From positions 1 to 64,000 of IMG/VR virus record IMGVR_UViG_3300015245_000003: a DNA stretch of 64,000 nucleotides; one strand, written 5' to 3'. Source of the DNA: a virus. Below the pieces are notes generated by a model. It had not been told where the DNA came from. It saw only the letters and a program-made list of their open reading frames with translations, and made no database searches. Below, in pieces: positions 1 to 64,000 of the stretch. Each line of letters starts with the position of its first letter. Position 1 is the stretch's first letter. The position numbers were made by a program, and so were the translations under genes.

Positions 1-511
1 CAAGCCATTCGTTTCGTCGAATGTCGAACACACCCCAAGGCTCTCCGTGGACATCCATAGGGGCGGAGTGCTTGTAGCAATGCCACTTCCCGTCGCTGAA
101 CGTGTACCCGTAGACGGCGGGGGAGTTCGTGTCGGAGTTGCACTCGGCACACGATGCTCGCATGTGATGCGGCAGGATTCGGCTCCAGTCGAGGGCGATG
201 TCCTCGTTCTTGAAGCCAGGAAGAAAGCGCACCCCGACCGTTGCAGCCACGGCGGGCCGCCAGGTGAGCCCACACGCCTGACACGAATGCGTGTGGTGTG
301 GCTTGGTCGTGAACTCCCCCTCGTCGATGTGGAGCTCGTGGCACTTCGGGCAGTGCAGATGCATCGGGACGGGCGCATTCGCGACGTCCTTCGCTTCGAC
401 CAGTTCGCGCTTGAGGGCATCGACGGCGGCTTTCCATCGCGCAGGGTCGCGGTCGCATCGCTGCATTTCGGCGATGTCCTCGTCCGTGTACGGCTTCGCT
501 TCGTCGCTCAT
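1..511 (-). CDS. Zinc-ribbon phage protein, 3' end outside window
   Basis: The reading frame opens at ATG 511 and runs off the left edge, so only the first 170 residues are visible. Three Cys pairs (CPKC at 54-57, CQAC at 77-80, CAEC at 121-124) and several His residues suggest two zinc ribbons. The stretch HCPKCHELHIDEGEFTTKPH resembles small zinc-ribbon proteins common in phages of proteobacteria. Function is unknown. The start overlaps the upstream stop as ATGA, which supports the frame. Confidence 0.85.
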   Translation of the reverse strand, partial: MSDEAKPYTDEDIAEMQRCDRDPARWKAAVDALKRELVEAKDVANAPVPMHLHCPKCHELHIDEGEFTTKPHHTHSCQACGLTWRPAVAATVGVRFLPGFKNEDIALDWSRILPHHMRASCAECNSDTNSPAVYGYTFSDGKWHCYKHSAPMDVHGEPWGVFDIRRNEWL

Positions 512-774
512 CGTCCACCTCCGTCCGGCTTGCCCTCGCCCTGGTCCGAGGCGGTGGCGGGCCACTCGAAGACAGTTCGACGCGTCCCACGGCCAATGAA
601 CTCGGCTTCCGGATCCTTGTGATCCCACCAGAATTCACGGGTCCCGCCACCCTCGAACTCGACTGTCGTCCCACCACTCCCACGGTCTTCCGGGACTCGT
701 TTGGTGACGATGAATCGTTTGCCGTTCAAGATGCCGCAGTCGCCGGGCTTGAATTGAGATATTGACTGTTTCAC
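508..774 (-). CDS. Small hypothetical protein (88 aa)
   Basis: No family is recognised. The N-terminal half (KPGDCGILNGKRFIVTKRV) looks like a small beta-barrel. Both ends are linked to neighbours by 4-bp overlaps (ATGA at 508-511; stop-start at 771-774), so it is translated within the chain. Confidence 0.75.
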   Translation of the reverse strand: MKQSISQFKPGDCGILNGKRFIVTKRVPEDRGSGGTTVEFEGGGTREFWWDHKDPEAEFIGRGTRRTVFEWPATASDQGEGKPDGGGR

Positions 775-986
775 TTCACTTCCTCCCGGTCCGAGGCGGT
801 GGCGGGAGGGGCGATCTTTGCCTCTAGATGGTCTCTGAGGTGTTCATACTGACACTCCGCGTTCCGCCATCGCATGTAGAGGACCTCCACGACGCTGGGG
901 GCCGATAGCCCGCACTCGGCGCAGACCCAAACGACGGCGGGACCAGGAATCGCCTTCTGCTTCAATGCAGCGTGCCAGCAGCTCAT
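771..986 (-). CDS. Small CxxC protein (71 aa)
   Basis: Hypothetical protein with one CAEC pair near residue 22 and other scattered Cys and His, possibly a degenerate zinc knuckle. It is coupled to both neighbours by 4-bp overlaps. No family is recognised. Confidence 0.7.
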   Translation of the reverse strand: MSCWHAALKQKAIPGPAVVWVCAECGLSAPSVVEVLYMRWRNAECQYEHLRDHLEAKIAPPATASDREEVK

Positions 987-1375
987 CGCGCCCCCTTCGT
1001 CTCGGCCGAGGCGGGCAGCAGGGCGGCGGAGACGAGCCCACGGGCATCCATAGTCGCGCCCTCCAGTAGGCTGCCTGACTTGGAGTACACCGCGATGGTC
1101 CGAAGTATGCCGTCGATGTGGCGCAGCGAATCCTCCAGCATGCCGATTCGCCGGCCCGCCGCAGCCGCGTCCGCAGCCAGTTGCCCGACGACCCGATTAG
1201 CAGACCGCTCAGCAGCCTCCACCCGCTCCTGCAGCTGCCTCTCACGGGAGACGGACGCGGTGAGGGCGTCGGCGGCTTTACCTAGGATTCGGTCGCCGAA
1301 ACGTTCGGCGCGACCCCGAAGAGTGCCGATCATCGCGCTCAGGTCGGGCGGGGGCGGCGTCATGCGCTCACCCAT
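983..1375 (-). CDS. Coiled-coil hypothetical protein (130 aa)
   Basis: The centre, about residues 20-90, is Ala/Arg/Glu-rich with heptad-like spacing (RERQLQERVEAAERSANRVV), which points to a coiled coil. The N-terminus is Pro-rich. Its 5' end overlaps the end of the upstream gene by 16 bp. Function is unknown. Confidence 0.75.
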   Translation of the reverse strand: MGERMTPPPPDLSAMIGTLRGRAERFGDRILGKAADALTASVSRERQLQERVEAAERSANRVVGQLAADAAAAGRRIGMLEDSLRHIDGILRTIAVYSKSGSLLEGATMDARGLVSAALLPASAETKGAR

Positions 1376-1539
1376 CGTCCATCCTTCAACTTCAACTTGT
1401 TGCCACGTCCGTTGGCAAGCTGGTTACCCTCAGCTCGCCACTGCGGATCACGTTTGGCACGACCCCAGAGGTCTTCCACCCGCGAACTTGCAAACTGCAT
1501 CGCGCCCGCACCCTTGGCAGGTAGCGCTTCGGTCGTCAT
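1360..1539 (-). CDS. Small hypothetical protein (59 aa)
   Basis: Start ATG 1539 is chosen because it overlaps the upstream stop as ATGA, although the frame stays open further upstream. The product is polar, ends in KLKLKDGRWVSA and has no recognised family. Its last codons use the AAGTTGAAG word that recurs across the window. Confidence 0.65.
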   Translation of the reverse strand: MTTEALPAKGAGAMQFASSRVEDLWGRAKRDPQWRAEGNQLANGRGNKLKLKDGRWVSA

Positions 1540-1838
1540 GTCTTCTTCTCCTTTTCCAACTTCTTCTTGAAGATGTCCATCGCTTCGCGATCGATGATGC
1601 CGTCGTCGTTGCACATACGGCACCCGCGCGCCTCGCCATGGCAAACCGGGCAGATGTAGAAGCCCAACTCGGGGCTGGTCGACGGCGCCTCGGGCGGGAT
1701 GGTGTCTTCTGCACGCGCGACGTCGGTCGGCGGCTCGGTCTCGAAGCCCTCATCCTCGAAGGGCTCATCGAGCATCGGAGGATGGCTCTTCGGTCGATCG
1801 GTCGGTCGGTCGCTGGGCGGCTTCTTGCGGCTGGCCAT
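1536..1838 (-). CDS. DnaJ-type zinc-finger protein (100 aa)
   Basis: The first 50 residues are Pro/Asp/Glu-rich and probably disordered. A CPVCHGEARGCRMC motif at about residues 63-76 matches the CxxCxGxGxGCxxC pattern of DnaJ zinc fingers. A charged Lys/Glu tail follows. Start ATG 1838 lies inside the upstream gene (74-bp overlap). The role is probably a zinc-stabilised adaptor, but this is inference. Confidence 0.7.
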   Translation of the reverse strand: MASRKKPPSDRPTDRPKSHPPMLDEPFEDEGFETEPPTDVARAEDTIPPEAPSTSPELGFYICPVCHGEARGCRMCNDDGIIDREAMDIFKKKLEKEKKT

Positions 1839-2415
1839 GGTGGGTCGGCAAAATAGCACCAGACTCGTCGGTAGACCTGCCGAGCGCGGTGGTGAGGTTT
1901 GCCGGTGGATTGGCCTTGTTTCGATGCAGCGCGCACTGCACACCTCCTGTGACCACAAAGCGTCCGCAGGGGCGAACCTTGCCCAGGCGCTGCGTCGGAT
2001 AGGTGCATCGCACTTGCGAGAAGGACGTCTGCACAATGTGGAAACCCATGCGGCACGAGGGGCCGATGTGGACCAAGTTGATGGTCCCAACCCTTCGCTC
2101 GAGGCCTCCACGGCACTTGATGCAGAGGGCAACAGCATGGGCCTCGATGGGTGTCACCACAGCTGATCCCACCGCGAAGCCGGACGTCCGAAGGCCACGA
2201 AGACGCGCGTCGTCACGCTCGCGCTGCTCTTCCTTGTAGGCGGTTCGTTTCTCGGAGGTTTCGGACAACCCGGCGGCGCGGCGCGCCTTGCGGTAGGCCC
2301 GCTTGTGCGCGCGTTGAGCTTCCACCTTCGCGTTGAGGATGAGCCCCTCCTGCGCGAGCTGGTAGCGATCCCAGTAGGTGCGGTTGGCAAGCGCGCGCTC
2401 CCAGAGCTTCTTCAC
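1765..2415 (-). CDS. Hypothetical Cys-containing protein (216 aa)
   Basis: The N-terminal 75 residues are basic and helical (RAHKRAYRKARRAAGL). The middle holds Cys pairs (CIKC, later Cys/His) that could bind zinc. The C-terminus is polar and overlaps the next gene by 74 bp. It is coupled to the SNF2 helicase by a 4-bp overlap at 2412-2415. No family is recognised. Confidence 0.7.
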   Translation of the reverse strand: MKKLWERALANRTYWDRYQLAQEGLILNAKVEAQRAHKRAYRKARRAAGLSETSEKRTAYKEEQRERDDARLRGLRTSGFAVGSAVVTPIEAHAVALCIKCRGGLERRVGTINLVHIGPSCRMGFHIVQTSFSQVRCTYPTQRLGKVRPCGRFVVTGGVQCALHRNKANPPANLTTALGRSTDESGAILPTHHGQPQEAAQRPTDRSTEEPSSDAR

Positions 2416-5087
2416 CGAAGCACCTTTCGTTTTCCCGTCTTCAACTCGACATCCCGCGGCGTCGTCATCGCAAAGAGCTTCTCGCCCAGCTTCGCGATGA
2501 GGTCTTCCTCTTCATCCCCCGCGAGCGCGCGCGAGAGGCCATCGGTCTTGCCGATGAGCGTCTCGAAGGTGTCGAGCCTGTCGATGACAACCTCCGCGAT
2601 GGCCTCCTCGACGGTCCCGAGCGCGATGGGGTACTGAATGAGGACGTTGTTCTGTTGCCCGAAGCGGTGCAGGCGCGCCTCGGCTTGCAGAAGCTCGTGG
2701 GGCTCGTAGGTGAGCTCCGCGACGATACCTGCCGAGGCGAAGGTGAGGTCGATGGCGACGGCGGTGCAGTCGATGGTTGCGCAGAGAAGCACAGGACCGA
2801 CCTGGGAGGCGTCGCGCAGCTCGTTGAGGATGCGATCCCGCTTCTTCTGTAGGACGTCGCCGTGGATGAAGCGGCAGGGAAACCCCGTTGCGCTCAGCTT
2901 CGTTGTGATGTGCTCGGCCACGATGCGCCGGAAGGTGAAGACGACGACGCTCTGGCCGCCCTCCAAGTGGTCCTTGGCGAGCTGGATGACCTGCGGCAGT
3001 TTGCCGTCGACCGCGCGCACCATGACGGCGTTGAGCAGCCGCTTGTTGATCTTCTCGACGGACTGCTGCTGAAACTTCGCCGGCACTTCCATGCGAATGA
3101 TCTGCCGCGTCTTGGGAGGCAACTCCAACTTCACTTCTTCCTTCGTCCGGCGAAGGGTGAAGCGCGCGAGTCGCTTGCGTAGCTCGTCGAGGTTGGATTG
3201 TCCTGTGAAATCCCAGACGGCGCCGATGTCGCGGCTCACTTCTTCCTGGTGGCCGGCGCAGTAGCGGATGCCGAACTTGAAGAAGTTTTTCCCGACGCGC
3301 CCCGGCGAGATGATGTCGATGAGATTCCACAGATCGCGCACGCGGTTAGTGAGCGGCGTACCCGTCAGCGCCAGCGCCGTCAGGACGGTAGGAGATTGAC
3401 GGACCTCGCGCGCCGCCTTGCTCCGGCGGCTCTTCTCGTTTTGGTAGAGGTGTCCCTCGTCGAGGACAATGTTGGACGGGCCCCACTCGATAATCTGATC
3501 AACCCACGAATGCAGAATGTCGACGTGGATGACGAAGATCTGCGCGTCGCCCGGCCGGTGGCCATCGCAGGTGTTCGGCGTCTTCGGCTTTCGGCCGAGC
3601 GGCGCCTCCGGCGACGGCGCGTCGCCCTGGTCGCCATCGACGGGCGGCACGCAGTTGCAGAGCTTGCACACGAACGCCTTGTGCTTCTGCAGGTATCGCC
3701 AGACGTGCTTGGTCGGATCAGCAACGGCAGGTTGAAAGACGCCTCCCTTGAAGCCCTTCCACCACTTGGCGATCTCCCCTCGCTGGGGATCGGCCCACAC
3801 GCTCCGCGCGCTGCTCGGGCACACGACGAGCGTCTTGCCGCCAAAGGCGCGCGCTGCAATGACCGCTTCGGCACTCTTGCCGCAGTTGTGGACAACAATG
3901 CCATTCGCGACGAAGTTACGGTGAGGGTCGGCGCAGACGACGTCGTAGACGTGCGCTTCACCGGCGGCCACACGCGCGACAACACGATCGGTCTTGGGCT
4001 CGAAGACGACGAGACCTCCCTTGGCGCTGACGCCTCCATGCAATCGTCGGAAACCGCCATCGCGACCGTGCAAGCGTGCGTGCTCTGACTTCGTCAGCAA
4101 CTCCAAGTTGGAGTCAACGTTGTCGTGCTTGATCTCGTTTTTGTGGTGAACACGTTCGTCGTCTGTTAGATGCCGCCCCAAGCGCTTCTCCATGACGAGA
4201 ATGTGCTCAAGCACCTGCCCGGCACGGTTTGCACGCGGATGATCTCTATGCCCACTGATGCGAACATAGCCGTCTTTGTCACGAACTTCACCTGCAGGAC
4301 GTGCGCGACCATTCGTCCGCAACGCGCCATAGATGCACTTGCGGCAGAAGCCGACGAACTTCTTGGTCGTGTCGACGACCACATTCTTGATGCTTCCGCA
4401 CCGAACGCATCGCGGCACCCCGTTGGTGATGACATTGTCGAGCGGTTGGAGTTCATCGACGCGGACGTAGCCAGTGTCTGTGAGAATCTCATGGTCGCCA
4501 GTCGCTTTGATGCGTTTGCCGCTGTTGAGTGTGATCTCGAAGACAGGGCGCGTGCCCTTGTCGAGGACATCGACGATATCGTTCAGCCGAAAGACACCAT
4601 CACAGAGCGAACGGATCTTCGTCGATCCAGGAGCCCATGTCTTGAACTTCGAGTAGAACTCCGCGAGAGTGCATTCGAACGAAAGACCAGCGCGACACAC
4701 ACGAACAATGGCTTCGCCGTCGATACAACCCATCTCGTCAGCCAGGATGGCGCCCGTCGGCGCTTGGCAGATAGCGAAGTCGACGCCCGTCTTCTGGTAG
4801 GCCCGTAGGAGGCGACCATCGGCGCCGTGCGTCGCGAAGAACACGTGATGGGTGTAGTTGTCCGCCTCGTATTTCGCGAGCAGGGATCGCTCGACGAGCA
4901 CCTTGCGGCTCACGAGCAAGTCGGCGGTCGCCTCGACGGCGTCCACGTAGCCGACCCACGATCGCCTCGCGGCGTCCCAGGTCATCCCGGGGATTTCCTT
5001 GGCGGCGGTGACCAGCGCGCGGCTGAAGTAGGAGCTCTGGATGGCCCAGAGGTGCGAGCCCTGGATGCGGCGAACTGCGATGCCCAT
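2412..5087 (-). CDS. SNF2-family (SMARCAL1-like) helicase with intein
   Basis: This is a superfamily 2 DNA translocase. The extein has an N-terminal region (1-110), Walker A split by the intein (G120 joins CGKS), a DEGH Walker B at 543-546, motif III ALTGTPL near 573-579, and a helicase C domain ending in motif VI EARLHRFGQQ (803-812). A CxxC knuckle lies between motifs I and II. The family remodels or anneals DNA, and related phage enzymes act in replication or recombination. Residues 121-401 are an intein and must be removed to rebuild the P-loop. Mature length is about 610 residues. Confidence 0.93.
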   Translation of the reverse strand: MGIAVRRIQGSHLWAIQSSYFSRALVTAAKEIPGMTWDAARRSWVGYVDAVEATADLLVSRKVLVERSLLAKYEADNYTHHVFFATHGADGRLLRAYQKTGVDFAICQAPTGAILADEMGCIDGEAIVRVCRAGLSFECTLAEFYSKFKTWAPGSTKIRSLCDGVFRLNDIVDVLDKGTRPVFEITLNSGKRIKATGDHEILTDTGYVRVDELQPLDNVITNGVPRCVRCGSIKNVVVDTTKKFVGFCRKCIYGALRTNGRARPAGEVRDKDGYVRISGHRDHPRANRAGQVLEHILVMEKRLGRHLTDDERVHHKNEIKHDNVDSNLELLTKSEHARLHGRDGGFRRLHGGVSAKGGLVVFEPKTDRVVARVAAGEAHVYDVVCADPHRNFVANGIVVHNCGKSAEAVIAARAFGGKTLVVCPSSARSVWADPQRGEIAKWWKGFKGGVFQPAVADPTKHVWRYLQKHKAFVCKLCNCVPPVDGDQGDAPSPEAPLGRKPKTPNTCDGHRPGDAQIFVIHVDILHSWVDQIIEWGPSNIVLDEGHLYQNEKSRRSKAAREVRQSPTVLTALALTGTPLTNRVRDLWNLIDIISPGRVGKNFFKFGIRYCAGHQEEVSRDIGAVWDFTGQSNLDELRKRLARFTLRRTKEEVKLELPPKTRQIIRMEVPAKFQQQSVEKINKRLLNAVMVRAVDGKLPQVIQLAKDHLEGGQSVVVFTFRRIVAEHITTKLSATGFPCRFIHGDVLQKKRDRILNELRDASQVGPVLLCATIDCTAVAIDLTFASAGIVAELTYEPHELLQAEARLHRFGQQNNVLIQYPIALGTVEEAIAEVVIDRLDTFETLIGKTDGLSRALAGDEEEDLIAKLGEKLFAMTTPRDVELKTGKRKVLR
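3885..4727 (-). mobile_element. Intein with HNH endonuclease in helicase Walker A
   Basis: The 281-residue insert runs from Cys121 to the terminal HN (400-401), followed by Cys402 as the +1 nucleophile. These are class 1 intein splice residues. A block-B-like region (ATGDHE, 195-200) sits in the N-terminal splicing domain. A central HNH segment (VHHKNEIKHDNVDSNLELL, about 313-331) is the likely homing nuclease. A Cys4 cluster (CVRC...CRKC, 227-251) may be an extra zinc ribbon. Insertion in the most conserved helicase motif is typical of inteins. Confidence 0.92.
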
Positions 5088-5467
5088 CAGCGTTTCGCTT
5101 CCTCGGTAAAACGCCTCGCATGGGCGATGGCGTCACGGATGTCGTGAATGCGTGCCTCGTGCGCATCCTTGATGGCTTGCCTCATCGCTGGGAGCGCATG
5201 CACTGCCAAGACGCGCCTCTCGATGCTCGACTTGTCAACGATGACGCGCCCGTGTGAGTCGATGATGAAGAGGCCCCACGAGCCTTCACCTTTCATGTAG
5301 TGGAGCGTTGCCTCGTCGTTGAGCACAACCTGCGCGTGGACGCGAAGGCCGATTGACGCGAGGGCGACTTCAGCTTCGCGAAGTGCCACATTGAGAGCTT
5401 CGCAGAGAGCTGCGAACGATCCATTGTCGAGGTCGGTCATACCTTGGGGGATGGTCTTGTCGGTCAT
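5087..5467 (-). CDS. Hypothetical protein (126 aa)
   Basis: The product is soluble and alpha/beta, with a central segment (SWGLFIIDSHGRVIVDKSS) resembling a beta-hairpin and a helical C-terminus. Its stop overlaps the helicase start, and an AAGTTGAAGTT word lies just upstream of its own start. Function is unknown. Confidence 0.75.
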   Translation of the reverse strand: MTDKTIPQGMTDLDNGSFAALCEALNVALREAEVALASIGLRVHAQVVLNDEATLHYMKGEGSWGLFIIDSHGRVIVDKSSIERRVLAVHALPAMRQAIKDAHEARIHDIRDAIAHARRFTEEAKR

Positions 5468-5479
5468 GATGGGCCCGTC

Positions 5480-5493
5480 TTGAAGTTGAAGTT
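5480..5493. promoter_or_regulatory. AAGTTGAAGTT word in short intergenic gap
   Basis: The gap between two minus-strand genes contains TTGAAGTTGAAGTT, one of the clearest copies of a word that recurs upstream of genes throughout the window. It sits 13-26 bp before the start at 5467. A regulatory role is inferred only from recurrence. Confidence 0.35.
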
Positions 5494-5508
5494 AGACCAA
5501 CTCGACAG

Positions 5509-5739
5509 CTACTTCAAGACGAAGCAACACGCGACGGCGAGAAGTGCGAACGCGATGACGGCGAAGCGGTTCCACCAGCGGCTCTCGCGCTCCGCAAGCA
5601 TCACCCAGGTGAGATTGCGCCAGAAGCGCGCGGTGAGCTCCGCGTCGCGGATCGAATAGCTCTCGAGCGGGCCGCGATCGACGTACACGTTGGGGATGGT
5701 CCACTTCGACTCGGTGATCTTGCCGCGATCATTGTTCAT
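5509..5739 (-). CDS. Small C-terminal-anchored membrane protein (76 aa)
   Basis: The polar N-terminal half is followed by one hydrophobic helix (about 58-75, FAVIAFALLAVACCFVL) that nearly reaches the C-terminus. This predicts a tail-anchored protein with the N-terminus in the cytoplasm. Start ATG 5739 is fixed by ATGA overlap with the upstream gene. No family is recognised. Confidence 0.75.
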   Translation of the reverse strand: MNNDRGKITESKWTIPNVYVDRGPLESYSIRDAELTARFWRNLTWVMLAERESRWWNRFAVIAFALLAVACCFVLK

Positions 5740-6281
5740 TGGCCCTTCGCCTTCAGCCACTCGGCTTGCTTGCGATAGCTCCTCAGCTCCGACACACCGA
5801 ACTTGCCGAGGTGTTCGCGCACTGCGCGTTCGCACTCTGCGTAGTCAAGTTCGGACATCTGCAAGAGATAGATAAGATCCGTTTGGTCTTTGTCTCGCTG
5901 GGGGATCATCTTGAGAATGACCATAAACTCCGCCGGTACAACGTGGATGGGAGCCTCTTCGAGAGCAACCGCCGAGACCAGTGCTCCTGTATAGAGATCA
6001 GCCCATTCATCGTCACGCACAATGACATCAACTTCGACTCCGTTGGAGGCTCTACCGCGAACTCCACCGAAGGAGAGCTTCTCCTTCCAACCAAGACCGT
6101 ACGCGGAGCCGGCGATGAGATCGACGTCGTTGGTAAGTCGCGGGCTTCCGTAGAACTGCATCGCGAGACCGCCAGCTATCGCAACGCTGTTGGCTGGCGT
6201 CTCGGTAAGCGAGAGACGCAGTGCAATCTCCTCGGTCGCCTCGATGAGCTTGTCGAACGACGGAAACTTCTTGCGGCTCAC
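5736..6281 (-). CDS. Nucleotidyltransferase-fold protein (AbiEii/MNT-like)
   Basis: The 181-residue product begins at GTG 6281 (GTGA overlap). It shows the minimal nucleotidyltransferase signature: a Gly-rich segment GGLAMQFYGSPR followed by NDVDL (DxD at 52-54), with a further acidic beta strand (VEVDVI, 82-87). Related proteins include AbiEii-type toxins and DUF6036 enzymes that transfer NMP groups. No antitoxin partner is obvious next to it. It could act in host interference or superinfection exclusion, but the substrate is unknown. Confidence 0.75.
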   Translation of the reverse strand: MSRKKFPSFDKLIEATEEIALRLSLTETPANSVAIAGGLAMQFYGSPRLTNDVDLIAGSAYGLGWKEKLSFGGVRGRASNGVEVDVIVRDDEWADLYTGALVSAVALEEAPIHVVPAEFMVILKMIPQRDKDQTDLIYLLQMSELDYAECERAVREHLGKFGVSELRSYRKQAEWLKAKGQ

Positions 6282-6511
6282 GGGTCCTCCACTGCTCTCA
6301 GCCGAACCCCCGACGCGCCCAGCGGCTTGGGCGCATCGTGGTGGGGGACGGTCGCGAATGCATTCCTCATCTCTGGCGGCATCACCGTGCACTTCCCCGC
6401 AGGGAAGTCCGGCGAGGCAAACGCGCAGAGGATGGCCGCGGTGAGCTCTTCGCCCGTGATGGGAAGAGCCAACTCGAAGTGCAACTTGACATCGAGAGAA
6501 GTGCTTTTCAT
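6278..6511 (-). CDS. Hypothetical protein (77 aa)
   Basis: Start ATG 6511 has an AAGAAGG ribosome-binding site nine bases upstream. The product is soluble, with a likely beta-alpha N-terminus (LDVKLHFELALPITGEEL). It is coupled to the nucleotidyltransferase gene by GTGA. No family is recognised, but the pairing suggests a possible accessory partner. Confidence 0.65.
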   Translation of the reverse strand: MKSTSLDVKLHFELALPITGEELTAAILCAFASPDFPAGKCTVMPPEMRNAFATVPHHDAPKPLGASGVRLRAVEDP

Positions 6512-6558
6512 GCAAGGACCTTCTTGTGCGGTGGAATAGGGCCCAGACACGTGATCCG

Positions 6559-6717
6559 TCAAAAGCCGGCACGCCGAGCCCGTCGTGCCCGGTCTCGCGA
6601 TTGCATCGCCAACAGGAGCCATTCCAGGGCGAAACACGGTTGGCCCGACTCGAACGAGATACGAGCCATGCGAAGGTCGGAGCGACAGCACCCGTAGTTG
6701 TACTGAGCAAGCGTCAT
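6559..6717 (-). CDS. Small Arg-rich hypothetical protein (52 aa)
   Basis: This frame starts at ATG 6717, overlapping the upstream stop as ATGA. It reads MTLAQYNYGCCRSDLRMARI at the N-terminus and ends in an Arg/Ala-rich tail. Coupling geometry is the main evidence, and nothing indicates its function. Confidence 0.55.
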   Translation of the reverse strand: MTLAQYNYGCCRSDLRMARISFESGQPCFALEWLLLAMQSRDRARRARRAGF

Positions 6718-7085
6718 GTGAGCAGCTTGCGGGTTGGAAACACTTGGCGTGTGTGGTGCGCCCAGAACTCTTCGTTGGACGCGAAGACGAGCTTTTTATT
6801 CTGCGGCAGGCTGAGAAGCGATCGATCGCGCGGCGCCTTGCAAACGTTCGCGCGGAAGGTCGCCGCGCCCGCGCACTGCCAAGCCTGCTCAGGCGACTGC
6901 TGCATCGTGTGACACTCGAGCCGTCCCTCGCCGTGGATCTTGAAGAGCCACTCTTCGGGCGTCTCAGGCAGCCAGCCCTTGACCGCGATGCGACCAAAGG
7001 GACAATCGACGCACGGCTTCTTGTGCTGCGCGGGCGTCGTCGTCGCCTGCTCGTAGGTCTTGAGCTGGCCCTTGCGAATGGTCAC
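6714..7085 (-). CDS. DUF6283-like Cys-rich phage protein
   Basis: Start GTG 7085 overlaps the lipoprotein stop as GTGA and leaves a 123-residue product. The conserved pieces are CVDCPFGR (25-32), the ECHTM segment (58-61) and QCAGAATFRAN (70-80). This Cys/His pattern matches a family of phage proteins annotated as DUF6283, presumed to bind metal. Function is unknown. Confidence 0.8.
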   Translation of the reverse strand: MTIRKGQLKTYEQATTTPAQHKKPCVDCPFGRIAVKGWLPETPEEWLFKIHGEGRLECHTMQQSPEQAWQCAGAATFRANVCKAPRDRSLLSLPQNKKLVFASNEEFWAHHTRQVFPTRKLLT

Positions 7086-7480
7086 TGGCAGCCTCCACTT
7101 CCACCGAAGACCGTCAGGCACCCGCACGCACCTGCGGACGTGCAGCACACCATCTGAGAGACGGGAATGCAGCGACACGCGCTGAGGTCGCAGGTGCCGG
7201 CCTCATCGGGCTCGGTTGCTTTACCGTCCCCCGCGTCGGCCGTCGCGATGGGCTCCGCGTCGACCCCCACGTCCTCCTCCGGAGACGCCTCCAGAGAGGC
7301 CTCAGGCGCCCCAGGGCTGGCCTCCGGCAGCGCCCCGCCGCCGTCCGCCTCCGGCGCGCCCGCGTCGCCCAGGACGGTCAGCAACGGGCCGTCGGTGACC
7401 CGCGCCGCGGGGTCGGCCGTGGTGAAGGGCTGGCCGATGCAGCCGGAGGCGAGGAGAGCGAGGAGGGCGATGGTTTTCAT
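7082..7480 (-). CDS. Predicted lipoprotein, acidic and Cys-rich
   Basis: The N-terminus MKTIALLALLASGC is a lipoprotein signal with lipobox LASGC, so Cys14 would be lipidated. The mature part is a disordered Ala/Pro/Glu linker (about 25-95) followed by a compact Cys-rich domain (CDLSACRCIPVSQMVCC...) with about eight Cys. It would sit at the cell envelope, so it may act in superinfection exclusion. That role is inferred. Confidence 0.8.
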   Translation of the reverse strand: MKTIALLALLASGCIGQPFTTADPAARVTDGPLLTVLGDAGAPEADGGGALPEASPGAPEASLEASPEEDVGVDAEPIATADAGDGKATEPDEAGTCDLSACRCIPVSQMVCCTSAGACGCLTVFGGSGGCQ

Positions 7481-7647
7481 TCGACTTCGTCCAGTTCGAT
7501 GGGCGGAGGGAGACCTTGCTCGTGCTCGAGGTCCACAAGCATCGCGGCGAGTCCTTGCGGCGAATGCGTGTGCACGTAGTAGTCGATGCAGGCGCGGCGA
7601 TGCGCCTCGTTCATGGGCGCGCGCTTCGCTGGTGTGGTTTTCGGCAT
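7477..7647 (-). CDS. Small hypothetical protein (56 aa)
   Basis: ATG 7647 opens a frame that ends in ATGA overlap with the lipoprotein start. The sequence contains RRACIDYYVHTHSPQGLA and an acidic tail. It looks like a small helical protein, possibly DNA-binding. No family is recognised. Confidence 0.6.
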   Translation of the reverse strand: MPKTTPAKRAPMNEAHRRACIDYYVHTHSPQGLAAMLVDLEHEQGLPPPIELDEVE

Positions 7648-7664
7648 GTTCAACTCGTCAGACG

Positions 7665-7991
7665 TTAGAGGCTAGCCCATTCTTCAAACAGATGCACCGG
7701 GTCATACTCCCACGGCTGCAACTTCGACTTGCCTACTGGATGGGGAGCTCCCATGTCGCGGCACGCCTGATCGCAGTAGCGGCACCGCTCGATGGCGTCG
7801 GAAGGCGTTGCGAGGCGCACGACGCCTTGACCGGTAGGAAGCGGGGCTCCGCAAAGCGTCGAGTCGGAAAGCGTGGGGCCGTACCGCGACGCGTCTGCGA
7901 GCAGCATGTACTTGAACGCGTGCGCGTAGGTCACGCTCGCGCCGTCGGTGCGGCGGGGGGACGGCCAGGCAAGCCAGCGGAGGGAGGTCAT
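7665..7991 (-). CDS. Cys/His-containing hypothetical protein (108 aa)
   Basis: A CRYCDQAC segment at about 70-77 and one further Cys suggest metal binding. Start ATG 7991 is set by ATGA overlap with the upstream membrane protein. The C-terminus (EYDPVHLFEEWASL) is acidic. Function is unknown. Confidence 0.65.
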   Translation of the reverse strand: MTSLRWLAWPSPRRTDGASVTYAHAFKYMLLADASRYGPTLSDSTLCGAPLPTGQGVVRLATPSDAIERCRYCDQACRDMGAPHPVGKSKLQPWEYDPVHLFEEWASL

Positions 7992-8170
7992 GGGCCCACG
8001 CGCGCGGCGGAGAACACGAACAGGAGCACCGAGATCAGCGTCATCGCAATGAAGAGCGTGTGAAACACGAAGTCGATGGGTCGATGGCGCGAAGCTCTTA
8101 CGCTCATGTACACGTAGCTTGCGTTGTAAACAGCCAGAATCGCGAACGTCCAGGCATGGGGGAAGGTCAT
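7988..8170 (-). CDS. Two-helix membrane protein (60 aa)
   Basis: Two hydrophobic helices (about 5-24 and 34-56) are joined by a short basic loop (RASRHRPID), which predicts a hairpin in the inner membrane with a cytoplasmic loop. It lies next to a peptidoglycan-binding-like gene. It could be a holin-like or virion-membrane protein, but size and topology are the only evidence. Confidence 0.65.
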   Translation of the reverse strand: MTFPHAWTFAILAVYNASYVYMSVRASRHRPIDFVFHTLFIAMTLISVLLFVFSAARVGP

Positions 8171-8481
8171 GGTGAGGCAATCTTCTTGATGCGCCCTGCG
8201 CCCTGGGCAAGGTGGTGACGATGAAGCGCGGCGCGCGTCTTGGCTCCAACGCGGCTCACCGTGACGCCAACCTCGGTGTTCGGCTGCGAGTTCCACGCTT
8301 CTTGAAAGGCGCTCACGGCAGTGATTGCAGCGGCTTGCTCGTCGGTGACTTCGAAGCCCTTGATGAGCTGCGTGATGGCGAACCGCGAGATGGTCTGCGG
8401 TAGGCCTGCCGCGCCGCGCGCCGCGTTCAGCGTCTGGTCGATGCGGAAGTAACTGCGCCGATGCTTCCACGAATAGGTCAC
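8167..8481 (-). CDS. Peptidoglycan-binding-like protein, C-terminal capsid motif
   Basis: The 104-residue product starts at GTG 8481 (GTGA). Residues 34-53 (FAITQLIKGFEVTDEQAAAI) match the end of the capsid candidate at 25333-26628 at 13 of 20 positions. The following part (SRVGAKTRAAL, about 75-85) resembles the G-x-T-x-x-A-L core of the PG_binding_1 fold, as in the membrane proteins at 21770 and 22180. It may be a virion protein that contacts murein, although it lies far from the virion block. Confidence 0.6.
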   Translation of the reverse strand: MTYSWKHRRSYFRIDQTLNAARGAAGLPQTISRFAITQLIKGFEVTDEQAAAITAVSAFQEAWNSQPNTEVGVTVSRVGAKTRAALHRHHLAQGAGRIKKIASP

Positions 8482-8714
8482 GGGTCTACCTCAACTTGAA
8501 GACGGCTGATCAGAATCGGGATCGTGCCGATCCAATAGGTGTACTCCTTAGTCGATCCGGGAAGCGCGTATGGTAGCGATTGGACGTGAGCGTAGGCATC
8601 GCCTCCGAATGCTTTGGTGATGTGCTCGACCTTGCCCGGCACGCTGTACCAAACGCCACAAAAGCTGAAGGCCACCCACACCTTCGAGCCGACGCGCACC
8701 TCTGCGTCGCTCAT
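8478..8714 (-). CDS. Hypothetical protein (78 aa)
   Basis: The N-terminus (EVRVGSKVWVAFSFCGVWYSV) suggests a small SH3-like beta-barrel. It overlaps both neighbours by 4 bp. Function is unknown. Confidence 0.7.
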   Translation of the reverse strand: MSDAEVRVGSKVWVAFSFCGVWYSVPGKVEHITKAFGGDAYAHVQSLPYALPGSTKEYTYWIGTIPILISRLQVEVDP

Positions 8715-8996
8715 CGACGTTTGATCTCGTCGAACGTCGCAAACCAGCGCCGCAGGATGCGGTTCTGCTCCGGGAAAGCCTCCGACACGGCGCGCGCCCG
8801 ATGCAGCTCTTCAGGTGCGAAGGCCTTCGTGATGTCAACCGCCTCCACGGGCTCCGTCCACGGGACACTCGCAGCGAGCAGGTATTCGTGGTCGTGGCGG
8901 GCCCCGCAACTCGTCGCCGCGCGGGAGCCAAAGCTGCTGGCGCACGAAGTCGAAGAAGATCCGCACGCGCGGCGGTGGCTTGTAGTTGGTCTCCAT
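8711..8996 (-). pseudogene. Hypothetical gene broken by one extra base
   Basis: From ATG 8996 the frame reads METNYKPPPRVRIFFDFVRQ, then turns into Arg/Pro-rich nonsense and stops near 8843. The other frame gives plausible protein downstream (HDHEYLLAASVPWTEPVEAV and on to EIKRR) and ends in ATGA overlap with the next gene. Removing one base from the CCCC run at 8902-8905 joins the two into one protein of about 95 residues. The single-base surplus could be a sequencing error or a real lesion. No slippery heptamer is seen. Confidence 0.7.
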
Positions 8997-9388
8997 CAGC
9001 GGACTCCTGTTCGATAACGATTCATGCTCTCGACACTCTCGCGCATCGCCTGTAGTGCATCGATGCGCCGCTGCGGTGTGGCAGCGCCAAGGGCTGTCAG
9101 AAACTCCCGCACGGCCTCCTGGAAGAGCGACACTTCGGTGTTGTCGTCGTAGCGCGCGCGTATGGCATCGCAGGCGATCAGGAGCTCCAAACGAGCATTC
9201 TCCTGCTCCTCGACTGCCGCCGTGCGCTCCGCGCGCGCCTCGTTGTCCTTGCGGATGGTGCCGGCAAGCGAGTGTGCCGAGACGGGGCGATGGTGCGGAC
9301 GCTCGCCGAGGGCGGTCGCCAAGCTGTCGAGCTTGGCGCGTAGCTTGGCGGTCGAGACGGCGAGATCGGGTGGGTGTGAGGAGCTCAT
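8996..9388 (-). CDS. Helical hypothetical protein (130 aa)
   Basis: The protein is almost entirely helical and charged, with a probable coiled coil at 45-75 (NEARAERTAAVEEQENARLE). Start ATG 9388 overlaps the upstream stop (ATGA), and the stop overlaps the frameshifted gene (TGATG). No family is recognised. Confidence 0.75.
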   Translation of the reverse strand: MSSSHPPDLAVSTAKLRAKLDSLATALGERPHHRPVSAHSLAGTIRKDNEARAERTAAVEEQENARLELLIACDAIRARYDDNTEVSLFQEAVREFLTALGAATPQRRIDALQAMRESVESMNRYRTGVR

Positions 9389-9669
9389 GGCGTGCCCGCT
9401 TCTATGCTCGCGGCTTCTTCGATGACGTCGCATGCTTCCCGGAAGTGAATGCCGTCGAACTTTTGGAGCTCCGTTAGCAGCCGACCGTCGATCCAATTCC
9501 CCGGTTGGCCCCACGATTCGTAGCGTGGTCGCCCCTGCAGCGCAGGAAGCAGAGTCACCTCGCCGTCGAGCGTACGCCCATCGGGGAACGTGACACGCAC
9601 ATCCACGTCGACCCCGCGCGCGACCCCCGTGTCGATTGGACGCGCGTCACTCGCTGTTACCGTGATCAT
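9385..9669 (-). CDS. Hypothetical beta-rich protein (94 aa)
   Basis: The first 45 residues look like beta strands (VDVDVRVTFPDGRTLDGEVT), and the C-terminal half is helical. Start ATG 9669 is fixed by ATGA overlap. Function is unknown. Confidence 0.7.
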   Translation of the reverse strand: MITVTASDARPIDTGVARGVDVDVRVTFPDGRTLDGEVTLLPALQGRPRYESWGQPGNWIDGRLLTELQKFDGIHFREACDVIEEAASIEAGTP

Positions 9670-9833
9670 CGGACATCCACGCCTCGCAGCGTGCTCTCGT
9701 AGGGCGACTCGCCGGGGTGCGTTGCGCCGCTGGTCAGCGGCCGATCGAAGATGAGAAACGAGGTCTCTTCGGGTTCGTCGATGATGACCTTGGGAAGATC
9801 GGTCTCGGGGTGACGCCAGGTTGATGGGTTCAT
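9666..9833 (-). CDS. Small hypothetical protein (55 aa)
   Basis: This short acidic protein (LPKVIIDEPEETSFLIFDRP) is coupled at both ends by ATGA-type overlaps. No family is recognised. Confidence 0.6.
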   Translation of the reverse strand: MNPSTWRHPETDLPKVIIDEPEETSFLIFDRPLTSGATHPGESPYESTLRGVDVR

Positions 9834-10057
9834 GATGCATCTCCGTAGATCTCGAGCGTAGACCATTCCGGCAAGTCGAACTTGCACTCTTCGGCGAACT
9901 CGCGATTGCGGTCGCGCCGGAACGTGAGCTCGTGACGATGGCAGCTACGGCAGAGAATGAGGTTGCCGTGGTGGCCGTCGCTGCCAAGGGGCAAGAGGCG
10001 GACTTCGCCTTGTGAGCTTCCGCAGTGATTGCCGTCACACATCGGATTCTGGCACAT
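9830..10057 (-). CDS. HNH-like zinc protein (75 aa)
   Basis: Cys pairs (CQNPMC at 2-7, CRSC at 36-39) and HRHELTFRRDRN form a pattern like the zinc-bound core of small HNH nucleases or their recombination-associated relatives. The full catalytic HNH set is not obvious. Start ATG 10057 overlaps the upstream stop (TGATG). Confidence 0.65.
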   Translation of the reverse strand: MCQNPMCDGNHCGSSQGEVRLLPLGSDGHHGNLILCRSCHRHELTFRRDRNREFAEECKFDLPEWSTLEIYGDAS

Positions 10058-10431
10058 CAGAAGCTCTCCCGGCGCACGCGGTTGGCGTACATCTCGTGTC
10101 CCTTCGTAGCGTCTCCTTCGTCGTCGCAATCGAAGGCCTCCTTGACTGCGTCTAGAGCCTCGTCCGCCGTGGCATAGGGGCCGTCCCATGACGTGCAATC
10201 GAGGTACCCTGAGGCCGATAGGCGGCCGTACCAGCCCTCTTTGCGCTCGACACCTGCGATACGTGGATGCTCCAAGTAAGGCAGGAGAGTGCGCACGTCA
10301 TCCGGCATTCCGTCAACATTCAGATTGAGCACTCCGCAAACATCCTCAGGCACAATCTCCGTGCCTGCGTTCGTCTCCACGTGGTAGGCCGCCATGTGTT
10401 CGGCGACAGGGACCATGAAAGCCATCGTCAT
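10057..10431 (-). CDS. Hypothetical protein (124 aa), transcript leader gene
   Basis: This soluble acidic protein starts at ATG 10431 behind a strong AAAAAGGAGA ribosome-binding site. Residues 65-100 (GWYGRLSASGYLDCTSWDGP) recall phage proteins of unknown function. It begins a minus-strand chain of overlapping genes down to the SNF2 helicase and beyond. Its leader carries a hairpin and a 17-nt element shared with the Sak4 gene. Confidence 0.85.
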   Translation of the reverse strand: MTMAFMVPVAEHMAAYHVETNAGTEIVPEDVCGVLNLNVDGMPDDVRTLLPYLEHPRIAGVERKEGWYGRLSASGYLDCTSWDGPYATADEALDAVKEAFDCDDEGDATKGHEMYANRVRRESF

Positions 10432-10432
10432 C

Positions 10433-10479
10433 TCTCCTTTTTGAACTTCCGCTGCTGCCTACCGTTGGACGGAAGGCAG
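10433..10479 (-). promoter_or_regulatory. Leader with hairpin and A-rich ribosome-binding site
   Basis: In the transcript, the hairpin CTGCCT-A-CCGT-TGG-ACGG-A-AGGCAG (10455-10479; one A.A mismatch) is followed by GAAGTTCAAAAAGGAGA (10433-10449). The same 17 nt occur in the leader at 56765-56781. The upstream word GAATATCGGCC also occurs, as GAATTATCGGCC, before the gene at 10820. A shared control element is inferred. Confidence 0.5.
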
Positions 10480-10494
10480 GGGCCGATATTCAAA

Positions 10495-10507
10495 CAAGTT
10501 CAACTTG
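10495..10507. promoter_or_regulatory. Perfect palindrome CAAGTTCAACTTG
   Basis: A 6+1+6 perfect dyad covers the end of the gene at 10500-10820, upstream of the leader of the 10431 gene. It is the most symmetric copy of the recurring AAGTT/AACTT word. It could be an operator, but no matching regulator is identified. Confidence 0.4.
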
Positions 10508-10820
10508 CTCGATGAAACTCCGGTGTACCCCAGCGAGAGGGCCGGCCCTCGGCAATCGCTCGCAAGTCTTCGGCACACTTGCCCATGGGAAACTCAACCG
10601 CATGGCGCTTTTGCGGGGCGAGCTTGAGGTGTCCCTCGGAAAGCGACCATTCGTAGCCTTTGGCGGCATTGTAGGCGTCCTTGACGAGGGCGAACGCTTG
10701 CTGGTCGTTGAGGCCTGCCTTGATCGCTGCACGGTAGACATTAGCGAACTTGTCATCGCTGGTCGGCATGCCCATTGCCCACATGACCTCTATGATCTTG
10801 CTCGTCCGAATCATCATCAT
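10500..10820 (-). CDS. Hypothetical helical protein (106 aa)
   Basis: Start ATG 10820 is followed by ATGATG codons and preceded by AAGGAAAGGCGG. The N-terminal 70 residues are helical (FANVYRAAIKAGLNDQQAFA). It is not overlapped by its neighbours, so it has its own leader. Function is unknown. Confidence 0.8.
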   Translation of the reverse strand: MMMIRTSKIIEVMWAMGMPTSDDKFANVYRAAIKAGLNDQQAFALVKDAYNAAKGYEWSLSEGHLKLAPQKRHAVEFPMGKCAEDLRAIAEGRPSRWGTPEFHRAS

Positions 10821-10841
10821 CCGCCTTTCCTTGGGTTCGTA

Positions 10842-10852
10842 CCGTTAGACGG
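10842..10852 (-). promoter_or_regulatory. Leader hairpin CCGT-CTA-ACGG
   Basis: A 4-bp stem with a CTA loop lies 22-32 nt upstream of the start at 10820. The same arms with a CCA loop form the centre of the hairpin at 10455-10479. Conservation between two adjacent leaders suggests a functional RNA or DNA element. Confidence 0.4.
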
Positions 10853-10883
10853 AGCCCTAGGCCGATAATTCACCCAAAAGTTC

Positions 10884-10928
10884 AAGTTGAAGTTACAGCC
10901 AGACTGTAGCGAAGTTGAAGTTACAGCC
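10884..10928. repeat. Two 17-bp direct repeats, 28 bp apart
   Basis: AAGTTGAAGTTACAGCC occurs at 10884-10900 and 10912-10928. Between them TACAG-CCAGA-CTGTA (10894-10906) is an inverted repeat. The array lies between two minus-strand genes and just upstream of the 10820 leader, a position typical of an operator. The binding protein is unknown. Confidence 0.6.
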
Positions 10929-10944
10929 TGGCTGGAATGAATAC

Positions 10945-11175
10945 CTAGGTGGGCTCGCTCGTCTTACTTGGGACAAGAGTGATGCCAAGTGGAGGGAAGC
11001 CAACGTGAGCAGGGCCAGGACGAGCGAGGTAACAGTCATCGGCAATGTTGAGAGCTCGGCGCTCTTTCTCTGCCTGGGCTCTCGTGTCGAAGGGACCGGC
11101 GAGAAAGGCCTTCGGATCTTCGTCGAAACGATCGATGACGTACCACTTGCCTGCGATGACGCTCTTGTCAGCCAT
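10945..11175 (-). CDS. Hypothetical protein (76 aa)
   Basis: The sequence GKWYVIDRFDEDPKAFLAGP followed by DTRAQAEKERRAL resembles small phage proteins whose beta-alpha core is a degenerate DUF-type module. It is the first minus-strand gene after the divergent region. The palindrome TTCAAGTTGAA (11188-11198) lies 13-23 bp upstream of ATG 11175. Confidence 0.75.
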   Translation of the reverse strand: MADKSVIAGKWYVIDRFDEDPKAFLAGPFDTRAQAEKERRALNIADDCYLARPGPAHVGFPPLGITLVPSKTSEPT

Positions 11176-11436
11176 GAGACCCTCATGTTCAAGTTGAAAA
11201 CCGCTTCTTTGGCGGCATGCTCTTTAGACGAGCCCTCTCGCTTGCTATTCACTCGGCCCTACTCTTTTTTTCAACTTGCCTACCCTCCCACACCGAACGC
11301 TCGAAAAAACCTTGGCGGATAAAAAACTAGCTAAGTGCTTGATATTACAAGCTTTTTACGTGAAACGCTGTCGCCGTGCGGCAAGGGATATTAGGTACCA
11401 GGGTGAATTATCTCGCAGGGGGACCGTCTAAAGGGC
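11176..11436. promoter_or_regulatory. Divergent intergenic region (261 bp)
   Basis: This AT-richer gap separates minus and plus gene sets and must hold promoters for both. It contains TTCAAGTTGAA (11188-11198), a leader hairpin GCTC-GTCTAAA-GAGC in the minus transcript (11219-11233), a T-run joined to TCAACTTG, and the dyad GCTTG-ATATTA-CAAGC (11337-11352) followed by TTTTT. No convincing gene is present. The last dyad could be a weak terminator or an operator. Confidence 0.5.
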
Positions 11437-11658
11437 ATGAAACCGAAACCGCCCACTGCAATGCCTCAGGTAGTCCTAGAAGGGGACGCCTTAGAGCGTG
11501 CCACGGCTGCAAAGCTAGGCGTTCTAGCCTCCTTACGAGGCGTCCAGGCGACGATCGTATGGGACGGTGCGCAGTACCTCGCCAACGGTGTGCCGTGCGG
11601 TCGGAGCGTCCACGGGGTTTACGCACGGCTTGAGGCGCAATCCAAGGTCCAACCGTGA
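11437..11658 (+). CDS. Hypothetical protein (73 aa)
   Basis: ATG 11437 is preceded by AAAGGGC and opens the plus-strand group. The product is alpha/beta (RGVQATIVWDGAQYLANGVP). No family is recognised. It reads divergently from the 11175 gene. Confidence 0.65.
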   Translation: MKPKPPTAMPQVVLEGDALERATAAKLGVLASLRGVQATIVWDGAQYLANGVPCGRSVHGVYARLEAQSKVQP

Positions 11659-11816
11659 GGTTTCCGCCTCGCCTGGCGACGGTTTTACCCCCCTCGCCAG
11701 GGTTTCCGCTCCCCTCGCCGGAGGTTTCTCGACCGGCCGAAGGCTCGCCTACATGGCGCGCCGTGCTCGAAACCTCCCGGACAACGGTCCGGCCGATGAA
11801 TAACCGGACGCGCTAG
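11655..11816 (+). CDS. Possible small Pro-rich protein (53 aa)
   Basis: GTG 11655 overlaps the previous stop as GTGA and opens a 53-codon frame rich in Pro, Ser and Arg. Composition is unusual, and the DNA includes near-repeats of GGTTTCC. It may instead be non-coding. Coupling geometry is the main support. Confidence 0.35.
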   Translation: MRFPPRLATVLPPSPGFPLPSPEVSRPAEGSPTWRAVLETSRTTVRPMNNRTR

Positions 11817-11853
11817 GCCGTCCAACGCTCCGAAACCGACCTTGGAGACTGTC

Positions 11854-12214
11854 ATGACCGATGTTGAGATCGCCACGTTCGAAGCCGCCTACATCGCAGC
11901 GGCCCTCTGGAGTAGCACCGACGAGTCGCGCGACGATGGGGGAGACCCTCTCGACCGCAACTACGGGCCGGCCGACTGCTCAGAGGAGCTTCGCATGGCC
12001 ATCTCGGCCGACTGCAAGGCTTTCCTCGCCGCGCACTACGACGACATCGCGAGCGACCTTGCCCAGGCAGGCCATGACTTTTGGCTCACCCGCAACGGCC
12101 ATGGCTGCGGTTTCTGGGATGGCGACTGGCGAGCGGCTCACCGAGGCGAGCAAGGCCTTCGGAGAGGTCAACCTGTACGTGGGCGACGACGGCGCCATCT
12201 ACGGGTCACCATGA
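11854..12214 (+). pseudogene. Phage hypothetical gene with one-base frameshift
   Basis: ATG 11854 has GGAG at 11844-11847. The frame encodes a familiar phage-type protein through HDFWLTRNGHGCGFWDGDW. It then needs one base dropped around 12127-12131 to continue as ERLTEASKAFGEVNLYVGDD and end in ATGA overlap with the next gene. Known relatives read straight through this junction. Without correction the frame fuses into the next gene. Restored length is about 119 residues; function is unknown. Confidence 0.75.
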
Positions 12215-12453
12215 TCGATCGCAAGTCACTGGCGCCCGGCGCATGGATCGAAGTGGCCGATCCCACCAAGCGGATCTTCTACGGAGGCCTGTACCAAGTC
12301 GTGCGCGCGGGGCGCGTCAACGTGCGTGCCTCGTGCGACGTGCGATTCTCGCCGACAGGCCCTTGGTACCATCAGGAGCACGTCATCCCGCTGGCGCACG
12401 TGGTGCGTGTGGTGCCAGCGAGCGAAGTCGCACCGCGCGAGGGGTTGCCATGA
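12211..12453 (+). CDS. Hypothetical beta-rich protein (80 aa)
   Basis: ATG 12211 overlaps the end of the frameshifted gene. The sequence (GAWIEVADPTKRIFYGGLYQ) suggests a small beta-barrel. Function is unknown. Confidence 0.65.
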   Translation: MIDRKSLAPGAWIEVADPTKRIFYGGLYQVVRAGRVNVRASCDVRFSPTGPWYHQEHVIPLAHVVRVVPASEVAPREGLP

Positions 12454-12701
12454 GCCAGCGCGCGAAGCCGCTCTGCGCCGATCGCCGGTTCAAGGTCAAC
12501 CTGATGCACGCGCAGGATGCCCGATGGGTGTTCGTGCGCGTCATCAAGGGCTTTTGGATGCGCCTCGACGCCTGCGTCGCGACCACGCCGTGTGAGCTCT
12601 GTCGGGCTCCCATCGGCGAGCCCTGTCGCGGCGCGAGCGGCCTGCCTCAGAGCGCGACGCATTGGGTGCGTCGCAAGACAGCCAGCAGGAGACGCAAGTG
12701 A
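12450..12701 (+). CDS. Zinc-finger hypothetical protein (83 aa)
   Basis: A CELC...GEPCRG...THWVRR pattern (about 49-75) matches small bacterial and phage zinc knuckles of the C-x2-C-x7-C-x-H type. It is coupled at both ends (ATGA, GTGA). Function is unknown. Confidence 0.7.
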   Translation: MSQRAKPLCADRRFKVNLMHAQDARWVFVRVIKGFWMRLDACVATTPCELCRAPIGEPCRGASGLPQSATHWVRRKTASRRRK

Positions 12702-12877
12702 AACGCATCAGGCACATTCCCGACGTCGCGCGTCTTGGCTACACCTACTGCGGGCGCTTCTACGTCAAGGGTACGTTGGCGAACATGGGTCTTCGTTTGG
12801 CCCTCATCGATCTCGCCCGCGACTGCATCGAGGACGCCCCTGTTGGGAAGTTGAACATCGACTTCGCAGCTACCTAA
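12698..12877 (+). CDS. Small hypothetical protein (59 aa)
   Basis: GTG 12698 overlaps the previous stop. The product has a mixed alpha/beta look (RLGYTYCGRFYVKGTLANMG) and is the last gene of the plus-strand group, converging on the integrase. No terminator hairpin is obvious in 12878-12931. Confidence 0.65.
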   Translation: MKRIRHIPDVARLGYTYCGRFYVKGTLANMGLRLALIDLARDCIEDAPVGKLNIDFAAT

Positions 12878-12931
12878 ACGACGGTGGCGCCAAAGCGCGC
12901 GACTTCGTCTTCCGAGCCTACCACGAGCACA

Positions 12932-14299
12932 TCAGGGAGGAAGCCTCACCCAGCGAGCCACGTCCTCCGCCCCCACGTCGCTTCCGTCTCCGCGCCGTAC
13001 CCCGGTCTTGACCAGCGCGCTTGCGATGCGCGCCGCGGGGATCCCCATAGCCGCGAGCGTGCGAACCTGGCCCGTAACCCACAGCATGTCGAGAGGTGCC
13101 CCATGACGTAGAAAGTCCGGCTTGCGAACGAGACGACGGTTCACCAACCTCTGCCCTGTCGCCGGATGTTCAACTTTTTGCGAAAGGAGTGTTGCATCTT
13201 CAACTTGAAGAGCTAGTGTCTCTACCTGCGCCACTGGCAGTGGCTGCCCCCCCGGCCCTGTTGGTGGCGCCTTTTTTTCGACGTGTTCGCGGACGGTCGC
13301 GGTGAGCGGCTTCTTCATTGCATCTGCCTTGGTTGTTGGGGCTGCATCGAAACCCCACCCCTCGAGCGTCCCAACGGCCTTGTCCGCGGCAGCAGCATCT
13401 CGACGATCGTAGCGCACCGTCGTCGCAACGTTCTTGTGTCCCATCAGTTTCTGCGTGCGCGCCAGATCGCTCTTGTCGAGCATGCGCGAGGCGAAGGTGC
13501 GGCGAAGATCGTGCGGGGTGAAGTGCGCGCAACCGGCGCGTTGACCCGTCTCGGTGATGAGGTACCAGACGTCCTTGACGCTCATGGGCGCGTCGGTGAG
13601 ATACGACTTTCCGGCCCCTTGGACGAACAGGCGATCGGTCTTCAAGCCCAGCTTCGCGCGGACGATCAGCCAGCGAGCGATCGTCTCACCTGCCCAAGCC
13701 GGAAGCGTCTGGACGCGTTCCCGGTGGCCTTTGCCATCGACTAGCAGGTGCGTCTTGTCGTCGGAGAGCGACTGGGCCCGCAGCAAGGCCAATTCCTCGC
13801 GCCGCAAGCCCCCGCCAAGGGCCGCGGCGAAGACGGCCTCCACCATGGGTCCCCGGGGTGGCTTGAGACCTCTGGCATAGGTCGCCAGGCAATGGATCTC
13901 GCCTTCCGTGAGCATCCGTCCCGCAGGGGGACCATCCCCCTTGACGCTCGAGAGCAGGATGGCCCGCTGGTAGTCCTCCGCGGTCATCAGGCCCATGCGA
14001 AACGCCTGCCGAAGCACACCCTTGAGCATGCTGATCGACAAACGTGCGGTGGCTGGCGAGAAGTCGCGGATGAGGGCGCTGCGCAGATAGGTCGTCTGCT
14101 CGGCCCGCAAAGCTTCCCATGGGAGAGTCTCCCAGTCGGGCTCGCGCAGAAGCTTGGTGAGCCTCTTGAGGGTCTCGACGGCCGCCTTGCGGCTCTGCCA
14201 GGTTGTCAACGATGCGATGTAGAGCTCCGCAGGCGAGACCTTGAAGCCTTGACGTTGGCGGTCGAGAACCGCATCGGCCGAGACGATTATGTCGGCCAT
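12932..14299 (-). CDS. Tyrosine recombinase (integrase) with extra C-terminal domain
   Basis: An N-terminal SAM-like core-binding region (20-110) is followed by the catalytic domain. Arg166 (GLRREE), His263 and Arg266 (HDLRR), His288 (MGHKN) and nucleophile Tyr297 (VRYDRR) are in order. It catalyses site-specific strand exchange, presumably for integration. About 135 residues follow the catalytic Tyr, far more than usual, and include a predicted helical domain. Start ATG 14299 is chosen; a start at 14332 is possible. No excisionase or att site is recognised. Confidence 0.93.
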   Translation of the reverse strand: MADIIVSADAVLDRQRQGFKVSPAELYIASLTTWQSRKAAVETLKRLTKLLREPDWETLPWEALRAEQTTYLRSALIRDFSPATARLSISMLKGVLRQAFRMGLMTAEDYQRAILLSSVKGDGPPAGRMLTEGEIHCLATYARGLKPPRGPMVEAVFAAALGGGLRREELALLRAQSLSDDKTHLLVDGKGHRERVQTLPAWAGETIARWLIVRAKLGLKTDRLFVQGAGKSYLTDAPMSVKDVWYLITETGQRAGCAHFTPHDLRRTFASRMLDKSDLARTQKLMGHKNVATTVRYDRRDAAAADKAVGTLEGWGFDAAPTTKADAMKKPLTATVREHVEKKAPPTGPGGQPLPVAQVETLALQVEDATLLSQKVEHPATGQRLVNRRLVRKPDFLRHGAPLDMLWVTGQVRTLAAMGIPAARIASALVKTGVRRGDGSDVGAEDVARWVRLPP

Positions 14300-14796
14300 C
14301 GTGTGGCCTGCCATTTCGAAAATGTCTCGCATACGTGCGCGAGCATGTTGGCTCGTGCCGACGCGCGCGTCCCTGACGCTGAGCGGGCGTAGCCTTCAGC
14401 CATGAGACCATCGAAAGTAGGTGCTACCTCAGCGGCCCATAGAGCAAAGGCACCAGGATGTTGCTCGCGAGCTTGAAGCTTCTCCAAAAGCTCTGCGGCG
14501 CGTGACAACACGAAATTTACTTCGGATTGTCTCTCAATGAGCCAACGTTCCTGTTCGCTGCGCGATGCCCCATCAGGTTGCTCATCATGGCAACGCTCGC
14601 AGAGCAAGAAGAAATTGCCTGGCTCGTTGGTTCCATCATAGCAACATGCGATGACATGGGCGCGTATCGGAAGACAGCAAGCGCCGCAAGCCCAACACTC
14701 GGCACAAGGGTCTTCTCCAACTTCAAGTCGAATGAGAAGCTCTTTGTTCGCTGCAGCAATAGCTGCGAGCGACGGCATAGCTGATCGCGGTCGCAT
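14287..14796 (-). CDS. HNH-type zinc protein (169 aa)
   Basis: Residues about 30-75 contain CAECWACGACC, RAHVIACCYDG and FLLCERCHDEQP, the ordered Cys, His and Asn positions of an HNH nuclease core. The remainder is helical. Start ATG 14796 overlaps the upstream stop (TGATG). Its place next to the integrase may reflect a mobile origin or a recombination role. Catalytic activity is uncertain. Confidence 0.7.
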   Translation of the reverse strand: MRPRSAMPSLAAIAAANKELLIRLEVGEDPCAECWACGACCLPIRAHVIACCYDGTNEPGNFFLLCERCHDEQPDGASRSEQERWLIERQSEVNFVLSRAAELLEKLQAREQHPGAFALWAAEVAPTFDGLMAEGYARSASGTRASARANMLAHVCETFSKWQATRWPT

Positions 14797-15080
14797 CAGG
14801 GAAGGGCAAGCGCTCGTGCGCGGCACCGCACGCATGTCTTGCACGCCGGTGAGCTCACACTGCACTCGAGGGCCTTGATGTCGTTGAGCAGCCGCAGCGC
14901 CAAGGCGAGCTCACGCTTCTCGAGCAAGATCTCCGTACACCGCTGCTGGACGGTAGTGAGGGCATCGAAGAGCAACTTCAACTCCTTGGCACACGCGAGG
15001 AGGCGCGCTTCGAGAATGTTGCACCCGATGCCATCGGTCTTGGCGACCTCGGCGTAGCCTTGTTCGAAGTGCTCTTTCAT
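14796..15080 (-). CDS. Helical hypothetical protein with C-terminal Cys (94 aa)
   Basis: The protein is helical and ends in CKTCVRCRARALALP, which may bind a metal. Start ATG 15080 is set by ATGA overlap with the small upstream gene. Function is unknown. Confidence 0.65.
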   Translation of the reverse strand: MKEHFEQGYAEVAKTDGIGCNILEARLLACAKELKLLFDALTTVQQRCTEILLEKRELALALRLLNDIKALECSVSSPACKTCVRCRARALALP

Positions 15081-15256
15081 AGAGACCACACCCATCGCCC
15101 AGTGATGAAGAATGCCTTCAGGGCTTGTCCGATCGCCCGGTGCGCTGGCTTCACATAGGCGTTGAGCTCGACGTACAACCTCGGACGGAGGATGAGCAGT
15201 GGCGTAGCGGACGTGAGACCGCGGCACACCACGCACTTGTGAAGGCCCTCACCCAT
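15077..15256 (-). CDS. Small CxxC protein (59 aa)
   Basis: The frame from ATG 15256 reads MGEGLHKCVVCRGLTSATPL and ends by ATGA overlap with the next gene. One CVVC pair lies near the N-terminus. It overlaps the upstream gene by 8 bp. No family is recognised. Confidence 0.6.
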   Translation of the reverse strand: MGEGLHKCVVCRGLTSATPLLILRPRLYVELNAYVKPAHRAIGQALKAFFITGRWVWSL

Positions 15257-15431
15257 GATGTTCGCGAACTTGAAAACCGGTCACGCTCGTGATGTTGCAT
15301 CTGCAACGTGCGCACAGGCTGTAGTCGCCTGCCTGGCCGACACGCTCGTCCGAATCGCGCACGCAGCGCAAGCACACGTTGACGGTGGGGAGCCCAAACA
15401 GCTGACCGACCCACTTGCCGAAGATCTTCAT
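15249..15431 (-). CDS. Zinc-ribbon-like small protein (60 aa)
   Basis: CLRC (20-23) and CARCRC (40-45) form a plausible Cys4 ribbon. Start ATG 15431 overlaps the glycoside-hydrolase-like stop (ATGA). Function is unknown. Confidence 0.65.
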   Translation of the reverse strand: MKIFGKWVGQLFGLPTVNVCLRCVRDSDERVGQAGDYSLCARCRCNITSVTGFQVREHHG

Positions 15432-16078
15432 GCGGCCCTCATCCACATCGGCCGGTCGCCCAGTGCATCCTCGCCGCACATGTCGATGTCGATCGGGAAG
15501 CCCAGCGCGCGTGGGGTGAAGTCCTCGACGACTTGCACCTTCGCGAAGCCGCGCACAGGGAGCGTGTAGCGCGGCGAGGCGGCCCAGTACGTCCGAACCG
15601 TTGGCAGGCTGTGGTAGAGCTGCGAGGCGCTGAGGATGGCGTTGAAGCCGTCGTAGAGGCCATGCAGGTACCCCTCGGCGAGCAGGACGGTGCCGTAGGC
15701 CCCGCAGTAGTCGATCACCGCTTGTCCGGAGGTCCCCGCCAGGATGCCCTCCAAGTCCTGCCAGAGGACCGCGCCGCCGATGTAGCCGGCGAGCTGCGCG
15801 TTGCGCACCGCGGCCTGCCCATGAGACTGGCCGAGCTGCATCGAGGGCGACCACCCAGGGTTGAGCACGTGTTGGACGACCCAGAGCGCACCGATCTCAC
15901 CGAGGATGATCTGCGTCTCGTTGACGTCGATGTCGCCCGGGTTGGGATGGCTGATGCCTACGTAGCGCGTCGCGAACTTGAAGCCCATCGCCGCGGCGAT
16001 GCGCGCCGACGCCACAGTCAACTTCGTGTTGCAGTCGAAGCCGATGGCGTCGTTGCAGGGCGCGGCGAAGGGCGTCAT
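15428..16078 (-). CDS. DUF1906 (Rv2525c-like) glycoside-hydrolase-fold protein
   Basis: The 216-residue product has the TIM-barrel features of the DUF1906 family: GFDCNTKLT at the first strand, KFATRYVG at the second and VLWQDLEG with acidic residues at a mid-barrel strand. Relatives are secreted or phage-associated proteins thought to act on peptidoglycan. There is no signal peptide here, so export would need a holin or virion delivery. With the transglycosylase at 17518 it forms a possible lysis or entry pair. Confidence 0.78.
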   Translation of the reverse strand: MTPFAAPCNDAIGFDCNTKLTVASARIAAAMGFKFATRYVGISHPNPGDIDVNETQIILGEIGALWVVQHVLNPGWSPSMQLGQSHGQAAVRNAQLAGYIGGAVLWQDLEGILAGTSGQAVIDYCGAYGTVLLAEGYLHGLYDGFNAILSASQLYHSLPTVRTYWAASPRYTLPVRGFAKVQVVEDFTPRALGFPIDIDMCGEDALGDRPMWMRAA

Positions 16079-16084
16079 GGGGGG

Positions 16085-16357
16085 CTACCCTGGATGATAG
16101 CTAAAGATCGATGCGAGGGCCCCCGTCTCGGGCGAGAACCGCAGCCGGTTTTCCCCATCGCGCCAGAGGACAATGTCGGTCCACGCGTCTTCGCCCCGCG
16201 AGTCGCGCGCGTAGGGCCGCGTGCAGTGCTTGCCGTGCGTCAGCGAGATGTAGACGACGTCGAGGTCCCCGTTGTGGGTGTGGCGCTCGGCCAACGAGAC
16301 GGGGACGTAGAGGCCACCCTTGTAGTGGCGGTAGAGCGTGTGCAGGCGAAGGCTCAT
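16085..16357 (-). CDS. DUF1653-like protein (90 aa)
   Basis: HYKGGLYVPVSLAERHTHNG near the N-terminus and VVYISLTHGKHCTRPYARDS fit the DUF1653 pattern (tyrosine, HYKG, Tyr/Leu, RP). This is a common small fold in bacteria and phages with no known function. It overlaps the upstream gene by 4 bp. Confidence 0.75.
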   Translation of the reverse strand: MSLRLHTLYRHYKGGLYVPVSLAERHTHNGDLDVVYISLTHGKHCTRPYARDSRGEDAWTDIVLWRDGENRLRFSPETGALASIFSYHPG

Positions 16358-16581
16358 CTCACCAGTCCAGTCATGCGCCGACCCTTTTCTGTAAGCGCCA
16401 CGCAGATCTTCGGGCCTCCCTTGTAGAGGGCCAAAAATTCGATGACGCCGTTGCGCTCGAGAAGATCCTCAGCCTCCGTCGAGCAACCGAGCGACCCACG
16501 ACGCGGCGCGTAGCCGTTCTTGACTGTGTAGCGCAGCACGTGCCGTGCGATGTCGTAGGCGTCAATGAACTTATCGGTCAT
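16354..16581 (-). CDS. Winged-helix-like protein (75 aa)
   Basis: The order of predicted helices ending in LLERNGVIEFLALYKGG and then VALTEKGRR resembles a winged helix (recognition helix plus beta wing). It could be a small transcription regulator. Start ATG 16581 overlaps the GroES stop (ATGA). Confidence 0.6.
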   Translation of the reverse strand: MTDKFIDAYDIARHVLRYTVKNGYAPRRGSLGCSTEAEDLLERNGVIEFLALYKGGPKICVALTEKGRRMTGLVR

Positions 16582-16910
16582 GGCTCGATGACCGCGTCGA
16601 TGAGCTCCCCGCGCACCAGCCAGAAGTCGGTGTCCTCGAGCGCGCTCTCCGCCCCGGCGTATCGACCAAAGCAGACGTGATCCCCCGGTTCGACCTCGGG
16701 CGCCGGCAGGCGTTTCCCCTTGCCATCGAACCGCCCAGGTCCCACCGAGACGACGATGCCCTGGAAGGGCCGCGCGTGCTCGGCTGCGGTGTGCGGGATG
16801 ATGATGCCTCCATCGGACACCAACTTGGGGGGCAAGCGCTTGATGGCGACGTAGTCCTGAAGCGGACGGCCATCTTTGTAGAACTCGTTGAGAGAATCGG
16901 CGATGCTCAT
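16578..16910 (-). CDS. groES: GroES-like co-chaperonin
   Basis: Residues 18-110 align with the Cpn10 barrel: DYVAIKRLPPKLVSDGGIIIP, the mobile-loop region (about 38-50), GIVVSVGPG, PGDHVCFGRYAG and a closing beta strand. The family caps GroEL and helps fold large proteins. Phage T4 gp31 is the known example of a virus-coded version that allows capsid folding. No GroEL is present in the window, so it would use the host chaperonin. An N-terminal 17-residue extension is unusual. Start is ATG 16910. Confidence 0.88.
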   Translation of the reverse strand: MSIADSLNEFYKDGRPLQDYVAIKRLPPKLVSDGGIIIPHTAAEHARPFQGIVVSVGPGRFDGKGKRLPAPEVEPGDHVCFGRYAGAESALEDTDFWLVRGELIDAVIEP

Positions 16911-17245
16911 GGAGACGTGTCCCCGATCTTGACTGAGGTGGAAGGGTCGTCGTTTTCGAAGACGACAAAGCTGTCGCCAGGTTGAAGTTGTCCGATGCGG
17001 TTGCCTGAGGCGTCGACCAGGTGCTTTCGAAGACCCTGACTGAGCCACCCGACGAAGGTGTACTTGCACCCGACGTGATCGGGCAAGTTGGCCATGAGCT
17101 CTCGGTCTTGGGTCTCGAGCGCTTGCTTGGCGAGAGCGAGCGCCTTGGCGGCGTCCTCAGGACGAATCACTGCAAAGCGAAACCCATTGGGCGCCCGCGC
17201 GATGCCGTCGTGGGCCCCGTGGGCACGCCTATCGTGGCGGTTCAC
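16907..17245 (-). CDS. Hypothetical protein (112 aa)
   Basis: GTG 17245 overlaps the upstream stop as GTGA. The basic N-terminus (NRHDRRAHGAH) is followed by an alpha/beta body and an acidic end (VVFENDDPSTSVKIGDTSP). It is coupled to GroES. Function is unknown. Confidence 0.65.
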   Translation of the reverse strand: MNRHDRRAHGAHDGIARAPNGFRFAVIRPEDAAKALALAKQALETQDRELMANLPDHVGCKYTFVGWLSQGLRKHLVDASGNRIGQLQPGDSFVVFENDDPSTSVKIGDTSP

Positions 17246-17517
17246 GGTGTGTCCGGTTGCTCGGGCGCGTCGTAGTCGTCGAGCATCTTGTTGCCGCACT
17301 TGGCGTTGCAGAGAACAATGAAGCGCTCGTCGCCCTCGTCCTCATCCTCATCCTCATCGTCCTCATCGACGACGGTCATGCACGTGATGAGACACCCGAG
17401 GGGGACGGTGAAGAGATCGGGCGCCTCCGGGTGCATACTCGAGAGGATCTTGACCTCGATCTCCTGCCCGCACTCGAAGCACTCCCACGTCTCGACGTTC
17501 ACTTTTCGCTCAGCCAT
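17242..17517 (-). CDS. Zinc-ribbon protein with acidic run (91 aa)
   Basis: CFEC (13-16) and a late CNAKC form a zinc ribbon. Between them lies an Asp/Glu run (about 50-62). The acidic insert corresponds to a simple repeat in the DNA around 17336-17370. Function is unknown. Confidence 0.7.
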   Translation of the reverse strand: MAERKVNVETWECFECGQEIEVKILSSMHPEAPDLFTVPLGCLITCMTVVDEDDEDEDEDEGDERFIVLCNAKCGNKMLDDYDAPEQPDTP

Positions 17518-18063
17518 CTAGTCGACTCCCGCAGCTTTGAATGGATGCCCTTTTTCCCACACCAGTGCCGTGCGCAGTCGCACCTCGGCCTTCGGACAGT
17601 CGCCGCTCTCGCCAGTATACCAGCAGAGGCCCTTGCCGGCGTCGAGCGACACGCGCATGCGCGCGATGGCCTCGCGGATGGCGACACGTCGATCACCGAT
17701 CATGGCCTGTCCTGTGGGGCCAGCGAAGGGGTGAATCTGCCAGAGGGAGAAGGCGTGGCCCCCATCGCACGTCGAGCCATGGTGAATCTCGAGCGACACC
17801 AACCGCCAGGCGGCGTCGTTGCATCGTCCGTCGTCGACCCAGTCTGCAAAGCTGCTCTCGAAGCGCGCGACGCTGGCAACGACGAGCGCCGTCCGCACAC
17901 GCAGTGGGTCGTCGCGAAAGAGTGGCGCCTCCTCGAGACTCACAGCGGCGATGTCGTCGGCAATGCCGGTGAGCCACGCTCGATCCGCATCGTCTCGCGG
18001 CACGCCGTGGGGGCGCGTCCAGGCGAGCATCGCCGCAAGCACGTAGATTGCGAGACCGATCAT
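17518..18063 (-). CDS. Lysozyme-like lytic transglycosylase, membrane-anchored or secreted
   Basis: A hydrophobic N-terminus (1-15) is a signal or anchor. The catalytic part has RFESSFADW with probable catalytic Glu69 and GHAFSLWQIH at 102-111, the paired motifs of the lysozyme/transglycosylase fold. It would cleave the glycan strand of peptidoglycan. The start overlaps the upstream stop (ATGA). It may be an endolysin or a virion entry enzyme. Confidence 0.82.
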   Translation of the reverse strand: MIGLAIYVLAAMLAWTRPHGVPRDDADRAWLTGIADDIAAVSLEEAPLFRDDPLRVRTALVVASVARFESSFADWVDDGRCNDAAWRLVSLEIHHGSTCDGGHAFSLWQIHPFAGPTGQAMIGDRRVAIREAIARMRVSLDAGKGLCWYTGESGDCPKAEVRLRTALVWEKGHPFKAAGVD

Positions 18064-18563
18064 TCGTGGGCTCCTGGAGGGCATTCGGAGCGCAGAACTA
18101 CAATCGGTTCGGCGGCAGCATAGTTGGCGATCTGCTTGGCCTGCGCGACGAACCGAGGCGGTATCCACCCGTTGGGATGGAGCGTCGCGCCGCAGTCATT
18201 GCAGAAGACGTTCATGCCTTCATGCGAACAATGAGAGAGCTCGAAGATGAGGTCGACGCAGTCATCTTCGAGTTCGCCGCACTTGGTGTCGAAGGCACGA
18301 TTCATCGCGCGCTTCTTCTTGATGGCACCAAGGTTACGCGGCATGAGAACGGCCGTCATCGCAACGGCGATGGGACCCAACACGATTGCAAGGACGATAA
18401 CCCACGCCGTCCACCGACTGACCTTCAAGCGCTCCTCCAAGAGAGCGAGGCTGTTGCCCATGCGGTGGTAACGCAGCACAAAGTGAAAAGCTAAGTTGAC
18501 GAGCCAATCGCCCAGGCCGATGGCAAACCACATCGCGAGAGCCGGATGCGCGAGATGGCTCAC
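18060..18563 (-). CDS. Membrane protein with zinc-ribbon C-terminus (167 aa)
   Basis: GTG 18563 overlaps the previous gene's stop. Two hydrophobic helices (about 8-30 and 53-75) are followed by a basic KKKR turn and a cytoplasmic tail. The tail has scattered Cys (CGELEDDC, HCSHEG, CNDCGATLHPNG) consistent with a zinc ribbon. Function is unknown. Confidence 0.7.
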   Translation of the reverse strand: MSHLAHPALAMWFAIGLGDWLVNLAFHFVLRYHRMGNSLALLEERLKVSRWTAWVIVLAIVLGPIAVAMTAVLMPRNLGAIKKKRAMNRAFDTKCGELEDDCVDLIFELSHCSHEGMNVFCNDCGATLHPNGWIPPRFVAQAKQIANYAAAEPIVVLRSECPPGAHE

Positions 18564-18718
18564 GTGAAAGCCTCCATGATGGCGAGCGCGATGCGGACAA
18601 GGGCCACCGCGGGCCAACCGATGATGAGGGCCCAGTCCTCCCCCTCGACGCCGCCCAGCGCTTCGTGCGTCATTGGCATCCCGAGCAGCCAAAGGGCCGC
18701 GCCTACTACCCAACCCAT
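18560..18718 (-). CDS. Small membrane protein (52 aa)
   Basis: ATG 18718 opens a frame with two hydrophobic stretches (about 1-14 and 29-50) and ends in GTGA overlap with the next gene. Size and topology would suit a holin, since a transglycosylase lies two genes downstream, but the family is not recognised. Confidence 0.55.
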   Translation of the reverse strand: MGWVVGAALWLLGMPMTHEALGGVEGEDWALIIGWPAVALVRIALAIMEAFT

Positions 18719-18738
18719 GCGAGCCTGCCTTTCAACCG

Positions 18739-18993
18739 TCAGCCGTCGTCTTCGAGCGTCGCGTCGACCACCACTTTCTTGGCCGGCGCTGGCGTGTCGT
18801 CCTCGACGGGCGGTGGGGCCGGCGGCTTATCGATGCGGCTACGGGCCTGCTTCACCCGGCGCCTGCCCTCGAGCAAGACGTGGTCGAGATCTTCAAGAGC
18901 ACCATCGACGCCGCGCTCGGCGACCCGCTTGCCAATCTTGGCTGCAGCCACACCGACCTTGCGCGCGAGCGCATCCCAATCAATCGGAGGCAT
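18739..18993 (-). CDS. Hypothetical helical protein (84 aa)
   Basis: The amphipathic helical N-terminus (IDWDALARKVGVAAAKIGKR) is followed by a Pro-rich linker and acidic tail. Amphipathic helices of this kind can bind membranes. Its 5' end overlaps the next gene by 14 bp. Confidence 0.65.
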   Translation of the reverse strand: MPPIDWDALARKVGVAAAKIGKRVAERGVDGALEDLDHVLLEGRRRVKQARSRIDKPPAPPPVEDDTPAPAKKVVVDATLEDDG

Positions 18994-19216
18994 CGGATGG
19001 CCTCAACGCCGCGAGCTCGACTTCGAGTCGAATTGCGAGTTGGACTGCTCGACTCGGGATCTTGTCGTCCGCGACGCCCTTCTCGACCAGCTTCTCAGCA
19101 AGGCGGTAGGCGCTGTCGCAGATGCGCCAGAATTTGCGGAGCTCATTGCTGGATCGCCGTCTGAGCAGCCGAGGTCGACGCTTTTTTGCAGCAGCTTTTT
19201 TTGCGGCCATGGCCAT
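18980..19216 (-). CDS. Basic helical protein (78 aa)
   Basis: A Lys/Arg-rich N-terminus (AAKKAAAKKRRPRLLRRR) suggests nucleic-acid binding, and the rest is helical. It is divergent from the histone-like gene at 19289, so the 72-bp gap should carry both promoters. Confidence 0.65.
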   Translation of the reverse strand: MAMAAKKAAAKKRRPRLLRRRSSNELRKFWRICDSAYRLAEKLVEKGVADDKIPSRAVQLAIRLEVELAALRPSDASD

Positions 19217-19288
19217 GAGGTAACCGTAGATACCGCTTGCGTCAACTCCAAGTTGAACCTACCGTCCCTCATAGAGGACACAACTCCC

Positions 19289-19744
19289 ATGACCAGTTCG
19301 CAGATTCACAGCATCATCAAGAACGCCGTCGAGACGCAGGGCTTGTACGTGGTCGCCAACAAGATCGGCGTCACCCACAGCACGCTGACGCGCTTCCTGA
19401 GCAAGCTGCACTGCCAGAAGCACGTCACCGACCGCATCGAGGCGTTCGCCGGCTCCAAGGCCGCGACCGCGAAGGGCCCCAAGAAGGTGGCGGCGAAGAA
19501 GCCGAAGGCCAAGAAGTCGAAGAAGGCGAAGGCCAAGGTCGCGAAGCCCAAGAAAATCGCCAAGTCGAAGGCCAAGTCGAAGGCGAAGAAGGCCGTCAAG
19601 GCGAAGGTCTCCAAGCCGAAGGCGAAGGCCAAGTCGAAGGCGAAGAAGCCCGTCAAGCGCTCCAAGCCGCGTGCTGCGAAGAAGGCGCCGCTCCCGCCGG
19701 CCGAGTCGACTCCCGCGGCCGTCGACAGCGCAGCGGCGGAATGA
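19289..19744 (+). CDS. HTH protein with histone-H1-like tail (151 aa)
   Basis: Residues 5-50 (IIKNAVETQGLYVVANKIGV then STLTRFLSKL) form a helix-turn-helix. Residues 65-135 are a Lys/Ala/Pro-rich tail with repeated KAKSKAKK-type units, like bacterial H1 homologues. It should bind DNA non-specifically through the tail, with the HTH adding targeting. A role in packing or silencing viral DNA is inferred. Start ATG 19289 follows AGAGGACACAACTCCC. Confidence 0.85.
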   Translation: MTSSQIHSIIKNAVETQGLYVVANKIGVTHSTLTRFLSKLHCQKHVTDRIEAFAGSKAATAKGPKKVAAKKPKAKKSKKAKAKVAKPKKIAKSKAKSKAKKAVKAKVSKPKAKAKSKAKKPVKRSKPRAAKKAPLPPAESTPAAVDSAAAE

Positions 19745-20235
19745 GCACTCAGTGCGCCTCCTGTGGCCATCTCTACGATCCGCTGGGTCATTCCCCTCAG
19801 GGCGAGTGCCCAGCGTGCGGGATGCCGCCCCTACAGCAGGGGACCGTCCTGGAATCCGTCGTGCGCAAACTAGAGCAAGAGACGCCCCCGCGCGACACGT
19901 ATTCGCTTATCGATGAGGCGCAGCGTGGTCCATGGCGCTTCGAGCTTTACGGCAAGGAGATTCTCCGCTTCGAGCCGGACGGTCGCGTCTTCGTGCGCGG
20001 CGAGTGCGTGGACGACAACGGGACCATCTACGGGGTCCTGCGTGAGTTCTACGACACTGCGCGGACGGCGCCTATAAAAGCCGCACGCGAGGTCGAGCGC
20101 GAAGCCATCGTGGCATGGCTACGTAGCGAAGGCCGCACGTACGTCAAGATGTTCGATGCCGTAGAAGTCGCCGTGACTTCGCGACTGCTCGCGGACGCCA
20201 TCGAGGAAGGCGAGCACTTGAAAGCGGGCGATTAG
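19741..20235 (+). CDS. Zinc-ribbon hypothetical protein (164 aa)
   Basis: The N-terminus has a classic ribbon, CASC (5-8) and CPAC (23-26), followed by a beta-rich region (GPWRFELYGKEILRFEPDGR) and a helical end. It is coupled to the H1-like gene by ATGA and ends in a 4-bp convergent overlap with the first virion gene. Function is unknown. Confidence 0.75.
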   Translation: MSTQCASCGHLYDPLGHSPQGECPACGMPPLQQGTVLESVVRKLEQETPPRDTYSLIDEAQRGPWRFELYGKEILRFEPDGRVFVRGECVDDNGTIYGVLREFYDTARTAPIKAAREVEREAIVAWLRSEGRTYVKMFDAVEVAVTSRLLADAIEEGEHLKAGD

Positions 20236-20660
20236 GCGTTGGTGTTGGCCGGTGGCGGAGCCACGATGTAGTTGATGACGCTCGTCTGCGTTGTGCGCGT
20301 CGTGGTGTCGAGCCACACGTAGGTGTGGGTGATGGGCCCCTGAAACTCGAAGGGTTGGGGCGCGACGGTGTTGCCGGCGGCGCCCGCTCCGTCGATGCTC
20401 ACCCACCGGCCGCCCAGCGGCAGCCACGCGATGACGACGGCGCCCACCTGGACCTGCTGGGTGATGTTCTGCCGCGGGGCGACCGTGACGTCGATGCGCG
20501 TGGAGGCGTCGCCGGAGGTCAGCTGCAGGGGCGCAGGCGGGGGAGGAGGCACGATCGACCCGGTGGTGTCGGTCTTGCGATGCTCCCACGCCCGCAGGGC
20601 CAGCGCGCCTGCCAGCGCACCAGCCACCCCTGCGAGCAATAGCTCCGTCGAAGTCTTCAC
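20232..20660 (-). CDS. One-helix membrane protein with beta domain, paralog 1
   Basis: A transmembrane helix (about 7-23) ends in RAWEHRK. A Pro-rich linker (36-45) leads to a beta domain (55-142). The last strand (HTYVWLDTTTRTTQTSVINY) parallels those of the proteins at 23781, 24164 and 32028. The four form a paralogous family, probably virion membrane proteins whose beta domain faces outward. Confidence 0.75.
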   Translation of the reverse strand: MKTSTELLLAGVAGALAGALALRAWEHRKTDTTGSIVPPPPPAPLQLTSGDASTRIDVTVAPRQNITQQVQVGAVVIAWLPLGGRWVSIDGAGAAGNTVAPQPFEFQGPITHTYVWLDTTTRTTQTSVINYIVAPPPANTNA

Positions 20661-20668
20661 AGCGCGGC

Positions 20669-21229
20669 TCAGAACTCGCCGCAGCTGGCCGACAGGGTCA
20701 TCGCCGAGAGGTTGTGCGTCGCGGAGATCGCGAAGACGAGCCAGAACTCGCCCGGCGCGACGAAGAGGCCCGAATGCGAAAGCGTCTGGCTCAGGTTGCC
20801 CGTGGCGAACGTCGCCGATTGCGTGGAGGGCACAGCCACCGGAGCGCCGCCCGTCACCGTGATGGCTGACGACTCCCAGGTGAAGATGGGGGCCGGCGCA
20901 GGGCCACCGACGTTGGTGCCACCGGAGACGCTGGTCACACCGCCGAAGATCGACACCGACGACAGGACCGTGTCAGCCGCCGAGTCGGTGTAGAGCAACT
21001 GGAAGTCGAACATGAAGCGCGCCGTGATGACGGGCTTCATGTGAAAGAGCGCGACGACCGCGCTCGAGGGCGCCGTCAGGTTGGCCGGCGAGACGGGAGC
21101 GACGTTGGTCGGCACCGCCGTGTTGCGAACACCTGCGGATCGCGCGCCGACGCCGCCGGCCATCGACGCCGCGAAGTCAGCCATCTCCTGCTGTCCAGGC
21201 ATTCCGCCGTAGATGCTGCCGGGGTTCAT
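20669..21229 (-). CDS. Beta-rich structural protein candidate (186 aa)
   Basis: A short Gly/Ala-rich N-terminus precedes a predicted jelly-roll-like run of beta strands (VITARFMFDFQLLYTDSAAD onward to FWLVFAISATHNLSAMTLSA). No enzyme motif is seen. Its location among capsid candidates suggests a minor capsid or spike protein. Confidence 0.65.
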   Translation of the reverse strand: MNPGSIYGGMPGQQEMADFAASMAGGVGARSAGVRNTAVPTNVAPVSPANLTAPSSAVVALFHMKPVITARFMFDFQLLYTDSAADTVLSSVSIFGGVTSVSGGTNVGGPAPAPIFTWESSAITVTGGAPVAVPSTQSATFATGNLSQTLSHSGLFVAPGEFWLVFAISATHNLSAMTLSASCGEF

Positions 21230-21262
21230 GATGATCTTTCTTTCGTTGGGAAACTTGTGGGA

Positions 21263-21766
21263 TCAGTATTCTTCAACTTCGAACTGCGTCGCGCGGGTCC
21301 GGAAGATGATATCCGATGCCGCATCCGCGCCGACGAGCAAGTTGATGGGGGTCGTCGATCCGACCGGTGCAGTGAAAGCCGCGGCGGTAGGCAAGTCGAT
21401 GACGAATGCGACCGTCGACACGGCTCCCTCGCCACTCGGCTGCACCAAGAGGGGAAACTGCACGTAGTCGGCCACCAGCACACTCGCGCCGTGGCTCACG
21501 CTTCCGAAGAGGTTGTGTGCGCCGGCATCGACGTTGGAGACGTAGCCAAACCAGCGCGCGCGAAACCGGCCCGTGCCCTTGGCGACCATCGAGAGTGTCG
21601 CTGCGATCTGGTAGACCGGGCTGAGTGCGGTGACGGTCAGCGGCGCCACCGAGACCCACTTCTTGTTGCCCAGGATGTTGAGCGCCTGGACTGCAGCCGC
21701 GCGCGACCACTCGACGTCGGGGACGCCAAGAGCCGGTGTTTCGAGAGGTCGTCGTGCGTCGCCCAT
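21263..21766 (-). CDS. Beta-rich structural protein candidate (167 aa)
   Basis: The product is dominated by predicted beta strands (SVAPLTVTALSPVYQIAATL, TGRFRARWFGYVSNVDAG). Size and composition suit a single jelly-roll protein. It ends in an acidic FEVEEY. It lies next to the 186-aa beta protein, so the two may form a pair in the virion. Confidence 0.65.
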   Translation of the reverse strand: MGDARRPLETPALGVPDVEWSRAAAVQALNILGNKKWVSVAPLTVTALSPVYQIAATLSMVAKGTGRFRARWFGYVSNVDAGAHNLFGSVSHGASVLVADYVQFPLLVQPSGEGAVSTVAFVIDLPTAAAFTAPVGSTTPINLLVGADAASDIIFRTRATQFEVEEY

Positions 21767-21769
21767 GGC

Positions 21770-22183
21770 TCAGTGCCTCTTCTTGCGTTTGCTGTAGGTG
21801 TAAGCGGCCAGTGCGCCGGCCACGATGACGCCCACCGCGATGTACGGCAGGGGACCCACCCCCGAAGAACCGCTCGAGACGACGACGGGCGGATTCGACC
21901 CGCCGCCGCCCCCGCCCCCGCCCTGCGAGACGCAACCAGGAGGCGCCGTCTGTCCGGCGAGGGCCGCGTTGCCGTCGTTGGCGTTGATGGTGGCTTGCAG
22001 TGCCGCGCTCGTCTTGGGGCTATAGCGACCATCGACGGCGAGTGCGGGCGAGCCGCCTGCCGCGTTGTAGGCGGCCTGGAAGTCGCTGACGCTCGTCTTG
22101 GCGACATCCTGGCAGCCGTTGTCGGTGAGGTCACCGTAGAGGAAGCTGGCGGCCGACTGGAGGCCCGAAGCGCTGAGGCTCAT
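21770..22183 (-). CDS. Peptidoglycan-binding-like protein with C-terminal membrane anchor
   Basis: Residues 30-62 (FQAAYNAAGG, then VDGRYSPKTSAALQATI) resemble PG_binding_1. A Gly-rich linker (about 88-98) leads to a C-terminal helix (GVGPLPYIAVGVIVAGALAA) and a KRKKRH tail. The tail is almost identical in the next gene. The topology implies a protein held in a membrane by its C-terminus, with the murein-binding part exposed, which fits a virion-membrane protein used at entry. Confidence 0.75.
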   Translation of the reverse strand: MSLSASGLQSAASFLYGDLTDNGCQDVAKTSVSDFQAAYNAAGGSPALAVDGRYSPKTSAALQATINANDGNAALAGQTAPPGCVSQGGGGGGGGSNPPVVVSSGSSGVGPLPYIAVGVIVAGALAAYTYSKRKKRH

Positions 22184-22581
22184 GCGTGTCTGCCCTTCTT
22201 CTTGCTGTACGTGTAGGCGGCCAGCGCGCCGGCCACGAGGAGAGCCGCGGCGAGATACGGCAAGGGGCCGACCCCCGAGGAAGCGGACGATCCCCCACCG
22301 GGAGCCGGCACGGGAGGCAGTGGCCCTGGAGGCGTGGGCGGTGTGGGGTGCGGCACGGGGCCGCCGAAGCAGTTGGGCGGGACATCGGTGAGCCCGAGCG
22401 CCGTGCGCAGCGCGCCCTCGGTCAGCGGTCCGTACTGGCCATCCTCATTGAGCGTGTCGGTTGGATTGGCGGCGTTCCACGCGTTCTGAAAGTCGGCCAC
22501 CACTTGCACGAAGTTCTTCGTGCATGGGTTGGCTGTGAAGTACGCGACGATGGCCGCTCCAGTGGTCTGTGTATCGCTCAT
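22180..22581 (-). CDS. Peptidoglycan-binding-like membrane protein, paralog of 21770
   Basis: FQNAWNAANPTDTL and EDGQYGPLTEGALRTAL (31-62) repeat the murein-binding-like pattern of the preceding gene. A Pro-rich linker (75-98) leads to GVGPLPYLAAALLVAGALAA and a KKKGRHA tail. Start ATG 22581 and the stop both sit in 4-bp overlaps. The two genes look like a tandem duplication that has diverged except in the anchor. Confidence 0.75.
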   Translation of the reverse strand: MSDTQTTGAAIVAYFTANPCTKNFVQVVADFQNAWNAANPTDTLNEDGQYGPLTEGALRTALGLTDVPPNCFGGPVPHPTPPTPPGPLPPVPAPGGGSSASSGVGPLPYLAAALLVAGALAAYTYSKKKGRHA

Positions 22582-22856
22582 CGACGTCGCCTCTTCGGTT
22601 GAGTCGCAAGATACACGACTGTGCCCCCGGCGACTGCCGCGCCGAACACCATGAGCGCGATGTTGGTCGACGAGACTGTGTAGGTCGCCGCGCCCACCTG
22701 CCGCTTGGCGAGGCCCGCGACGCGCGTGCCGCCCTCGGCGATGGGGACAGTCGATGCGATAGCGGCAGCGGCCTGCGCGCAGGGCCCACATGGCTTCTTC
22801 TTGACGATCGCGGTCGCGTCGGCGAGCGCGGTCTTGTCGTGGCAGTTGCAGCTCAT
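22578..22856 (-). CDS. Cys-containing membrane protein (92 aa)
   Basis: An N-terminal CNCHDK and a CGPC pair suggest metal binding or disulfides. A C-terminal helix (about 66-85, IALMVFGAAVAGGTVVYLA) ends in QPKRRRR. The topology matches its neighbours with C-terminal anchor and basic tail. Confidence 0.7.
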   Translation of the reverse strand: MSCNCHDKTALADATAIVKKKPCGPCAQAAAAIASTVPIAEGGTRVAGLAKRQVGAATYTVSSTNIALMVFGAAVAGGTVVYLATQPKRRRR

Positions 22857-23755
22857 GTCGACCCCGGATTGCGCCTTGGAGACGCAGCCAGTTCGTAGTT
22901 GTCGGCTGCGACTTCGTCCTCGAAGAGGATGGAGCCGTAGATGCGCCAGAACTGGGGCCCAGCCGCGGGAGCAATCTCACCTCCGGGGAAGCTGTACTTG
23001 AAGATGAAGTCCTCTTCCGGGGGGCCGCCGAGCGCCGTGCCGTTGGAAGCCACTGCGGGGTTGAAGACGATGCCAGGGCGCGTCGCAGGATCGGTCTGCA
23101 GGATCGACGCGTAGAGCGAGATGCGCCAATTGCCTGGGACGTCCTCATTGATGCTGTCCCAGGCCTGGTCGCTGGCCCACGGGTACCTGATGTCTCTAAT
23201 GGCCTTGAGGCCTGCGATGGGCTGCCAGTCCTGCGCCCAGGTCGGCGGCGCGTAGGTAAGCAGCGTGAGGGGGTAGTTGACCGGCGCGCCCTTGACGTCG
23301 ACTGCGGACGCCGTGAAGTCGCTGTAGAGGAAGGCCGGCGTGTCGCTGCTGTTGAAGGCCCACGAAGCGGTCTGTCGCGGGTCGGTCTGGCCTGGCCGCT
23401 GGATCATCGGCTCCTTGACCAGATGCCAAGACACGTTGGCGCCGTCGGAGAAGCGGAAGGTCGGCGTGGTCACCAGCAAGCTCACGGGCCGCTCGGTCGT
23501 CACGTCATTCATGAACGGCGCGAGATCCATGCCGATCTCGAGGCCTTGGCGGATACCGCACACGCGCGTCGAGTAGTTCTGAATGACCCGCGTCGAGAGC
23601 AGGACGAGATAGCGGGTGTCGAACGTGTTGACGAGCGAAGGGATACGCAGACCCGTCGCGACGGGCGTCATTCGAGGCGAAAAGGGATCACTCGAGAGCC
23701 CCTGGAGGGCCTCGTCGACACCGCTCGTCGCTATCTCGAACCGCCTCGTAGGCAA
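22853..23755 (-). CDS. Structural protein candidate (300 aa)
   Basis: The product is soluble and beta-rich, with aromatic segments (TFRFSDGANVSWHLVKEP, DIRYPWASDQAWDSINEDVP) and no enzyme motif. The start is TTG 23755, since no ATG or GTG is in frame upstream; GGGAG lies 8-12 nt before it. The size fits a second capsid or vertex protein. Function is inferred only from context. Confidence 0.65.
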   Translation of the reverse strand: MPTRRFEIATSGVDEALQGLSSDPFSPRMTPVATGLRIPSLVNTFDTRYLVLLSTRVIQNYSTRVCGIRQGLEIGMDLAPFMNDVTTERPVSLLVTTPTFRFSDGANVSWHLVKEPMIQRPGQTDPRQTASWAFNSSDTPAFLYSDFTASAVDVKGAPVNYPLTLLTYAPPTWAQDWQPIAGLKAIRDIRYPWASDQAWDSINEDVPGNWRISLYASILQTDPATRPGIVFNPAVASNGTALGGPPEEDFIFKYSFPGGEIAPAAGPQFWRIYGSILFEDEVAADNYELAASPRRNPGST

Positions 23756-23780
23756 CGTGAAGCTCCCATCGGAACGTGAA

Positions 23781-24164
23781 TCAGGTGAAGGTCAGGACAG
23801 TGGTCTGGATGACGTTGTTGGAGTCGGACCACGCAACGGTGGCGATGCTCCCCTTCTGCACAGTCAGGTGCAAGTGTGACGTCGGCGACGACGGGACGGT
23901 CACGACGCCGGAGACTCCACCGAGCGCGAGCACCGCCGCTGCCGACCAGCCCGTGGCGCCATGAGGCAGCGCGAGGGCGATGTTGCCGTTGCTTGGCGTA
24001 GGCAAGTTGGCGGTGCCCGAGCCGATCGTTGTTGCGGCGTAGAACTTCTCGTACGCCCAGACTCCGCCGCCGGCCACCGCGGCCACGCCGAGGATGGTCA
24101 TCCAGATGTGCTTGGAGCTCTTCTTCATGTAATTCGACCGACGGCCGCCTCTTCGCTGCGCCAT
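23781..24164 (-). CDS. One-helix membrane protein with beta domain, paralog 2
   Basis: ATG 24164 overlaps the upstream stop (TGATG). A basic N-terminus (MAQRRGGRRSNYMKKSSK) precedes a helix (about 20-37) ending in WAYEKFY. The beta domain closes with VAWSDSNNVIQTTVLTF. It shares this layout with its neighbours at 24164, 20232 and 32028. Confidence 0.72.
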   Translation of the reverse strand: MAQRRGGRRSNYMKKSSKHIWMTILGVAAVAGGGVWAYEKFYAATTIGSGTANLPTPSNGNIALALPHGATGWSAAAVLALGGVSGVVTVPSSPTSHLHLTVQKGSIATVAWSDSNNVIQTTVLTFT

Positions 24165-24556
24165 CAGCTCACCGAGATGTTGATGGTCGTCGTCTGCGCG
24201 TTGCCGCTCGCGTCCGTCCACAGCGCCGTCAGCGGAAAGACGCCCGTCTGCGCGCTCATCTGCACGTTGAAGGCGATGTTGCCTGTCGGCTGCACCGCGG
24301 TGGGGTTGAGCGGCTTGATGGGCACCCCAGACGCCCAGGAGGCGCCCGTCGGCAGCGTCAGCACGACGTTGCCGTTCTTGGAGACCGAGACCGTCGTCGC
24401 GCCGGGCTGCAGACCCACCTGCGCGCTCGCCGGAGCGCTCGAGGGGACCGGTGGAGTAGCGGCCTTGGCGTGCTTCTCGTAGACCATCAGCGCCAGCGCG
24501 CCCGCGGTCGCCGAGAGGGCCGCCGGCAGCCAGTTCTTCTTGATCCAATCCAGCAC
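24164..24556 (-). CDS. One-helix membrane protein with beta domain, paralog 3
   Basis: The helix (about 9-25) ends in MVYEKHAK. An Ala/Pro/Ser linker follows, then a beta domain with VVLTLPTGASW and the closing ALWTDASGNAQTTTINI. The match to paralogs 2 and 4 is clear in the last two strands. An Ig-like or single jelly-roll fold is likely. Confidence 0.72.
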   Translation of the reverse strand: MLDWIKKNWLPAALSATAGALALMVYEKHAKAATPPVPSSAPASAQVGLQPGATTVSVSKNGNVVLTLPTGASWASGVPIKPLNPTAVQPTGNIAFNVQMSAQTGVFPLTALWTDASGNAQTTTINISVS

Positions 24557-24569
24557 GTGGTGGCTCCTG

Positions 24570-25235
24570 TCAGCGCCCGACGGGCGCAGCCTGCGCGGTC
24601 GTCAGCGCCGCGGTCATCTCGGGGTCTGCCGCGTAGATCGCGAGCAGCTCCTTGAAGGCCTGCCCGTTGCTCATCGACACGAACTCGTCGGTCCCGTACG
24701 GCTGCCAGAGGCGCAACGACGCGATGACCGTGAGGGGGAGACTCGGAAGAGGAACCTCAGCCTGGAAGTCGAACTCCACCGACTGGGTGTAGGTGAGAAT
24801 CCAGCCCATCGGCCACGCGGGGCTGTTGCCGATGACGTCGGCGAGCGTTTCGAGCGGCGTGAAGAAGGGCGCCACCGCGTAGCGTGGCGCGCCCATCACG
24901 TTCATCTTCGCGCTGATGCCCGAGTTCTGCTTGAACTCGTCGTCGCTCTGGTTTTTGAAGATGTTGCCTGGGAAGCTGCTCGGCTGCTGGAAGGTGAACT
25001 TCAAGCTGTCGACGACGGAGATCTGGGTGATGCGGCCCTGGCCGTTCTCGAGCGCGACGGTCGGCTTGACGTTGACGTCGGGGCTGGTGAAGGTCGCCCG
25101 CGCGCTGAGGATGTACGGCGCGAAGGGCACCTTCCAGGCGCGCGCGAGGGCGAGCAGGGGGCTGTACTGGGCCACTTCCTGGATGGGCGCCGTCATCCAC
25201 CGCGGGGTGTTGGAGCTGCAACCGCATCCGGACAT
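24570..25235 (-). CDS. Structural protein candidate (221 aa)
   Basis: ATG 25235 with AGAGG upstream is preferred over a TTG at 25256. The N-terminus MSGCGCSSNTPRW is Cys-rich, and the body is beta-rich (ITQISVVDSLKFTFQQ, MGWILTYTQSVEFDFQ). It directly follows the largest structural gene in transcription order. It may be a minor capsid protein. Confidence 0.65.
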   Translation of the reverse strand: MSGCGCSSNTPRWMTAPIQEVAQYSPLLALARAWKVPFAPYILSARATFTSPDVNVKPTVALENGQGRITQISVVDSLKFTFQQPSSFPGNIFKNQSDDEFKQNSGISAKMNVMGAPRYAVAPFFTPLETLADVIGNSPAWPMGWILTYTQSVEFDFQAEVPLPSLPLTVIASLRLWQPYGTDEFVSMSNGQAFKELLAIYAADPEMTAALTTAQAAPVGR

Positions 25236-25332
25236 GGGGAAAACCTCTGGTGACAACTGCGGGGGAAAGCGGGGAGAGAAGAAGCGAAGAAGGACTTACG
25301 CGCTGCGGGGCGCTGCCTCCCTCAGCGGCTTC

Positions 25333-26628
25333 TCAGGAGGCCGTCATCTGAACGCCGCACTCCTGCATGAGGGCGGTGGACAGGTCCACGCTCTTGAGCG
25401 CATCGGCCTGGTCGTCGGTGAGCTCGAAGCCCTTGATCGTCTCGGTGATCTTGAAGGGCGCGAACTTGAAGTACATGCGCTGCGCGAGCATGGTCTCGGA
25501 GGCGATGCCGTTGTCGAGCTGCAGCTCCTGCGCGCCCACGCCCGCGCCCGAGTTGATGTTGGGGAAGTCGGTGAACTGCGCCGGGGTCGTCCCGCCGAGC
25601 TGGAAGGTGGACGACAGCCACGCCTGCATCATCGCCTGCTCGTCGGTGTCGCTCACGTCGGCGCGCAGACCGATGGGAACGCCCGGCTTGAGCAGGTACG
25701 GCACCGTCAGCTTGCGGAAGTCCGTGTTGCCACGGAGGTACGCGCGGACGCCCGAGCCGCCGTAGGTCGCGGGGACCAGATCGTTGCGGTACGGCCGGAA
25801 GGACGACGAGTTGGCCGGCGTGCCGAGGGCGCCCGTGCCGCCGACGCGGATGCGGTCCATCGTGAGAAACACGAACGGCGACCCGAGGGTGTTGGCGTAG
25901 TAGTCGTTGCCCTGGTTGATGTCGTAGCCGGTGTCGCGCATCGAGCTGGAGGCCGAGCCATCCTGCGCGTTGCTCGGCACGTAGGCCGTGTAGCGCAACG
26001 AGTCACGCACGATGTTGGTGCGGCTTCCGAACTGCCAGATCAGGTTGTACGCGCGGACCATGTGGTACATGAACCGCTCCTGCCAGCCGCCGAAGTCGGC
26101 AATCGCAGGGATGAGCGGCGTCGCGCCGCCCGTGTTGAGCGCCGTGTCGGTCGCCGTGAAGACGTCCGGGCTCGGGGGCTTGGCGACTCCAGCTTCGGGC
26201 GTCGCGAACGCGTTGCCGGTGGTTGTCCAGATCCAGGGGATCGGCTCCAGATGCCAGCCGATGGCGCAGACCAGGCCGAAGGTCTGCAGCTTGCCCGGCT
26301 CCGCGAATGTCGACTCCACGCTCGACGCGCCCGGAGGCGGCGTCACGCTCGAGGCGCCGAAGGGGTTGATCGAAGCGCCGAAGCTGCCCTGCACGTCCTG
26401 CGGGCTGAGCGGCCCGCCGTAGTGGATGCGCACGCTCTCGATCGTGGGCAGGTTGTAGGTCGGCGACGCCAGCTGCTGCGTCAGGCGCCCGACGAAGCGC
26501 TTCTTGTCGCCTTCGGCATTGGCACCCGCGGTGGCGGGTACCCAGCCGAGGGCCATCTTGCGCGTCGCGGTGTCGCGCGCGAGGTCCATCTGAACGAATT
26601 TCGCGGGCTTCTGTCCGTTGCGAGACAT
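25333..26628 (-). CDS. Major capsid protein candidate (431 aa)
   Basis: This is the largest soluble protein of the virion block, mixed beta-rich with Gly/Pro turns and no enzymatic motif. It has its own leader with GAAAGAAG before ATG 26628. The C-terminal 40 residues hold FKITETIKGFELTDDQADAL, matched by the 104-aa protein at 8167. Size and position suit a capsid protein, either HK97-type or a double jelly roll. Neither fold can be settled from sequence. Confidence 0.55.
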   Translation of the reverse strand: MSRNGQKPAKFVQMDLARDTATRKMALGWVPATAGANAEGDKKRFVGRLTQQLASPTYNLPTIESVRIHYGGPLSPQDVQGSFGASINPFGASSVTPPPGASSVESTFAEPGKLQTFGLVCAIGWHLEPIPWIWTTTGNAFATPEAGVAKPPSPDVFTATDTALNTGGATPLIPAIADFGGWQERFMYHMVRAYNLIWQFGSRTNIVRDSLRYTAYVPSNAQDGSASSSMRDTGYDINQGNDYYANTLGSPFVFLTMDRIRVGGTGALGTPANSSSFRPYRNDLVPATYGGSGVRAYLRGNTDFRKLTVPYLLKPGVPIGLRADVSDTDEQAMMQAWLSSTFQLGGTTPAQFTDFPNINSGAGVGAQELQLDNGIASETMLAQRMYFKFAPFKITETIKGFELTDDQADALKSVDLSTALMQECGVQMTAS

Positions 26629-26720
26629 GGGGGAATCTTCTTTCCGACCGGCCTAGGGTAGTCCAACGACCATTTGCCCTAGGACGCGTCGAGGGGTGGT
26701 GGAGAGCGTGACGGTGGGGT

Positions 26721-27962
26721 TCAGGACTCGGTGGCAGCGAAGGGGTTGAACGGAGGACGGCTGACGTAGCCGGGTCCGACGTCCAGAGAAGGAGTCTGCT
26801 GGGGAGCGCCCGCGACTTCGCGCCGTGGGGCATCGAAGGCGGGAGCCGGCGGGGGAGCGTTGTTCTGCTTGACGGCCTGGGTGTTGCCACCGACCGGCGA
26901 GCCGTTGAGGGCCTGCTGCTTGGGGGCGCCCGCGAAGGTACCCGGGGCGGCACTGGGGAGCGCCGCGGTGGTGGCCTGAGCGAGCTTGGCCTGCGCGGCG
27001 AGCTCCGGCGCGTAGAGCCGGAGGCCGAACGAGGTGCTCTTCATGGCCAGCGACATGCCGTCTTCGGCCGCCTTGCCGAGGGTGCGCGCGGCAGCCGCAA
27101 ACGCCATCAGCTGGAAGAAGGACTTGGGGCCCTTGCTCTTGATGAAGGCCGAAAGGCCCATGGGCACGGCGATGGCGAGCGCGTTGTACGCGACGCGCAT
27201 CCCCGAGCTCCAGATGGGAGTCTGCGGCGACTCGCTGTCGTAGATCTGCCCGGCGGCGGGCGCGTCCACAAAGCCGCCCTGCGCCGACGACGCGGTGAGC
27301 GCGTGGGTCGAACCCATGCGGTCGGCGCCGGCAGCGAAGAGGTAGCCGATGGTGACGGCGAAGAGGCCCGAGAAGAAGTCCAAGCCTCCCTCGAGCGGGA
27401 TGGGGTTGTACTTCGCGAGCGGGTTGCGCTTCACGCGGCGATGCTTCTTGCGGCCCTTGCGCGACTCGGCTGCCTCGTGCGCGTAGCCCGGCGGGTGTGC
27501 CCAGCCCTTGGGATGGCCCTTCTTCTTTTTCCCGATTTTCTGGAAGCCCTGGAAGCCGCCACGCGACTTGGCCTTCTTCTTGGCGCCCTTCTTCTTGGAG
27601 CGCGCCTTGGCTGTAGCCTTCTTTTTCTTCGGATGGCTCTTTGCCTTCTTCTTCGGATGGCTCTTGCCTTCGTTGCGCTTGCGCGTCTTGGCCCCTTTTT
27701 TTGCAGCGGCGCTCCGTGCAGCCTTGTTCTCGGCGCGAGTCTTTGCAGCCTTTTTGGCGGCGAGAGACTTCTTCGATCGGCCCTTCTTCTTGGGATGCGA
27801 CTTCTTGGCCTTCGACTTCGTCTTCTTGGCAGATGAAGATCGACTCGGCTTGCGCGGGCTCTTGGTCTTGCCACGCTTTTCCGCTCGACGCTTGGCCTTC
27901 GCGGCTTTCTGCATCTTCTCGGTAGCGGCCTTCTGGGCCTTTGATCGCTTTTTCTTTGCCAC
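26721..27962 (-). CDS. Lys-rich histone-like membrane protein (413 aa)
   Basis: Start GTG 27962 is preferred because CGAGGAG lies just upstream and a sigma70-like promoter ends 75 bp before it, although the frame is open back to 28163. Residues 1-165 are Lys/Ala-rich with repeated SHPKKK units, like histone H1. Three hydrophobic segments follow (starting FFSGLFAVTIGYLFAAG), then a disordered Pro/Gln-rich tail. It could tether or condense DNA at a membrane. Confidence 0.75.
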   Translation of the reverse strand: MAKKKRSKAQKAATEKMQKAAKAKRRAEKRGKTKSPRKPSRSSSAKKTKSKAKKSHPKKKGRSKKSLAAKKAAKTRAENKAARSAAAKKGAKTRKRNEGKSHPKKKAKSHPKKKKATAKARSKKKGAKKKAKSRGGFQGFQKIGKKKKGHPKGWAHPPGYAHEAAESRKGRKKHRRVKRNPLAKYNPIPLEGGLDFFSGLFAVTIGYLFAAGADRMGSTHALTASSAQGGFVDAPAAGQIYDSESPQTPIWSSGMRVAYNALAIAVPMGLSAFIKSKGPKSFFQLMAFAAAARTLGKAAEDGMSLAMKSTSFGLRLYAPELAAQAKLAQATTAALPSAAPGTFAGAPKQQALNGSPVGGNTQAVKQNNAPPPAPAFDAPRREVAGAPQQTPSLDVGPGYVSRPPFNPFAATES

Positions 27963-28208
27963 GACGTTCTCCTCGGAGGCGCCCGGAGCGGAGGTTCGTC
28001 GTTGCGGAGAGTGTCTGGAAACGCGCTTGTCGAGCATTCCAGCTCTACGGCTGGTCCTTGTCAAGCGCTTCCACCGCTTTTTCGATTGACGACGCGCAGC
28101 GGCGGTCGGCGCGACGCGCCCTATGGCCTTGTCGTACACGTCGAGGTAATTCGTCGTCACCAACGAAGAACTACGACAAACCGCGGTGTTAGTCGACTCC
28201 GCGCGATC
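27963..28208. promoter_or_regulatory. Gap upstream of the virion operon (246 bp)
   Basis: The gap carries the promoter at 28036-28064 and the leader of the Lys-rich protein gene. The frame of that gene stays open through it, so an N-terminal extension cannot be fully excluded. No other gene is supported. Confidence 0.4.
28036..28064 (-). promoter_or_regulatory. Sigma70-like promoter of the virion operon
   Basis: On the minus strand TTGACA (28059-28064), a 17-bp spacer and TGGAAT (28036-28041) form a good bacterial promoter match. It points at the Lys-rich protein gene and the capsid candidates behind it, leaving a leader of roughly 70 nt. Confidence 0.6.
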
Positions 28209-28637
28209 CTATTGGCCATCGTCCAAGAAGCCCCGCCAGTTCATCTTCGTCTTGCCGCGCATCACCAGGCAAAGCACGCGCCCGCGGCGCAGCAAAAGAG
28301 GCTTCGGCGACGCGAAAGAGTGCTGGTAGCGATCTTCGTGCTCGCCGACTCGGTCATATTCGATCTTCGAAACTTCGCCTAGGCAAGTCCAACTTGAAGT
28401 TCGAATGAGCTCGCCGCGAGCACCTGGGATGCTCACAGTAGCATGATACGGAACGTACGTTGGACCAAACCACTTGGTCTTGCGAACAGGCTGCTTCGTT
28501 TTTGAAATTGAAGTTATCAAACAGCGCTTCGCAGGGAAGTCCTGCCCGCTCTCGTCGTGCAGCATCATGCCACCCGGCTTGATTGTGCGGCCATCATCGA
28601 GGGTGATGACGAGGTGACTTCCCTTGGCGATGAGCAT
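28209..28637 (-). CDS. Hypothetical protein (142 aa)
   Basis: ATG 28637 overlaps the upstream stop (TGATG), so it is preferred over an in-frame start at 28655. The N-terminus (HLVITLDDGRTIKPGGMMLH) looks beta-rich, and the remainder is basic. Function is unknown. Confidence 0.7.
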   Translation of the reverse strand: MLIAKGSHLVITLDDGRTIKPGGMMLHDESGQDFPAKRCLITSISKTKQPVRKTKWFGPTYVPYHATVSIPGARGELIRTSSWTCLGEVSKIEYDRVGEHEDRYQHSFASPKPLLLRRGRVLCLVMRGKTKMNWRGFLDDGQ

Positions 28638-28945
28638 CAGGTGCCGCTTCCCCAATTCAGACGGGGCCAGTCCGGTGCCGGTACGTTGGTCCCAGCCATC
28701 GCGTGTGTGCAGTCAACTAGGTACTGCCATACCCCATCGACCATGAAGGAGTGACAGACCTGTGGAACACGCGCTTTACCCTTGTGCCAATCCACGCGCA
28801 TAGATGGCGAAAAGGTAGGCGCTTCATGGGAGCCGTTGAACGTCCAACGCTCGTCGAACATGTGCGGCCCATCGCACGCAGGACACCACACGCTCATGCC
28901 ATACGGCTGACCGTCCTTTGTGATCGGGCGTGTCTTGATACCCAT
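28637..28945 (-). CDS. DUF6527-like protein (102 aa)
   Basis: CPACDGPH near residue 21, WTFNGSHEAPTFSPSM, and VCHSFMVDGVWQYLVDCTH match the DUF6527 pattern found in phages and bacteria. Conserved Cys and His suggest a zinc site. Function is unknown. Confidence 0.8.
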   Translation of the reverse strand: MGIKTRPITKDGQPYGMSVWCPACDGPHMFDERWTFNGSHEAPTFSPSMRVDWHKGKARVPQVCHSFMVDGVWQYLVDCTHAMAGTNVPAPDWPRLNWGSGT

Positions 28946-28949
28946 CGCC

Positions 28950-29123
28950 TTACTTCTTCTTCATCTTCCAGGCGATGCGCTTGTCGGAGAAGCGCCAGTC
29001 TGGTGCAATGGTAAGTCCTTGCTTGATCTTCACGTCGACCTTGCTTTGGTCGATCGATGCCAACAGAACGAGGCAGCGCACCCCTTCGATCTTGCCATCG
29101 CCACTCGGAGGTGAATCAGCCAT
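28950..29123 (-). CDS. Small basic hypothetical protein (57 aa)
   Basis: ATG 29123 overlaps the upstream stop (TGATG). The product is alpha/beta with a Lys-rich end (AWKMKKK). No family is recognised. Confidence 0.6.
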   Translation of the reverse strand: MADSPPSGDGKIEGVRCLVLLASIDQSKVDVKIKQGLTIAPDWRFSDKRIAWKMKKK

Positions 29124-29140
29124 CACGCCACCGTCTTCGG
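29121..29140. repeat. 20-bp direct repeat, copy A
   Basis: The 20 bp across the stop of the 146-aa protein gene and the start of the next recur exactly at 29561-29580. Both copies encode the same C-terminus, PPKTVA, plus the next start codon. Confidence 0.8.
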
Positions 29141-29563
29141 TGGAAGAGCGCCCGACAAACCAATGGTTCCGGGGATGCGATTGCGTACACCCCACCCTTG
29201 GATCCCCGCGTCTGTCTGGTCATCGAGCACGCCATCGGTTCGTCCGACAAGTGCACCTGGTTGAGCATTTTTCCAAACCTGGAACGCCGCAACCGATGCG
29301 CTTTGGCCTGTCGCGGTAGCCCACGCCTTCAGGATGGTGTTGTCCGAAGAAATTCGTGTCGCATCGGTGATCGCTGGCTGACTTGTCGGCAGGGCCTTGT
29401 ACTTGCTGTAGGCCATGAGTGCACCCTCGCCGAGCACGCCACCAGCAACGACACCGAGAATGCGATGCTTCGAGCCACCGACGAAGAAGCCCGCGATGGC
29501 GCCGACGATCGGAAACCCTAGGATCGTAACAAGAGCGCCTGTGCCTCCAATGTTGGCCGTCAT
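29123..29563 (-). CDS. Two-helix membrane protein, virion block (146 aa)
   Basis: The Gly-rich hydrophobic N-terminal part (about 8-52) forms two helices. A soluble domain (about 75-135) follows with GRTDGVLDDQTDAGIQGWGV, weakly like PG_binding_1. It ends in ALPPKTVA, shared with the upstream protein. It is coupled on both sides by TGATG. Confidence 0.7.
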   Translation of the reverse strand: MTANIGGTGALVTILGFPIVGAIAGFFVGGSKHRILGVVAGGVLGEGALMAYSKYKALPTSQPAITDATRISSDNTILKAWATATGQSASVAAFQVWKNAQPGALVGRTDGVLDDQTDAGIQGWGVRNRIPGTIGLSGALPPKTVA

Positions 29564-29580
29564 CACGCCACCGTCTTCGG
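29561..29580. repeat. 20-bp direct repeat, copy B
   Basis: Exact second copy of the repeat at 29121-29140, again across a stop-start junction. A local duplication or recombination of a gene-end cassette is likely. Confidence 0.8.
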
Positions 29581-29742
29581 CGGCAGCTTCGCCCCGCCTT
29601 GCGGCGCCGGAGGCTTCAAGGCGCCTGCCAGGCGCGTCGCCACGGGGCTTGCCGCATAGGCGATGTTGACCACCGCGCTGATGGCGACAAGGCCGAGGAA
29701 GAAGGTCATCCAGGGGTGTTTTTCGGGGAAGCTCATGATCAT
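29563..29742 (-). CDS. Small one-helix membrane protein (59 aa)
   Basis: One helix (about 11-31, WMTFFLGLVAISAVVNIAYA) is followed by a Pro-rich tail that ends in KLPPKTVA. ATG 29742 overlaps the upstream stop (ATGA). It is probably a virion membrane protein. Confidence 0.65.
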   Translation of the reverse strand: MIMSFPEKHPWMTFFLGLVAISAVVNIAYAASPVATRLAGALKPPAPQGGAKLPPKTVA

Positions 29743-30263
29743 CCTTTCGCGGGCGCTTTGAACAGACGAACGGTGGAAGCGATCTGCCCGACGACGTAGG
29801 CAGAGCCCACGAAGCCGGCGACAACCGCGGCGTACTTGATGGCCGTCATGACCGTCGGATCGAGGGTCTTCTTGTCCTCGGGCGGCTTGGTGTTGGGCGC
29901 GACGAGGGTGCAGTTGAGGGCTTCGACTTTCTGGCCCCACTCGTAGAGCTCCTTGGTGAGCGCCTGGGCGTCATCGGCTGTGCGCCCGTCGCCGCCACCC
30001 ACGTGCGTGCTGCCATCGGGCGTCACCGTCGTCACCCAACCGAAGTCGGTGGTTGCGAAGCGTGTGAGGCGCCCCAGAAACTCGTTCCAGGCAGCAGCGA
30101 TGTTCGCTGGAAGCGTAGTGCATGCCTTGATCGCGATATCGAGCGCCTTGGCGTGCTGGAGCATGTCGTTTTGGATCTGCTTCAGATCCCCAGGTAGCCA
30201 GTTCTTGCCGAAGACGGTCTGCGCGACGACAAGCAGTGCGAAGATGGAAGCGACGATGGGCAT
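29739..30263 (-). CDS. Membrane protein with two terminal helices (174 aa)
   Basis: An N-terminal hydrophobic segment (1-18, possible signal) and a second one near the C-terminus (about 142-165, YAAVVAGFVGSAYVVGQIA) flank a helical soluble domain (25-135). The end is basic (KAPAKG). It is coupled on both sides. It probably belongs to the virion or its assembly. Confidence 0.7.
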   Translation of the reverse strand: MPIVASIFALLVVAQTVFGKNWLPGDLKQIQNDMLQHAKALDIAIKACTTLPANIAAAWNEFLGRLTRFATTDFGWVTTVTPDGSTHVGGGDGRTADDAQALTKELYEWGQKVEALNCTLVAPNTKPPEDKKTLDPTVMTAIKYAAVVAGFVGSAYVVGQIASTVRLFKAPAKG

Positions 30264-31462
30264 CAGCGTTTCCTTCGAGGACGCGACTGGCCGAATACGT
30301 ACACAACGCCCGCCACCGCGCCCGCGGCAATGGCCCATCCGGTCAACTGGCCGAGGCTCATCGCAGAGTCGCCTGGCGGCTTGCCGTTGAGAGCCGCTGT
30401 GCCGTCGATGATGGCCTGGCGATAGAGCGCGAGGTTGTTCTTGGCGATGGTCTGCGCCTTCGAGGCGATGGCCGCTGTTGCCGCAGTCGCAGAGAGTGCC
30501 TGGATGTCGCCGTTGGAGAGCCATGCCTGGTGGGTGAAGGGCTGCGTCGTGGGCGCCGCACCGGCCGCGTCGATCTTGGGGCCAACGATGGTTGCGCCGG
30601 CCTGCGCAGCTGCCTGGTAGGATTGCACTGCAGAAGCGAGCTCCGGCGGCGAGGCAGTGAGGTAGGTGTCACCCGCGTCGATGACGGCGGCCACCTGGTT
30701 GCCCAGATCGGTTGCTGCGCTCGTCATCTCCGCAACGCTGCCAAGACGACGCATACCGACCTCTCGCTGTGGAAGGCGACCGAGAGTCACTTTCGGCATC
30801 ACAAGCTCCCCATCGAGGATGTCGCGCAGCGCCCCCAGGTACCGCGCGCGTCCGACGGCGACTAACTCCACATCGCGCACCCCAGCAACGGCCAAGTTCT
30901 CCTTGCCGAACGGGTCGATGCGGTATTCGCTCACCGCGCGCGGCTTCCAGCCCACCGGGTTGTTCGCCGAGTTGAAGTTCGAAAAATCCGTCGCGAGCCA
31001 CGTCCCATCGTCATCCTGAATCTCAAGCAGGACATGATCCGTGTTGGAGTCGAAGTGCTGCACCAGCAGCCGCACCGGGATGCCGTAGCCGGTGCCAAGC
31101 CAACCGAGCGTCGCTGTCCCGTCGTCGCAGTCGCCCACGGGGATGCACGCCGCGGCCCCCGGCACGCACAGCGTGATCATCGGGTTCTGCACCGTCTCGG
31201 TCATGTGCGCGTCCGGCCGATACCGGACGTTGTCGCGCACAAAGTCGAGGAACGCCTGCATCGCCTGGGCGTTGGTGAGGCGCGCATTGGGCGCGTAGCC
31301 AGCCTGCTGGATGATCCCTTCGGCGAACTGGCGTGCGAGCTGGTTGTGCCGCGCCTCGTGGATGTACGAGATGACCTTCTCGATGGCCTTCTCGGGGCCC
31401 GCGGCGCCGGCCGGGTAGTCCTGCCGGCTGACCGACAGTCCGGAGATGGTGGGCATCGCCAT
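30263..31462 (-). CDS. Transglutaminase-like membrane-anchored protein (399 aa)
   Basis: The first 200 residues have a transglutaminase-like cysteine-protease fold with a candidate triad Cys112 (VGDCDDGTA), His143 (TDHVLLEI) and Asp159 (LATDF). A helical Ala-rich linker leads to a C-terminal membrane helix (about 371-391) and a basic RPRRKR tail. The family includes proteases and cross-linking enzymes. Here it could cross-link virion proteins, mature the capsid or act on murein peptides. It starts a coupled chain of five genes. Confidence 0.8.
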   Translation of the reverse strand: MAMPTISGLSVSRQDYPAGAAGPEKAIEKVISYIHEARHNQLARQFAEGIIQQAGYAPNARLTNAQAMQAFLDFVRDNVRYRPDAHMTETVQNPMITLCVPGAAACIPVGDCDDGTATLGWLGTGYGIPVRLLVQHFDSNTDHVLLEIQDDDGTWLATDFSNFNSANNPVGWKPRAVSEYRIDPFGKENLAVAGVRDVELVAVGRARYLGALRDILDGELVMPKVTLGRLPQREVGMRRLGSVAEMTSAATDLGNQVAAVIDAGDTYLTASPPELASAVQSYQAAAQAGATIVGPKIDAAGAAPTTQPFTHQAWLSNGDIQALSATAATAAIASKAQTIAKNNLALYRQAIIDGTAALNGKPPGDSAMSLGQLTGWAIAAGAVAGVVYVFGQSRPRRKR

Positions 31463-31488
31463 GACTCTCCGACAACGCTACCATTCGA

Positions 31489-31517
31489 TTGTCAAGCGGT
31501 CATCTACCCTCTAGAGT
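31489..31517 (+). promoter_or_regulatory. Possible promoter before the duplicated membrane gene
   Basis: TTGTCA (31489-31494), a 17-bp spacer and TAGAGT (31512-31517) fit sigma70 boxes, but the start codon follows only 7 bp after the second box, so the mRNA would be nearly leaderless. Regard as tentative. Confidence 0.35.
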
Positions 31518-31524
31518 TGAAGGC

Positions 31525-32031
31525 ATGACCAAGGGTGGCGTCTTCGCGGTGGTTGCGCTCGGATCGGCAATCGGCGCTGTCGCGGGAGCTGCCGCCATCG
31601 GGAAAAAGCGGGGGCCGATGAGGCAGCAGCCCTACGCGCCCATCGGCGCTGCGGTGCTGGCGACGGGAGTCGCCGCGGTGGCCTACAAGGCGCCCCAGTG
31701 CCCTCCCTGCGCCCCAGGGTTGGTCGCGAATGGAGTCGTCACCAGTCTGCCGGCGCTCTCGCACGGGGGCTACGGCGCGGCGGTGGCGCTCGCGTCGGCC
31801 ATTGGCGGGGTCGTCGGAGCGATGGCCATCGGCAAGCAGAAGTCGAGCAAGCTGCTCGGCCAGCAGCCCTACTCGGCCATTGGCGCAGCGCTCGCGGGCG
31901 CGGGCGCGGCGGCCATCTTCTACCCCAACGCGCCGAGCTGCCCGCCGTGCGTCGCACCGACTCCCCCGCCGGCCCCCTCGCCGAACGACGGCAATGGAGC
32001 TCCGACAGGTGCACCCTCGCCGCCGCGCTAG
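31525..32031 (+). CDS. Membrane protein made of two tandem repeats (168 aa)
   Basis: Two units of about 70 residues repeat the order hydrophobic helix, GA-x-AIGKK/Q, QQPY-x-IGAA, hydrophobic helix and CPPC. Four helices are predicted, and the Pro-rich tail is disordered. It is the only plus-strand gene inside the virion block and overlaps the next minus gene by 4 bp at its stop. The CPPC pairs may bind a metal or form disulfides. Confidence 0.75.
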   Translation: MTKGGVFAVVALGSAIGAVAGAAAIGKKRGPMRQQPYAPIGAAVLATGVAAVAYKAPQCPPCAPGLVANGVVTSLPALSHGGYGAAVALASAIGGVVGAMAIGKQKSSKLLGQQPYSAIGAALAGAGAAAIFYPNAPSCPPCVAPTPPPAPSPNDGNGAPTGAPSPPR

Positions 32032-32558
32032 ACGTGAAACGTCAGCGGCTTCGGAGCAACGACCAGCGGTAGCGAGACGACGGTCTGCTGCGCGCGGCCC
32101 GCGCTGTCCTTCCAGCCGGCGACGATCATGTTGGTGCCAACCAATTGCCCGATCGAGAGCGAGATGGCGCTCGTCGTGTCCCCGTTGAGGCCCACCTGCG
32201 CGAAGATCGCATGCGTTGAGGAGTTGCCGATGATGATGGTCGTCCACGAGGCGCCTGGGGGCAAGATGAGGGTCACCCATGAGGTGCCCGTCAGCTGCGT
32301 CGACATCGCGCCGGGGGCCATTGTGAGCTGAGGACCTGCGGGGGGCGCATTGCTCGAAAAAGTACCGGCCCCCGTCGAGGGGATAGGCCGCAGGACGTTG
32401 ATCAGCGGCGGAGGAGGACCCGTCTTGGCTGCGAGCTGCGCGGCGAATGTCGCCCCTGCCGCGGCGGTCTTACGGCTCTGCACAGCCTCATAGGCCATGA
32501 CGCCCGCGACGCCCACGCCCACGATACCGAGCCCCAACATCCACGGCTTGACCTTCAC
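32028..32558 (-). CDS. One-helix membrane protein with beta domain, paralog 4
   Basis: GTG 32558 sits behind GAGAGGAG. The helix (about 7-23) ends in MAYEAVQSRK. A Pro-rich linker (50-80) leads to a beta domain with VTLILPPGASW and the closing VAGWKDSAGRAQQTVVSLPL. These two segments match paralog 3 closely. It is the longest member of the family. Confidence 0.75.
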   Translation of the reverse strand: MKVKPWMLGLGIVGVGVAGVMAYEAVQSRKTAAAGATFAAQLAAKTGPPPPLINVLRPIPSTGAGTFSSNAPPAGPQLTMAPGAMSTQLTGTSWVTLILPPGASWTTIIIGNSSTHAIFAQVGLNGDTTSAISLSIGQLVGTNMIVAGWKDSAGRAQQTVVSLPLVVAPKPLTFHV

Positions 32559-32569
32559 AGGGACTCCTC

Positions 32570-32893
32570 TCAGGCGACGTGGTAGCCGAGCGCGGTCATG
32601 ATGCTTTGCAGCTGCGGGTTCATCTGCGAGTAGAGAGCCGAAGGGATGCCAGTGGCTTGCCAGTCGGAGAGCGACGCGTGGTCGATCGACGCAGCGAAGT
32701 TGGCCCACTGCGCGTAGGTCATCGTCTGACCTGCGATCGTGGCTGTCTGGTTGGCGACGTTGGCCACGGCAGTGCCGCCTCCGGTTGGAGCCGCCGGCTG
32801 GCTCTTCTCGTAGAAGTAGATGCCGATGCCAGCGACGGTCAGCGTCCCGAGTCCCACGAGCCACGCGAGCGCGGCGTTGTCTTTCTTGGCCAT
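32570..32893 (-). CDS. One-helix membrane protein (107 aa)
   Basis: The helix (about 9-27) ends in IYFYEKSQ as in the beta-domain family, but the soluble part (45-107) is helical (MTYAQWANFAASIDHASLSD) instead of beta. It is likely another virion membrane protein with a different head. Confidence 0.72.
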   Translation of the reverse strand: MAKKDNAALAWLVGLGTLTVAGIGIYFYEKSQPAAPTGGGTAVANVANQTATIAGQTMTYAQWANFAASIDHASLSDWQATGIPSALYSQMNPQLQSIMTALGYHVA

Positions 32894-32905
32894 GACGTCC
32901 TCATC

Positions 32906-34171
32906 CTATCGCAAACGACCGACGACGGCGCGTACGCCACTTTTGCCCAGGGAGATCGTACGAAACGAACCCTTTTGGAAGTCACCAGGGTCGCGCTGGC
33001 GAATCCGAACGGTGTTCGGCTTGATGTCCGGCTCCTTGTGCACCGCGTAGTTGTGACTACGGGCCCACGCCTTGGCGCGTGAAGGAGAAAAACGCGGGCG
33101 GGGGAAGAGCAGCGTTTGCACCGTCGTCTTCTTGCTCGACTCACTCGCAGTGAGTGGCAGCGGGTTGACCTTGGCGATGAGTCGCCCAGCAGAGCCCTTC
33201 CAGACGCCGCGCGCGGCGCCGAGGTAGCTCTGCTTCGTCAAAAGGGCCCAGACGCCAATGCCGGCTGCGCCAGTCGCCAACGTGATCGCAGCGATGATAG
33301 CGATGCGTTTCGCTGTTGACGGCGCGGTGGCCGCGGAAGCGCCTGCCTTCTGCAAGGCCGCCATCGAGTCCGCCGTCGTAGGCAGATGGCGAAGCGTGAT
33401 CGGCGTGAGAATGAGACCCCCCGTGTTGACCGTGAAGGAGCTCGTTGTCTGATCTGGCCCGTTGTAGTTTGCAGGGTTGACGAGATCGGCGAACGTCGCG
33501 TTGTCAGGCAAATGAGTGTATTTGGCGACAATCGCATTGTAGAGCGCGTCGGCGATCGGATCGTAGTTCGGGTTGGCCCCGAAGCTGGTGATGTGATCGA
33601 AGACACGCTGGACGACTCGCGTCGAGGACGGCGCGTGCTTGGCGTTCCAGCTGGCGATGAGGCTCGCGAGCAAGACCTGCGGCGGCAACTTCGCCTGAGG
33701 AAAACAGTTCTGCGCGAGCAGCCAGTTGTACTCGAGGATGGGATTCGCGTAGGCCTCGAAGCTCCCCGGAGCATCGGGGCCGTAGCTTCCATTGAACGAG
33801 GCCCACGACGTGAAGTTGGGCCACGAGGTCAAGTCGAGCGGCGAATTGCTCCGCGGGGGGTTCGCACACGTGCCGGCGCCACCACTCGCGTGCGGCGCTA
33901 CGTTGTATAGCTCGAGGAGCCCGGCGAAGACGGGGCCTGCAATGGGTACTGCGGCTGCAGCCGTCGCCGCCATGGCCTGAAGGACCGCCTGCGAGGCCGC
34001 GTCGGAGATTTGGATGGTGCCATTGGGCCCAAGGGTGACACCCTGCGGCGCCTTGTTGAACGACTCGTAGTACGCAGCACCCGTCGCGACATCCGTTTGG
34101 ATGTCGTCGGGAACATACGAAGTCAGGTCGAACTGCTCGTTGATCTGGCCCGCGATGCTGGCTGCGCTCAC
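32906..34171 (-). CDS. Structural protein candidate with central membrane helix (421 aa)
   Basis: GTG 34171 begins the gene. Hydrophobic segments occur at about 66-88 and 291-310 (IAIIAAITLATGAAGIGVWA). The last 65 residues (RFSPSRAKAWARSHNY, then FQKGSFRTISLGKSGVRAVV) match a small module seen at the ends of various phage proteins. The protein may span the virion membrane. A promoter-like sequence lies directly upstream. Confidence 0.7.
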   Translation of the reverse strand: MSAASIAGQINEQFDLTSYVPDDIQTDVATGAAYYESFNKAPQGVTLGPNGTIQISDAASQAVLQAMAATAAAAVPIAGPVFAGLLELYNVAPHASGGAGTCANPPRSNSPLDLTSWPNFTSWASFNGSYGPDAPGSFEAYANPILEYNWLLAQNCFPQAKLPPQVLLASLIASWNAKHAPSSTRVVQRVFDHITSFGANPNYDPIADALYNAIVAKYTHLPDNATFADLVNPANYNGPDQTTSSFTVNTGGLILTPITLRHLPTTADSMAALQKAGASAATAPSTAKRIAIIAAITLATGAAGIGVWALLTKQSYLGAARGVWKGSAGRLIAKVNPLPLTASESSKKTTVQTLLFPRPRFSPSRAKAWARSHNYAVHKEPDIKPNTVRIRQRDPGDFQKGSFRTISLGKSGVRAVVGRLR

Positions 34172-34177
34172 CGCCTC

Positions 34178-34207
34178 ACAGTAGCGCTAGATGGGCCTGT
34201 TGGACAA
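34178..34207 (-). promoter_or_regulatory. Promoter-like sequence before 421-aa gene
   Basis: On the minus strand TTGTCC (34202-34207), an 18-bp spacer and TACTGT (34178-34183) resemble sigma70 boxes. The GTG start follows after only 6 bp, so the call is weak. Confidence 0.3.
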
Positions 34208-34231
34208 CTAGAGGCTTGACAGCGAGGCGAA

Positions 34232-34387
34232 CTAGGCTTGGCCGCGGCCGACGGGTTTGCCTTCCGCGTCGAGCTTCTCCGCGAATGTGGCGATCGGCTT
34301 TACCTTCGCCAAAAGGGCCAAGAAGTCGGGGCACTCCGGAACTTGATGCGCCAGGCCACAAAACGGACAGAGCTTGTTGTGGATCAT
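34232..34387 (-). CDS. Small zinc-knuckle protein (51 aa)
   Basis: MIHNKLCPFCGLAHQVPECP holds a C-x2-C-x3-H-x4-C knuckle. ATG 34387 overlaps the upstream stop (ATGA). A Lys/Glu-rich C-terminus follows. Function is unknown. Confidence 0.65.
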   Translation of the reverse strand: MIHNKLCPFCGLAHQVPECPDFLALLAKVKPIATFAEKLDAEGKPVGRGQA

Positions 34388-35871
34388 CCGATGTTGGGGG
34401 TCCACCCCGCGGCGCGTGACTGGCTTCCATTGGCCTGCGGCTGCGCGGCGTTCGGCGGCAGATTTCGCACGGCCTGTGCCTGCTGCCCTCCCATGTTAGT
34501 GAGCGCGGAGACCAGCTTGCCGAAGGTCCCCTGGTCGAGCATCTGCATCCCCTTCTCGAGGATCTTGCCAGAGATCTTAGGGTTGCCCAGAGCGTTGCGC
34601 GTCAGCCACTGCAGCGTCGTCTCGCCCTCGGCCTGCTTGCCATACATGACCGGCTCCCCCTCGAAGCGGATGAACTGCTCGTTGACCGGCTGCATCGCGT
34701 GCTCGTCGACTTCGGGGGCGACGACGACGGTGGGAAGCGCGGGAGCCGCGACGGGCGTCTCCTCTTCCTCTTCGGGGGCGAACATCTCGCGCATCTCCGC
34801 TTCCATGCGGCGGAACTCGCGCATCTGCGTGAAGAACTCCTTGGCTGCGGTCATGGGCGCCGTCACGGCCTGCGCGACGACGGGTGTAGTGAGCGGCGGT
34901 GCCGCGGGGGCCAGTGGAGGAGCGCCAGGAGTCGGGATGACGCCCAACGTCTGCAGCGTCTGCGTCACCGTCCGCGCGATGCGCTCCTCGAGATTGTCGA
35001 CCGCTGGCGCCGCAGGTTGCTGCATGAACGTCCGCGGATCGGGCGGTGGAGGCGGAGCCTGGCCGAGGCGTGCAGCCTCACGGCGTTCGCGCTCGTACAT
35101 CCCCCAGACGCGATCGAACATCGACTCCATGAAGGCGTTGCCCCCCGCTGCTGCAGGCGCCGCCGGAGTTGGCATAGACCCTCCATCGAAAGCCTGTGGC
35201 GCATGCCTCTCCGGCGCGCCCGCGTAGGTGGGCCTTCGGTAGGACGGCGCCGCACCCCCGAAGTCCCGCTCTCGCTCGCGATCTCGCTGCATCGTCGCGA
35301 CCGCCTCCCAGCGCTTGCGGATGTCCGCTGCGCTCTGGAGCACCACTTCAGCCGTGCCGAGGCTCCGATCGTTCTTGGCCCCGCCTCGCAGTTGAAACCA
35401 GAGGCGGTACTTCGCAGGACCCGCGTTGGTTGCAACTTGGAAAACCCGCTCGAGGTAGTCGATGAGGTCTTCGCCCGGCGTCCTGCTCGAGGTGCCGGCC
35501 ACCGACGCGCCGTCGATAGGGGCCATCTGCTTGGCCTCCTCGCGATTGGGGCCGATGATGGTCTGCCGCGCGGCGATGGAGACCTGCTCGGCGCCGCCGA
35601 GGCCTCGCGCGCCGATACGCTCGATGATGTCCTCCCAGATGGCGCCGACGTCGAGCTCCCGCGGGCCAACGTCGGCGGGTTCGGGTGAGGAGGCCGACGT
35701 CGCGGGCTGCGAGATGGGGCCGGAGTTCTTGCGGGGCCGGCCGCCCTTGTTTTTCTTCACAGGCGAAGCGGGAGCCGGTTGGGGAACCGGCGGGGCGGCA
35801 GCCTGCGGCTGATCGTCGTCCTCTTCATCTTCGGCGAGAGCGGCGGCGAGATCCGAGTCGACTTCACTCAC
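34384..35871 (-). CDS. Large Pro/Ala-rich protein, possible scaffold (495 aa)
   Basis: The N-terminus is acidic (EDEEDDDQ), followed by KKNKGGRPRKNSG, an AT-hook-like motif (GRPRK). Residues about 70-190 look folded and alpha/beta. The centre (200-330) is a Pro/Ala-rich linker, and the C-terminal part has a charged coiled coil (REFRRMEAEMREMFAPEEEE). Mixed disorder and coiled coil would suit a scaffolding or DNA-binding assembly protein, but no family is recognised. Confidence 0.65.
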   Translation of the reverse strand: MSEVDSDLAAALAEDEEDDDQPQAAAPPVPQPAPASPVKKNKGGRPRKNSGPISQPATSASSPEPADVGPRELDVGAIWEDIIERIGARGLGGAEQVSIAARQTIIGPNREEAKQMAPIDGASVAGTSSRTPGEDLIDYLERVFQVATNAGPAKYRLWFQLRGGAKNDRSLGTAEVVLQSAADIRKRWEAVATMQRDRERERDFGGAAPSYRRPTYAGAPERHAPQAFDGGSMPTPAAPAAAGGNAFMESMFDRVWGMYERERREAARLGQAPPPPPDPRTFMQQPAAPAVDNLEERIARTVTQTLQTLGVIPTPGAPPLAPAAPPLTTPVVAQAVTAPMTAAKEFFTQMREFRRMEAEMREMFAPEEEEETPVAAPALPTVVVAPEVDEHAMQPVNEQFIRFEGEPVMYGKQAEGETTLQWLTRNALGNPKISGKILEKGMQMLDQGTFGKLVSALTNMGGQQAQAVRNLPPNAAQPQANGSQSRAAGWTPNIG

Positions 35872-36158
35872 TGGAGTGCTCCTTTTGAAAGACCGAGGCG
35901 ATCGAGAACGAGATCCTTGAACGTTTCGGACTGTTGGTCACCGACAAGGTATGGCGCCAGAGTCGCCTCGACAACTTCAACAGGATCGACCTGAGGCATG
36001 TCGGCCAGAAGGACGCGCAAGTAGCCGGCGAGCACCGCAGCTCCCGCTACGTCCGATCCTGCAGCGAGCTGCATGAGACGTCTGCCGGTCACCATGAGCG
36101 CGTTGGCCATCGCAGTGCCTTCACGCTCGAGACCCATGAGCTCTTCCTCTGTCGCCAT
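35868..36158 (-). CDS. Helical hypothetical protein (96 aa)
   Basis: ATG 36158 has GGAG at a good distance. The all-helical product (ATEEELMGLEREGTAMANAL) ends in ATGA overlap with the large Pro-rich gene. Function is unknown. Confidence 0.72.
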   Translation of the reverse strand: MATEEELMGLEREGTAMANALMVTGRRLMQLAAGSDVAGAAVLAGYLRVLLADMPQVDPVEVVEATLAPYLVGDQQSETFKDLVLDRLGLSKGALQ

Positions 36159-36169
36159 CTTCAACTCCG

Positions 36170-36967
36170 TTACGAGATCACGAGCGATGTCTGGTAGACG
36201 GGCAAGGTCAGCTTCTGCGTAAAGGTCGCGCCCATCCAGCTCTGCAGCATGGACTTCTGGCTGTCGGGAAAGCCGTCGTCGCAACACGACGAGAAGAAGG
36301 GTTGGAAGGCGAGCGCGGCGACGGTTGCGTAGCCGTTGCCGGGCGACAGCAAGTCGAGGGCCGTCACCTTGAGCGTGGGGCTGATGATGCCTCCGGAGCC
36401 GCCCGAATCGGTCACCACGGCCACCGGCGGCACCTGGTAGGGCCCTCCGGGGTTGGTAATCACAGGCACCTGCAGGTTGCCACCGATCTGCGTGATGGTC
36501 GCCGTCGCCTGTGTCCCGCCGGGGGCCAGCTGGCCACCGACGAACGCGATAGTAGGCGCCACGTAGCCGGCCCCGCCCGCGATGACGATGCACCGACCGA
36601 CGCCCATGTCAGCGCGCACGCGCGCGATGACATTCTGGGCGGTCCCTGGGACCGTAACGAGGGGCGGCGCTGCGTAGTCCGCTCCAGCGACACCAAGGGC
36701 CACCGACTTGACCGGCGAGCCGTTGGTGTTTCCGGGGAACAACGTTGCAATACCCGTCGCGTCGGTTGTCGGCCGCGCGCGAAACTGGATGGTGCGCGTG
36801 ACGACCTGCCCCACCTCCGACGTGTTGTCCGCCACGTAGAGCAGCCCCACCTTGTTGGGCAGGAACAGATCCACGGGGATCGCCAGCATGCGCAGAGCGA
36901 GCGCGTTGGCTGAAACCGCTCCAACGGCGGTGAACTTGTAGACGGCGGTGAGCAGGGTGGTCGTCAT
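36170..36967 (-). CDS. Fibre-like beta-repeat structural protein (265 aa)
   Basis: After a 70-residue N-terminal domain, three or more units repeat the pattern GxxYxxPPxV / GGxGYxxPxI (near 92-215). These match the beta-repeat of phage tail-fibre and adhesin proteins. A C-terminal segment with CCDDGFPDSQ closes the chain. It may be a spike or host-contact protein. Confidence 0.75.
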   Translation of the reverse strand: MTTTLLTAVYKFTAVGAVSANALALRMLAIPVDLFLPNKVGLLYVADNTSEVGQVVTRTIQFRARPTTDATGIATLFPGNTNGSPVKSVALGVAGADYAAPPLVTVPGTAQNVIARVRADMGVGRCIVIAGGAGYVAPTIAFVGGQLAPGGTQATATITQIGGNLQVPVITNPGGPYQVPPVAVVTDSGGSGGIISPTLKVTALDLLSPGNGYATVAALAFQPFFSSCCDDGFPDSQKSMLQSWMGATFTQKLTLPVYQTSLVIS

Positions 36968-36982
36968 GGTGGGCGCAGTATC

Positions 36983-37321
36983 CTACGGCGATTCCTCTGC
37001 GTCGAGAGCAGCCAGGTGAGCGCGCCCCATGCGCTCGTTGGTTTCTGCCAGGGGCGCCTGGCGGAAGGCAGCGACGCGCGCCGCTTCCTCCCTGCGAGCT
37101 TGCATCTTCGCCGCGTGCACCGCACCACCCTTGCGCCCCGCCTCGCGCGCTTTCTCGCTACCCTTCTGGAACTCAAAGGCGGTCCCCTTGACGTGGGCGG
37201 CGATGCCGCCCTTGCGAGCGATTTCGCTTCGGCGCTCGGGCGAGACGGAGGTCATGCCTGGCTTGCGGCGCGGGGGTTCGACGGTTGGATCGAAGTCTTG
37301 AACGAGAATGTGCTGCGTCAT
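36983..37321 (-). CDS. KGG-motif (stress-induced) protein (112 aa)
   Basis: Two KGG repeats, RSEIARKGGIAAH and AREAGRKGGAVHAAK (about 31-70), match the stress-induced bacterial motif of GsiB/YciG-type proteins. The N-terminus is Pro-rich and the C-terminus helical. ATG 37321 lies behind AAAAAAAGGAGACAC. A DNA- or water-binding role is unproven. Confidence 0.78.
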   Translation of the reverse strand: MTQHILVQDFDPTVEPPRRKPGMTSVSPERRSEIARKGGIAAHVKGTAFEFQKGSEKAREAGRKGGAVHAAKMQARREEAARVAAFRQAPLAETNERMGRAHLAALDAEESP

Positions 37322-37323
37322 GG

Positions 37324-37545
37324 TCAGTGTCTCCTTTTTTTCGCGGTCGTTTTCTTCGTCTTCAGCGAGTCCCGCGCAGGGCCCATCTCGAGCCACATGC
37401 CGTCATTGGTCACCGTTATCGAGAAGGCGCGCCCGCCTTCGTTGACGGCTTTCTCGAAGAGCACGAGAAACTTTGTGTAGTTGGCAGCTGGCGAACGGCT
37501 CATACGCACCGTCGCCAGCTTCTTGCGAACTCTTGTCGTCTTCAC
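37324..37545 (-). CDS. Small basic protein (73 aa)
   Basis: A basic N-terminus (MKTTRVRKKLATVRMSR) and a Lys/Arg-rich end (KTKKTTAKKRRH) flank an alpha/beta core resembling SRP9/14-like small RNA-binding folds (KFLVLFEKAVNEGGRAFSIT). That resemblance is loose. ATGA overlap with the upstream gene. Confidence 0.68.
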   Translation of the reverse strand: MKTTRVRKKLATVRMSRSPAANYTKFLVLFEKAVNEGGRAFSITVTNDGMWLEMGPARDSLKTKKTTAKKRRH

Positions 37546-38078
37546 GGCGTCTCGGGCTCTTCGTCGTCGCCGCCCAGAAGCCCGATGTCATCGGCCACGG
37601 TGAGCTCCTCGAAGGCCACCGCATCGACGAACGCGTCGAGCGTCATCCTGTGCGTGGTGGTCTTATTGACCACCATGTTGATGGTCAGGCGCCGGTACTC
37701 GCGCGCGCCCGGGGCCACCACGGTCAGGGGGACCAAGTAGATCCGCAGGTCGCCCTGCATGTACTCGGCGACGCGCTCGTTGCTCTCGCCCTGGTACATG
37801 GCCAGCACGTGGAAGGCGTCGTTCTTGGGCGCCGGCTTTGATACGGCCCAGGTGACGTCACCGACTTGAACTTGGCCGAGGACTTCGATCTTCTTGATGT
37901 CCTCGACGTCCATCTCGAAGTCTTCGATAAGCGTCGCGTGGATGCGCGCGACGATGTCCGCAACGGAGAGCTGCTGGACGGTCGCGGGAGGCGGCGCTGT
38001 GGGCGCCTGCGGCTGCGGCGCGGCGGGACCTTCGGACACGGGGGTACCCACCGTGTCGATCACGGGAGCGTTTGACAT
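37542..38078 (-). CDS. Hypothetical protein (178 aa)
   Basis: A Pro/Ala-rich N-terminus (1-35) precedes an alpha/beta domain (VQVGDVTWAVSKPAPKNDAF, RIYLVPLTVVAPG). ATG 38078 follows an AAAAAAAGGAGA ribosome-binding site, so expression may be high. No family is recognised. Confidence 0.75.
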   Translation of the reverse strand: MSNAPVIDTVGTPVSEGPAAPQPQAPTAPPPATVQQLSVADIVARIHATLIEDFEMDVEDIKKIEVLGQVQVGDVTWAVSKPAPKNDAFHVLAMYQGESNERVAEYMQGDLRIYLVPLTVVAPGAREYRRLTINMVVNKTTTHRMTLDAFVDAVAFEELTVADDIGLLGGDDEEPETP

Positions 38079-38096
38079 GAGAATCTCCTTTTTTTC

Positions 38097-38456
38097 TCAG
38101 AACTGTGGGATCGGACCACCAAAAGACATCGCGTTGCGTAGTGATCCGATGGCCATGGCGAGCTGCATGAGACTGACCGTGTAGAGTGCGCCATTGACGG
38201 CTAGCTCCACCGTTTGACCGCTGCCCTTGTAGACAATGTTGATGCTACGGCCAACGCATGGCTGGCCGTCGACTGCCAGAAGTGGAATCTGGATGTGGTA
38301 GGTAGCTTGACGCTCGGGAGGCGGTGGTTCACCAGCTTTTAGCCCTCCCTCGAGCATTTTTACAACTTCGCTAGGATCGCCTGTACGGATGGCCTGCAAG
38401 TTGGCTTCTACTATCCGGCGTGTTGCCGGATCACCAATAACCAGAGGAGGTAGCAT
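38097..38456 (-). CDS. Hypothetical protein (119 aa)
   Basis: The helical N-terminus is followed by a beta-rich half (YHIQIPLLAVDGQPCVGRSI). The leader has AACTTCAAAAGGAGA before ATG 38456, like other strong leaders here. Function is unknown. Confidence 0.75.
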   Translation of the reverse strand: MLPPLVIGDPATRRIVEANLQAIRTGDPSEVVKMLEGGLKAGEPPPPERQATYHIQIPLLAVDGQPCVGRSINIVYKGSGQTVELAVNGALYTVSLMQLAMAIGSLRNAMSFGGPIPQF

Positions 38457-38514
38457 CTTTTTTCTCCTTTTGAAGTTGCAAGCAGTAAGGCGAGAGAGTC
38501 AGTCGCGCAAGGGG

Positions 38515-38703
38515 CTAAGGGCACCGACAACTGCAAGTTGGCGCTGGAGGCGGTCCGGCGTCAGGGCAGTCGTGAAAGTATTGACACTTGTAGGCCTCTG
38601 GGTGGCCCCGCCAGAGGGCGTTGGAAGCAGGGTCGAAGTAGTTGAGCGCAGCCATCCCCATGAACATGATGACGATGAATGCCCAGACGCCTCGATCGTG
38701 CAT
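38515..38703 (-). CDS. Small membrane protein with Cys-rich tail (62 aa)
   Basis: One helix (about 6-20) precedes a tail with CQYFHDC and CSCRC. The tail would face the periplasm if the N-terminus is inside. ATG 38703 overlaps the RadC-like stop (TGATG). Confidence 0.65.
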   Translation of the reverse strand: MHDRGVWAFIVIMFMGMAALNYFDPASNALWRGHPEAYKCQYFHDCPDAGPPPAPTCSCRCP

Positions 38704-39230
38704 CAGACCTTCGTCACCTTCTCCTCTTGGAAACTGTAGAACTCCGTCGGGGTGACCACCAGGTGGTCGCCGAAGACGATCTTCGGGCAGGCGACGGCCA
38801 TCCCCTTGCGGATGCTCTTGGTCAGCTCCTCATCCTGGGGGCTGGGCCGCGAGTCGCCGGACGGATGGTTGTGGCAGATGAAGTAGAGGTCCGGGCGGTC
38901 CTTCAAGAGCGCCTGGGCGATCTGCTCGTTCTCGACGTGCACCACGTGCTGACCGCCGTGGGCGATGCGCTGGTAGCACACGAGCTTGCCGTCGAGGTTG
39001 CCGTGGGCACCGATGCCGAGCACGTAGAACTCTTCGTGGGTGAGGTGGGCGATCTCGGGAGCGACGACGGCGTAGATCTGCCGCGGGTGCTTCAACTTGC
39101 CGAGCGGCTCTGCACGCTTCTTGGCCTCGATGAGTGGATCGCAACCGCATACCGACCCATCGACTGGCGTTGGGACGTTGGAGTGCTCTTTGGGGAACGT
39201 CCAGCCTTCGACGGCCGAAGGTTCCCTCAC
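38703..39230 (-). CDS. RadC-like JAB/MPN protein (175 aa)
   Basis: The JAMM metal motif is complete: EEFYVLG (Glu66/67), then HNHPSGDSRPSPQDEE with His120, His122 and Asp133. This is the DNA-repair RadC / UPF0758 family, which often occurs on mobile elements; its biochemical role is unresolved. GTG 39230 overlaps the upstream stop (GTGA). The usual N-terminal helix-hairpin-helix of RadC is missing. Confidence 0.9.
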   Translation of the reverse strand: MREPSAVEGWTFPKEHSNVPTPVDGSVCGCDPLIEAKKRAEPLGKLKHPRQIYAVVAPEIAHLTHEEFYVLGIGAHGNLDGKLVCYQRIAHGGQHVVHVENEQIAQALLKDRPDLYFICHNHPSGDSRPSPQDEELTKSIRKGMAVACPKIVFGDHLVVTPTEFYSFQEEKVTKV

Positions 39231-40177
39231 GCTAAAGGGTTGGCCGTCCCTCCAACTTGAAGTTCAGCGCGCTCGCGCTCCTCCTCGCGCCGGGCGACTT
39301 CGAGCCGCGTGCCGGTGCCGAACACTTCGTGCCAGGTGCCCCCGCCGAATTCCTTGACGTAGCGCTTGGCCGCCGCGTCCACCCAGTACATCCAGAGCTT
39401 GAGGGCCTTCTCCTTGTCGTAGGTCCCCTTGGCGATGCGGCGCCGCATGTTTTCGATGATCGAGAGCTTCTGGTTGTAGAGCTCCGATGTGTTGTCAGCG
39501 TAGAGCTCAAGCTCGGTGGCGGCGTGCTCGTCGAAGGCGTGCGACGTCTTGGCCTCCGCCGCAGTGGCCGGTTCAGCCGCCACGCTCACCGCCTTCTTCG
39601 GTCCGAAGGTCACCGCCACCTTGTACTGCTTGGCGATGGCCCCGGCGACGCGCGAAGCCTCAGTGTCGTCGTGGAAGCCATCGATGACGATCTTGTTGCC
39701 GGCAGGGAAGGCGTGGCCCGGGCCGCCCATGCTGAGGATGTGACCCCGGTGGGCCAGCGGCGGGTCGGTGACGACGACTTCCCATTCTTCGCGCGTGGGA
39801 GCCTCACCAGCGCGGCCGCAGGCGGCGTAGGCCTCTCCCGCGTGCGCCGGGGGCGTCTCGGAGGCGACGACAGCAACAGGGACACCCTGCGGGAGCCTGT
39901 CGTAGATCGCAGCTTCTGCCTTGAGCTTCGCAAGCTCGTCGTTGCTCATCGGCTGGCCGTTGAGCATTGCTGGCTTGTTGTCCAAGAGAAGACACCACTT
40001 GAAGATGCCTTGGCGGCGATTCGGCTTCTGCGCTTCGATGCGGTAGATGCCCTTGACCCCCTTAGCGTGAAGACCTCCCTGATGTCCTTGCTTGTGCCAC
40101 GTCAGAGGCTTCACCCCCTCCTCCGGAAGGTAGCGGCGCTTCTTGCGGGAGCCTTCGTACGCGACGTTCGCCTTCAT
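39227..40177 (-). CDS. Phage hypothetical protein with conserved C-terminus (316 aa)
   Basis: The N-terminal 200 residues include a conserved-looking alpha/beta stretch (GNKIVIDGFHDDTEASRVAG). The last 110 (ELYNQKLSIIENMRRRIAKG, then KALKLWMYWVDAAAKRYVKE) match a segment common in unrelated phages, where it stands alone. It may be a fusion of two modules. Function is unknown. Confidence 0.78.
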   Translation of the reverse strand: MKANVAYEGSRKKRRYLPEEGVKPLTWHKQGHQGGLHAKGVKGIYRIEAQKPNRRQGIFKWCLLLDNKPAMLNGQPMSNDELAKLKAEAAIYDRLPQGVPVAVVASETPPAHAGEAYAACGRAGEAPTREEWEVVVTDPPLAHRGHILSMGGPGHAFPAGNKIVIDGFHDDTEASRVAGAIAKQYKVAVTFGPKKAVSVAAEPATAAEAKTSHAFDEHAATELELYADNTSELYNQKLSIIENMRRRIAKGTYDKEKALKLWMYWVDAAAKRYVKEFGGGTWHEVFGTGTRLEVARREEERERAELQVGGTANPLA

Positions 40178-40253
40178 GGGGATTCTCTCCGGAATCGATT
40201 GGCCGAGCAGGCTGCCAGCTTACACCGGCAGAGCTCGCGGGCGCTACCCTAGC

Positions 40254-40583
40254 TCACTGGCGGTGGTTGCCGACTTCGACGGCCAAGTCACCTAGGGCCT
40301 TGATGATGCCAGTCTGACCTTCGCGAGCCAGTTCGACGTCGGTCGCCATCTCTTTGCCGAGCAGGACGAGATCCCTGAGCGAAGAGTCGATCGACTTGAA
40401 GACGTCGAGGAAGCTCTTGAGTGTCGCCATGCCGACGCCGAGCAGGAGCGTCTCTTCGGTGGCGCCTTTCTTGATCGCATCGGTCAGATGCTCAAGCGAT
40501 TCCTTCAAGTTGGCGCTTGGGCACATCGAGGAGAGCTCCTCGAGCGCGGGGACGACCGATTCCATCTCACGTTTCATGTTCAT
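40254..40583 (-). CDS. Helical hypothetical protein (109 aa)
   Basis: All-helical product with hydrophobic heptads (EETLLLGVGMATLKSFLDVF). ATG 40583 overlaps the kinase stop (ATGA), tying it to nucleotide metabolism by position only. Confidence 0.7.
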   Translation of the reverse strand: MNMKREMESVVPALEELSSMCPSANLKESLEHLTDAIKKGATEETLLLGVGMATLKSFLDVFKSIDSSLRDLVLLGKEMATDVELAREGQTGIIKALGDLAVEVGNHRQ

Positions 40584-41386
40584 GTTGAAGTTTCCTCCAT
40601 GATGCGCGCCACGATGGCGGGTAGAGTTGTGACGTCATCAGCCCAGGGGATGACCCATGACTCCTCGTGTTCCCAACGAGGGGTCAGTGCACGTTCGCTG
40701 CCATGCTGACCTGCTGGCCCCTCAAGGCCTCCACCTGGCCGGTACCAGATGCGCCCCCCAGCGGCGCGAACAGCCGCGAGCTCGTTGTCGAAGCGGATGT
40801 CGCTGACGACGACGCCAGCGATGGGTTTCGGAGGCAGCGGCTCGCCAACGGTTACCTCCGGCCGGCCGTAGTCGTTCCATTCGTAACCATGATGCTGTCG
40901 ATGGATGCCGCGCTCAGCCGAGTAGTACGTGAAGAAGACCCCATGCTCGTCGTCGTCCACGTTTCTGTTGCCCAGGAGAGCGGATGCAGCCGCGATGACC
41001 TTGTTGATCCGCACGTCGGGGTACATGCGCCGGCCCCACTCGGAGCCAAGCTGCTGCAGGGCGAATCGCGGGGTAAGAAAGCACTGAGGCACTTCGTCGC
41101 TGATTTTGTTGAACCGACGCTCATTATTGACGCCGCAGCAATCGCACACCTTCAGATCTCGCGCGATGGGGGTCCATTCATGGCTTCGAGGGTAGCGCTT
41201 GTCCGGCTCGTTGCGTCTGCTCGAAGGTCCCCACAGTTGGTCGGTAGAGAAGTCGAACATCTCCTGGCAGAACTTCTTCATCGCGTCCGCGCACGCGACC
41301 TTGACGAAGCTGTGGTTTTTGACGAGCAGGTCGGCGACGGTGTCCTTCCCGGCCCCTGCTCGCCCGGCTATCCCTATGATGTTCAT
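40580..41386 (-). CDS. Deoxynucleoside monophosphate kinase
   Basis: GRAGAGKDT (8-16) is a P-loop followed by the DNK helix. A CDCCGVNNER insertion may bind zinc. Mid-protein LGSEWGRRMY and late VVSDIRFDNE match phage T4 gp1-like dNMP kinases. It should phosphorylate dNMPs to dNDPs in the cytoplasm for viral DNA synthesis. Length (268 aa) is normal for the family. Confidence 0.88.
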   Translation of the reverse strand: MNIIGIAGRAGAGKDTVADLLVKNHSFVKVACADAMKKFCQEMFDFSTDQLWGPSSRRNEPDKRYPRSHEWTPIARDLKVCDCCGVNNERRFNKISDEVPQCFLTPRFALQQLGSEWGRRMYPDVRINKVIAAASALLGNRNVDDDEHGVFFTYYSAERGIHRQHHGYEWNDYGRPEVTVGEPLPPKPIAGVVVSDIRFDNELAAVRAAGGRIWYRPGGGLEGPAGQHGSERALTPRWEHEESWVIPWADDVTTLPAIVARIMEETST

Positions 41387-41547
41387 GCTCCTGTCGCTTT
41401 CTTCGCCTCACGCGCCCGGCGCGCGTCCGAGGTTCGCTTGGTGAAGTGGATGCCGCAGTAGGATCGCCCTGGAAGGCGCGTGGCGGCGCAGTCGAGGCAG
41501 GGCTTGTCCGGCTTGGGCCCTGCGGGCAATTTGGCTCCAGAGTTCAA
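41383..41547 (-). CDS. Small zinc protein (54 aa), TTG start
   Basis: TTG 41547 overlaps the upstream stop as TTGA and gives a 54-residue product with CLDCAATRLPGRSYCGIHF, a C-x2-C-x9-C-x2-H zinc pattern common in small phage proteins. The basic tail suggests nucleic-acid contact. Confidence 0.68.
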   Translation of the reverse strand: MNSGAKLPAGPKPDKPCLDCAATRLPGRSYCGIHFTKRTSDARRAREAKKATGA

Positions 41548-41927
41548 TGGGTGTCTCCCTTCGACGACGGAGGCATCGCTGACTTCAAGATAGCCTTGTC
41601 GGCCTCGGTGATCTGGAGGGCCTCGGCGATGAGCTTCACATCGATCGTGCGCTCGAGACCTTCGCGCTGGACAGAGTCCCACATGAGGATCATCTCGTCG
41701 GCGCAGAGCTTGGCATTGAGCGCGATCGTCTGCGGTCTAAGCGGCGCGGCTTGACGCTCTGCTTCACGGATCATCGCGGCGAATGCGATGTCCATGTAGG
41801 TCTTGTGTGCATCGCGGCGCATGCGCTCGACGGCCTGCACCGTCGCGAGCTTCTCCCGGTTGACGGCCGTCATCTCCACTTCCGTCGTCATCTTGTCGAC
41901 GAGGGTGTAGAGCTCTGCGATCTTCAT
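41544..41927 (-). CDS. Helical hypothetical protein (127 aa)
   Basis: Mostly helical (TYMDIAFAAMIREAERQAAP). Start ATG 41927 is set by ATGA overlap. Function is unknown. Confidence 0.7.
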   Translation of the reverse strand: MKIAELYTLVDKMTTEVEMTAVNREKLATVQAVERMRRDAHKTYMDIAFAAMIREAERQAAPLRPQTIALNAKLCADEMILMWDSVQREGLERTIDVKLIAEALQITEADKAILKSAMPPSSKGDTH

Positions 41928-42151
41928 GTTGTCTTCTCTTTCACGAGCAAGCCGATGACTTCCCCAGGCTGAATCGGAAAGGCCGGCAGGTGTCTCTCGA
42001 CGCCGATGCATTCGTAGAGCTCATCGTCGATGATGACGTCGCCTCGAAGGCCGGGAGCGTTACGGTCGCGCTCCTTGTCGCATTCGACGACGACGATGAA
42101 CCGCCCGTTGATGCGGAGCCACTCGCGCGCGCGAAACCTGGGGACGGCCAT
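41924..42151 (-). CDS. Small beta-rich protein (75 aa)
   Basis: ATG 42151 (TGATG with the methylase stop) is preferred over GTG 42154. WLRINGRFIVVVECDKER suggests a beta-barrel. Function is unknown. Confidence 0.65.
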   Translation of the reverse strand: MAVPRFRAREWLRINGRFIVVVECDKERDRNAPGLRGDVIIDDELYECIGVERHLPAFPIQPGEVIGLLVKEKTT

Positions 42152-43095
42152 CACCAGCCTCGCGTCTTGATGATGAGTTCTTTGACGGCCCCGCGCTTGG
42201 TGGCGTCGGAGTTGATGCGCCGCTTGACGTCGACTTCGACGATCTCGAAGACCTTCTTGTCGGCGTAGAGGCCCTTGATAAAGTCTGCGCTCGAGTTGGA
42301 GATGATGACCTTCGCGCCTCGCTCGTGGGCGAGCAGGGATTCGTTGCGCAGTCGCGTGTGGTCGCCCTGCGTGAAGCCCGTCTTGGCGTAGGCCGTGAAG
42401 TTGCTCGTGTCGCTCAGCGGCGCGTAGGGCGGATCGGCGTAGATGAAGTCGCCCTCCTTGGAGCCCTTGAAGACATGCGCGAAGTCGAAGTTGCCGAACA
42501 CGACGCTTCGCGTCTTGGTGCGCTTCATCGCCCGCGAGGCCGCGCGAATCGTCTCTGCGTCGCAGATCGTCGGAGGCGACTTGAACTTGCCGTGCGGGAC
42601 GTTGAAGAAGCCAGCGCGGTTGACGCGGTAGAGGCCGTTGAAGCAGGTCTTATTGAGGAAGATGAATCGCATCGCCAGACGAAGCTGCGAGAGCCGCGAG
42701 AGCTGCCACTTGCGCACGTCGTAGTAGAACGGCGCGCCACGCTTGCGGTACTCCTTCTCTAGCCGCGCCAGGCCACCAATGAGCGCATCGGGCTGGTCGC
42801 GAACGACCATGCACGTCGTGATCAAGTCGTCGTTGATGTCGTTGATGAAGGCTGCGGGCGGCTGCAAGGCGAAGAAGAGGGCTCCACCACCGAGGAACGG
42901 CTCGCGGTAGGTCGCGAAGCTGTTGGGGACCATCTGCAGGAGCGTCGGCAATAGGCTTCTTTTCCCACCAGCCCACTTGATGAAGGGCGTTCCCCAAGGG
43001 ACCCGTACGTACGAAGGGCCATCCAGGGTGATCTGTCTGACTCTTGGGAGTGCGCCGTGTGCGGTGAGCAGCTTCTCGTACTTGTCGACCTTCAC
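42151..43095 (-). CDS. dam: DNA adenine N6-methyltransferase (Dam family)
   Basis: The motif order is that of class alpha N6-adenine methylases: FIKWAGGKRSLL (38-49) and REPFLGGGALFF (64-75) bind AdoMet, and DPPY (221-224) is catalytic. Length (314 aa) is slightly above T4 Dam. It likely methylates adenine in a short palindrome, perhaps GATC, to evade host restriction. The window has no matching endonuclease, so it is an orphan. Confidence 0.92.
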   Translation of the reverse strand: MKVDKYEKLLTAHGALPRVRQITLDGPSYVRVPWGTPFIKWAGGKRSLLPTLLQMVPNSFATYREPFLGGGALFFALQPPAAFINDINDDLITTCMVVRDQPDALIGGLARLEKEYRKRGAPFYYDVRKWQLSRLSQLRLAMRFIFLNKTCFNGLYRVNRAGFFNVPHGKFKSPPTICDAETIRAASRAMKRTKTRSVVFGNFDFAHVFKGSKEGDFIYADPPYAPLSDTSNFTAYAKTGFTQGDHTRLRNESLLAHERGAKVIISNSSADFIKGLYADKKVFEIVEVDVKRRINSDATKRGAVKELIIKTRGW

Positions 43096-43373
43096 GAAGA
43101 CATCCTCCAGCGCTCGATGGCGTACATGAAGTTGGTGGCGGTGGCGCGTACTTCGCGCAGCTTTCGGATGTGGGCTGTGTCGATAGAGCCATCGCTCATC
43201 TCGTCATTGCCAGCATCACGAAGCACCTCGTCAAGGCGCTTGTTGAGGCGGCGGATGCCGTTCTCGAGAATCTTTGCCTCCTCTCCAAGAAGAGCGTTTT
43301 CGAGATGGGCCTCCATCTGCTTGACGAAGTTGTCGGCGAGCTTGCGCTGTGTCAGCTTCTTCAACTTAGCCAC
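43092..43373 (-). CDS. Helical basic protein (93 aa)
   Basis: Charged and helical (AKLKKLTQRKLADNFVKQME), possibly a coiled coil. ATGA overlap with the methylase. Function is unknown. Confidence 0.68.
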   Translation of the reverse strand: MAKLKKLTQRKLADNFVKQMEAHLENALLGEEAKILENGIRRLNKRLDEVLRDAGNDEMSDGSIDTAHIRKLREVRATATNFMYAIERWRMSS

Positions 43374-43557
43374 TCGGAGCCTCCAGCTTCTCTTTCCTGA
43401 CCGTCGTGCCGTGCGCTGCGGCGATCTGCTCGAAGTTCAACGCGCACGCTTCGCAGACGAGAACACGATCCCCGTCGCGGAAAGTGACGCGATGGGTGAC
43501 GTCGGCGCCGCAGCCGGTGTCGGCAGGCGGGATGATGGCGCGGCACTTCAACGACAT
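43366..43557 (-). CDS. Small Cys-containing protein (63 aa)
   Basis: Cys5, Cys16 and CEAC (35-38) could form a Cys4 zinc site (CRAIIPPADTGCG ... VCEACALNFEQ). It overlaps both neighbours by 8-10 bp. Confidence 0.65.
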   Translation of the reverse strand: MSLKCRAIIPPADTGCGADVTHRVTFRDGDRVLVCEACALNFEQIAAAHGTTVRKEKLEAPSG

Positions 43558-43727
43558 CTCTTCACCATCTTTGCTGCCGCATTGGCGGCCTTCTTAGTCT
43601 TGAAGAACTCATGCCAGTCACCGTCGTGCTCCTCACAGCGCCAGCGAACTTCGAAACCCAAGTGCGACGAGCGTACGTAGTTGACGCCGTCCCACTTGCC
43701 CGACTTCGCGTAGCATCTCTGTGCCAC
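43548..43727 (-). CDS. Small hypothetical protein (59 aa)
   Basis: GTG 43727 overlaps the upstream stop (TAGTG). GKWDGVNYVRSSHLGFEVRW looks beta-rich, and the end is basic. Function is unknown. Confidence 0.6.
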   Translation of the reverse strand: MAQRCYAKSGKWDGVNYVRSSHLGFEVRWRCEEHDGDWHEFFKTKKAANAAAKMVKRCR

Positions 43728-43987
43728 TACTTCTGCGTCTCCCGACTCGGTGCCTCGTCGATGAGCTTCGGCCGCTCCTCGAGCGCCGAGGGCCCAACCT
43801 CGACGCACGAGACGATCGTGTAGCGCTTCGCAACGCCGTCGACCTGCAGCGCCTTGGCTGACGCGCCTTCGATGTCGTGGGCGAAGACGATGACCTTGCG
43901 CTCGAGGACGACCTCGAAGCGCAGGGCGTCCGACTTCGGGAGGCCTTCGTCGGCAACTTCAACTTGCTCTGTCGCACCGTTTTCCAT
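43727..43987 (-). CDS. Hypothetical protein (86 aa)
   Basis: ATG 43987 is chosen because upstream codons would read through the tRNA-like sequence. The body is alpha/beta (ALRFEVVLERKVIVFAHDIE). Function is unknown. Confidence 0.68.
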   Translation of the reverse strand: MENGATEQVEVADEGLPKSDALRFEVVLERKVIVFAHDIEGASAKALQVDGVAKRYTIVSCVEVGPSALEERPKLIDEAPSRETQK

Positions 43988-43999
43988 TGGCTTACCTCG

Positions 44000-44059
44000 T
44001 GGACCTGGCGGGATTCGAACCCGCATACCTAGGCCGCGGCTCCAGCCGCTTTCAGGCCC
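44000..44059 (-). tRNA. tRNA-like sequence lacking a D arm
   Basis: The minus strand ends in a perfect T arm (GCGGG-TTCGAAT-CCCGC), acceptor strand CAGGTCC and discriminator A. A fully pairing 5' strand GGGCCTG (one G-U pair) lies 60 nt upstream. Only 28 nt separate the two arms, with a GCGGC-TGGA-GCCGC hairpin, so no normal D arm or anticodon arm fits. It may be a degenerate tRNA, a tRNA-like element or a relic of an attachment site. It overlaps the end of the next gene by 8 nt. Confidence 0.45.
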
Positions 44060-44291
44060 GCTGCGATTCCTTGCGAGTCACGGTGATTCGCACGACCTTG
44101 TAGGTGGGCCCTGCGCTGTCTCTACGTTTGCTCCACACGGCGATGTGGGCATCGGCGCGTCCGCGAGCGTGATGGAAGGTCGTACGCCCTTCAAAACCAT
44201 CGCCCCACTTATTGTCTGGGTAGAGCCACTCCTTCTGCGTGGCCCCAACAAGAAGCCTGGAGATAGCCCACTTCTGAAACGACTCAGCCAT
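44052..44291 (-). CDS. Hypothetical protein (79 aa)
   Basis: The sequence QKWAISRLLVGATQKEWLYP and GRADAHIAVWSKRRD suggest a small mixed fold. Its last codons overlap the 5' acceptor strand of the tRNA-like element. Function is unknown. Confidence 0.68.
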   Translation of the reverse strand: MAESFQKWAISRLLVGATQKEWLYPDNKWGDGFEGRTTFHHARGRADAHIAVWSKRRDSAGPTYKVVRITVTRKESQRA

Positions 44292-44297
44292 GGAGAC

Positions 44298-45014
44298 CTA
44301 CCCTACCACGACCTTCGTCTTGAAGTTGAACTTTTCATCGGCTGTGCAGTCTTTCATCCACCGTTTTGAAGTTGGCTCCCAGGAGAAGCCAGCGGCCTTG
44401 GCCAAGTCCTTGTTCTCGAAGGAGACGAGAGCTTGGAGCTTCACGCGCGGGGCCATTGCAGCACCAACGAGCGCTTGCAGGTCCGTCCCACGTTCCTTCA
44501 GGCGTGTGAGCACGCGGGCGAGGGTGTCGACATCGATTAGCGCTCGGTGGGCGCTGAGAACGCCGACGCCGTACGAGAGAGCGAGCGAAGTCAGGTTGTT
44601 GCTCGTCTTGGCCCCCGCCTCGACACCCGGCCAGGTGATATGCGAGTGGGTGCAGATCCACGGCAGCGCCTTGGGCTCTGATTTCCACATCTCCTGAAAG
44701 CCAGCGTCGGCCTCGACGAAGCTTTTGTCGAAGGAAGCCTTGTGCGCGAGGATGACATCGGCATGGGCCATCAGGTCACAGACGCCAACCCAGACGCGCT
44801 CTTGCTCGAATGCCTGCGAGAGGAGCGCTACCGAGATGCCGTTGACATGCTCGGCGGCGTTGGTCTCGCTGCGCGCGAGCGCGGAGAAGACGGCGATGGG
44901 GCTGCCCAGGGCGAGATCGTAGAGACAGACGGCGATCTCGATGATGCGATCCTTCTGGGGGTCGGTTCCTGTGGTCTCGGTGTCGAGGAGCAGAGCGCGA
45001 CGGGGGCGGTTCAT
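44298..45014 (-). CDS. DnaQ-like 3'-5' exonuclease (DEDDh)
   Basis: Motif I LLLDTETTG (Asp11, Glu13), motif II ASFDKSF (Asp96) and motif III SAHRALIDVDTL (His156, Asp161) form the full DEDDh set. The family removes 3' nucleotides from single-stranded DNA or RNA. About 60 extra C-terminal residues follow (SFENKDLAKAAGFSWEPTSK), resembling a small DUF3820-like appendage. It would act in proofreading or DNA turnover. Confidence 0.9.
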   Translation of the reverse strand: MNRPRRALLLDTETTGTDPQKDRIIEIAVCLYDLALGSPIAVFSALARSETNAAEHVNGISVALLSQAFEQERVWVGVCDLMAHADVILAHKASFDKSFVEADAGFQEMWKSEPKALPWICTHSHITWPGVEAGAKTSNNLTSLALSYGVGVLSAHRALIDVDTLARVLTRLKERGTDLQALVGAAMAPRVKLQALVSFENKDLAKAAGFSWEPTSKRWMKDCTADEKFNFKTKVVVG

Positions 45015-45244
45015 GATGGCTCTCCGCCTTCCGGTGGCAAAGGCGTCTTGTCGAGCTCCTCTGCGATCTGCTTGATGATGTCGACTGACAAGCCAGAGCG
45101 CTTGCACGCGTACACAGCGCACGCGACGCATGCGCGAATGGTCTCGTCTAACGGCATGCGTGAGACGCCGAAAAATGTGGCCAAGGTGCCGGCTAGCGCA
45201 GCTGATGCTTCAGTTTGCACTTCGAACGGGATTTTCACAGCCAC
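45011..45244 (-). CDS. Helical hypothetical protein (77 aa)
   Basis: Ala-rich helices with three Cys (RACVACAVYACKRSGLSV). Coupled to the exonuclease by ATGA. Function is unknown. Confidence 0.65.
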   Translation of the reverse strand: MAVKIPFEVQTEASAALAGTLATFFGVSRMPLDETIRACVACAVYACKRSGLSVDIIKQIAEELDKTPLPPEGGEPS

Positions 45245-45429
45245 ACCTCGTGCTTCTCACCGTCCCAGAAGCCTGAGGCTGTCTTCCCGTACACGTTGAT
45301 GACGAGAGTTGTGATCCAATCGCCGTCCGCATTGCGGACGTCCAGCGCCGACGTGCTGACGAGGGCGACCCCTGCTTCGACGCAGAGCTTCAAGAGCTTG
45401 CGCATGAACGCGTGACGTTCGCTTTCCAT
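45235..45429 (-). CDS. Small hypothetical protein (64 aa)
   Basis: ATG 45429 overlaps the upstream stop (TAATG). Beta strands (GDWITTLVINVYGKTASGFW) follow a helix. Function is unknown. Confidence 0.65.
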   Translation of the reverse strand: MESERHAFMRKLLKLCVEAGVALVSTSALDVRNADGDWITTLVINVYGKTASGFWDGEKHEVWL

Positions 45430-46163
45430 TACGGCGTCCTCCATTCCTTGTCCTTCGCCCACACGTCGAACTGCTCTTCAGTCCATCCGCAGCCGAAGTC
45501 GCCGAGTGGCAGCATTGCGTGGCGCTTGAAGGAGGCGCGCTGAGCGCGGCCATCGATGGCGAGATTGCCGTAGGACCAGTCAAGACGCTGCTCGGCCTTC
45601 TGCTGCGGCGTCATCTCGGGCAGCGCACGAGCACGTTCCTTCAACCCGATATGGTTGATGTGCTCCCAATCCATCAGCGATCGGATGCCACGGCATTGCT
45701 TCTCGATGACCCCTGCGATGTCCGGTGGCGTCCAGCCTTCGGGCTTGAGCGTCTTGCCGTCCTCGCGCTTGACGATCTTGCCGTCGTGCAGCTTCGCCAT
45801 GTTGGCGCGATGCACCTCGTCGGCGATGGGATCGCCGTTGAGGCCGAACTCGAGACGGGTACCCTCGACGACGTAGTCGAGATCCGCGAGCGCGTCGGCG
45901 AAGAGCGGGAGGTCGACCTTGATCGAAGTGTGTTCGACGACGAAGCTGAGTATTTCACGAGCGCCCTCGAGCGCAGTTCGCGGAGACCCCTCGGCTTGAT
46001 CCAAGTCGAGCACCGCGTCGAACCCTTCGAGCAGCTCCTCAAGTAGGAACATGAGCCGGAAGCGGATTCGATTCTCCGGCGGGATGGTCGGCGACTCGGC
46101 GATCGGATGTTCGAAGGCGCGGTGGAACTCGAGAACTTGATGTTGAAGTTTTGACACGGTCAT
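45429..46163 (-). CDS. MazG/PRA-PH-like NTP pyrophosphohydrolase (244 aa)
   Basis: FHRAFEHPIA then LLEELLEGFDAV gives the EExxE metal motif (Glu42, 43, 46), and DALADLDYVVEGT supplies the second acidic pair. This is the all-alpha NTP-pyrophosphatase fold, with KLHDGKIVKREDGKTLKPEG as in phage phosphoribosyl-ATP-pyrophosphohydrolase-like proteins. It likely hydrolyses dNTPs or alarmone-type signals. ATG 46163 follows AAAAAAGGAAA, a strong leader. Confidence 0.85.
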   Translation of the reverse strand: MTVSKLQHQVLEFHRAFEHPIAESPTIPPENRIRFRLMFLLEELLEGFDAVLDLDQAEGSPRTALEGAREILSFVVEHTSIKVDLPLFADALADLDYVVEGTRLEFGLNGDPIADEVHRANMAKLHDGKIVKREDGKTLKPEGWTPPDIAGVIEKQCRGIRSLMDWEHINHIGLKERARALPEMTPQQKAEQRLDWSYGNLAIDGRAQRASFKRHAMLPLGDFGCGWTEEQFDVWAKDKEWRTP

Positions 46164-46429
46164 TTTCCTTTTTTCGTGAGGAGCTTCTCGTCGAAGACGG
46201 ATCCTACGACGATCATGTTGCCGCAGTCTGGGCACTCGAAGTGCGAGCTCACTTCCAACTTGAACTCGTTGCTCATTGTCACCACGTAGCCTGCAGGGAG
46301 CTTGATGCTGTGCTGGAACTTATGTGGCATGTGCCAACCGCACATGACGCAGTTGTGCTTCGGCGGCTCCTTAGCTGGAAAAAGGACAACGTTGTCGATG
46401 AAGTTTTCGATGTTTGGATCGTCGCTCAT
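46160..46429 (-). CDS. Zinc-ribbon protein (89 aa)
   Basis: CVMC (27-30), HMPHKFQH and CPDC (66-69) make a probable zinc ribbon. Coupled to its neighbour by ATGA. Function is unknown. Confidence 0.7.
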   Translation of the reverse strand: MSDDPNIENFIDNVVLFPAKEPPKHNCVMCGWHMPHKFQHSIKLPAGYVVTMSNEFKLEVSSHFECPDCGNMIVVGSVFDEKLLTKKGK

Positions 46430-46683
46430 CGGCTCGCCTCCACAACAAACGGTGGCGCAGGAAGGTCTTCCCGCCCATCAACAAACGCGCGCGCCCACAA
46501 GTACGCCCGCCCCTGCGTCTCACGGCTCCAGGTGTGGATGGTCACCAGGCTCACGTTGTAGCCAGCTCTTAGCAGCAGGCTTGCGAGCGCGAGACGAGCC
46601 GCAGCGCTGCGGTTCTCCGCTTCCATCTTCGCGACGTCGCGCGCGCGAAGACCTCGTTTCCAGAGAGAGTCGGTGGCCATCAT
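46426..46683 (-). CDS. Helical hypothetical protein (85 aa)
   Basis: Predominantly helical, basic N-terminus (WKRGLRARDVAKMEAENRSA). Coupled at both ends by 4-bp overlaps. Function is unknown. Confidence 0.68.
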   Translation of the reverse strand: MMATDSLWKRGLRARDVAKMEAENRSAAARLALASLLLRAGYNVSLVTIHTWSRETQGRAYLWARAFVDGREDLPAPPFVVEASR

Positions 46684-46976
46684 CGACGCCCTGGGGGCTT
46701 CAGCGGAAGCGGCTTGCGAAGTACGTCAGGAATCGTTGTGCGAAGCGCCTCGCCCACAGGAACTCTCCCCGCGCTCACGTCGTTGGTGTACTGCGGCTCG
46801 TCGAAGACCTTCCCGTAGATCTCACAGATGTAGAGTGCTTGCTTGACCGAGAAGAACGTCTGACCACTCGCTAGCATGTCGCGCATCGCAGAGGCCCAAC
46901 GCGGATCCTCTTCAGCTTCGTCGGCGTAGTTGACGAGCTTGCGGAGCATCTCGGTGAACGGCTTGTCGCTTTTCAT
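46680..46976 (-). CDS. Hypothetical protein (98 aa)
   Basis: The stretch PRWASAMRDMLASGQTFFSV followed by QALYICEIYGKVFDE is typical of small helical phage proteins that sit next to polymerase genes. ATGA overlap with the polymerase stop. Function is unknown. Confidence 0.7.
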   Translation of the reverse strand: MKSDKPFTEMLRKLVNYADEAEEDPRWASAMRDMLASGQTFFSVKQALYICEIYGKVFDEPQYTNDVSAGRVPVGEALRTTIPDVLRKPLPLKPPGRR

Positions 46977-49900
46977 GCGAGCTCGCTCAATCGGTCAGCG
47001 ACCTTCAAGTCGATCGGCAACATGAACTCGGCTCCGTTTGCGCAGATGATGCTCTTGGGGATGACGGAGGGCCGAGCCCACACGCGCTTGAGCAGGTCCT
47101 GCATCGGATCGACGAGGGCCAGCGGGGTTTCGAAGGCCGCCGCGTCGTGGAACTGCCCTGCGAGCAAGATGTCGTTCGACGGCAGTTGATCCGTGATCTC
47201 GAGCAGCCGCATGTTCATCTCGTCGGCGACGCCGCTCTGCGGAGGCATGTTGTAAACCTCCTCCGGCTTGGGGTGGAAGCCGAACTGCCGGCGTCGAAAG
47301 AGGTACGGGCTGATGAGGTAGCCGTGCTTCTCGACGAAGCGCACGTTGCGATCGACGTAGCTGAAGTAGACGCGGTACTTCTTGCGGAGCAAGTCGAGCA
47401 GCTTGTTGACCTCGCGGAGCGTGACCTTGAAGCCCTTGGCGAGCAGGAACTTGTGGATGGTGTCGGCGGCGGCGCCGTAGACGATGCCGAACATGAAGTT
47501 CTTGGCGACGTCGCGGTACGGCTTGCCGCGACCCTTCGTATCCCCTCGGATGATCTCTTCGTACTGTGGGAAGATGGCGCAGGCATTGCCGGTGTGGACA
47601 TCACCCTTGCAGGTCTCGATGAACGCCGGGTCGCCGGAGATGTACGCCGCGATGCGGGCCTCGGCCTGCGAGATGTCGAAGTAGACGAACCGCGTCCCTG
47701 GGCGAGCGACGTAGATCTCTCGGCAGCGGCTCTCGAGCAGCAACTTGCCTTGGAGTGTCTTCTCCGGCCGGGGGACTGACTGGAGTCGAGAGCTCCACCT
47801 TCCGGTAGGAGTCCCATAGACCTTCCAGTTGACCCGGATGCGCGGTCCCAAACCGGACACCTCGGTGACGGTGAGCGCTTCGATGTACGTCGACCGGGAC
47901 TTCGTGACGGCGCGGTGCTTGAGGACCAGATCGCAGAGTGTCCCTGCTTTGGTCCCGTTGTTGCGGTAGACCTCGAGCGTCCCTGAGGCCGTCGAGGGAA
48001 GGCCGGTTGGCGTCGGCATCAGCACTGGCGCGTGAAAGCGCTTGAAGAGCGCCTGTCTCACGTGTGAGTGGACGTCTGGGTTGAACTTGGAGTTCTTCAC
48101 CAACTTGCGCATCATCCCCTTGAGGGCGTTGGCGCGAAATCGCATCTTCTGGCGCAGAAACTCGCGGCGCTCGACGTCGACACCGACGCCGGTGGCGATG
48201 AGACCGAGCGAGATGCGCGCGAGGCGCATGTCGTGCGCGTAGATGTCGCGGTACTTCGCGAGGTCATCCTGCATCGCGTCCCACAGGTTGATCGTCAATA
48301 CCGCATCGGCCGCGTTGTACATGTAGAGCTCTTTGGGCTCCATGTGCTTGGGCGCGATGCCCTTCTCTTCGGCGCCCTTGCGTCCGAACTTGATCTTCCA
48401 CGGACTCGCATCCAGATAGACGCTTACGCAGTGGTCCAGTCGCTGCGGGTAGCAGGAGCCGATGACGTGATGGGCGATGATCGTGTCGTCGATGCTGTCA
48501 TCGTCGATGACGACGCCATCTTTTCGTAGGGCCAGGATGTCGAAGTTGACGCCGTTGTGAAAGACCGCCCGGCGCTTCTTGAGCGCGGCGGTGAGGATGT
48601 CCGCATGGATGGTCGGGTCCCATGGACCGATGACGAGCGTGCGTTCGCCGTCGGAGATGCCAACGCAGAGCACATTGAGAATCAATGGGTCAACACCATC
48701 GCTCTCGATGTCGATCGCGACCGTCGACTTGAACTTGGCGAGGAAGCGCCGAACGTTCTCCGGCTTGGCGTAGACCTTGTACGGTGTGCGCTTGTCGACG
48801 AGCGTCGCCTCGGTGAGCTCTCCGCGCAGGACCCGCCCGAAGCGACGGACGTCTGCCTGGATGACCGGCTTCCAGACGTCGGCACGCAGGACGAACGCAG
48901 GGTGGACCGTCGGCAACACAACACGCCCAGCGAGCTTCGACCGACCCTCGATGGTTTGCGCCTTGCGCACCAGATCGGGGTGCTTGACCTTTGCGCTCTT
49001 GCGAAGCGCCGCGTTGACCGTCGATTCGTCGATCTCGGGGGCCTTCCAGTAGAAGCCCCGGGCGAGAAAGAGCCTCGCCATGCCGAGCACCGGCTTCATG
49101 GCGAGCTTGCCGAGCGTCATGATGGGGATGTCGGCCGGCAGCTCGGCGAGCTCTCGGAGGAGCCGTGGGGAGCAGCACTCGGCCGCCCGCTGCTTCTCCT
49201 TGTCGGTGTCGCCGCGGCAGAGCGAGACGTTGGCGATGTGGCCCTGCCGGCGATCGATGCGGGCCTCTTGCAGGAGCCGGTTGAGGAACTGGCCGGTCGG
49301 ACCGCAATTGTGAACGATCAGACCGTTGGCGATGAATGTGCCTGAAGTCGTGGTGATGTCGATGACCCTACGTTCGCCGACGAAGGTCTTTGACAACACC
49401 TTGTCTACAGGAAGCTTGCGCGTAGAGATACGCCCTACAACTTTTTTGAAGTCTTCAAGTAGGCGAACAGGACGAAGACGCCCCAAGGCGCACATCGATG
49501 CAAGTGTGCCTCCAGCGAACTTGGCATGCATCGAAACGTTGATGGAGAGCAAAGATCGGTGCTTCTCATTAGCTCTCAGCGCAAAGCCTAAGCGTTTTGC
49601 AACGACAAGTGCATGATCGAAGGTCGGACCAGCGTTTTGCACGAAACCGATCTCACCGGCTCGTCTAACTCGAAGTGACTTCGATCCCGCGACAAACCCT
49701 TCGCCATCCATAAAACCCGCAAGCCATCCAGCATCACGTGAGACATCTGAGCTCCACGGCACCCCTATGGAGGCGACACTCGATCCCCTTTTCGACGTGC
49801 ACATCAGTTGGTCTACGCGCAACCAGCGTCGCTTTGTCCTAGAACCGAGGCGGTTCAACTTGTAAGCCGCCAAGACCCGATGGTCTTCTGTAGCCACCAA

Positions 49901-50725
49901 CGTCATGCCAGAAGCAAACTTCAACTTCCAAGCTGGCCGTACGTGCTCATACTTGGCTGTCACACGCGCTAGCTCAAACTTTCGTGCAAGACGCTTGGAC
50001 ACCCCAGCGCCATTTGGCGCCTCTTCATTGACTGAGATGATCTCATCGCCAACTTGAACTTTATCGAGTGTCTTCCATGTCAGATTGGACATGAGCACCA
50101 ACGTGCTAGGTCCAAGGCAAAATGGGACACCTTGAGCGTCCTCGACACGCCCAGGGCCCTCGCCGACGATGATGAACTTGGGGTCGGTGACGCGAGACGC
50201 CGGCACCATCAGGGGCGCCAGCTTGCCCTTGGAGAGCGGGCAGATGTCGCAGAGAGCGCCGAGGGCCTTGGCGTCCTTGGTGGTCATCCGGCCCGGCGGC
50301 GGTGGCCGTTGGCGGAGAGCAGTGCCGCTAGCGAACGGGTTGGCCAGACCTCCCTGGATGACCTTCAGAGCCACCTTCTCACGCACGACGACCTCGACGC
50401 GCACGTTCGCGGATCGGGCTTTGGCCATCATGTCCGCTGTGCCGGCGCCTCCAGGGAAGGCCACGACGAGCGCTGGCTGCTCGGCCGAAAGCATCAGCTG
50501 GTTGCGCCGCGGCCCTGCTGCGGGACCGTACTTGGTCCACTGCGCCACGTAGACCTTGTGCGGGATGTTCCGGGCGCGGGCCCAGGTCGCGGCCATCTGA
50601 TCGGCACCCTTGGCGCCGCCGAAGACCATGAAGGTAATGGGCGTCTTGGTGTTGAGGAGGTCGAGGGCGCGGTTGAGCCACGCCGAGTCGGTGAAGTCGC
50701 GACCTCCACAAACGAGAACTTTCAT
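46973..50725 (-). CDS. SLOG-UDG-DNA polymerase A fusion with intein
   Basis: Domains in order: DUF2493/SLOG-like Rossmann fold (1-112, CGGRDF, GGAKGAD); family-4-like uracil-DNA glycosylase (157-640 apart from the intein; GEGPG 188-192, HPAF 608-611); 3'-5' exonuclease with Asp672, Glu674, Asp729 and Asp807; and PolA with motif A DISQAEAR (Asp1017), O-helix Arg1071-Lys1075-Tyr1083 and motif C FHDAA (Asp1194). Motif C ends in Ala where most PolA have Glu. It should replicate viral DNA. ATG 50725 overlaps the upstream stop (ATGA). Confidence 0.93.
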   Translation of the reverse strand: MKVLVCGGRDFTDSAWLNRALDLLNTKTPITFMVFGGAKGADQMAATWARARNIPHKVYVAQWTKYGPAAGPRRNQLMLSAEQPALVVAFPGGAGTADMMAKARSANVRVEVVVREKVALKVIQGGLANPFASGTALRQRPPPPGRMTTKDAKALGALCDICPLSKGKLAPLMVPASRVTDPKFIIVGEGPGRVEDAQGVPFCLGPSTLVLMSNLTWKTLDKVQVGDEIISVNEEAPNGAGVSKRLARKFELARVTAKYEHVRPAWKLKFASGMTLVATEDHRVLAAYKLNRLGSRTKRRWLRVDQLMCTSKRGSSVASIGVPWSSDVSRDAGWLAGFMDGEGFVAGSKSLRVRRAGEIGFVQNAGPTFDHALVVAKRLGFALRANEKHRSLLSINVSMHAKFAGGTLASMCALGRLRPVRLLEDFKKVVGRISTRKLPVDKVLSKTFVGERRVIDITTTSGTFIANGLIVHNCGPTGQFLNRLLQEARIDRRQGHIANVSLCRGDTDKEKQRAAECCSPRLLRELAELPADIPIMTLGKLAMKPVLGMARLFLARGFYWKAPEIDESTVNAALRKSAKVKHPDLVRKAQTIEGRSKLAGRVVLPTVHPAFVLRADVWKPVIQADVRRFGRVLRGELTEATLVDKRTPYKVYAKPENVRRFLAKFKSTVAIDIESDGVDPLILNVLCVGISDGERTLVIGPWDPTIHADILTAALKKRRAVFHNGVNFDILALRKDGVVIDDDSIDDTIIAHHVIGSCYPQRLDHCVSVYLDASPWKIKFGRKGAEEKGIAPKHMEPKELYMYNAADAVLTINLWDAMQDDLAKYRDIYAHDMRLARISLGLIATGVGVDVERREFLRQKMRFRANALKGMMRKLVKNSKFNPDVHSHVRQALFKRFHAPVLMPTPTGLPSTASGTLEVYRNNGTKAGTLCDLVLKHRAVTKSRSTYIEALTVTEVSGLGPRIRVNWKVYGTPTGRWSSRLQSVPRPEKTLQGKLLLESRCREIYVARPGTRFVYFDISQAEARIAAYISGDPAFIETCKGDVHTGNACAIFPQYEEIIRGDTKGRGKPYRDVAKNFMFGIVYGAAADTIHKFLLAKGFKVTLREVNKLLDLLRKKYRVYFSYVDRNVRFVEKHGYLISPYLFRRRQFGFHPKPEEVYNMPPQSGVADEMNMRLLEITDQLPSNDILLAGQFHDAAAFETPLALVDPMQDLLKRVWARPSVIPKSIICANGAEFMLPIDLKVADRLSELA
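49307..50119 (-). mobile_element. Intein with LAGLIDADG endonuclease in UDG domain
   Basis: Residues 203-473 start with Cys203 and end in HN, with Cys474 as the +1 nucleophile. A TEDHRV segment matches intein block B. WLAGFMDGEGF (about 334-344) is a LAGLIDADG helix of the homing nuclease, and the copy toward the C-terminus is degenerate. The insertion splits the conserved PF-C-GPTG of the glycosylase. It is unrelated to the HNH intein in the helicase. Confidence 0.92.
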
Positions 50726-51222
50726 GCGCTGCGCCGCTTGTTCTTCGCGATGCGCGTGGCGCGCGGCTTCTCTGTCGGCCAGCGTCGCTGCTTGGCCTTG
50801 GGTTTCTTCTCGTTGCCCGGCATCTCGACGACCTTGCCTTGCTCGCCAGTCCAGATGCGTGGGACCCAACGGCGAGCTGCACAGTCGTCGAGGAACTTCT
50901 CGCCCGCCGCGCGCCAAGCCTCGCCCTTGCGCCGCACGAGCTCACGCAGAAGCGAAACGCGGTAGCCCTTGAGGACCAGGAGCTCGCACTCGTTGATCGT
51001 CAGTGGGACGCCTTCGCGCATAGCGACGAAGCCGATGGCAGCGGTCGCAGCGTGAAGCCAGGCGATGGAGACATCCTTGTCGACGCACTGGCCGGGGCGG
51101 TAGTTGGCGAGGACGTCGCGCTGGAGACGTCTTGGGACAGCCGACCAGTGGGGTCTACACATCAATAGCTCGGGCGGCACCGGGACAGTGCAGCAACGAG
51201 CATGGCAGGTGCGCACTTTCAT
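50722..51222 (-). CDS. Phage hypothetical protein with Cys/His N-terminus (166 aa)
   Basis: The N-terminal 75 residues (CHARCCTVPVPPELLMCRPH, then GQCVDKDVSIAWLHAATAAI) match a small family found beside replication genes in many phages. The C-terminus adds a basic Lys-rich tail. ATG 51222 overlaps the upstream stop (ATGA). Function is unknown. Confidence 0.78.
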   Translation of the reverse strand: MKVRTCHARCCTVPVPPELLMCRPHWSAVPRRLQRDVLANYRPGQCVDKDVSIAWLHAATAAIGFVAMREGVPLTINECELLVLKGYRVSLLRELVRRKGEAWRAAGEKFLDDCAARRWVPRIWTGEQGKVVEMPGNEKKPKAKQRRWPTEKPRATRIAKNKRRSA

Positions 51223-51482
51223 GGCCGATGCATGAAGAAGAACGTCGTGTTGATGCCGTGGACATCCCCTTTGGATGCCACCGCGAATGCATTCTGCGCG
51301 AACGCGGCGGCACACCTTTGCGAGCAGACATGTAGATCATCGTTGGTTTCGGCCTGCTTCTTCCCGCCTGGTGTGTAGTAGGTCGAGATGGAGCCGGACA
51401 TCCAACCGTCAGGCGCGAACGGCACATTGACTGCTTCGGCACCGCACGTGTTGCACTTGAAGTTGAAGTACATCGTTTTCAT
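51219..51482 (-). CDS. Zinc-ribbon hypothetical protein (87 aa)
   Basis: CNTC (10-13) and CSQRC (53-57) form a Cys4 ribbon. ATG 51482 is fixed by ATGA overlap. Function is unknown. Confidence 0.7.
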   Translation of the reverse strand: MKTMYFNFKCNTCGAEAVNVPFAPDGWMSGSISTYYTPGGKKQAETNDDLHVCSQRCAAAFAQNAFAVASKGDVHGINTTFFFMHRP

Positions 51483-51796
51483 GAGTGTCTCCTGTACCGC
51501 ATCCACCCGATGGCTCCGAGCGCCGCTAATCCACCCGCGCTGAAGAGAAGAATCTTCTGCCACACAGTCATCATTCTGAGGCGGTACGTGCCGCGCCACT
51601 GTGCAGCTCGTGCCTCAGCGCGCGTGTGAATGTCAGCCAGCACGTAGGCCTTATCGAGATCCGTAGGGATGTTCAACTTGGACCACCGACGTGCTGCGAT
51701 AGCGTTCATGTCATGTTGCGATGCAAGCCATGCGACGCGGTAGCCGACCTTGGAGACAGCGCGGTTGTGAACGTTCATGCGCATGTAGAGGTTCAT
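51479..51796 (-). CDS. C-terminal-anchored membrane protein (105 aa)
   Basis: The helical N-terminal part precedes one hydrophobic helix (about 80-98, ILLFSAGGLAALGAIGW) and a basic RYRRHS tail. ATGA overlaps at both ends. Function is unknown. Confidence 0.7.
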   Translation of the reverse strand: MNLYMRMNVHNRAVSKVGYRVAWLASQHDMNAIAARRWSKLNIPTDLDKAYVLADIHTRAEARAAQWRGTYRLRMMTVWQKILLFSAGGLAALGAIGWMRYRRHS

Positions 51797-52179
51797 GCTT
51801 CCCTCTCGATTGCCTCGACCATCGCGATGAGGATGCTCTGTACGGTCATCAGCTGACCGCTGTGCTCGAGACGAAAGCGGTCGATGATCTTCATCGCTTC
51901 GCGTTTGGCATCGCGCCGACCCAAGGCGTAGCTTTGCTGCAACTTCTCTGGTTCGCCGTCACGTGCCTCATCGACTTCGACGATCAACCCAGAGATCCGT
52001 TCGTGTTGTTGCTGCTCTCGACGGAGCGCCGCGCCAAGCTGCGCAGAGCGCTCCTCAAGCGCCGTCGCGTTCAATGCATGTGCAACGCGGCGTGCGTAGC
52101 CTTCGTCCGGAAGCTCGACGCGCTCGAGGTCACGACAGATGACATTTCGCGCTTCGTTGTCTATGAACCAGTGGCTCAT
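51793..52179 (-). CDS. Helical hypothetical protein (128 aa)
   Basis: Charged helical protein with a probable coiled coil (LEERSAQLGAALRREQQQHE). Function is unknown. An AACTTCAAG word lies in the short gap upstream. Confidence 0.7.
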   Translation of the reverse strand: MSHWFIDNEARNVICRDLERVELPDEGYARRVAHALNATALEERSAQLGAALRREQQQHERISGLIVEVDEARDGEPEKLQQSYALGRRDAKREAMKIIDRFRLEHSGQLMTVQSILIAMVEAIEREA

Positions 52180-52194
52180 TGCGGGTCTCCAACT

Positions 52195-53517
52195 TCAAGT
52201 CAGAAGCGTTAGCCGTTCACTCGCGCGTGTGACGAGCGTGTAGAGCCAGCGTCGATACTCGCTGTCGCCCGGGTTGGCTGGTCGGTCAAGAACACCGATC
52301 GCGTGCTTCAAGGAGCTTCCCTGGAACTTGTGAACCGTGGCGCAGTAGCCGAAGTCGAAGAGCAGCCCCGCCTCGCTCATGCGCTTGAGACCAGGGACCA
52401 TCCGCTGGAGCTCTTCGACGTTGGCGAAGGTCTTCTCGCGATTGAACTGGTAGCCGCACAGCTCGAAGTCGCCATGGACCTCTTCGTATGGGAAGCTAAG
52501 TTCAACATCGAGCTTGTAGCCAAGTTGGTCGCCGTCGCGCTGTAAGACTCCGCGCATGCCGTTGGAGATCTCGGCATCATTGTTGTTGCGCAAGCACATG
52601 AGCGCCTCACCTCCCTTGGGGGCACCGACGTAGCTGAGCGCCTTACGGATGATGCGATTGGTTGTGATGCGCGTCTTGTTGGTCCAACAGAGAGCCCCGA
52701 CGTCGAGGATGCGCTCTGAAGGCACACCGCTATCGATGCCGCGAAGAGCCAGTCGAAAGGCATCTCCAAGCTGCGCACGGGTACCGAACTTGATCTTCGC
52801 TTCGAGCGCTGTGCTTCCGAGACTTCGATCGAGCCGCCCCGTCTCCCGAATCACCTTCGACAGCTGGATGATCGGGTTGCCCTCCGCCTGCCGATGGATC
52901 TTCTCGAGGCGAATGTCCGGGTCCTTCATGAGTGACCCCACGTCCTTGACGGGGCTCAATTGGCCATGATCGCCGACGGCCAGGATGGGGACTCCATGGC
53001 GCCGGATGTCAGCGAGCATCGTGTCGCCCACCATGCTCGCCTCGTCGACCACGATGAGGCCGTAGCGGCGATCGAGAGTCTGGCGGGTTCGCCAGCCTAG
53101 GAGCTCATCGGTGTTCTCGTTGATCATCGGCGCATAGAGAAGGCGATGGAGCGTTCCGCAAAACGCCATGCGCTCCTCACCTTCGTTGAGGAAAAACTTG
53201 GCGAACTTGCCTTCGAGTGCGCGCGGGTTGCTCGCCTTGAGGCGGTTGGCGGTGACGACGCCCTGGTCGGTCAGCTTTCGACTGAGAATGGTGCTAGCCC
53301 GACCAGTGAAGGTGGCGTAGGCCACCAGAATACCTTCATCTTCAAGTTCTTTAGCGAGCACGCCGAGGACGGTAGTCTTTCCACATCCAGCGTAGCCGGC
53401 TAGCTTGAGGATCTCACCTGGAACACCTTCGCGCCACGTGTCGCATCGGTCACGAACCCAGGTGCGGATGGTCTCGCAGGCGCGTGCCTGATCAGGGGAG
53501 AGCGAGAGGAGGGTCAC
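52195..53517 (-). CDS. RecD/Dda-like SF1 helicase (440 aa)
   Basis: GTG 53517 overlaps the Tad2-like stop. Walker A GYAGCGKTT (41-49), DEAS (158-161), GDHGQLSPV (182-190), and late TVHKFQGSSL and YTLVTRASERL are the SF1B motifs. The family unwinds DNA 5'-3' and loads or clears proteins at forks. Length is similar to T4 Dda. It would help the PolA fusion and the SF3 helicase. Confidence 0.9.
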   Translation of the reverse strand: MTLLSLSPDQARACETIRTWVRDRCDTWREGVPGEILKLAGYAGCGKTTVLGVLAKELEDEGILVAYATFTGRASTILSRKLTDQGVVTANRLKASNPRALEGKFAKFFLNEGEERMAFCGTLHRLLYAPMINENTDELLGWRTRQTLDRRYGLIVVDEASMVGDTMLADIRRHGVPILAVGDHGQLSPVKDVGSLMKDPDIRLEKIHRQAEGNPIIQLSKVIRETGRLDRSLGSTALEAKIKFGTRAQLGDAFRLALRGIDSGVPSERILDVGALCWTNKTRITTNRIIRKALSYVGAPKGGEALMCLRNNNDAEISNGMRGVLQRDGDQLGYKLDVELSFPYEEVHGDFELCGYQFNREKTFANVEELQRMVPGLKRMSEAGLLFDFGYCATVHKFQGSSLKHAIGVLDRPANPGDSEYRRWLYTLVTRASERLTLLT

Positions 53518-53750
53518 GATACGACTTGCCAGTCCTCGGCAAGAAGGTCCGTCTGCGAGCAAAGCCATGGCACGTGCTCGCCTTGCGCGGTGACCATCAT
53601 GATGAACGGCGAGAAGACAGCGAACTTGCCGATCATGGCGCCTCCCTCGCGCCGCTCGACGCGATAGAGGAACATGCCCTTGCCGTTCCACCCAACGCGC
53701 TCCACGTGCATACCGTGCTTCAGTGCCTCTACGGCTCCACCGATGTTCAT
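53514..53750 (-). CDS. Tad2-like DUF2829 protein (Thoeris anti-defence)
   Basis: Nearly the whole 78-residue protein fits DUF2829: GGAVEALKHGMHVERVGWNG, KGMFLYRV and VPWLCSQTDLLAEDW. Established members (Tad2) bind the gcADPR-type signal of Thoeris immunity and so block it. The Trp and surrounding residues of the family are present. It lies between replication genes. Anti-Thoeris activity is inferred from the family only. Confidence 0.82.
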   Translation of the reverse strand: MNIGGAVEALKHGMHVERVGWNGKGMFLYRVERREGGAMIGKFAVFSPFIMMVTAQGEHVPWLCSQTDLLAEDWQVVS

Positions 53751-53848
53751 GTTGAAGTTTCTCCGAGGATCGCCGACGAGTCGAACGTCGGTCCCTGCAA
53801 TGCGCGCAGGTCACCCGAGCTGCCTGACACGCTGGCAGCCAATCCCAT
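53747..53848 (-). CDS. Possible micro-protein (33 aa)
   Basis: ATG 53848 follows CGAGGG and gives a 33-residue frame ending in ATGA overlap with the Tad2-like gene. Coupling would explain that gene's lack of its own ribosome-binding site. No other support is available. Confidence 0.3.
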   Translation of the reverse strand: MGLAASVSGSSGDLRALQGPTFDSSAILGETST

Positions 53849-53987
53849 AAGCCCTCGGAGGGCTAGCAACCCCTTTACAGACCACCAGCTGGAGCGGCTG
53901 GTCCCGACGGTCTGCCACGGCGCCGAGGACGCCGATTCCCTGCGACACCCGTAATGCCCTACGGGCCTCGCGAGGGAAGCGTCTACA
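53849..53987. other. Short gap with no supported gene
   Basis: The 139-bp stretch between the SSB candidate and the micro-protein contains CCTCG/CGAGG inverted words (CCCTCGGAGGGCT) but no convincing gene, terminator or promoter. Confidence 0.4.
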
Positions 53988-54662
53988 TCAGCGTCGGCCG
54001 CCCGCGGCCTTTTTGCCGTTTGCAGCAGGTTTCGTAGCGGCCGGCTTCGCAGCCGCCGGCTTGGCGGCAGGGACTGCCCGCACGGGAGGCGTAGCCGCAG
54101 CTGCGGTCTCTTCCTCCTCTTCCTCTTCCTCCTGCTCTTCCTCCTCTTCCTCCTCGCCCGCGCCGGCTTCGACGACGGGCGGGAGCGCGGAGCCGGTGGA
54201 GCCGGGGGCCTTGTAGAGCACCTTGACGCGCACGATCTCCTCGTTGGTCTCCTTGTTGACCTGCGTCTCGTGCACGGTCCAGATGTCGGCCTGCTGGCCG
54301 TCGATCGCCGCGATGAAGTCGGCGAAGTCGTCGGACGATGCGATGTGCTTGGGGATGACCGAGAGCGGGATGCCAAGCTTGGTGCAGAAGCCCTTGAGGC
54401 GCACCTTGCTCATGCGCGCCGCCTGCACGCGCGTGTCGGGGAAGAAGGTCAGGAAGTCGGACACGCGCGAGCCGACAAAGCCCTCGTTCTCGTCGTCGTA
54501 GGCGGAGTCGAGCTCCCAGTCGACGACGATCATCGGCAGCGAGTCCTTGCTCGTCTTCGCCGCCTTCGCCGTCGCGGTCGCACGCCAGGCGCCCGGGGGA
54601 GCGTCGGGCGGGATGTTCTCCGCATCGTAGTCGATCGGGGCATAGGAAATTACGTCCACCAT
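53988..54662 (-). CDS. Probable single-stranded-DNA-binding protein (224 aa)
   Basis: Residues 25-150 look like an OB-type beta domain. They are followed by a Glu run (about 165-185) and an Ala/Pro/Lys tail. The mix of acidic and basic low-complexity tails is common in phage SSBs. It sits in the replication and recombination chain with the Sak4-like ATPase, and Sak4 systems usually have an SSB partner. Fold is inferred. TAATG overlap with the HNH gene. Confidence 0.6.
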   Translation of the reverse strand: MVDVISYAPIDYDAENIPPDAPPGAWRATATAKAAKTSKDSLPMIVVDWELDSAYDDENEGFVGSRVSDFLTFFPDTRVQAARMSKVRLKGFCTKLGIPLSVIPKHIASSDDFADFIAAIDGQQADIWTVHETQVNKETNEEIVRVKVLYKAPGSTGSALPPVVEAGAGEEEEEEEQEEEEEEEETAAAATPPVRAVPAAKPAAAKPAATKPAANGKKAAGGRR

Positions 54663-55228
54663 TAGAGACTCCTTTGTCTTCGAAGCACGTAGTACCCAAC
54701 ACTCGCCGAGCTCAGTCCGAATGACCGAGCGACAGCTGCTTTTGGCATGCCGATGGCTACAAGAGCCTTCAACACGACAATGTTGTCCAGTGAGATGCGA
54801 CGCTTGCAGCGTGCCCAACGATCGCGACTATTGTCGAGCGTTGTACCCGCGTAGACATGTACCGAGTTCACACACGCCTTGTTGTCGCAATGATGACAGA
54901 TCTTCAATCCCTCAGGGATGGGGCCGACGTAGAGGATGTAGCTCACTCGATGCGCAAGTGACTCCAACTCGTATCGAAAACGACCGTAGCCGTGAGCGAT
55001 TTGTCCCATCCACACCCAACAACGTCCAAGTTCAGGACAGTGCGATGGGATCGGCCCATTCTTGTCGACTTTCTCTTCGAAGCGTTGACGCATTGGCGTC
55101 ATGCGCTTTTTCAAGATGGTGCGAACGGCACACAGCTGCGAACAGTACACGCGTCGCGCAAAGCGAGCCTGGGACTCGAACTTCCTCTGCGGCGGTACGG
55201 GCGCACCGCATGTGACGCATGCCTTCAT
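54662..55228 (-). CDS. HNH homing endonuclease with zinc finger and HTH (188 aa)
   Basis: CVTC...CSQLC at the N-terminus is a zinc finger. WVWMGQIAHGYGRF and AHRVSYILYVG lead to ICHHCDNKACVNSVHVYAGT, an HNH core. A C-terminal HTH (GMPKAAVARSFGLSSASVGY) contacts DNA. This combination is typical of free-standing HNH endonucleases that cleave a target site and spread. It lies between functional genes in perfect coupling, as such elements often do. Confidence 0.88.
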   Translation of the reverse strand: MKACVTCGAPVPPQRKFESQARFARRVYCSQLCAVRTILKKRMTPMRQRFEEKVDKNGPIPSHCPELGRCWVWMGQIAHGYGRFRYELESLAHRVSYILYVGPIPEGLKICHHCDNKACVNSVHVYAGTTLDNSRDRWARCKRRISLDNIVVLKALVAIGMPKAAVARSFGLSSASVGYYVLRRQRSL

Positions 55229-55659
55229 TTTTGATTTTCTTGTTCAACTTGACATGTCGCGCACGGCATATGCGAGTGCGGCAACGCTAGACCGTGGATT
55301 GCATCCACACGGGGGATGTGTCCGAGGATGGACGTGTACTCGATGTGGACCTTCAACTCGGCTCCCTTGAGACAGTCAGCGACCATGCCCGTGCTGGCGC
55401 CGAGGTCGAGGTAGCAGAGCGCGATCGAGCAAGTCTCGAGGAACGCGTACGCGGCGTTCATGCTGAACATGCGCTCCTTCGGGTCGTTGTCGTTGAGCAC
55501 CTGCGGGTAGAGGAGGTGCCCGGCGAAGGGCGCGTAGCCTCGCGCAAATGCGTCATGCATGCACTTCTTCGCGTACTGGATGTTGCGTACGACATCACCG
55601 GAGAGCGGCGAGATGATGAAGGCCCGCTTGAATTCGACCGCGCGTCCTAGGCCGATCAT
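55225..55659 (-). CDS. DUF4406-like / nucleoside deoxyribosyltransferase-fold protein
   Basis: RAFIISPLSGDVVRNIQYAK at the N-terminus, then FAGHLLYPQVLND and CYLDLGASTGM, match the Rossmann-like fold of nucleoside 2-deoxyribosyltransferases and DUF4406/SLOG proteins. Family members bind or rearrange nucleotides. Catalytic Glu assignment is uncertain. It may serve base salvage or modification. Confidence 0.72.
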   Translation of the reverse strand: MIGLGRAVEFKRAFIISPLSGDVVRNIQYAKKCMHDAFARGYAPFAGHLLYPQVLNDNDPKERMFSMNAAYAFLETCSIALCYLDLGASTGMVADCLKGAELKVHIEYTSILGHIPRVDAIHGLALPHSHMPCATCQVEQENQK

Positions 55660-55847
55660 CGCGAAGCCTCGAGCGCTGCCCGTAGGACATCGCGGATGAC
55701 TGTGAGGTGCATGATCGCTGGGCCTGTATCGGCGGGGCCCATGCGCATCGCGTTGTGGACAATGTCCGCCTCGACGAACTTCAAGGCGGCCTCGATGTCA
55801 CGCCGAGGGCGTGGGGTGCCCGTGACGTCTTTCATCTCGACGCTCAT
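55656..55847 (-). CDS. Small hypothetical protein (63 aa)
   Basis: ATG 55847 overlaps the ATPase stop (ATGA). The helical product (RRDIEAALKFVEADIVHNAM) has no recognised family. Confidence 0.65.
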   Translation of the reverse strand: MSVEMKDVTGTPRPRRDIEAALKFVEADIVHNAMRMGPADTGPAIMHLTVIRDVLRAALEASR

Positions 55848-56761
55848 CGCGCCACCGGCTTCGGCAGTCCAGAGGTGAGCGACCTTGGCGCTAGGCCAGC
55901 GCGGCGCTCGGCGCGCTTCTTCTCCGCCAACTTCAAAAAGTTGCTGATGTCCGCCACGATGGTCTGATTGCCGCTGAGCGACCGACAACCTGGGCCGAAC
56001 ACACCATCGAGCCCCGTGACGAAGAAACGCTGCTCCTGACCAGGGCCAGTGACCTGCTTCTCCATGAAGATTACGTCGTCGAAGAGCGTGCCTGCCTCGG
56101 CGCGGAAGGCGCCATAGAGCATCGGCACGATTCCAGGGCCAGCCTTGGCGGTCTTCTTGACCGCCTTGCCGTTTTCGTCCTTCGCATCGTCTTCGTCGCT
56201 AGAGCCCCCCGCATCGAGGTAGTGCGAGATGACCACGACGTGGCACTTCAAGTTCAAGAGGCGCTTGACGTTTGCGCGCATCGTCTTCCGGTAAAGAGGC
56301 GAGGCCTTGCGGCCATCCTCCTTGCCGTTGCTGGTGAGCGTTGCCTTGAAGGCTTCAGCTTCGACGATGGGCGAGAAGCCGCTCATCGTGTCCCAGACGA
56401 CTGTCTGGACTTCCTTGTTCTTGACTAGTTGCCTCGCAAGCTCCAGGGCTTGGTTCATCTCCTCCGAGGACTTGACGTACGTGTGAAGGAACTCGTTGTT
56501 GAAGTCGAGCGCGGGTTCCAGCGAATTGGGTTGGTCGGTGTTGATGACAAAGACTGGCTGCGGGGAGGTGGCGACCACCGCGGTCGTTTTGCCGATCTTT
56601 TGGAAGCCCAGCAGTAGGATGCGCAGGTAGTTGCTCCCTGCCATCTCACTGGCCTTCATGACCACCAACCGCGCCGGTTGCGCGATGACTGGTTTCGGTT
56701 TCACTGCAACCGCAGGCGATGCGGACGCAGGACGTTGCGGCGTTTCTATCGCCATGAGCAT
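55844..56761 (-). CDS. Sak4-like RecA-fold ATPase (305 aa)
   Basis: A Pro-rich N-terminus (1-35) precedes Walker A GFQKIGKTT (52-60). VVWDTMSGFSP forms the Walker B strand, and a variable charged loop follows. The layout matches the phage Sak4 (AAA_24) single-strand annealing or RecA-like proteins. It likely promotes homologous recombination during replication, with the SSB candidate as partner. ATG 56761 lies behind AAAAAGGAGACAC. Confidence 0.82.
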   Translation of the reverse strand: MLMAIETPQRPASASPAVAVKPKPVIAQPARLVVMKASEMAGSNYLRILLLGFQKIGKTTAVVATSPQPVFVINTDQPNSLEPALDFNNEFLHTYVKSSEEMNQALELARQLVKNKEVQTVVWDTMSGFSPIVEAEAFKATLTSNGKEDGRKASPLYRKTMRANVKRLLNLKCHVVVISHYLDAGGSSDEDDAKDENGKAVKKTAKAGPGIVPMLYGAFRAEAGTLFDDVIFMEKQVTGPGQEQRFFVTGLDGVFGPGCRSLSGNQTIVADISNFLKLAEKKRAERRAGLAPRSLTSGLPKPVAR

Positions 56762-56764
56762 GTG

Positions 56765-56808
56765 TCTCCTTTTTGAACTTCAACTTCAGGGTCGGGCGCT
56801 AGACCGAC
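56765..56808 (-). promoter_or_regulatory. Leader with hairpin and 17-nt shared element
   Basis: In the transcript a GTCGG-TCTAGCGC-CCGAC hairpin (56791-56808) is followed by GAAGTTCAAAAAGGAGA (56765-56781), identical to that of the 10431 gene leader. It should control translation or stability of the Sak4 transcript. Confidence 0.5.
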
Positions 56809-56830
56809 ATCACCGAAGTTGGGAAGGGAG

Positions 56831-56860
56831 ACCCTAGCGCTTGCAACTTGAAGTCGTCAA
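56831..56860 (-). promoter_or_regulatory. Promoter-like sequence of the Sak4 transcript
   Basis: TTGACG (56855-56860), an 18-bp spacer and TAGGGT (56831-56836) on the minus strand. The spacer carries CTTCAAGTTGCAAG, another copy of the recurring word. The same box pair and spacing occur at 59996-60025. Confidence 0.5.
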
Positions 56861-56891
56861 GCGTGTTGGGAACAAAAGCGCCACGAGTGAC

Positions 56892-56923
56892 AAAAAAGAA
56901 GAAGGCCACCTTACCGGCGGCCT
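56892..56923 (-). terminator. Rho-independent terminator (minus strand)
   Basis: The stem AGGCCGCC-GGTAA-GGTGGCCT (8 bp, one mismatch) is followed by TCTTCTTTTTT in the minus-strand transcript. It is the second of two tandem terminators before the Sak4 promoter. Confidence 0.7.
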
Positions 56924-56979
56924 CTTCACCCAAACGCCGAAGCAAGTGGGTTGATGTCGTCAAGCTATCAGCTTGCGCA

Positions 56980-57022
56980 CAAAAAAACAGCGGGGCCCCA
57001 CCTCGCCTGATGGGGCCCCGCC
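56980..57022 (-). terminator. Strong rho-independent terminator (minus strand)
   Basis: An 11-bp perfect stem GCGGGGCCCCA / TGGGGCCCCGC with a 10-nt loop precedes a run of seven T in the minus-strand transcript. It ends the short transcript of 57130-57980 and insulates the Sak4 chain. Confidence 0.88.
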
Positions 57023-57129
57023 TAGCGCGTATCCGTCGCTCTTCGCAACGACCGAGTGATCTGGAGGGTTAGGAGTAACCTGATGGACCTACTCGACAAG
57101 TTGAAGCCTACGAAGCTTCGTGGATGACG
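57023..57129. other. 3' untranslated gap
   Basis: A 107-bp stretch between the terminator and the small zinc gene includes ACAAGTTGAAG and a GAAGCTTC dyad (57111-57118), but no gene is supported. Confidence 0.4.
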
Positions 57130-57306
57130 TCAAGTTCCAGAAACTCCGCGCGGTTGCGGGATGCTCGTGAGCAAGTGGCAGGCGCCGCATTCGATGACAT
57201 CCCCCGGCTTTCCGCGGCACAGCATGGGGATCTTGCAGTGGGCGCAGTCGAGCCACCGCTGACGCCGGTAGGCAGGGCCCATCACCGCGATGGTGAGGCG
57301 ATCCAT
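57130..57306 (-). CDS. Small Cys4 zinc protein (58 aa)
   Basis: WLDCAHCKIPMLC ... ECGACHLL gives two Cys pairs (21-24, 40-43) like a rubredoxin-type or zinc-ribbon knuckle. ATG 57306 has GAAGG upstream. A second frame entering at GTG 57367 overlaps it, but its composition is poor. Function is unknown. Confidence 0.65.
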   Translation of the reverse strand: MDRLTIAVMGPAYRRQRWLDCAHCKIPMLCRGKPGDVIECGACHLLTSIPQPRGVSGT

Positions 57307-57363
57307 GGCCTTCGCCGAAGCGCGCTTCTAGGAAGCGAGACCGCTCGATGGGCAGCCGGAGGG

Positions 57364-57564
57364 TCACTGGGGCCCCCAGACCTCGCGGGCCACCGGCGGG
57401 AGGTAAGTCGTGATGTCGAGCGGCGCTCCACGGCGCGCATCGCGGTGGATGCGCAGCCACTTGCGGCGGCCGTACAAGGTCCATCCGATGGGACGACAGA
57501 CGGCCCCGCGCGCCGCTAGCGAGCGCTTCTGCGCTTCGTCCATGGGCGCCGTGAGGCGGTTCAC
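57364..57564 (-). CDS. Small basic hypothetical protein (66 aa)
   Basis: GTG 57564 overlaps the upstream stop (GTGA). RPIGWTLYGRRKWLRIHRDA is basic, suggesting nucleic-acid contact. Function is unknown. Confidence 0.65.
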   Translation of the reverse strand: MNRLTAPMDEAQKRSLAARGAVCRPIGWTLYGRRKWLRIHRDARRGAPLDITTYLPPVAREVWGPQ

Positions 57565-57980
57565 CGCCGGCCTCCATTGCCCAACCCAGGCATCGGCGGC
57601 AGCTTCGCGTTGGCCGGCGCCAACGTCAGACCGGCGGCCTGGGCGCTCTGCGCGCGGATGGCGTTCTCGGTCTGCTCGATGAGCTGGGCGAGGTACTGCT
57701 GCTCCTCGGTGTTGAGGGCTTCGCCAGCGACCCATATGCCGGGCCGTGGCAGGGTCAGTGAGCGCACCGACATCAACCCGAAGGGGGGTTTGATGGTCGG
57801 CTGCGCGGCGATGCCCTGGGGCGTCTGGACGGGCACCAGGGCGTACTCGTAGACGGGGTTGAGGGTCATGGGGCCATCGCCCGGCGGCAGCGGCATAGGG
57901 GTGGCCAGCTTGCCAAGGTAGGACTTGCCCTCCAGCTGTGTGATGACCCATCCGGCTAGTGGCGATGTTCTCAGATTCAT
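57561..57980 (-). CDS. Hypothetical protein (139 aa)
   Basis: ATG 57980 follows AAAAGGAGAAAACGTCA, a strong ribosome-binding site, so it heads a short transcript. The N-terminal half is beta/Pro-rich; the C-terminal half (EEQQYLAQLIEQTENAIRAQ) is helical. Function is unknown. Confidence 0.75.
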   Translation of the reverse strand: MNLRTSPLAGWVITQLEGKSYLGKLATPMPLPPGDGPMTLNPVYEYALVPVQTPQGIAAQPTIKPPFGLMSVRSLTLPRPGIWVAGEALNTEEQQYLAQLIEQTENAIRAQSAQAAGLTLAPANAKLPPMPGLGNGGRR

Positions 57981-58282
57981 TGACGTTTTCTCCTTTTGTA
58001 GGGCGCGTAGGGAGCTCGTAGGGGCCTTTTTTTCGGAAGTCCCTACGGACTTTCCCTAGTCATCTCGAGATGTTGAAGTCGTTGTAGTGAGTGTAGTGAG
58101 CTTTTTCCGGACCTTAGCGGCTATATACATATGAGGCCTTTTTGTGATCATACGGTCTATAGGTGTATTTTTTGTCACTACACTCACTACAAATAAGATC
58201 TACAGCCAAAAACACGAGAAAAGTCTGTAGTGAGTTCCGAAAAAAAGGTCACTACTTTCTCACTACGCCGCGAAAACCCTCC
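57981..58282. other. Repeat-rich AT-rich region, candidate replication origin
   Basis: Seven copies of TAGTGA lie within 58085-58265: direct pairs at 58085 and 58094, inverted pairs at 58175 and 58184, one at 58228 and an inverted pair at 58249 and 58260. Between the first two pairs lies an AT-rich tract (ATATACATATG). A dyad AAGTCC-CTAC-GGACTT sits at 58037-58052. The region borders the SF3 helicase gene, as initiator-linked iterons often do. Confidence 0.6.
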
Positions 58283-59743
58283 CTACAACTCGCCCGGGTC
58301 CCACCGCTTGAGGGCCGCGCGCTCCGCCTTGGACGACAGGCGCACACCCATCCAGCCGTCCACCGGAGGGCCCGAGATGGGCTTGTCAGCCGGGCCCATC
58401 TTGGTCTCCCGGACGCTCGTGTCCGAGCAATCCTTCTCCCGAAGGCGCCGGTAGAACTTGATGGGGCCCAGGGGGGTGGTGCCGATCTCCTCGCACCACT
58501 GCTCGTAGGACTGGCGAAGCTTGCGCTTGGCGACACGCTCCTCGGCACCGAAGACGGTGCACTGGTGGAAGAACATGCCAAGGAGATCGCTCTCACGGCG
58601 GTACTGCCGCGTCGCTTTCTGCACCGACCCGGGCGGGTCGAGCCGGCGCTTCTGCCACGCCATGCACCCGCGTATCGCCCACGCCAGGATGCCTGGCATC
58701 TCGACTCGCAGCTTCTTGGTCAAGTTCAAGTCGCGCTCACCCTCCGGGATGGTCACCTCCCACGGGATGAGCATGATGCGCCGCCACACCCCGCCGTCGG
58801 TCCCGGTGATGACCGGCTTGTGGTTGCCAGCGAGCCAGAGCTTGTGGGTCGGTTCGAACTCCCAGAAGTCCTCACGCATGCGGTGCGCTGAGATTCGTTC
58901 GCCGCCTGTGAGATCTTTGAGCAACGCCTCGTCGAAGCGTTGGTCCTCGGGGACCTCGCTGCAGGTCACGACACGCTTGCCGAAGAGCGTCGTCAGCTCG
59001 GTCGGGTGACGATCGCCGATCCCCTGAAAAAGAAGCTTTCTCGGTGCTGCGGCGCCATACCCGCCAACCAGCTCCCGTAGGATGTTGAGAAAGGTGCTCT
59101 TGCCGTTCATCCCCTTCGGTCCATGGCAGAAGAAGAGGACATGCTCTCCTACCGATCCGGTGAGGGAGTAGCCCACGCAGCGCTGAAGGAAGTCGACCAT
59201 CTCGACATCGCCGCCCATCGCCTTGAGCAGGAACGCCTCCCAAAGCGGGCAGAGCGCCAGGGGGTCGTATCGAATCGGGATGGTGAGGGTGGCGTAGTCC
59301 TCACGCTTGCTGTTGCGAACCGCGCCGTTGTTCAACTCGACCGTCCCGTTCTTGACTGGGAGGATCATCGCGTTGCCGTCGAGCTTCGTGTGGGCCAGCG
59401 CGACACCAGCGCGGTAGCGAGCCAGCTTGATCATCGCCTCGATGGCCGTTGCGCTCTCGCTCTTTCTGGCGAACACCTTGGCGGCCTTCTTGAAGCCCTC
59501 ATCCTGCGACGCTTTGTCTCCCTCGCGGATCTTCAGCGAGTCGGCCTCGGCGTGCATCTTGCGGGCAGTCAGCTCCGCCATCCGGTAGAGGTACCCTTTG
59601 TCAACTTCCCAACGGTTGCCGTGCCAGGAGATCCAGCTCTCCCACGCGTCGATGTACCGGACGTTCTCCCCGTGCTCCTTGATGAGCCTCTCGCTGTTGC
59701 CCGCGTCGGTCCACGGGTAGTCGCGAATGAGCGAGACAGGCAT
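58283..59743 (-). CDS. D5/SF3 replicative helicase (486 aa)
   Basis: A D5_N-like region (1-190) precedes SF3 Walker A GPKGMNGKST (208-217), then EVPEDQRFDEALLKDLTGGE and a LWLAGNHKP sensor strand. The C-terminal 100 residues (about 385-486) include a small winged-helix-like region. The class unwinds viral DNA at the origin. The primase domain seen in P4-type proteins is missing. ATG 59743 overlaps the upstream stop (TGATG). Confidence 0.9.
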   Translation of the reverse strand: MPVSLIRDYPWTDAGNSERLIKEHGENVRYIDAWESWISWHGNRWEVDKGYLYRMAELTARKMHAEADSLKIREGDKASQDEGFKKAAKVFARKSESATAIEAMIKLARYRAGVALAHTKLDGNAMILPVKNGTVELNNGAVRNSKREDYATLTIPIRYDPLALCPLWEAFLLKAMGGDVEMVDFLQRCVGYSLTGSVGEHVLFFCHGPKGMNGKSTFLNILRELVGGYGAAAPRKLLFQGIGDRHPTELTTLFGKRVVTCSEVPEDQRFDEALLKDLTGGERISAHRMREDFWEFEPTHKLWLAGNHKPVITGTDGGVWRRIMLIPWEVTIPEGERDLNLTKKLRVEMPGILAWAIRGCMAWQKRRLDPPGSVQKATRQYRRESDLLGMFFHQCTVFGAEERVAKRKLRQSYEQWCEEIGTTPLGPIKFYRRLREKDCSDTSVRETKMGPADKPISGPPVDGWMGVRLSSKAERAALKRWDPGEL

Positions 59744-59949
59744 CAGAACTTCCAGGACTTCCGTGGAAGACCGGAGGCTTGGATGAGGGCAAACCACTCG
59801 CAGCCGTCTTCGTGGTGGAAGGTCTCCTCATCGTAGTCCTGCCAGCCTTGGCACTCAGGGCACGCCGATTCGGCGTCGTAGTTTTGCGAGGCACACCCCT
59901 CGTGCGCGACGAGCAATGCGAGCGCGCGCTTACCCAGATCGTCTTCCAT
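59743..59949 (-). CDS. Small zinc-binding protein (68 aa)
   Basis: CPEC (30-33) and FHHEDGCEW (44-52) make a plausible Cys/His zinc site of a type seen in small phage proteins. It begins the minus transcript with the helicase. Function is unknown. Confidence 0.72.
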   Translation of the reverse strand: MEDDLGKRALALLVAHEGCASQNYDAESACPECQGWQDYDEETFHHEDGCEWFALIQASGLPRKSWKF

Positions 59950-60077
59950 CCGACAACCTCCGAAGGCGCCCAGTTGAACTTCGGCGAGCGGCGCCTTGAC
60001 GAGCGGCCAGGATGCCAGCTAGAGCTGAGGGTGTCTAGCGCACTCGCCAAGAGCGCTGACGAAAAAGGAGAACGCAC
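59950..60077. promoter_or_regulatory. Divergent intergenic region (128 bp)
   Basis: It separates the helicase transcript (minus) and the nuclease operon (plus). It holds the plus promoter at 59996-60025 and an AGTTGAACTT word at 59973-59982. Confidence 0.5.
59996..60025 (+). promoter_or_regulatory. Promoter-like sequence of the nuclease operon
   Basis: TTGACG (59996-60001), an 18-bp spacer and TAGAGC (60020-60025) point to the plus-strand operon. The second box differs from TATAAT, but the pair recurs at 56831-56860, so it may be a phage-specific promoter class. Confidence 0.5.
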
Positions 60078-60296
60078 GTGATCTGCGAAGCCTGCAAGCA
60101 GCAAGGACTTCGAAGCACCGTCACCGAAGGCGGCTCGATGTCCACGCTGATGCACTGCCCGTCGTTCTACGACGAAGACGGCAAGCTGCACACCCACGAC
60201 AGCAACGTGACGACGCATCGCTTCCGGTGTTCGAACGGCCACTCGTTCAGCACGCAGTCGCGCGGAAGCTGCTGGTGCGGATGGGGGACCAAGTGA
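60078..60296 (+). CDS. Small zinc protein (72 aa)
   Basis: GTG 60078 follows AAAAAGGAGAACGCAC. CEAC (3-6) and C-x-C near the end (SCWCGWG), with several His, suggest zinc binding. First gene of the operon. Function is unknown. Confidence 0.75.
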   Translation: MICEACKQQGLRSTVTEGGSMSTLMHCPSFYDEDGKLHTHDSNVTTHRFRCSNGHSFSTQSRGSCWCGWGTK

Positions 60297-60622
60297 GCGA
60301 TCTCGTAGACAAGGCCCTCGCCGCTGCTAACAAGGAGTTCGCTGACGACGTCAACGACTTCGGCGATGTGGGCTACTCACTCAAGCTCGCGCAGGAAGCG
60401 CTGCAGAGTATCAAGGACAGCACGTGCAAAAACTGCAAGCACTGGGTCTTCCCAGCTAACTGGGGCTCCATACCGAGCAAGGGCGAATGCACCACAATCG
60501 TCCAGCGCTTCTGGGAGCCAGAGAATGATGCCATCGCGCTTGCTGTTGTGCAACGCGACGGACTTGGAGCTTGCCTTCGAACCGCAGCGGAGTTTGGCTG
60601 CATCCTCTTCGAGGCCAAGTGA
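60293..60622 (+). CDS. Hypothetical Cys-containing protein (109 aa)
   Basis: GTG 60293 overlaps the previous stop (GTGA). CKNCKHW and later Cys with FGC are spaced like a zinc or Fe-S site. Helical N-terminus. Function is unknown. Confidence 0.7.
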   Translation: MSDLVDKALAAANKEFADDVNDFGDVGYSLKLAQEALQSIKDSTCKNCKHWVFPANWGSIPSKGECTTIVQRFWEPENDAIALAVVQRDGLGACLRTAAEFGCILFEAK

Positions 60623-60798
60623 GCGCCCGCGCACGCTACCGTCCGTGGTTTTCCGTTCGACAACTTGAAATCAACGCCGAGCTCTTTTGGGAGATGGTCG
60701 GCTACGAGCTCCACTACTTGCGTAGCCTCGAGATCATGTCGCCGAGGCCTCTTGTCTGGATGCCTGCCGAAACGCAGCCGCCCTGGTACACAAAGTGA
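60619..60798 (+). CDS. Small hypothetical protein (59 aa)
   Basis: GTG 60619 overlaps the previous stop. The frame ends in GTGA overlap with the nuclease start. AELFWEMVGYELHYLRSLEI looks helical. Function is unknown. Confidence 0.65.
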   Translation: MSARARYRPWFSVRQLEINAELFWEMVGYELHYLRSLEIMSPRPLVWMPAETQPPWYTK

Positions 60799-62027
60799 CC
60801 CTCCAAGCCTCCGCCTCCAAGTCCGAGCTACTCATCCAGTGCGCCCGGCCCTTCGAAGACGGCATCACCACCGACGACGAGGCAGGCGAACCGGCCCGGT
60901 ATGGCAGCGCCTTCCACGAGCTGATGGAGCTGCCGACGTGGAAGGTCAACGTGCTGACACCGGTCGTGCTCAAGATGGAGCGCAAGTGGAACATTCCCGG
61001 CGCTGCCTCTGAGCTCGTGGGCCACGTTCGCGCTGCGCGACGTCTCCTCAAGCGTTGGATGCGCGGGGAGAACCAGTTCAACATCAACTTCGCTGCCGGC
61101 AAGGTCGAGAACGAGGTTGCCTTCGCGATCAACCCGCACGAACTGACGGTGAGGCGCATCGAGCTGCCGAGCGTTGAGGACCACGTCTACCAGGATGTCG
61201 ATGCGCTCGTCGAGATCCCAGGGACTGCAGACCGGATCACCAACTTCCCGCTTGTGATGGATTACAAGACGGGGAGAGACCCGTTCGATTTCTTTACCGT
61301 CCCGGAGGATGTGTCGCAGTTGAGGACCCTCGGCGTCGCCGTGTGGCTAGAGACACGCGAGCGCGTCGATGTCTTCGAAGAGGAGGTCATTCTCGCCGTC
61401 CTGCACACCCCTCGCGGCTCGATGCCAGCCATCTACGCCGACGCGGTCTCCGTCAAAGACCTGCGAAAGCACGCCCAGCAGCTCAGCGAGGCACTCGCTC
61501 GACGAGGCGACGGGAGTATGCGCCGTGGCCCCTGCTGCCGCGTGTGCTCCGCGCGCTACGACTGCCCGCTGCAGCTCTCGACGTACATCAAGGGCGCCGG
61601 TGAGGCGCTCGAGATGGCTCGCAGCGCTGGGATCGAGCTCAAAGACCTCGTCGAGTACGGCCGCAACGACTTCGAGTTGGTGCGCGGCGATCCACCGCAG
61701 ATCTTTGACCAGGCAAGCTCCGCGATCGTCACCTCTGACGACGTAGGCAAGTTGCACTACTTCATCGCGCAGTTCGATCGCCTGCAAGGGGCTGCCCAGT
61801 CGCTGATGAAGCAGTGGGTCATCGACAACACCGGCAAGGACGTCGCCGTGCGCCCCGACGGCAAGGTGCTCGTCATCAAGACCAAGGAGCAGGAGAACCT
61901 CTCCAAGGCGTCGATCATCCGCGCACTCGGCAAGCTACGCGGCGAAGCCCTGATTCAAGAGCTCCGAGAGAACGGCGTCATCGAGATGACCGAGCGCACC
62001 GAGCTGCACGCGGTCGACGACAAGTAG
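60795..62027 (+). CDS. PD-(D/E)XK nuclease, RecB/Cas4-like (410 aa)
   Basis: GTG 60795 begins the gene. GSAFHELM (38-44), QDVDALVEI (Asp136) and VMDYKTG (Asp156, Lys158) give the H, D and DxK set of the PDDEXK_1 superfamily. Four Cys (247, 248, 251, 257) late in the domain suggest an Fe-S cluster as in Cas4/AddB. The C-terminal 120 residues form an extra helical region. The enzyme degrades or trims DNA ends and may work with the Sak4-like protein. Confidence 0.87.
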   Translation: MTLQASASKSELLIQCARPFEDGITTDDEAGEPARYGSAFHELMELPTWKVNVLTPVVLKMERKWNIPGAASELVGHVRAARRLLKRWMRGENQFNINFAAGKVENEVAFAINPHELTVRRIELPSVEDHVYQDVDALVEIPGTADRITNFPLVMDYKTGRDPFDFFTVPEDVSQLRTLGVAVWLETRERVDVFEEEVILAVLHTPRGSMPAIYADAVSVKDLRKHAQQLSEALARRGDGSMRRGPCCRVCSARYDCPLQLSTYIKGAGEALEMARSAGIELKDLVEYGRNDFELVRGDPPQIFDQASSAIVTSDDVGKLHYFIAQFDRLQGAAQSLMKQWVIDNTGKDVAVRPDGKVLVIKTKEQENLSKASIIRALGKLRGEALIQELRENGVIEMTERTELHAVDDK

Positions 62028-62028
62028 C

Positions 62029-62175
62029 TTACCGACCAGGGGTCATCATGAGCATGCTGCCCGCGTCCGGGATGCTCGCGCCCCCGCCCAGCGTGAGCTC
62101 GCGCACTGTTCCCAAGCGTGTCAACTTCGGCGGCGAGTACGGTTTGCGCGGTGGTTTGTCTTTGTCTGTTTCCAT
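62029..62175 (-). CDS. Lasso-peptide-like precursor (48 aa)
   Basis: Residues 13-28 (YSPPKLTRLGTVRELT) fit the leader rule of lasso peptides, Y-x2-P-x-L-x3-G-x5-T, exactly. With Thr28 at position -2, the core would start at Gly30, and Asp37 would be position 8, able to form an eight-residue macrolactam ring. The predicted core is GGGASIPDAGSMLMMTPGR. Start ATG 62175 has a strong AAAAGGAGAGG site. No lasso enzymes (protease, cyclase, RRE) are in the window. Confidence 0.7.
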   Translation of the reverse strand: METDKDKPPRKPYSPPKLTRLGTVRELTLGGGASIPDAGSMLMMTPGR

Positions 62176-62198
62176 GTTCCTCTCCTTTTCGAAAGCCT

Positions 62199-64000
62199 TC
62201 AGTTGTAGGAAGCTTCGGCAAAGATCGTCATATCGATCGTTCCGATTGCACCCACGGTAATGCCGCACGTGAGCGTTATAAACAATGTGTTGGCCATGAC
62301 GCCGATGTTGACCGTCCCGCGGATATTGGTACCAGGGGTAAAGCTGGTGTCTGGGACTATCACGGGGGTCGTTGGGGTTTGCATCAGACCCGCCACGTTG
62401 TAGCTGCGGCATATCGTAACAACACCAGTCGAGTTCGCACTGGCAACGGCCGAGCCACGCTCAATCCATGTGTCCCCTTGCGTCTCGCCTGAATTGGCTG
62501 TGGCAACCTTCATTGTGGACCAGATGTCAACGTACATCCCTGCCAAGCTAGGCAATGGGATGGCCAAAGTGATACCTGTATTCACAACGGAGATGCGCCC
62601 AAACTGGGAGTACGGGACTTTCTTGGCAAGTTGTGTGTTGATCGATCCCCCCACAACTGGATTGAGCACCCGAATCGCCTGGCCAGTTGGGAGATTCGAG
62701 AAGCCGTAGACCAGCGAGGGCGCTGCGAAGTTGGCTAGGACGAGCCCACTCTTGAGGTTGCCGCTCGCGTCGGCGTTGGCCAAAAACCCTGCCGGTGCCG
62801 TGACGGACAAGATCATCTTCTCGTTCGCCGATGCGTCGGTCGACGCCAGCTCCACTTGCGCAGGCGTAACGTCAAGCTCGTTGATCGCCGTCCCGCCAGG
62901 GTTGGTCGACGTCACGCGAAGCCCTGAAGTCCCCGACGAGAGGTTCATCGTCGTGGCTGCAGGACCACTCTGTGCGAGCGCGGAAATGCCCGCTGGGGCC
63001 ACTGCGAACGTTGTCGGAGCGCCGCCACTGGTCGCGCTCAATCCGACATTGCCAGTTCCCTGATTGATCTGCGTGTTGGCAGCGCCTGCCGCGACCTCAG
63101 TTGTGATCAACGTCGGTGTGACATTGACGGTACCGGTGTTGGTCCCATCGGTCGCGTTGGTGAGCACACCCGCCGTCGTCGCCGCGACGAGGTTGTGGAT
63201 CGCTCCGCTTTGCGCCTCGATGGCTGCAACACCGGCTCCGACACCCACAGTGGCGACGTTGGTCGCGTCGTGCATCGCCGCAGTCGAGGTGTCCATCGAC
63301 AGCGACGTGCCGCCAGCCACTACGGCATTGAAGGTCCCCGGCCCTGCAGTCACTGCGACGGAGTTGGTGCCGTCGGTGTTTGTGATGTTGACACGAGCGT
63401 TGTTGACATCGATGCCGCTGATGTCTGGCCCCGAGATGGCCGTCATCTGCGCATCGTTCTCGGTGACGACGAGGTTTGCGCTCCCATCGTTGGCAGCGAT
63501 GAAGGCGCTGCCCTGCGTCACCTGCATCCGGAAGTTCGCCGACACCGCCGAGATGTTCGATGGCTGGACGTTGAAGGTGACTGCCGCCGCTCCAGCGCCC
63601 GCGGTGAAGGGAGGCCCACCGACGCCCGCGGTTCCGGAGGCTCCAGTGGCGCCTGTGACGCCGGAGATGCCCGGAGTGCCGCTGGCGCCAGTCACACCGG
63701 TGACCCCTTGCGCGCCGGAGCCCGAGACACCCGTGACGCCCGTAGTGCCGGTGGTCCCCGTGATGCCGCTGAGGCCCGTCGCGCCGACCGGTCCAGTGAC
63801 CCCGGTCGCGCCTGAGGGGCCGGTAGCGCCTGTCGTTCCTGTGACGCCTGAGATGCCCGTAGGTCCACCAGGAGCTCCCGAAGCGCCAGTAGTGCCGGAG
63901 ACGCCCGTGGGGCCCATCGCGCCCGTGGTGCCCGCGCCGCTGACGCCCGTGGCGCCCGCCGGTCCCTGCACCGCGCCGACGACCTCCTTGATGATGATCG
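62199..64000 (-). CDS. Collagen-like fibre protein, 5' end outside window
   Basis: The visible part (about 600 residues) begins with [20 protein letters not shown] and continues as Gly-X-Y collagen-like repeats for about 120 residues, rich in GTTG/GVTG units. A long beta-rich, Ala/Asn/Thr-rich shaft follows, then a C-terminal domain of aromatic beta strands that probably trimerises. Such proteins form receptor-binding fibres or spikes. It runs off the right edge. Confidence 0.88.

Follow-up and report, generated by a model that had tools for sequence, protein, structure and literature searches.

An orphan lasso-type precursor gene behind the tail-fibre gene of a tailed phage

The window that we analysed is the whole stretch of 64,000 bases which opens the IMG/VR virus record IMGVR_UViG_3300015245_000003, a record of 77,712 bases without end repeats. 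On its minus strand, an open reading frame starting with an ATG at 62175 and closed by a TAA stop encodes a product of 48 amino acids, METDKDKPPRKPYSPPKLTRLGTVRELTLGGGASIPDAGSMLMMTPGR (by translation), which starts 23 nt past the stop of the gene of a 1503-aa tail fibre; its own stop is 1 nt away from that of a convergent exonuclease gene (Table 1). The sequence 5' of the ATG (...CGAAAAGGAGAGGAAC-ATG) contains a strong Shine-Dalgarno sequence, AAGGAG, which bears out the strong ribosome-binding site of the original prediction. Of the six frames, that of the precursor comes closest to phage codon usage, with 7.9 bits where the second-best frame has 2.9. Since phage genes stand within 1 and 23 nt of this intact and tightly packed gene, which has phage-like codons and a strong Shine-Dalgarno sequence, it is not a contaminant from a contig edge. 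The surroundings of the gene showed no promoter or terminator pattern, and it is therefore probably expressed with the tail-fibre transcript.

Table 1. Features at the precursor locus (positions in the 64,000-base window).
Feature	Position	Strand	Details and basis
Orphan lasso-type precursor gene	62029..62175	-	48 aa; leader 1-29, predicted core 30-48 GGGASIPDAGSMLMMTPGR; translation, NF033521, register
Lasso leader motif, residues 13-29: Y(-17) P(-14) L(-12) G(-8) T(-2) L(-1)	62089..62139	-	NF033521 match 62083-62139; position table
Predicted 19-residue core, Gly1 = residue 30, ring acceptor Asp8 = residue 37	62032..62088	-	Cleavage site inferred from the Thr(-2) rule (PMC10368454)
23-nt gap with Shine-Dalgarno AAGGAG, tail-fibre stop to precursor ATG	62176..62198	-	Sequence inspection
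3' part of the tail-fibre gene upstream of the precursor	62199..64000	-	Full gene 62199-66710, 1503 aa, collagen-like; Pfam Collagen, PHROG tail fibre E 2.6e-103
Convergent PD-(D/E)XK phage exonuclease gene	60795..62027	+	Stop 1 nt from the precursor stop; PF12705, phrog_69

The record encodes proteins of replication and DNA metabolism (a D5-type primase, Pol I, a Dda-like helicase and a Sak4-like annealing protein), together with an adenine methyltransferase, a dNMP kinase and a tyrosine integrase, the last of which we counted in favour of a temperate phage. Its structural and other genes include collagen-type tail fibres, a baseplate-hub-like protein and a phage-type glycosyltransferase. Neither a terminase of PF03237 or PF17289 nor, in PHROG and Pfam scans, a capsid or portal family was found in the record; this could reflect a fragmentary or incomplete record, or else head proteins which have diverged too far. 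The 64-kb window gave no tRNA or Rfam match as a clue to an attachment site or to the host. The minus-strand block 26724-38078, made of long genes of high GC3 with almost no PHROG or Pfam matches, may be the head module of a group of phages of which few have been sampled. For the protein encoded at 32909-34171, the AlphaFold model (pLDDT 34) was not good enough to be used in a fold search. A glycosyltransferase fused to a methyltransferase-like domain is encoded immediately upstream of the tail-fibre gene (L001 5726-7531, minus strand; 66726-68531 of the record), and its closest named relatives are those of Synechococcus phages ACG-2014f (36%).

For the Pol I, the primase, the glycosyltransferase and the integrase, the matches are remote and come from many different hosts. 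Relatives of the primase were found at 14 distant loci, all of them devoid of a lasso leader, and the pair of primase and exonuclease recurs in only one, the distant phage contig L024, which has in common with our record the divergent arrangement of these two genes, with Pol I and a helicase beyond the primase (38% identity for the primase, 35% for the exonuclease). Beside its exonuclease, L024 has other genes and no lasso leader. The searches seeded with the exonuclease and with the C terminus of the tail fibre gave no relatives of either.

A lasso core usually starts with Gly and has Asp or Glu at position 7, 8 or 9, and Thr at position -2 is typical of most lasso precursors. The original prediction held that the 48-residue product fits the rule Y-x2-P-x-L-x3-G-x5-T at residues 13-28, with Thr at -2 and a core which starts with Gly and has Asp as its eighth residue; translation and the position table confirm each of these points. 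Given the predicted cleavage after Leu29, Thr28 stands at -2, Gly30 is residue 1 of the core and Asp37 is residue 8, so that Tyr-17, Pro-14, Leu-12, Gly-8, Thr-2, Gly1 and Asp8 are all in published lasso positions: YxxPxL spans -17 to -12, the Thr(-2) rule marks the cleavage site, and the ring of BsfA joins Gly1 to Asp8 (PMC10368454). The predicted lengths, 29 aa for the leader and 19 aa for the core, fall within the 20-40 aa and 13-33 aa which PMC13352647 gives as usual for lasso peptides (see also PMC6784204). When compared to the lasso precursors with a YxxPxL leader (NF033521; for example BsfA of Bradymonas sediminis and the fusilassin/fuscanodin family), the precursor shares with them Y(-17), P(-14), L(-12) and Gly1, as well as the lengths of leader and core, and it has the same ring acceptor, Asp8, as BsfA. 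Its Thr at -2 is that of most lasso precursors, whereas BsfA itself has Ile there. Unlike them, it is encoded by a phage and is an orphan, devoid of B1, B2 and C. No similarity of its core to a known lasso was found, and the predicted core tail offers Leu and Met but nothing aromatic as a plug, a point against lasso maturation.

The leader model NF033521 (lasso_leader_L3, the NCBIfam model of a lasso RiPP family) matches the precursor with 31 bits, its curated cut-off being 19. The E-value of this match is 1.6e-7 when the protein is compared with 18,950 models and 3.5e-8 over the whole 77.7-kb record, of which it is the only match; even when scaled to 2.9 million viral contigs, the expected number of chance matches to this model is at most about 0.1. 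Judged by this calibrated profile, the leader is a real lasso-leader homologue. By Markov-1 simulations, a genome of this size should hold 0.013 matches to the bare rule Y-x2-P-x-L-x3-G-x5-T, and the rule completed by Gly1 and by D/E at positions 7-9 was met in 0 of 300 simulated genomes. A match to the bare rule would by itself be weak evidence, because looser patterns match viral contigs by plain accident. Likewise 20% of the Gly residues in the proteins of this phage have D/E at +6 to +8, and Asp at ring position 7-9, taken alone, is therefore weak evidence, of modest weight.

Searches of viral contigs, named phages and plasmids gave no close relative of the whole peptide, and two GTDB scans, with alignment-derived patterns and with PYxPPxLxxLGxxxELTLGG, yielded no confirmed relative; in these same collections the core has no homologue either. 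The peptide matches no PHROG or Pfam family. Its single match in a named phage (E 6) lies in a frame which has no lasso leader, and is hence due to chance. About 29 other viral contigs match looser versions of the motif, and only one of them, L002, presents a credible small precursor frame; the other matches to leader patterns, gathered in three scans of viral contigs, are either interrupted by stops or belong to short frames and long proteins which are unrelated. As to the conservation of Gly1 and Asp8, there was no core homologue to compare, and the other viral leader peptide has no ring acceptor.

This other peptide belongs to IMGVR_UViG_3300035698_017437, a 142-kb record (32% G+C in the part read) with a terminase and 13 tRNA genes in 20 kb, which is a tailed phage unrelated to the present one. 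Its lasso-leader gene, directly after a tRNA-Met gene (L002 2533-2808; L004 about 9970-10130), is phage-borne and orphan like ours, no B1, B2 or C match having been obtained in profile searches, and the two leaders are 56% identical over 25 residues. NF033521 gives it 21.6 bits (cut-off 19), although its best model is the cyanobacterial NF033528, below the cut-off of that model. The gene sits in a tRNA array whereas ours lies behind a tail fibre, and its core, GTGGSCYPPQPPGSPGMPWDPCS, is rich in Cys and Pro and has no D/E at positions 7-9, where our precursor has Asp8. This means, as far as the predicted products go, that a viral lasso leader can precede a core which is not lasso-competent. 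A third gene, WP_341531756.1 (L049 6013-6159), annotated as a hypothetical protein only, is carried by the conjugative plasmid NZ_CP151101.1 of Nostoc sp. UHCC 0302, and no lasso B or C gene was recognised in the 12 kb read. This orphan precursor-like gene shares with ours a length of 48 aa, a YxxPxL leader, T(-2), Gly1 and a location on a mobile element; it differs in that its ring acceptor is Asp9, that its carrier is a plasmid and not a phage, and that it is of the cyanobacterial subtype (NF033528 28.7 bits, below the cut-off of 33). As both the second tailed phage and the Nostoc plasmid carry such genes, mobile elements do carry lasso-precursor-like genes without enzymes nearby.

A lasso peptide is formed by removal of the leader and closure of a macrolactam (-18 Da), in a threaded topology, and lasso clusters encode B1 (an RRE, PqqD-like), B2 (a transglutaminase-like peptidase) and C (an Asn-synthetase-like cyclase). 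The absence of maturation enzymes which had been noted for the window extends to the whole 77.7-kb record, which may be incomplete: neither the PqqD-like RRE (PF05402), nor the B2 peptidase (PF13471, NF033537), nor the cyclase (PF00733) is encoded in it, so that no cluster of B1, B2 and C surrounds the precursor within these limits. We considered as a substitute for B2 a transglutaminase-like protein of 399 aa (30266-31462, minus strand), and rejected it: its match to PF01841 (Transglut_core) is below the cut-off (E 0.003), it matches neither PF13471 nor NF033537 and hence is not of the B2 family, it has no relative in the PDB or in named phages, and its AlphaFold model (pLDDT 36) is too poor for a fold search. 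One can notice in this protein the motif GDCDDGT...DHVLLEI...LATDFS, and also a stretch, RRLGSVAEMT, resembling the end of a lasso leader, which is probably a coincidence.

We propose that the gene is a moron of a tailed phage encoding an orphan class-II lasso precursor which would be matured in trans by lasso enzymes of the host, a proposal to which we give about even chances of being right. The cargo gene would be translated with the tail-fibre gene or just after it; in the infected host or the lysogen, the leader would bind the RRE (B1) of a putative lasso system of this host, whose B2 protease would cleave after Leu29 and whose C cyclase would link Gly1 to the Asp8 side chain and so close a ring of 8 residues, with a tail of 11 residues. 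The calculated [M+H]+ is 1805.83 for the linear core and 1787.82 after loss of water. Once threaded, the lasso would serve the phage or the lysogen; its likeliest role would be that of an antibacterial or of a factor in competition. In broader terms, the most parsimonious view is that the orphan precursor acts in trans on lasso enzymes of the host, whether to yield a peptide of use to phage or lysogen or to occupy the RRE. A temperate phage that gains by cargo of lysogenic conversion is expected to carry a tyrosine integrase gene, as this record does. A moron is intact cargo between modules, absent from relatives; here the gene is flanked at 1 nt and 23 nt, and in L024, the only distant relative with synteny, this place is taken by other genes.

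Other origins and uses of the gene have to be weighed against this proposal. It could have been captured from a bacterial lasso cluster and be translated without any function in the phage, as would agree with its place where the replication genes meet those of the tail fibre, a kind of boundary at which phages often acquire cargo, with its absence beside the exonuclease of L024 and with the lack of visible conservation. However the intact frame, the Shine-Dalgarno sequence, the presence of all key residues and the packing at 1 and 23 nt argue against free decay and leave room for a recent capture; on the whole, we find such a passenger unlikely. A chance resemblance in an unrelated small frame is highly improbable: many genomes were scanned for a rule expected about 0.013 times in each, and accidental matches to looser patterns are common, but neither the E-value of the profile over the whole record nor the fact that just one of the approximately 29 other contigs holds a credible precursor frame is what accident would give.

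The leader could also act as a decoy, occupying the RRE (B1) of the host and so blocking the maturation of a host lasso harmful to the phage or to its neighbours, the core being then irrelevant. It is indeed the best-conserved part of the peptide, it is retained without a ring acceptor in IMGVR_UViG_3300035698_017437, and neither phage gene is accompanied by enzymes. A decoy has no need, however, of a core which is lasso-competent in register (Gly1, Asp8), and no experimental account of a lasso system that counters phages was found, a study which correlates bacterial lasso RiPPs with phage interactions (PMC11118758) offering co-expression correlations only. Read in this way, the intact and correctly spaced core favours the production of a lasso over a decoy, which we regard as quite unlikely. 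Still less probable, in our opinion, is the reuse of the leader as an RRE-type recognition sequence on a peptide modified differently or not at all, for instance a small tail-associated or regulatory one: the position directly behind the tail-fibre gene and the Cys/Pro-rich core without ring acceptor of the other phage would suit it, but the core here fits the lasso rules and the peptide belongs to no PHROG or Pfam family. Both the decoy and the other uses stay alive because the core of the second phage has no ring acceptor.

The original prediction regarded lasso precursors in viruses as not established. The open literature that we searched, which left out most subscription papers and all bioRxiv preprints, agrees with this as far as its accessible texts go, including reviews on natural products and phages (PMC12360287) and on lasso peptides (PMC13352647): no report of a phage-encoded lasso precursor was found in it, and owing to this coverage the novelty of such a precursor is provisional. 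The statement must nevertheless be qualified, since there is a second phage record which bears an orphan lasso-leader gene.

Finally we must note what the proposed maturation in trans would mean beyond this phage. In at least two unrelated tailed phages, orphan RiPP precursors may be recognised by lasso enzymes of the host and then be matured by them or block them, a generalisation which we hold tentatively, as somewhat short of an even bet. As lasso enzymes find their precursors through the leader, a single gene of 147 bp might be enough for a phage to have the machinery of its host make a new knotted peptide, or to jam this machinery. If true, this would be a trans-acting viral use of a natural-product pathway of the host.
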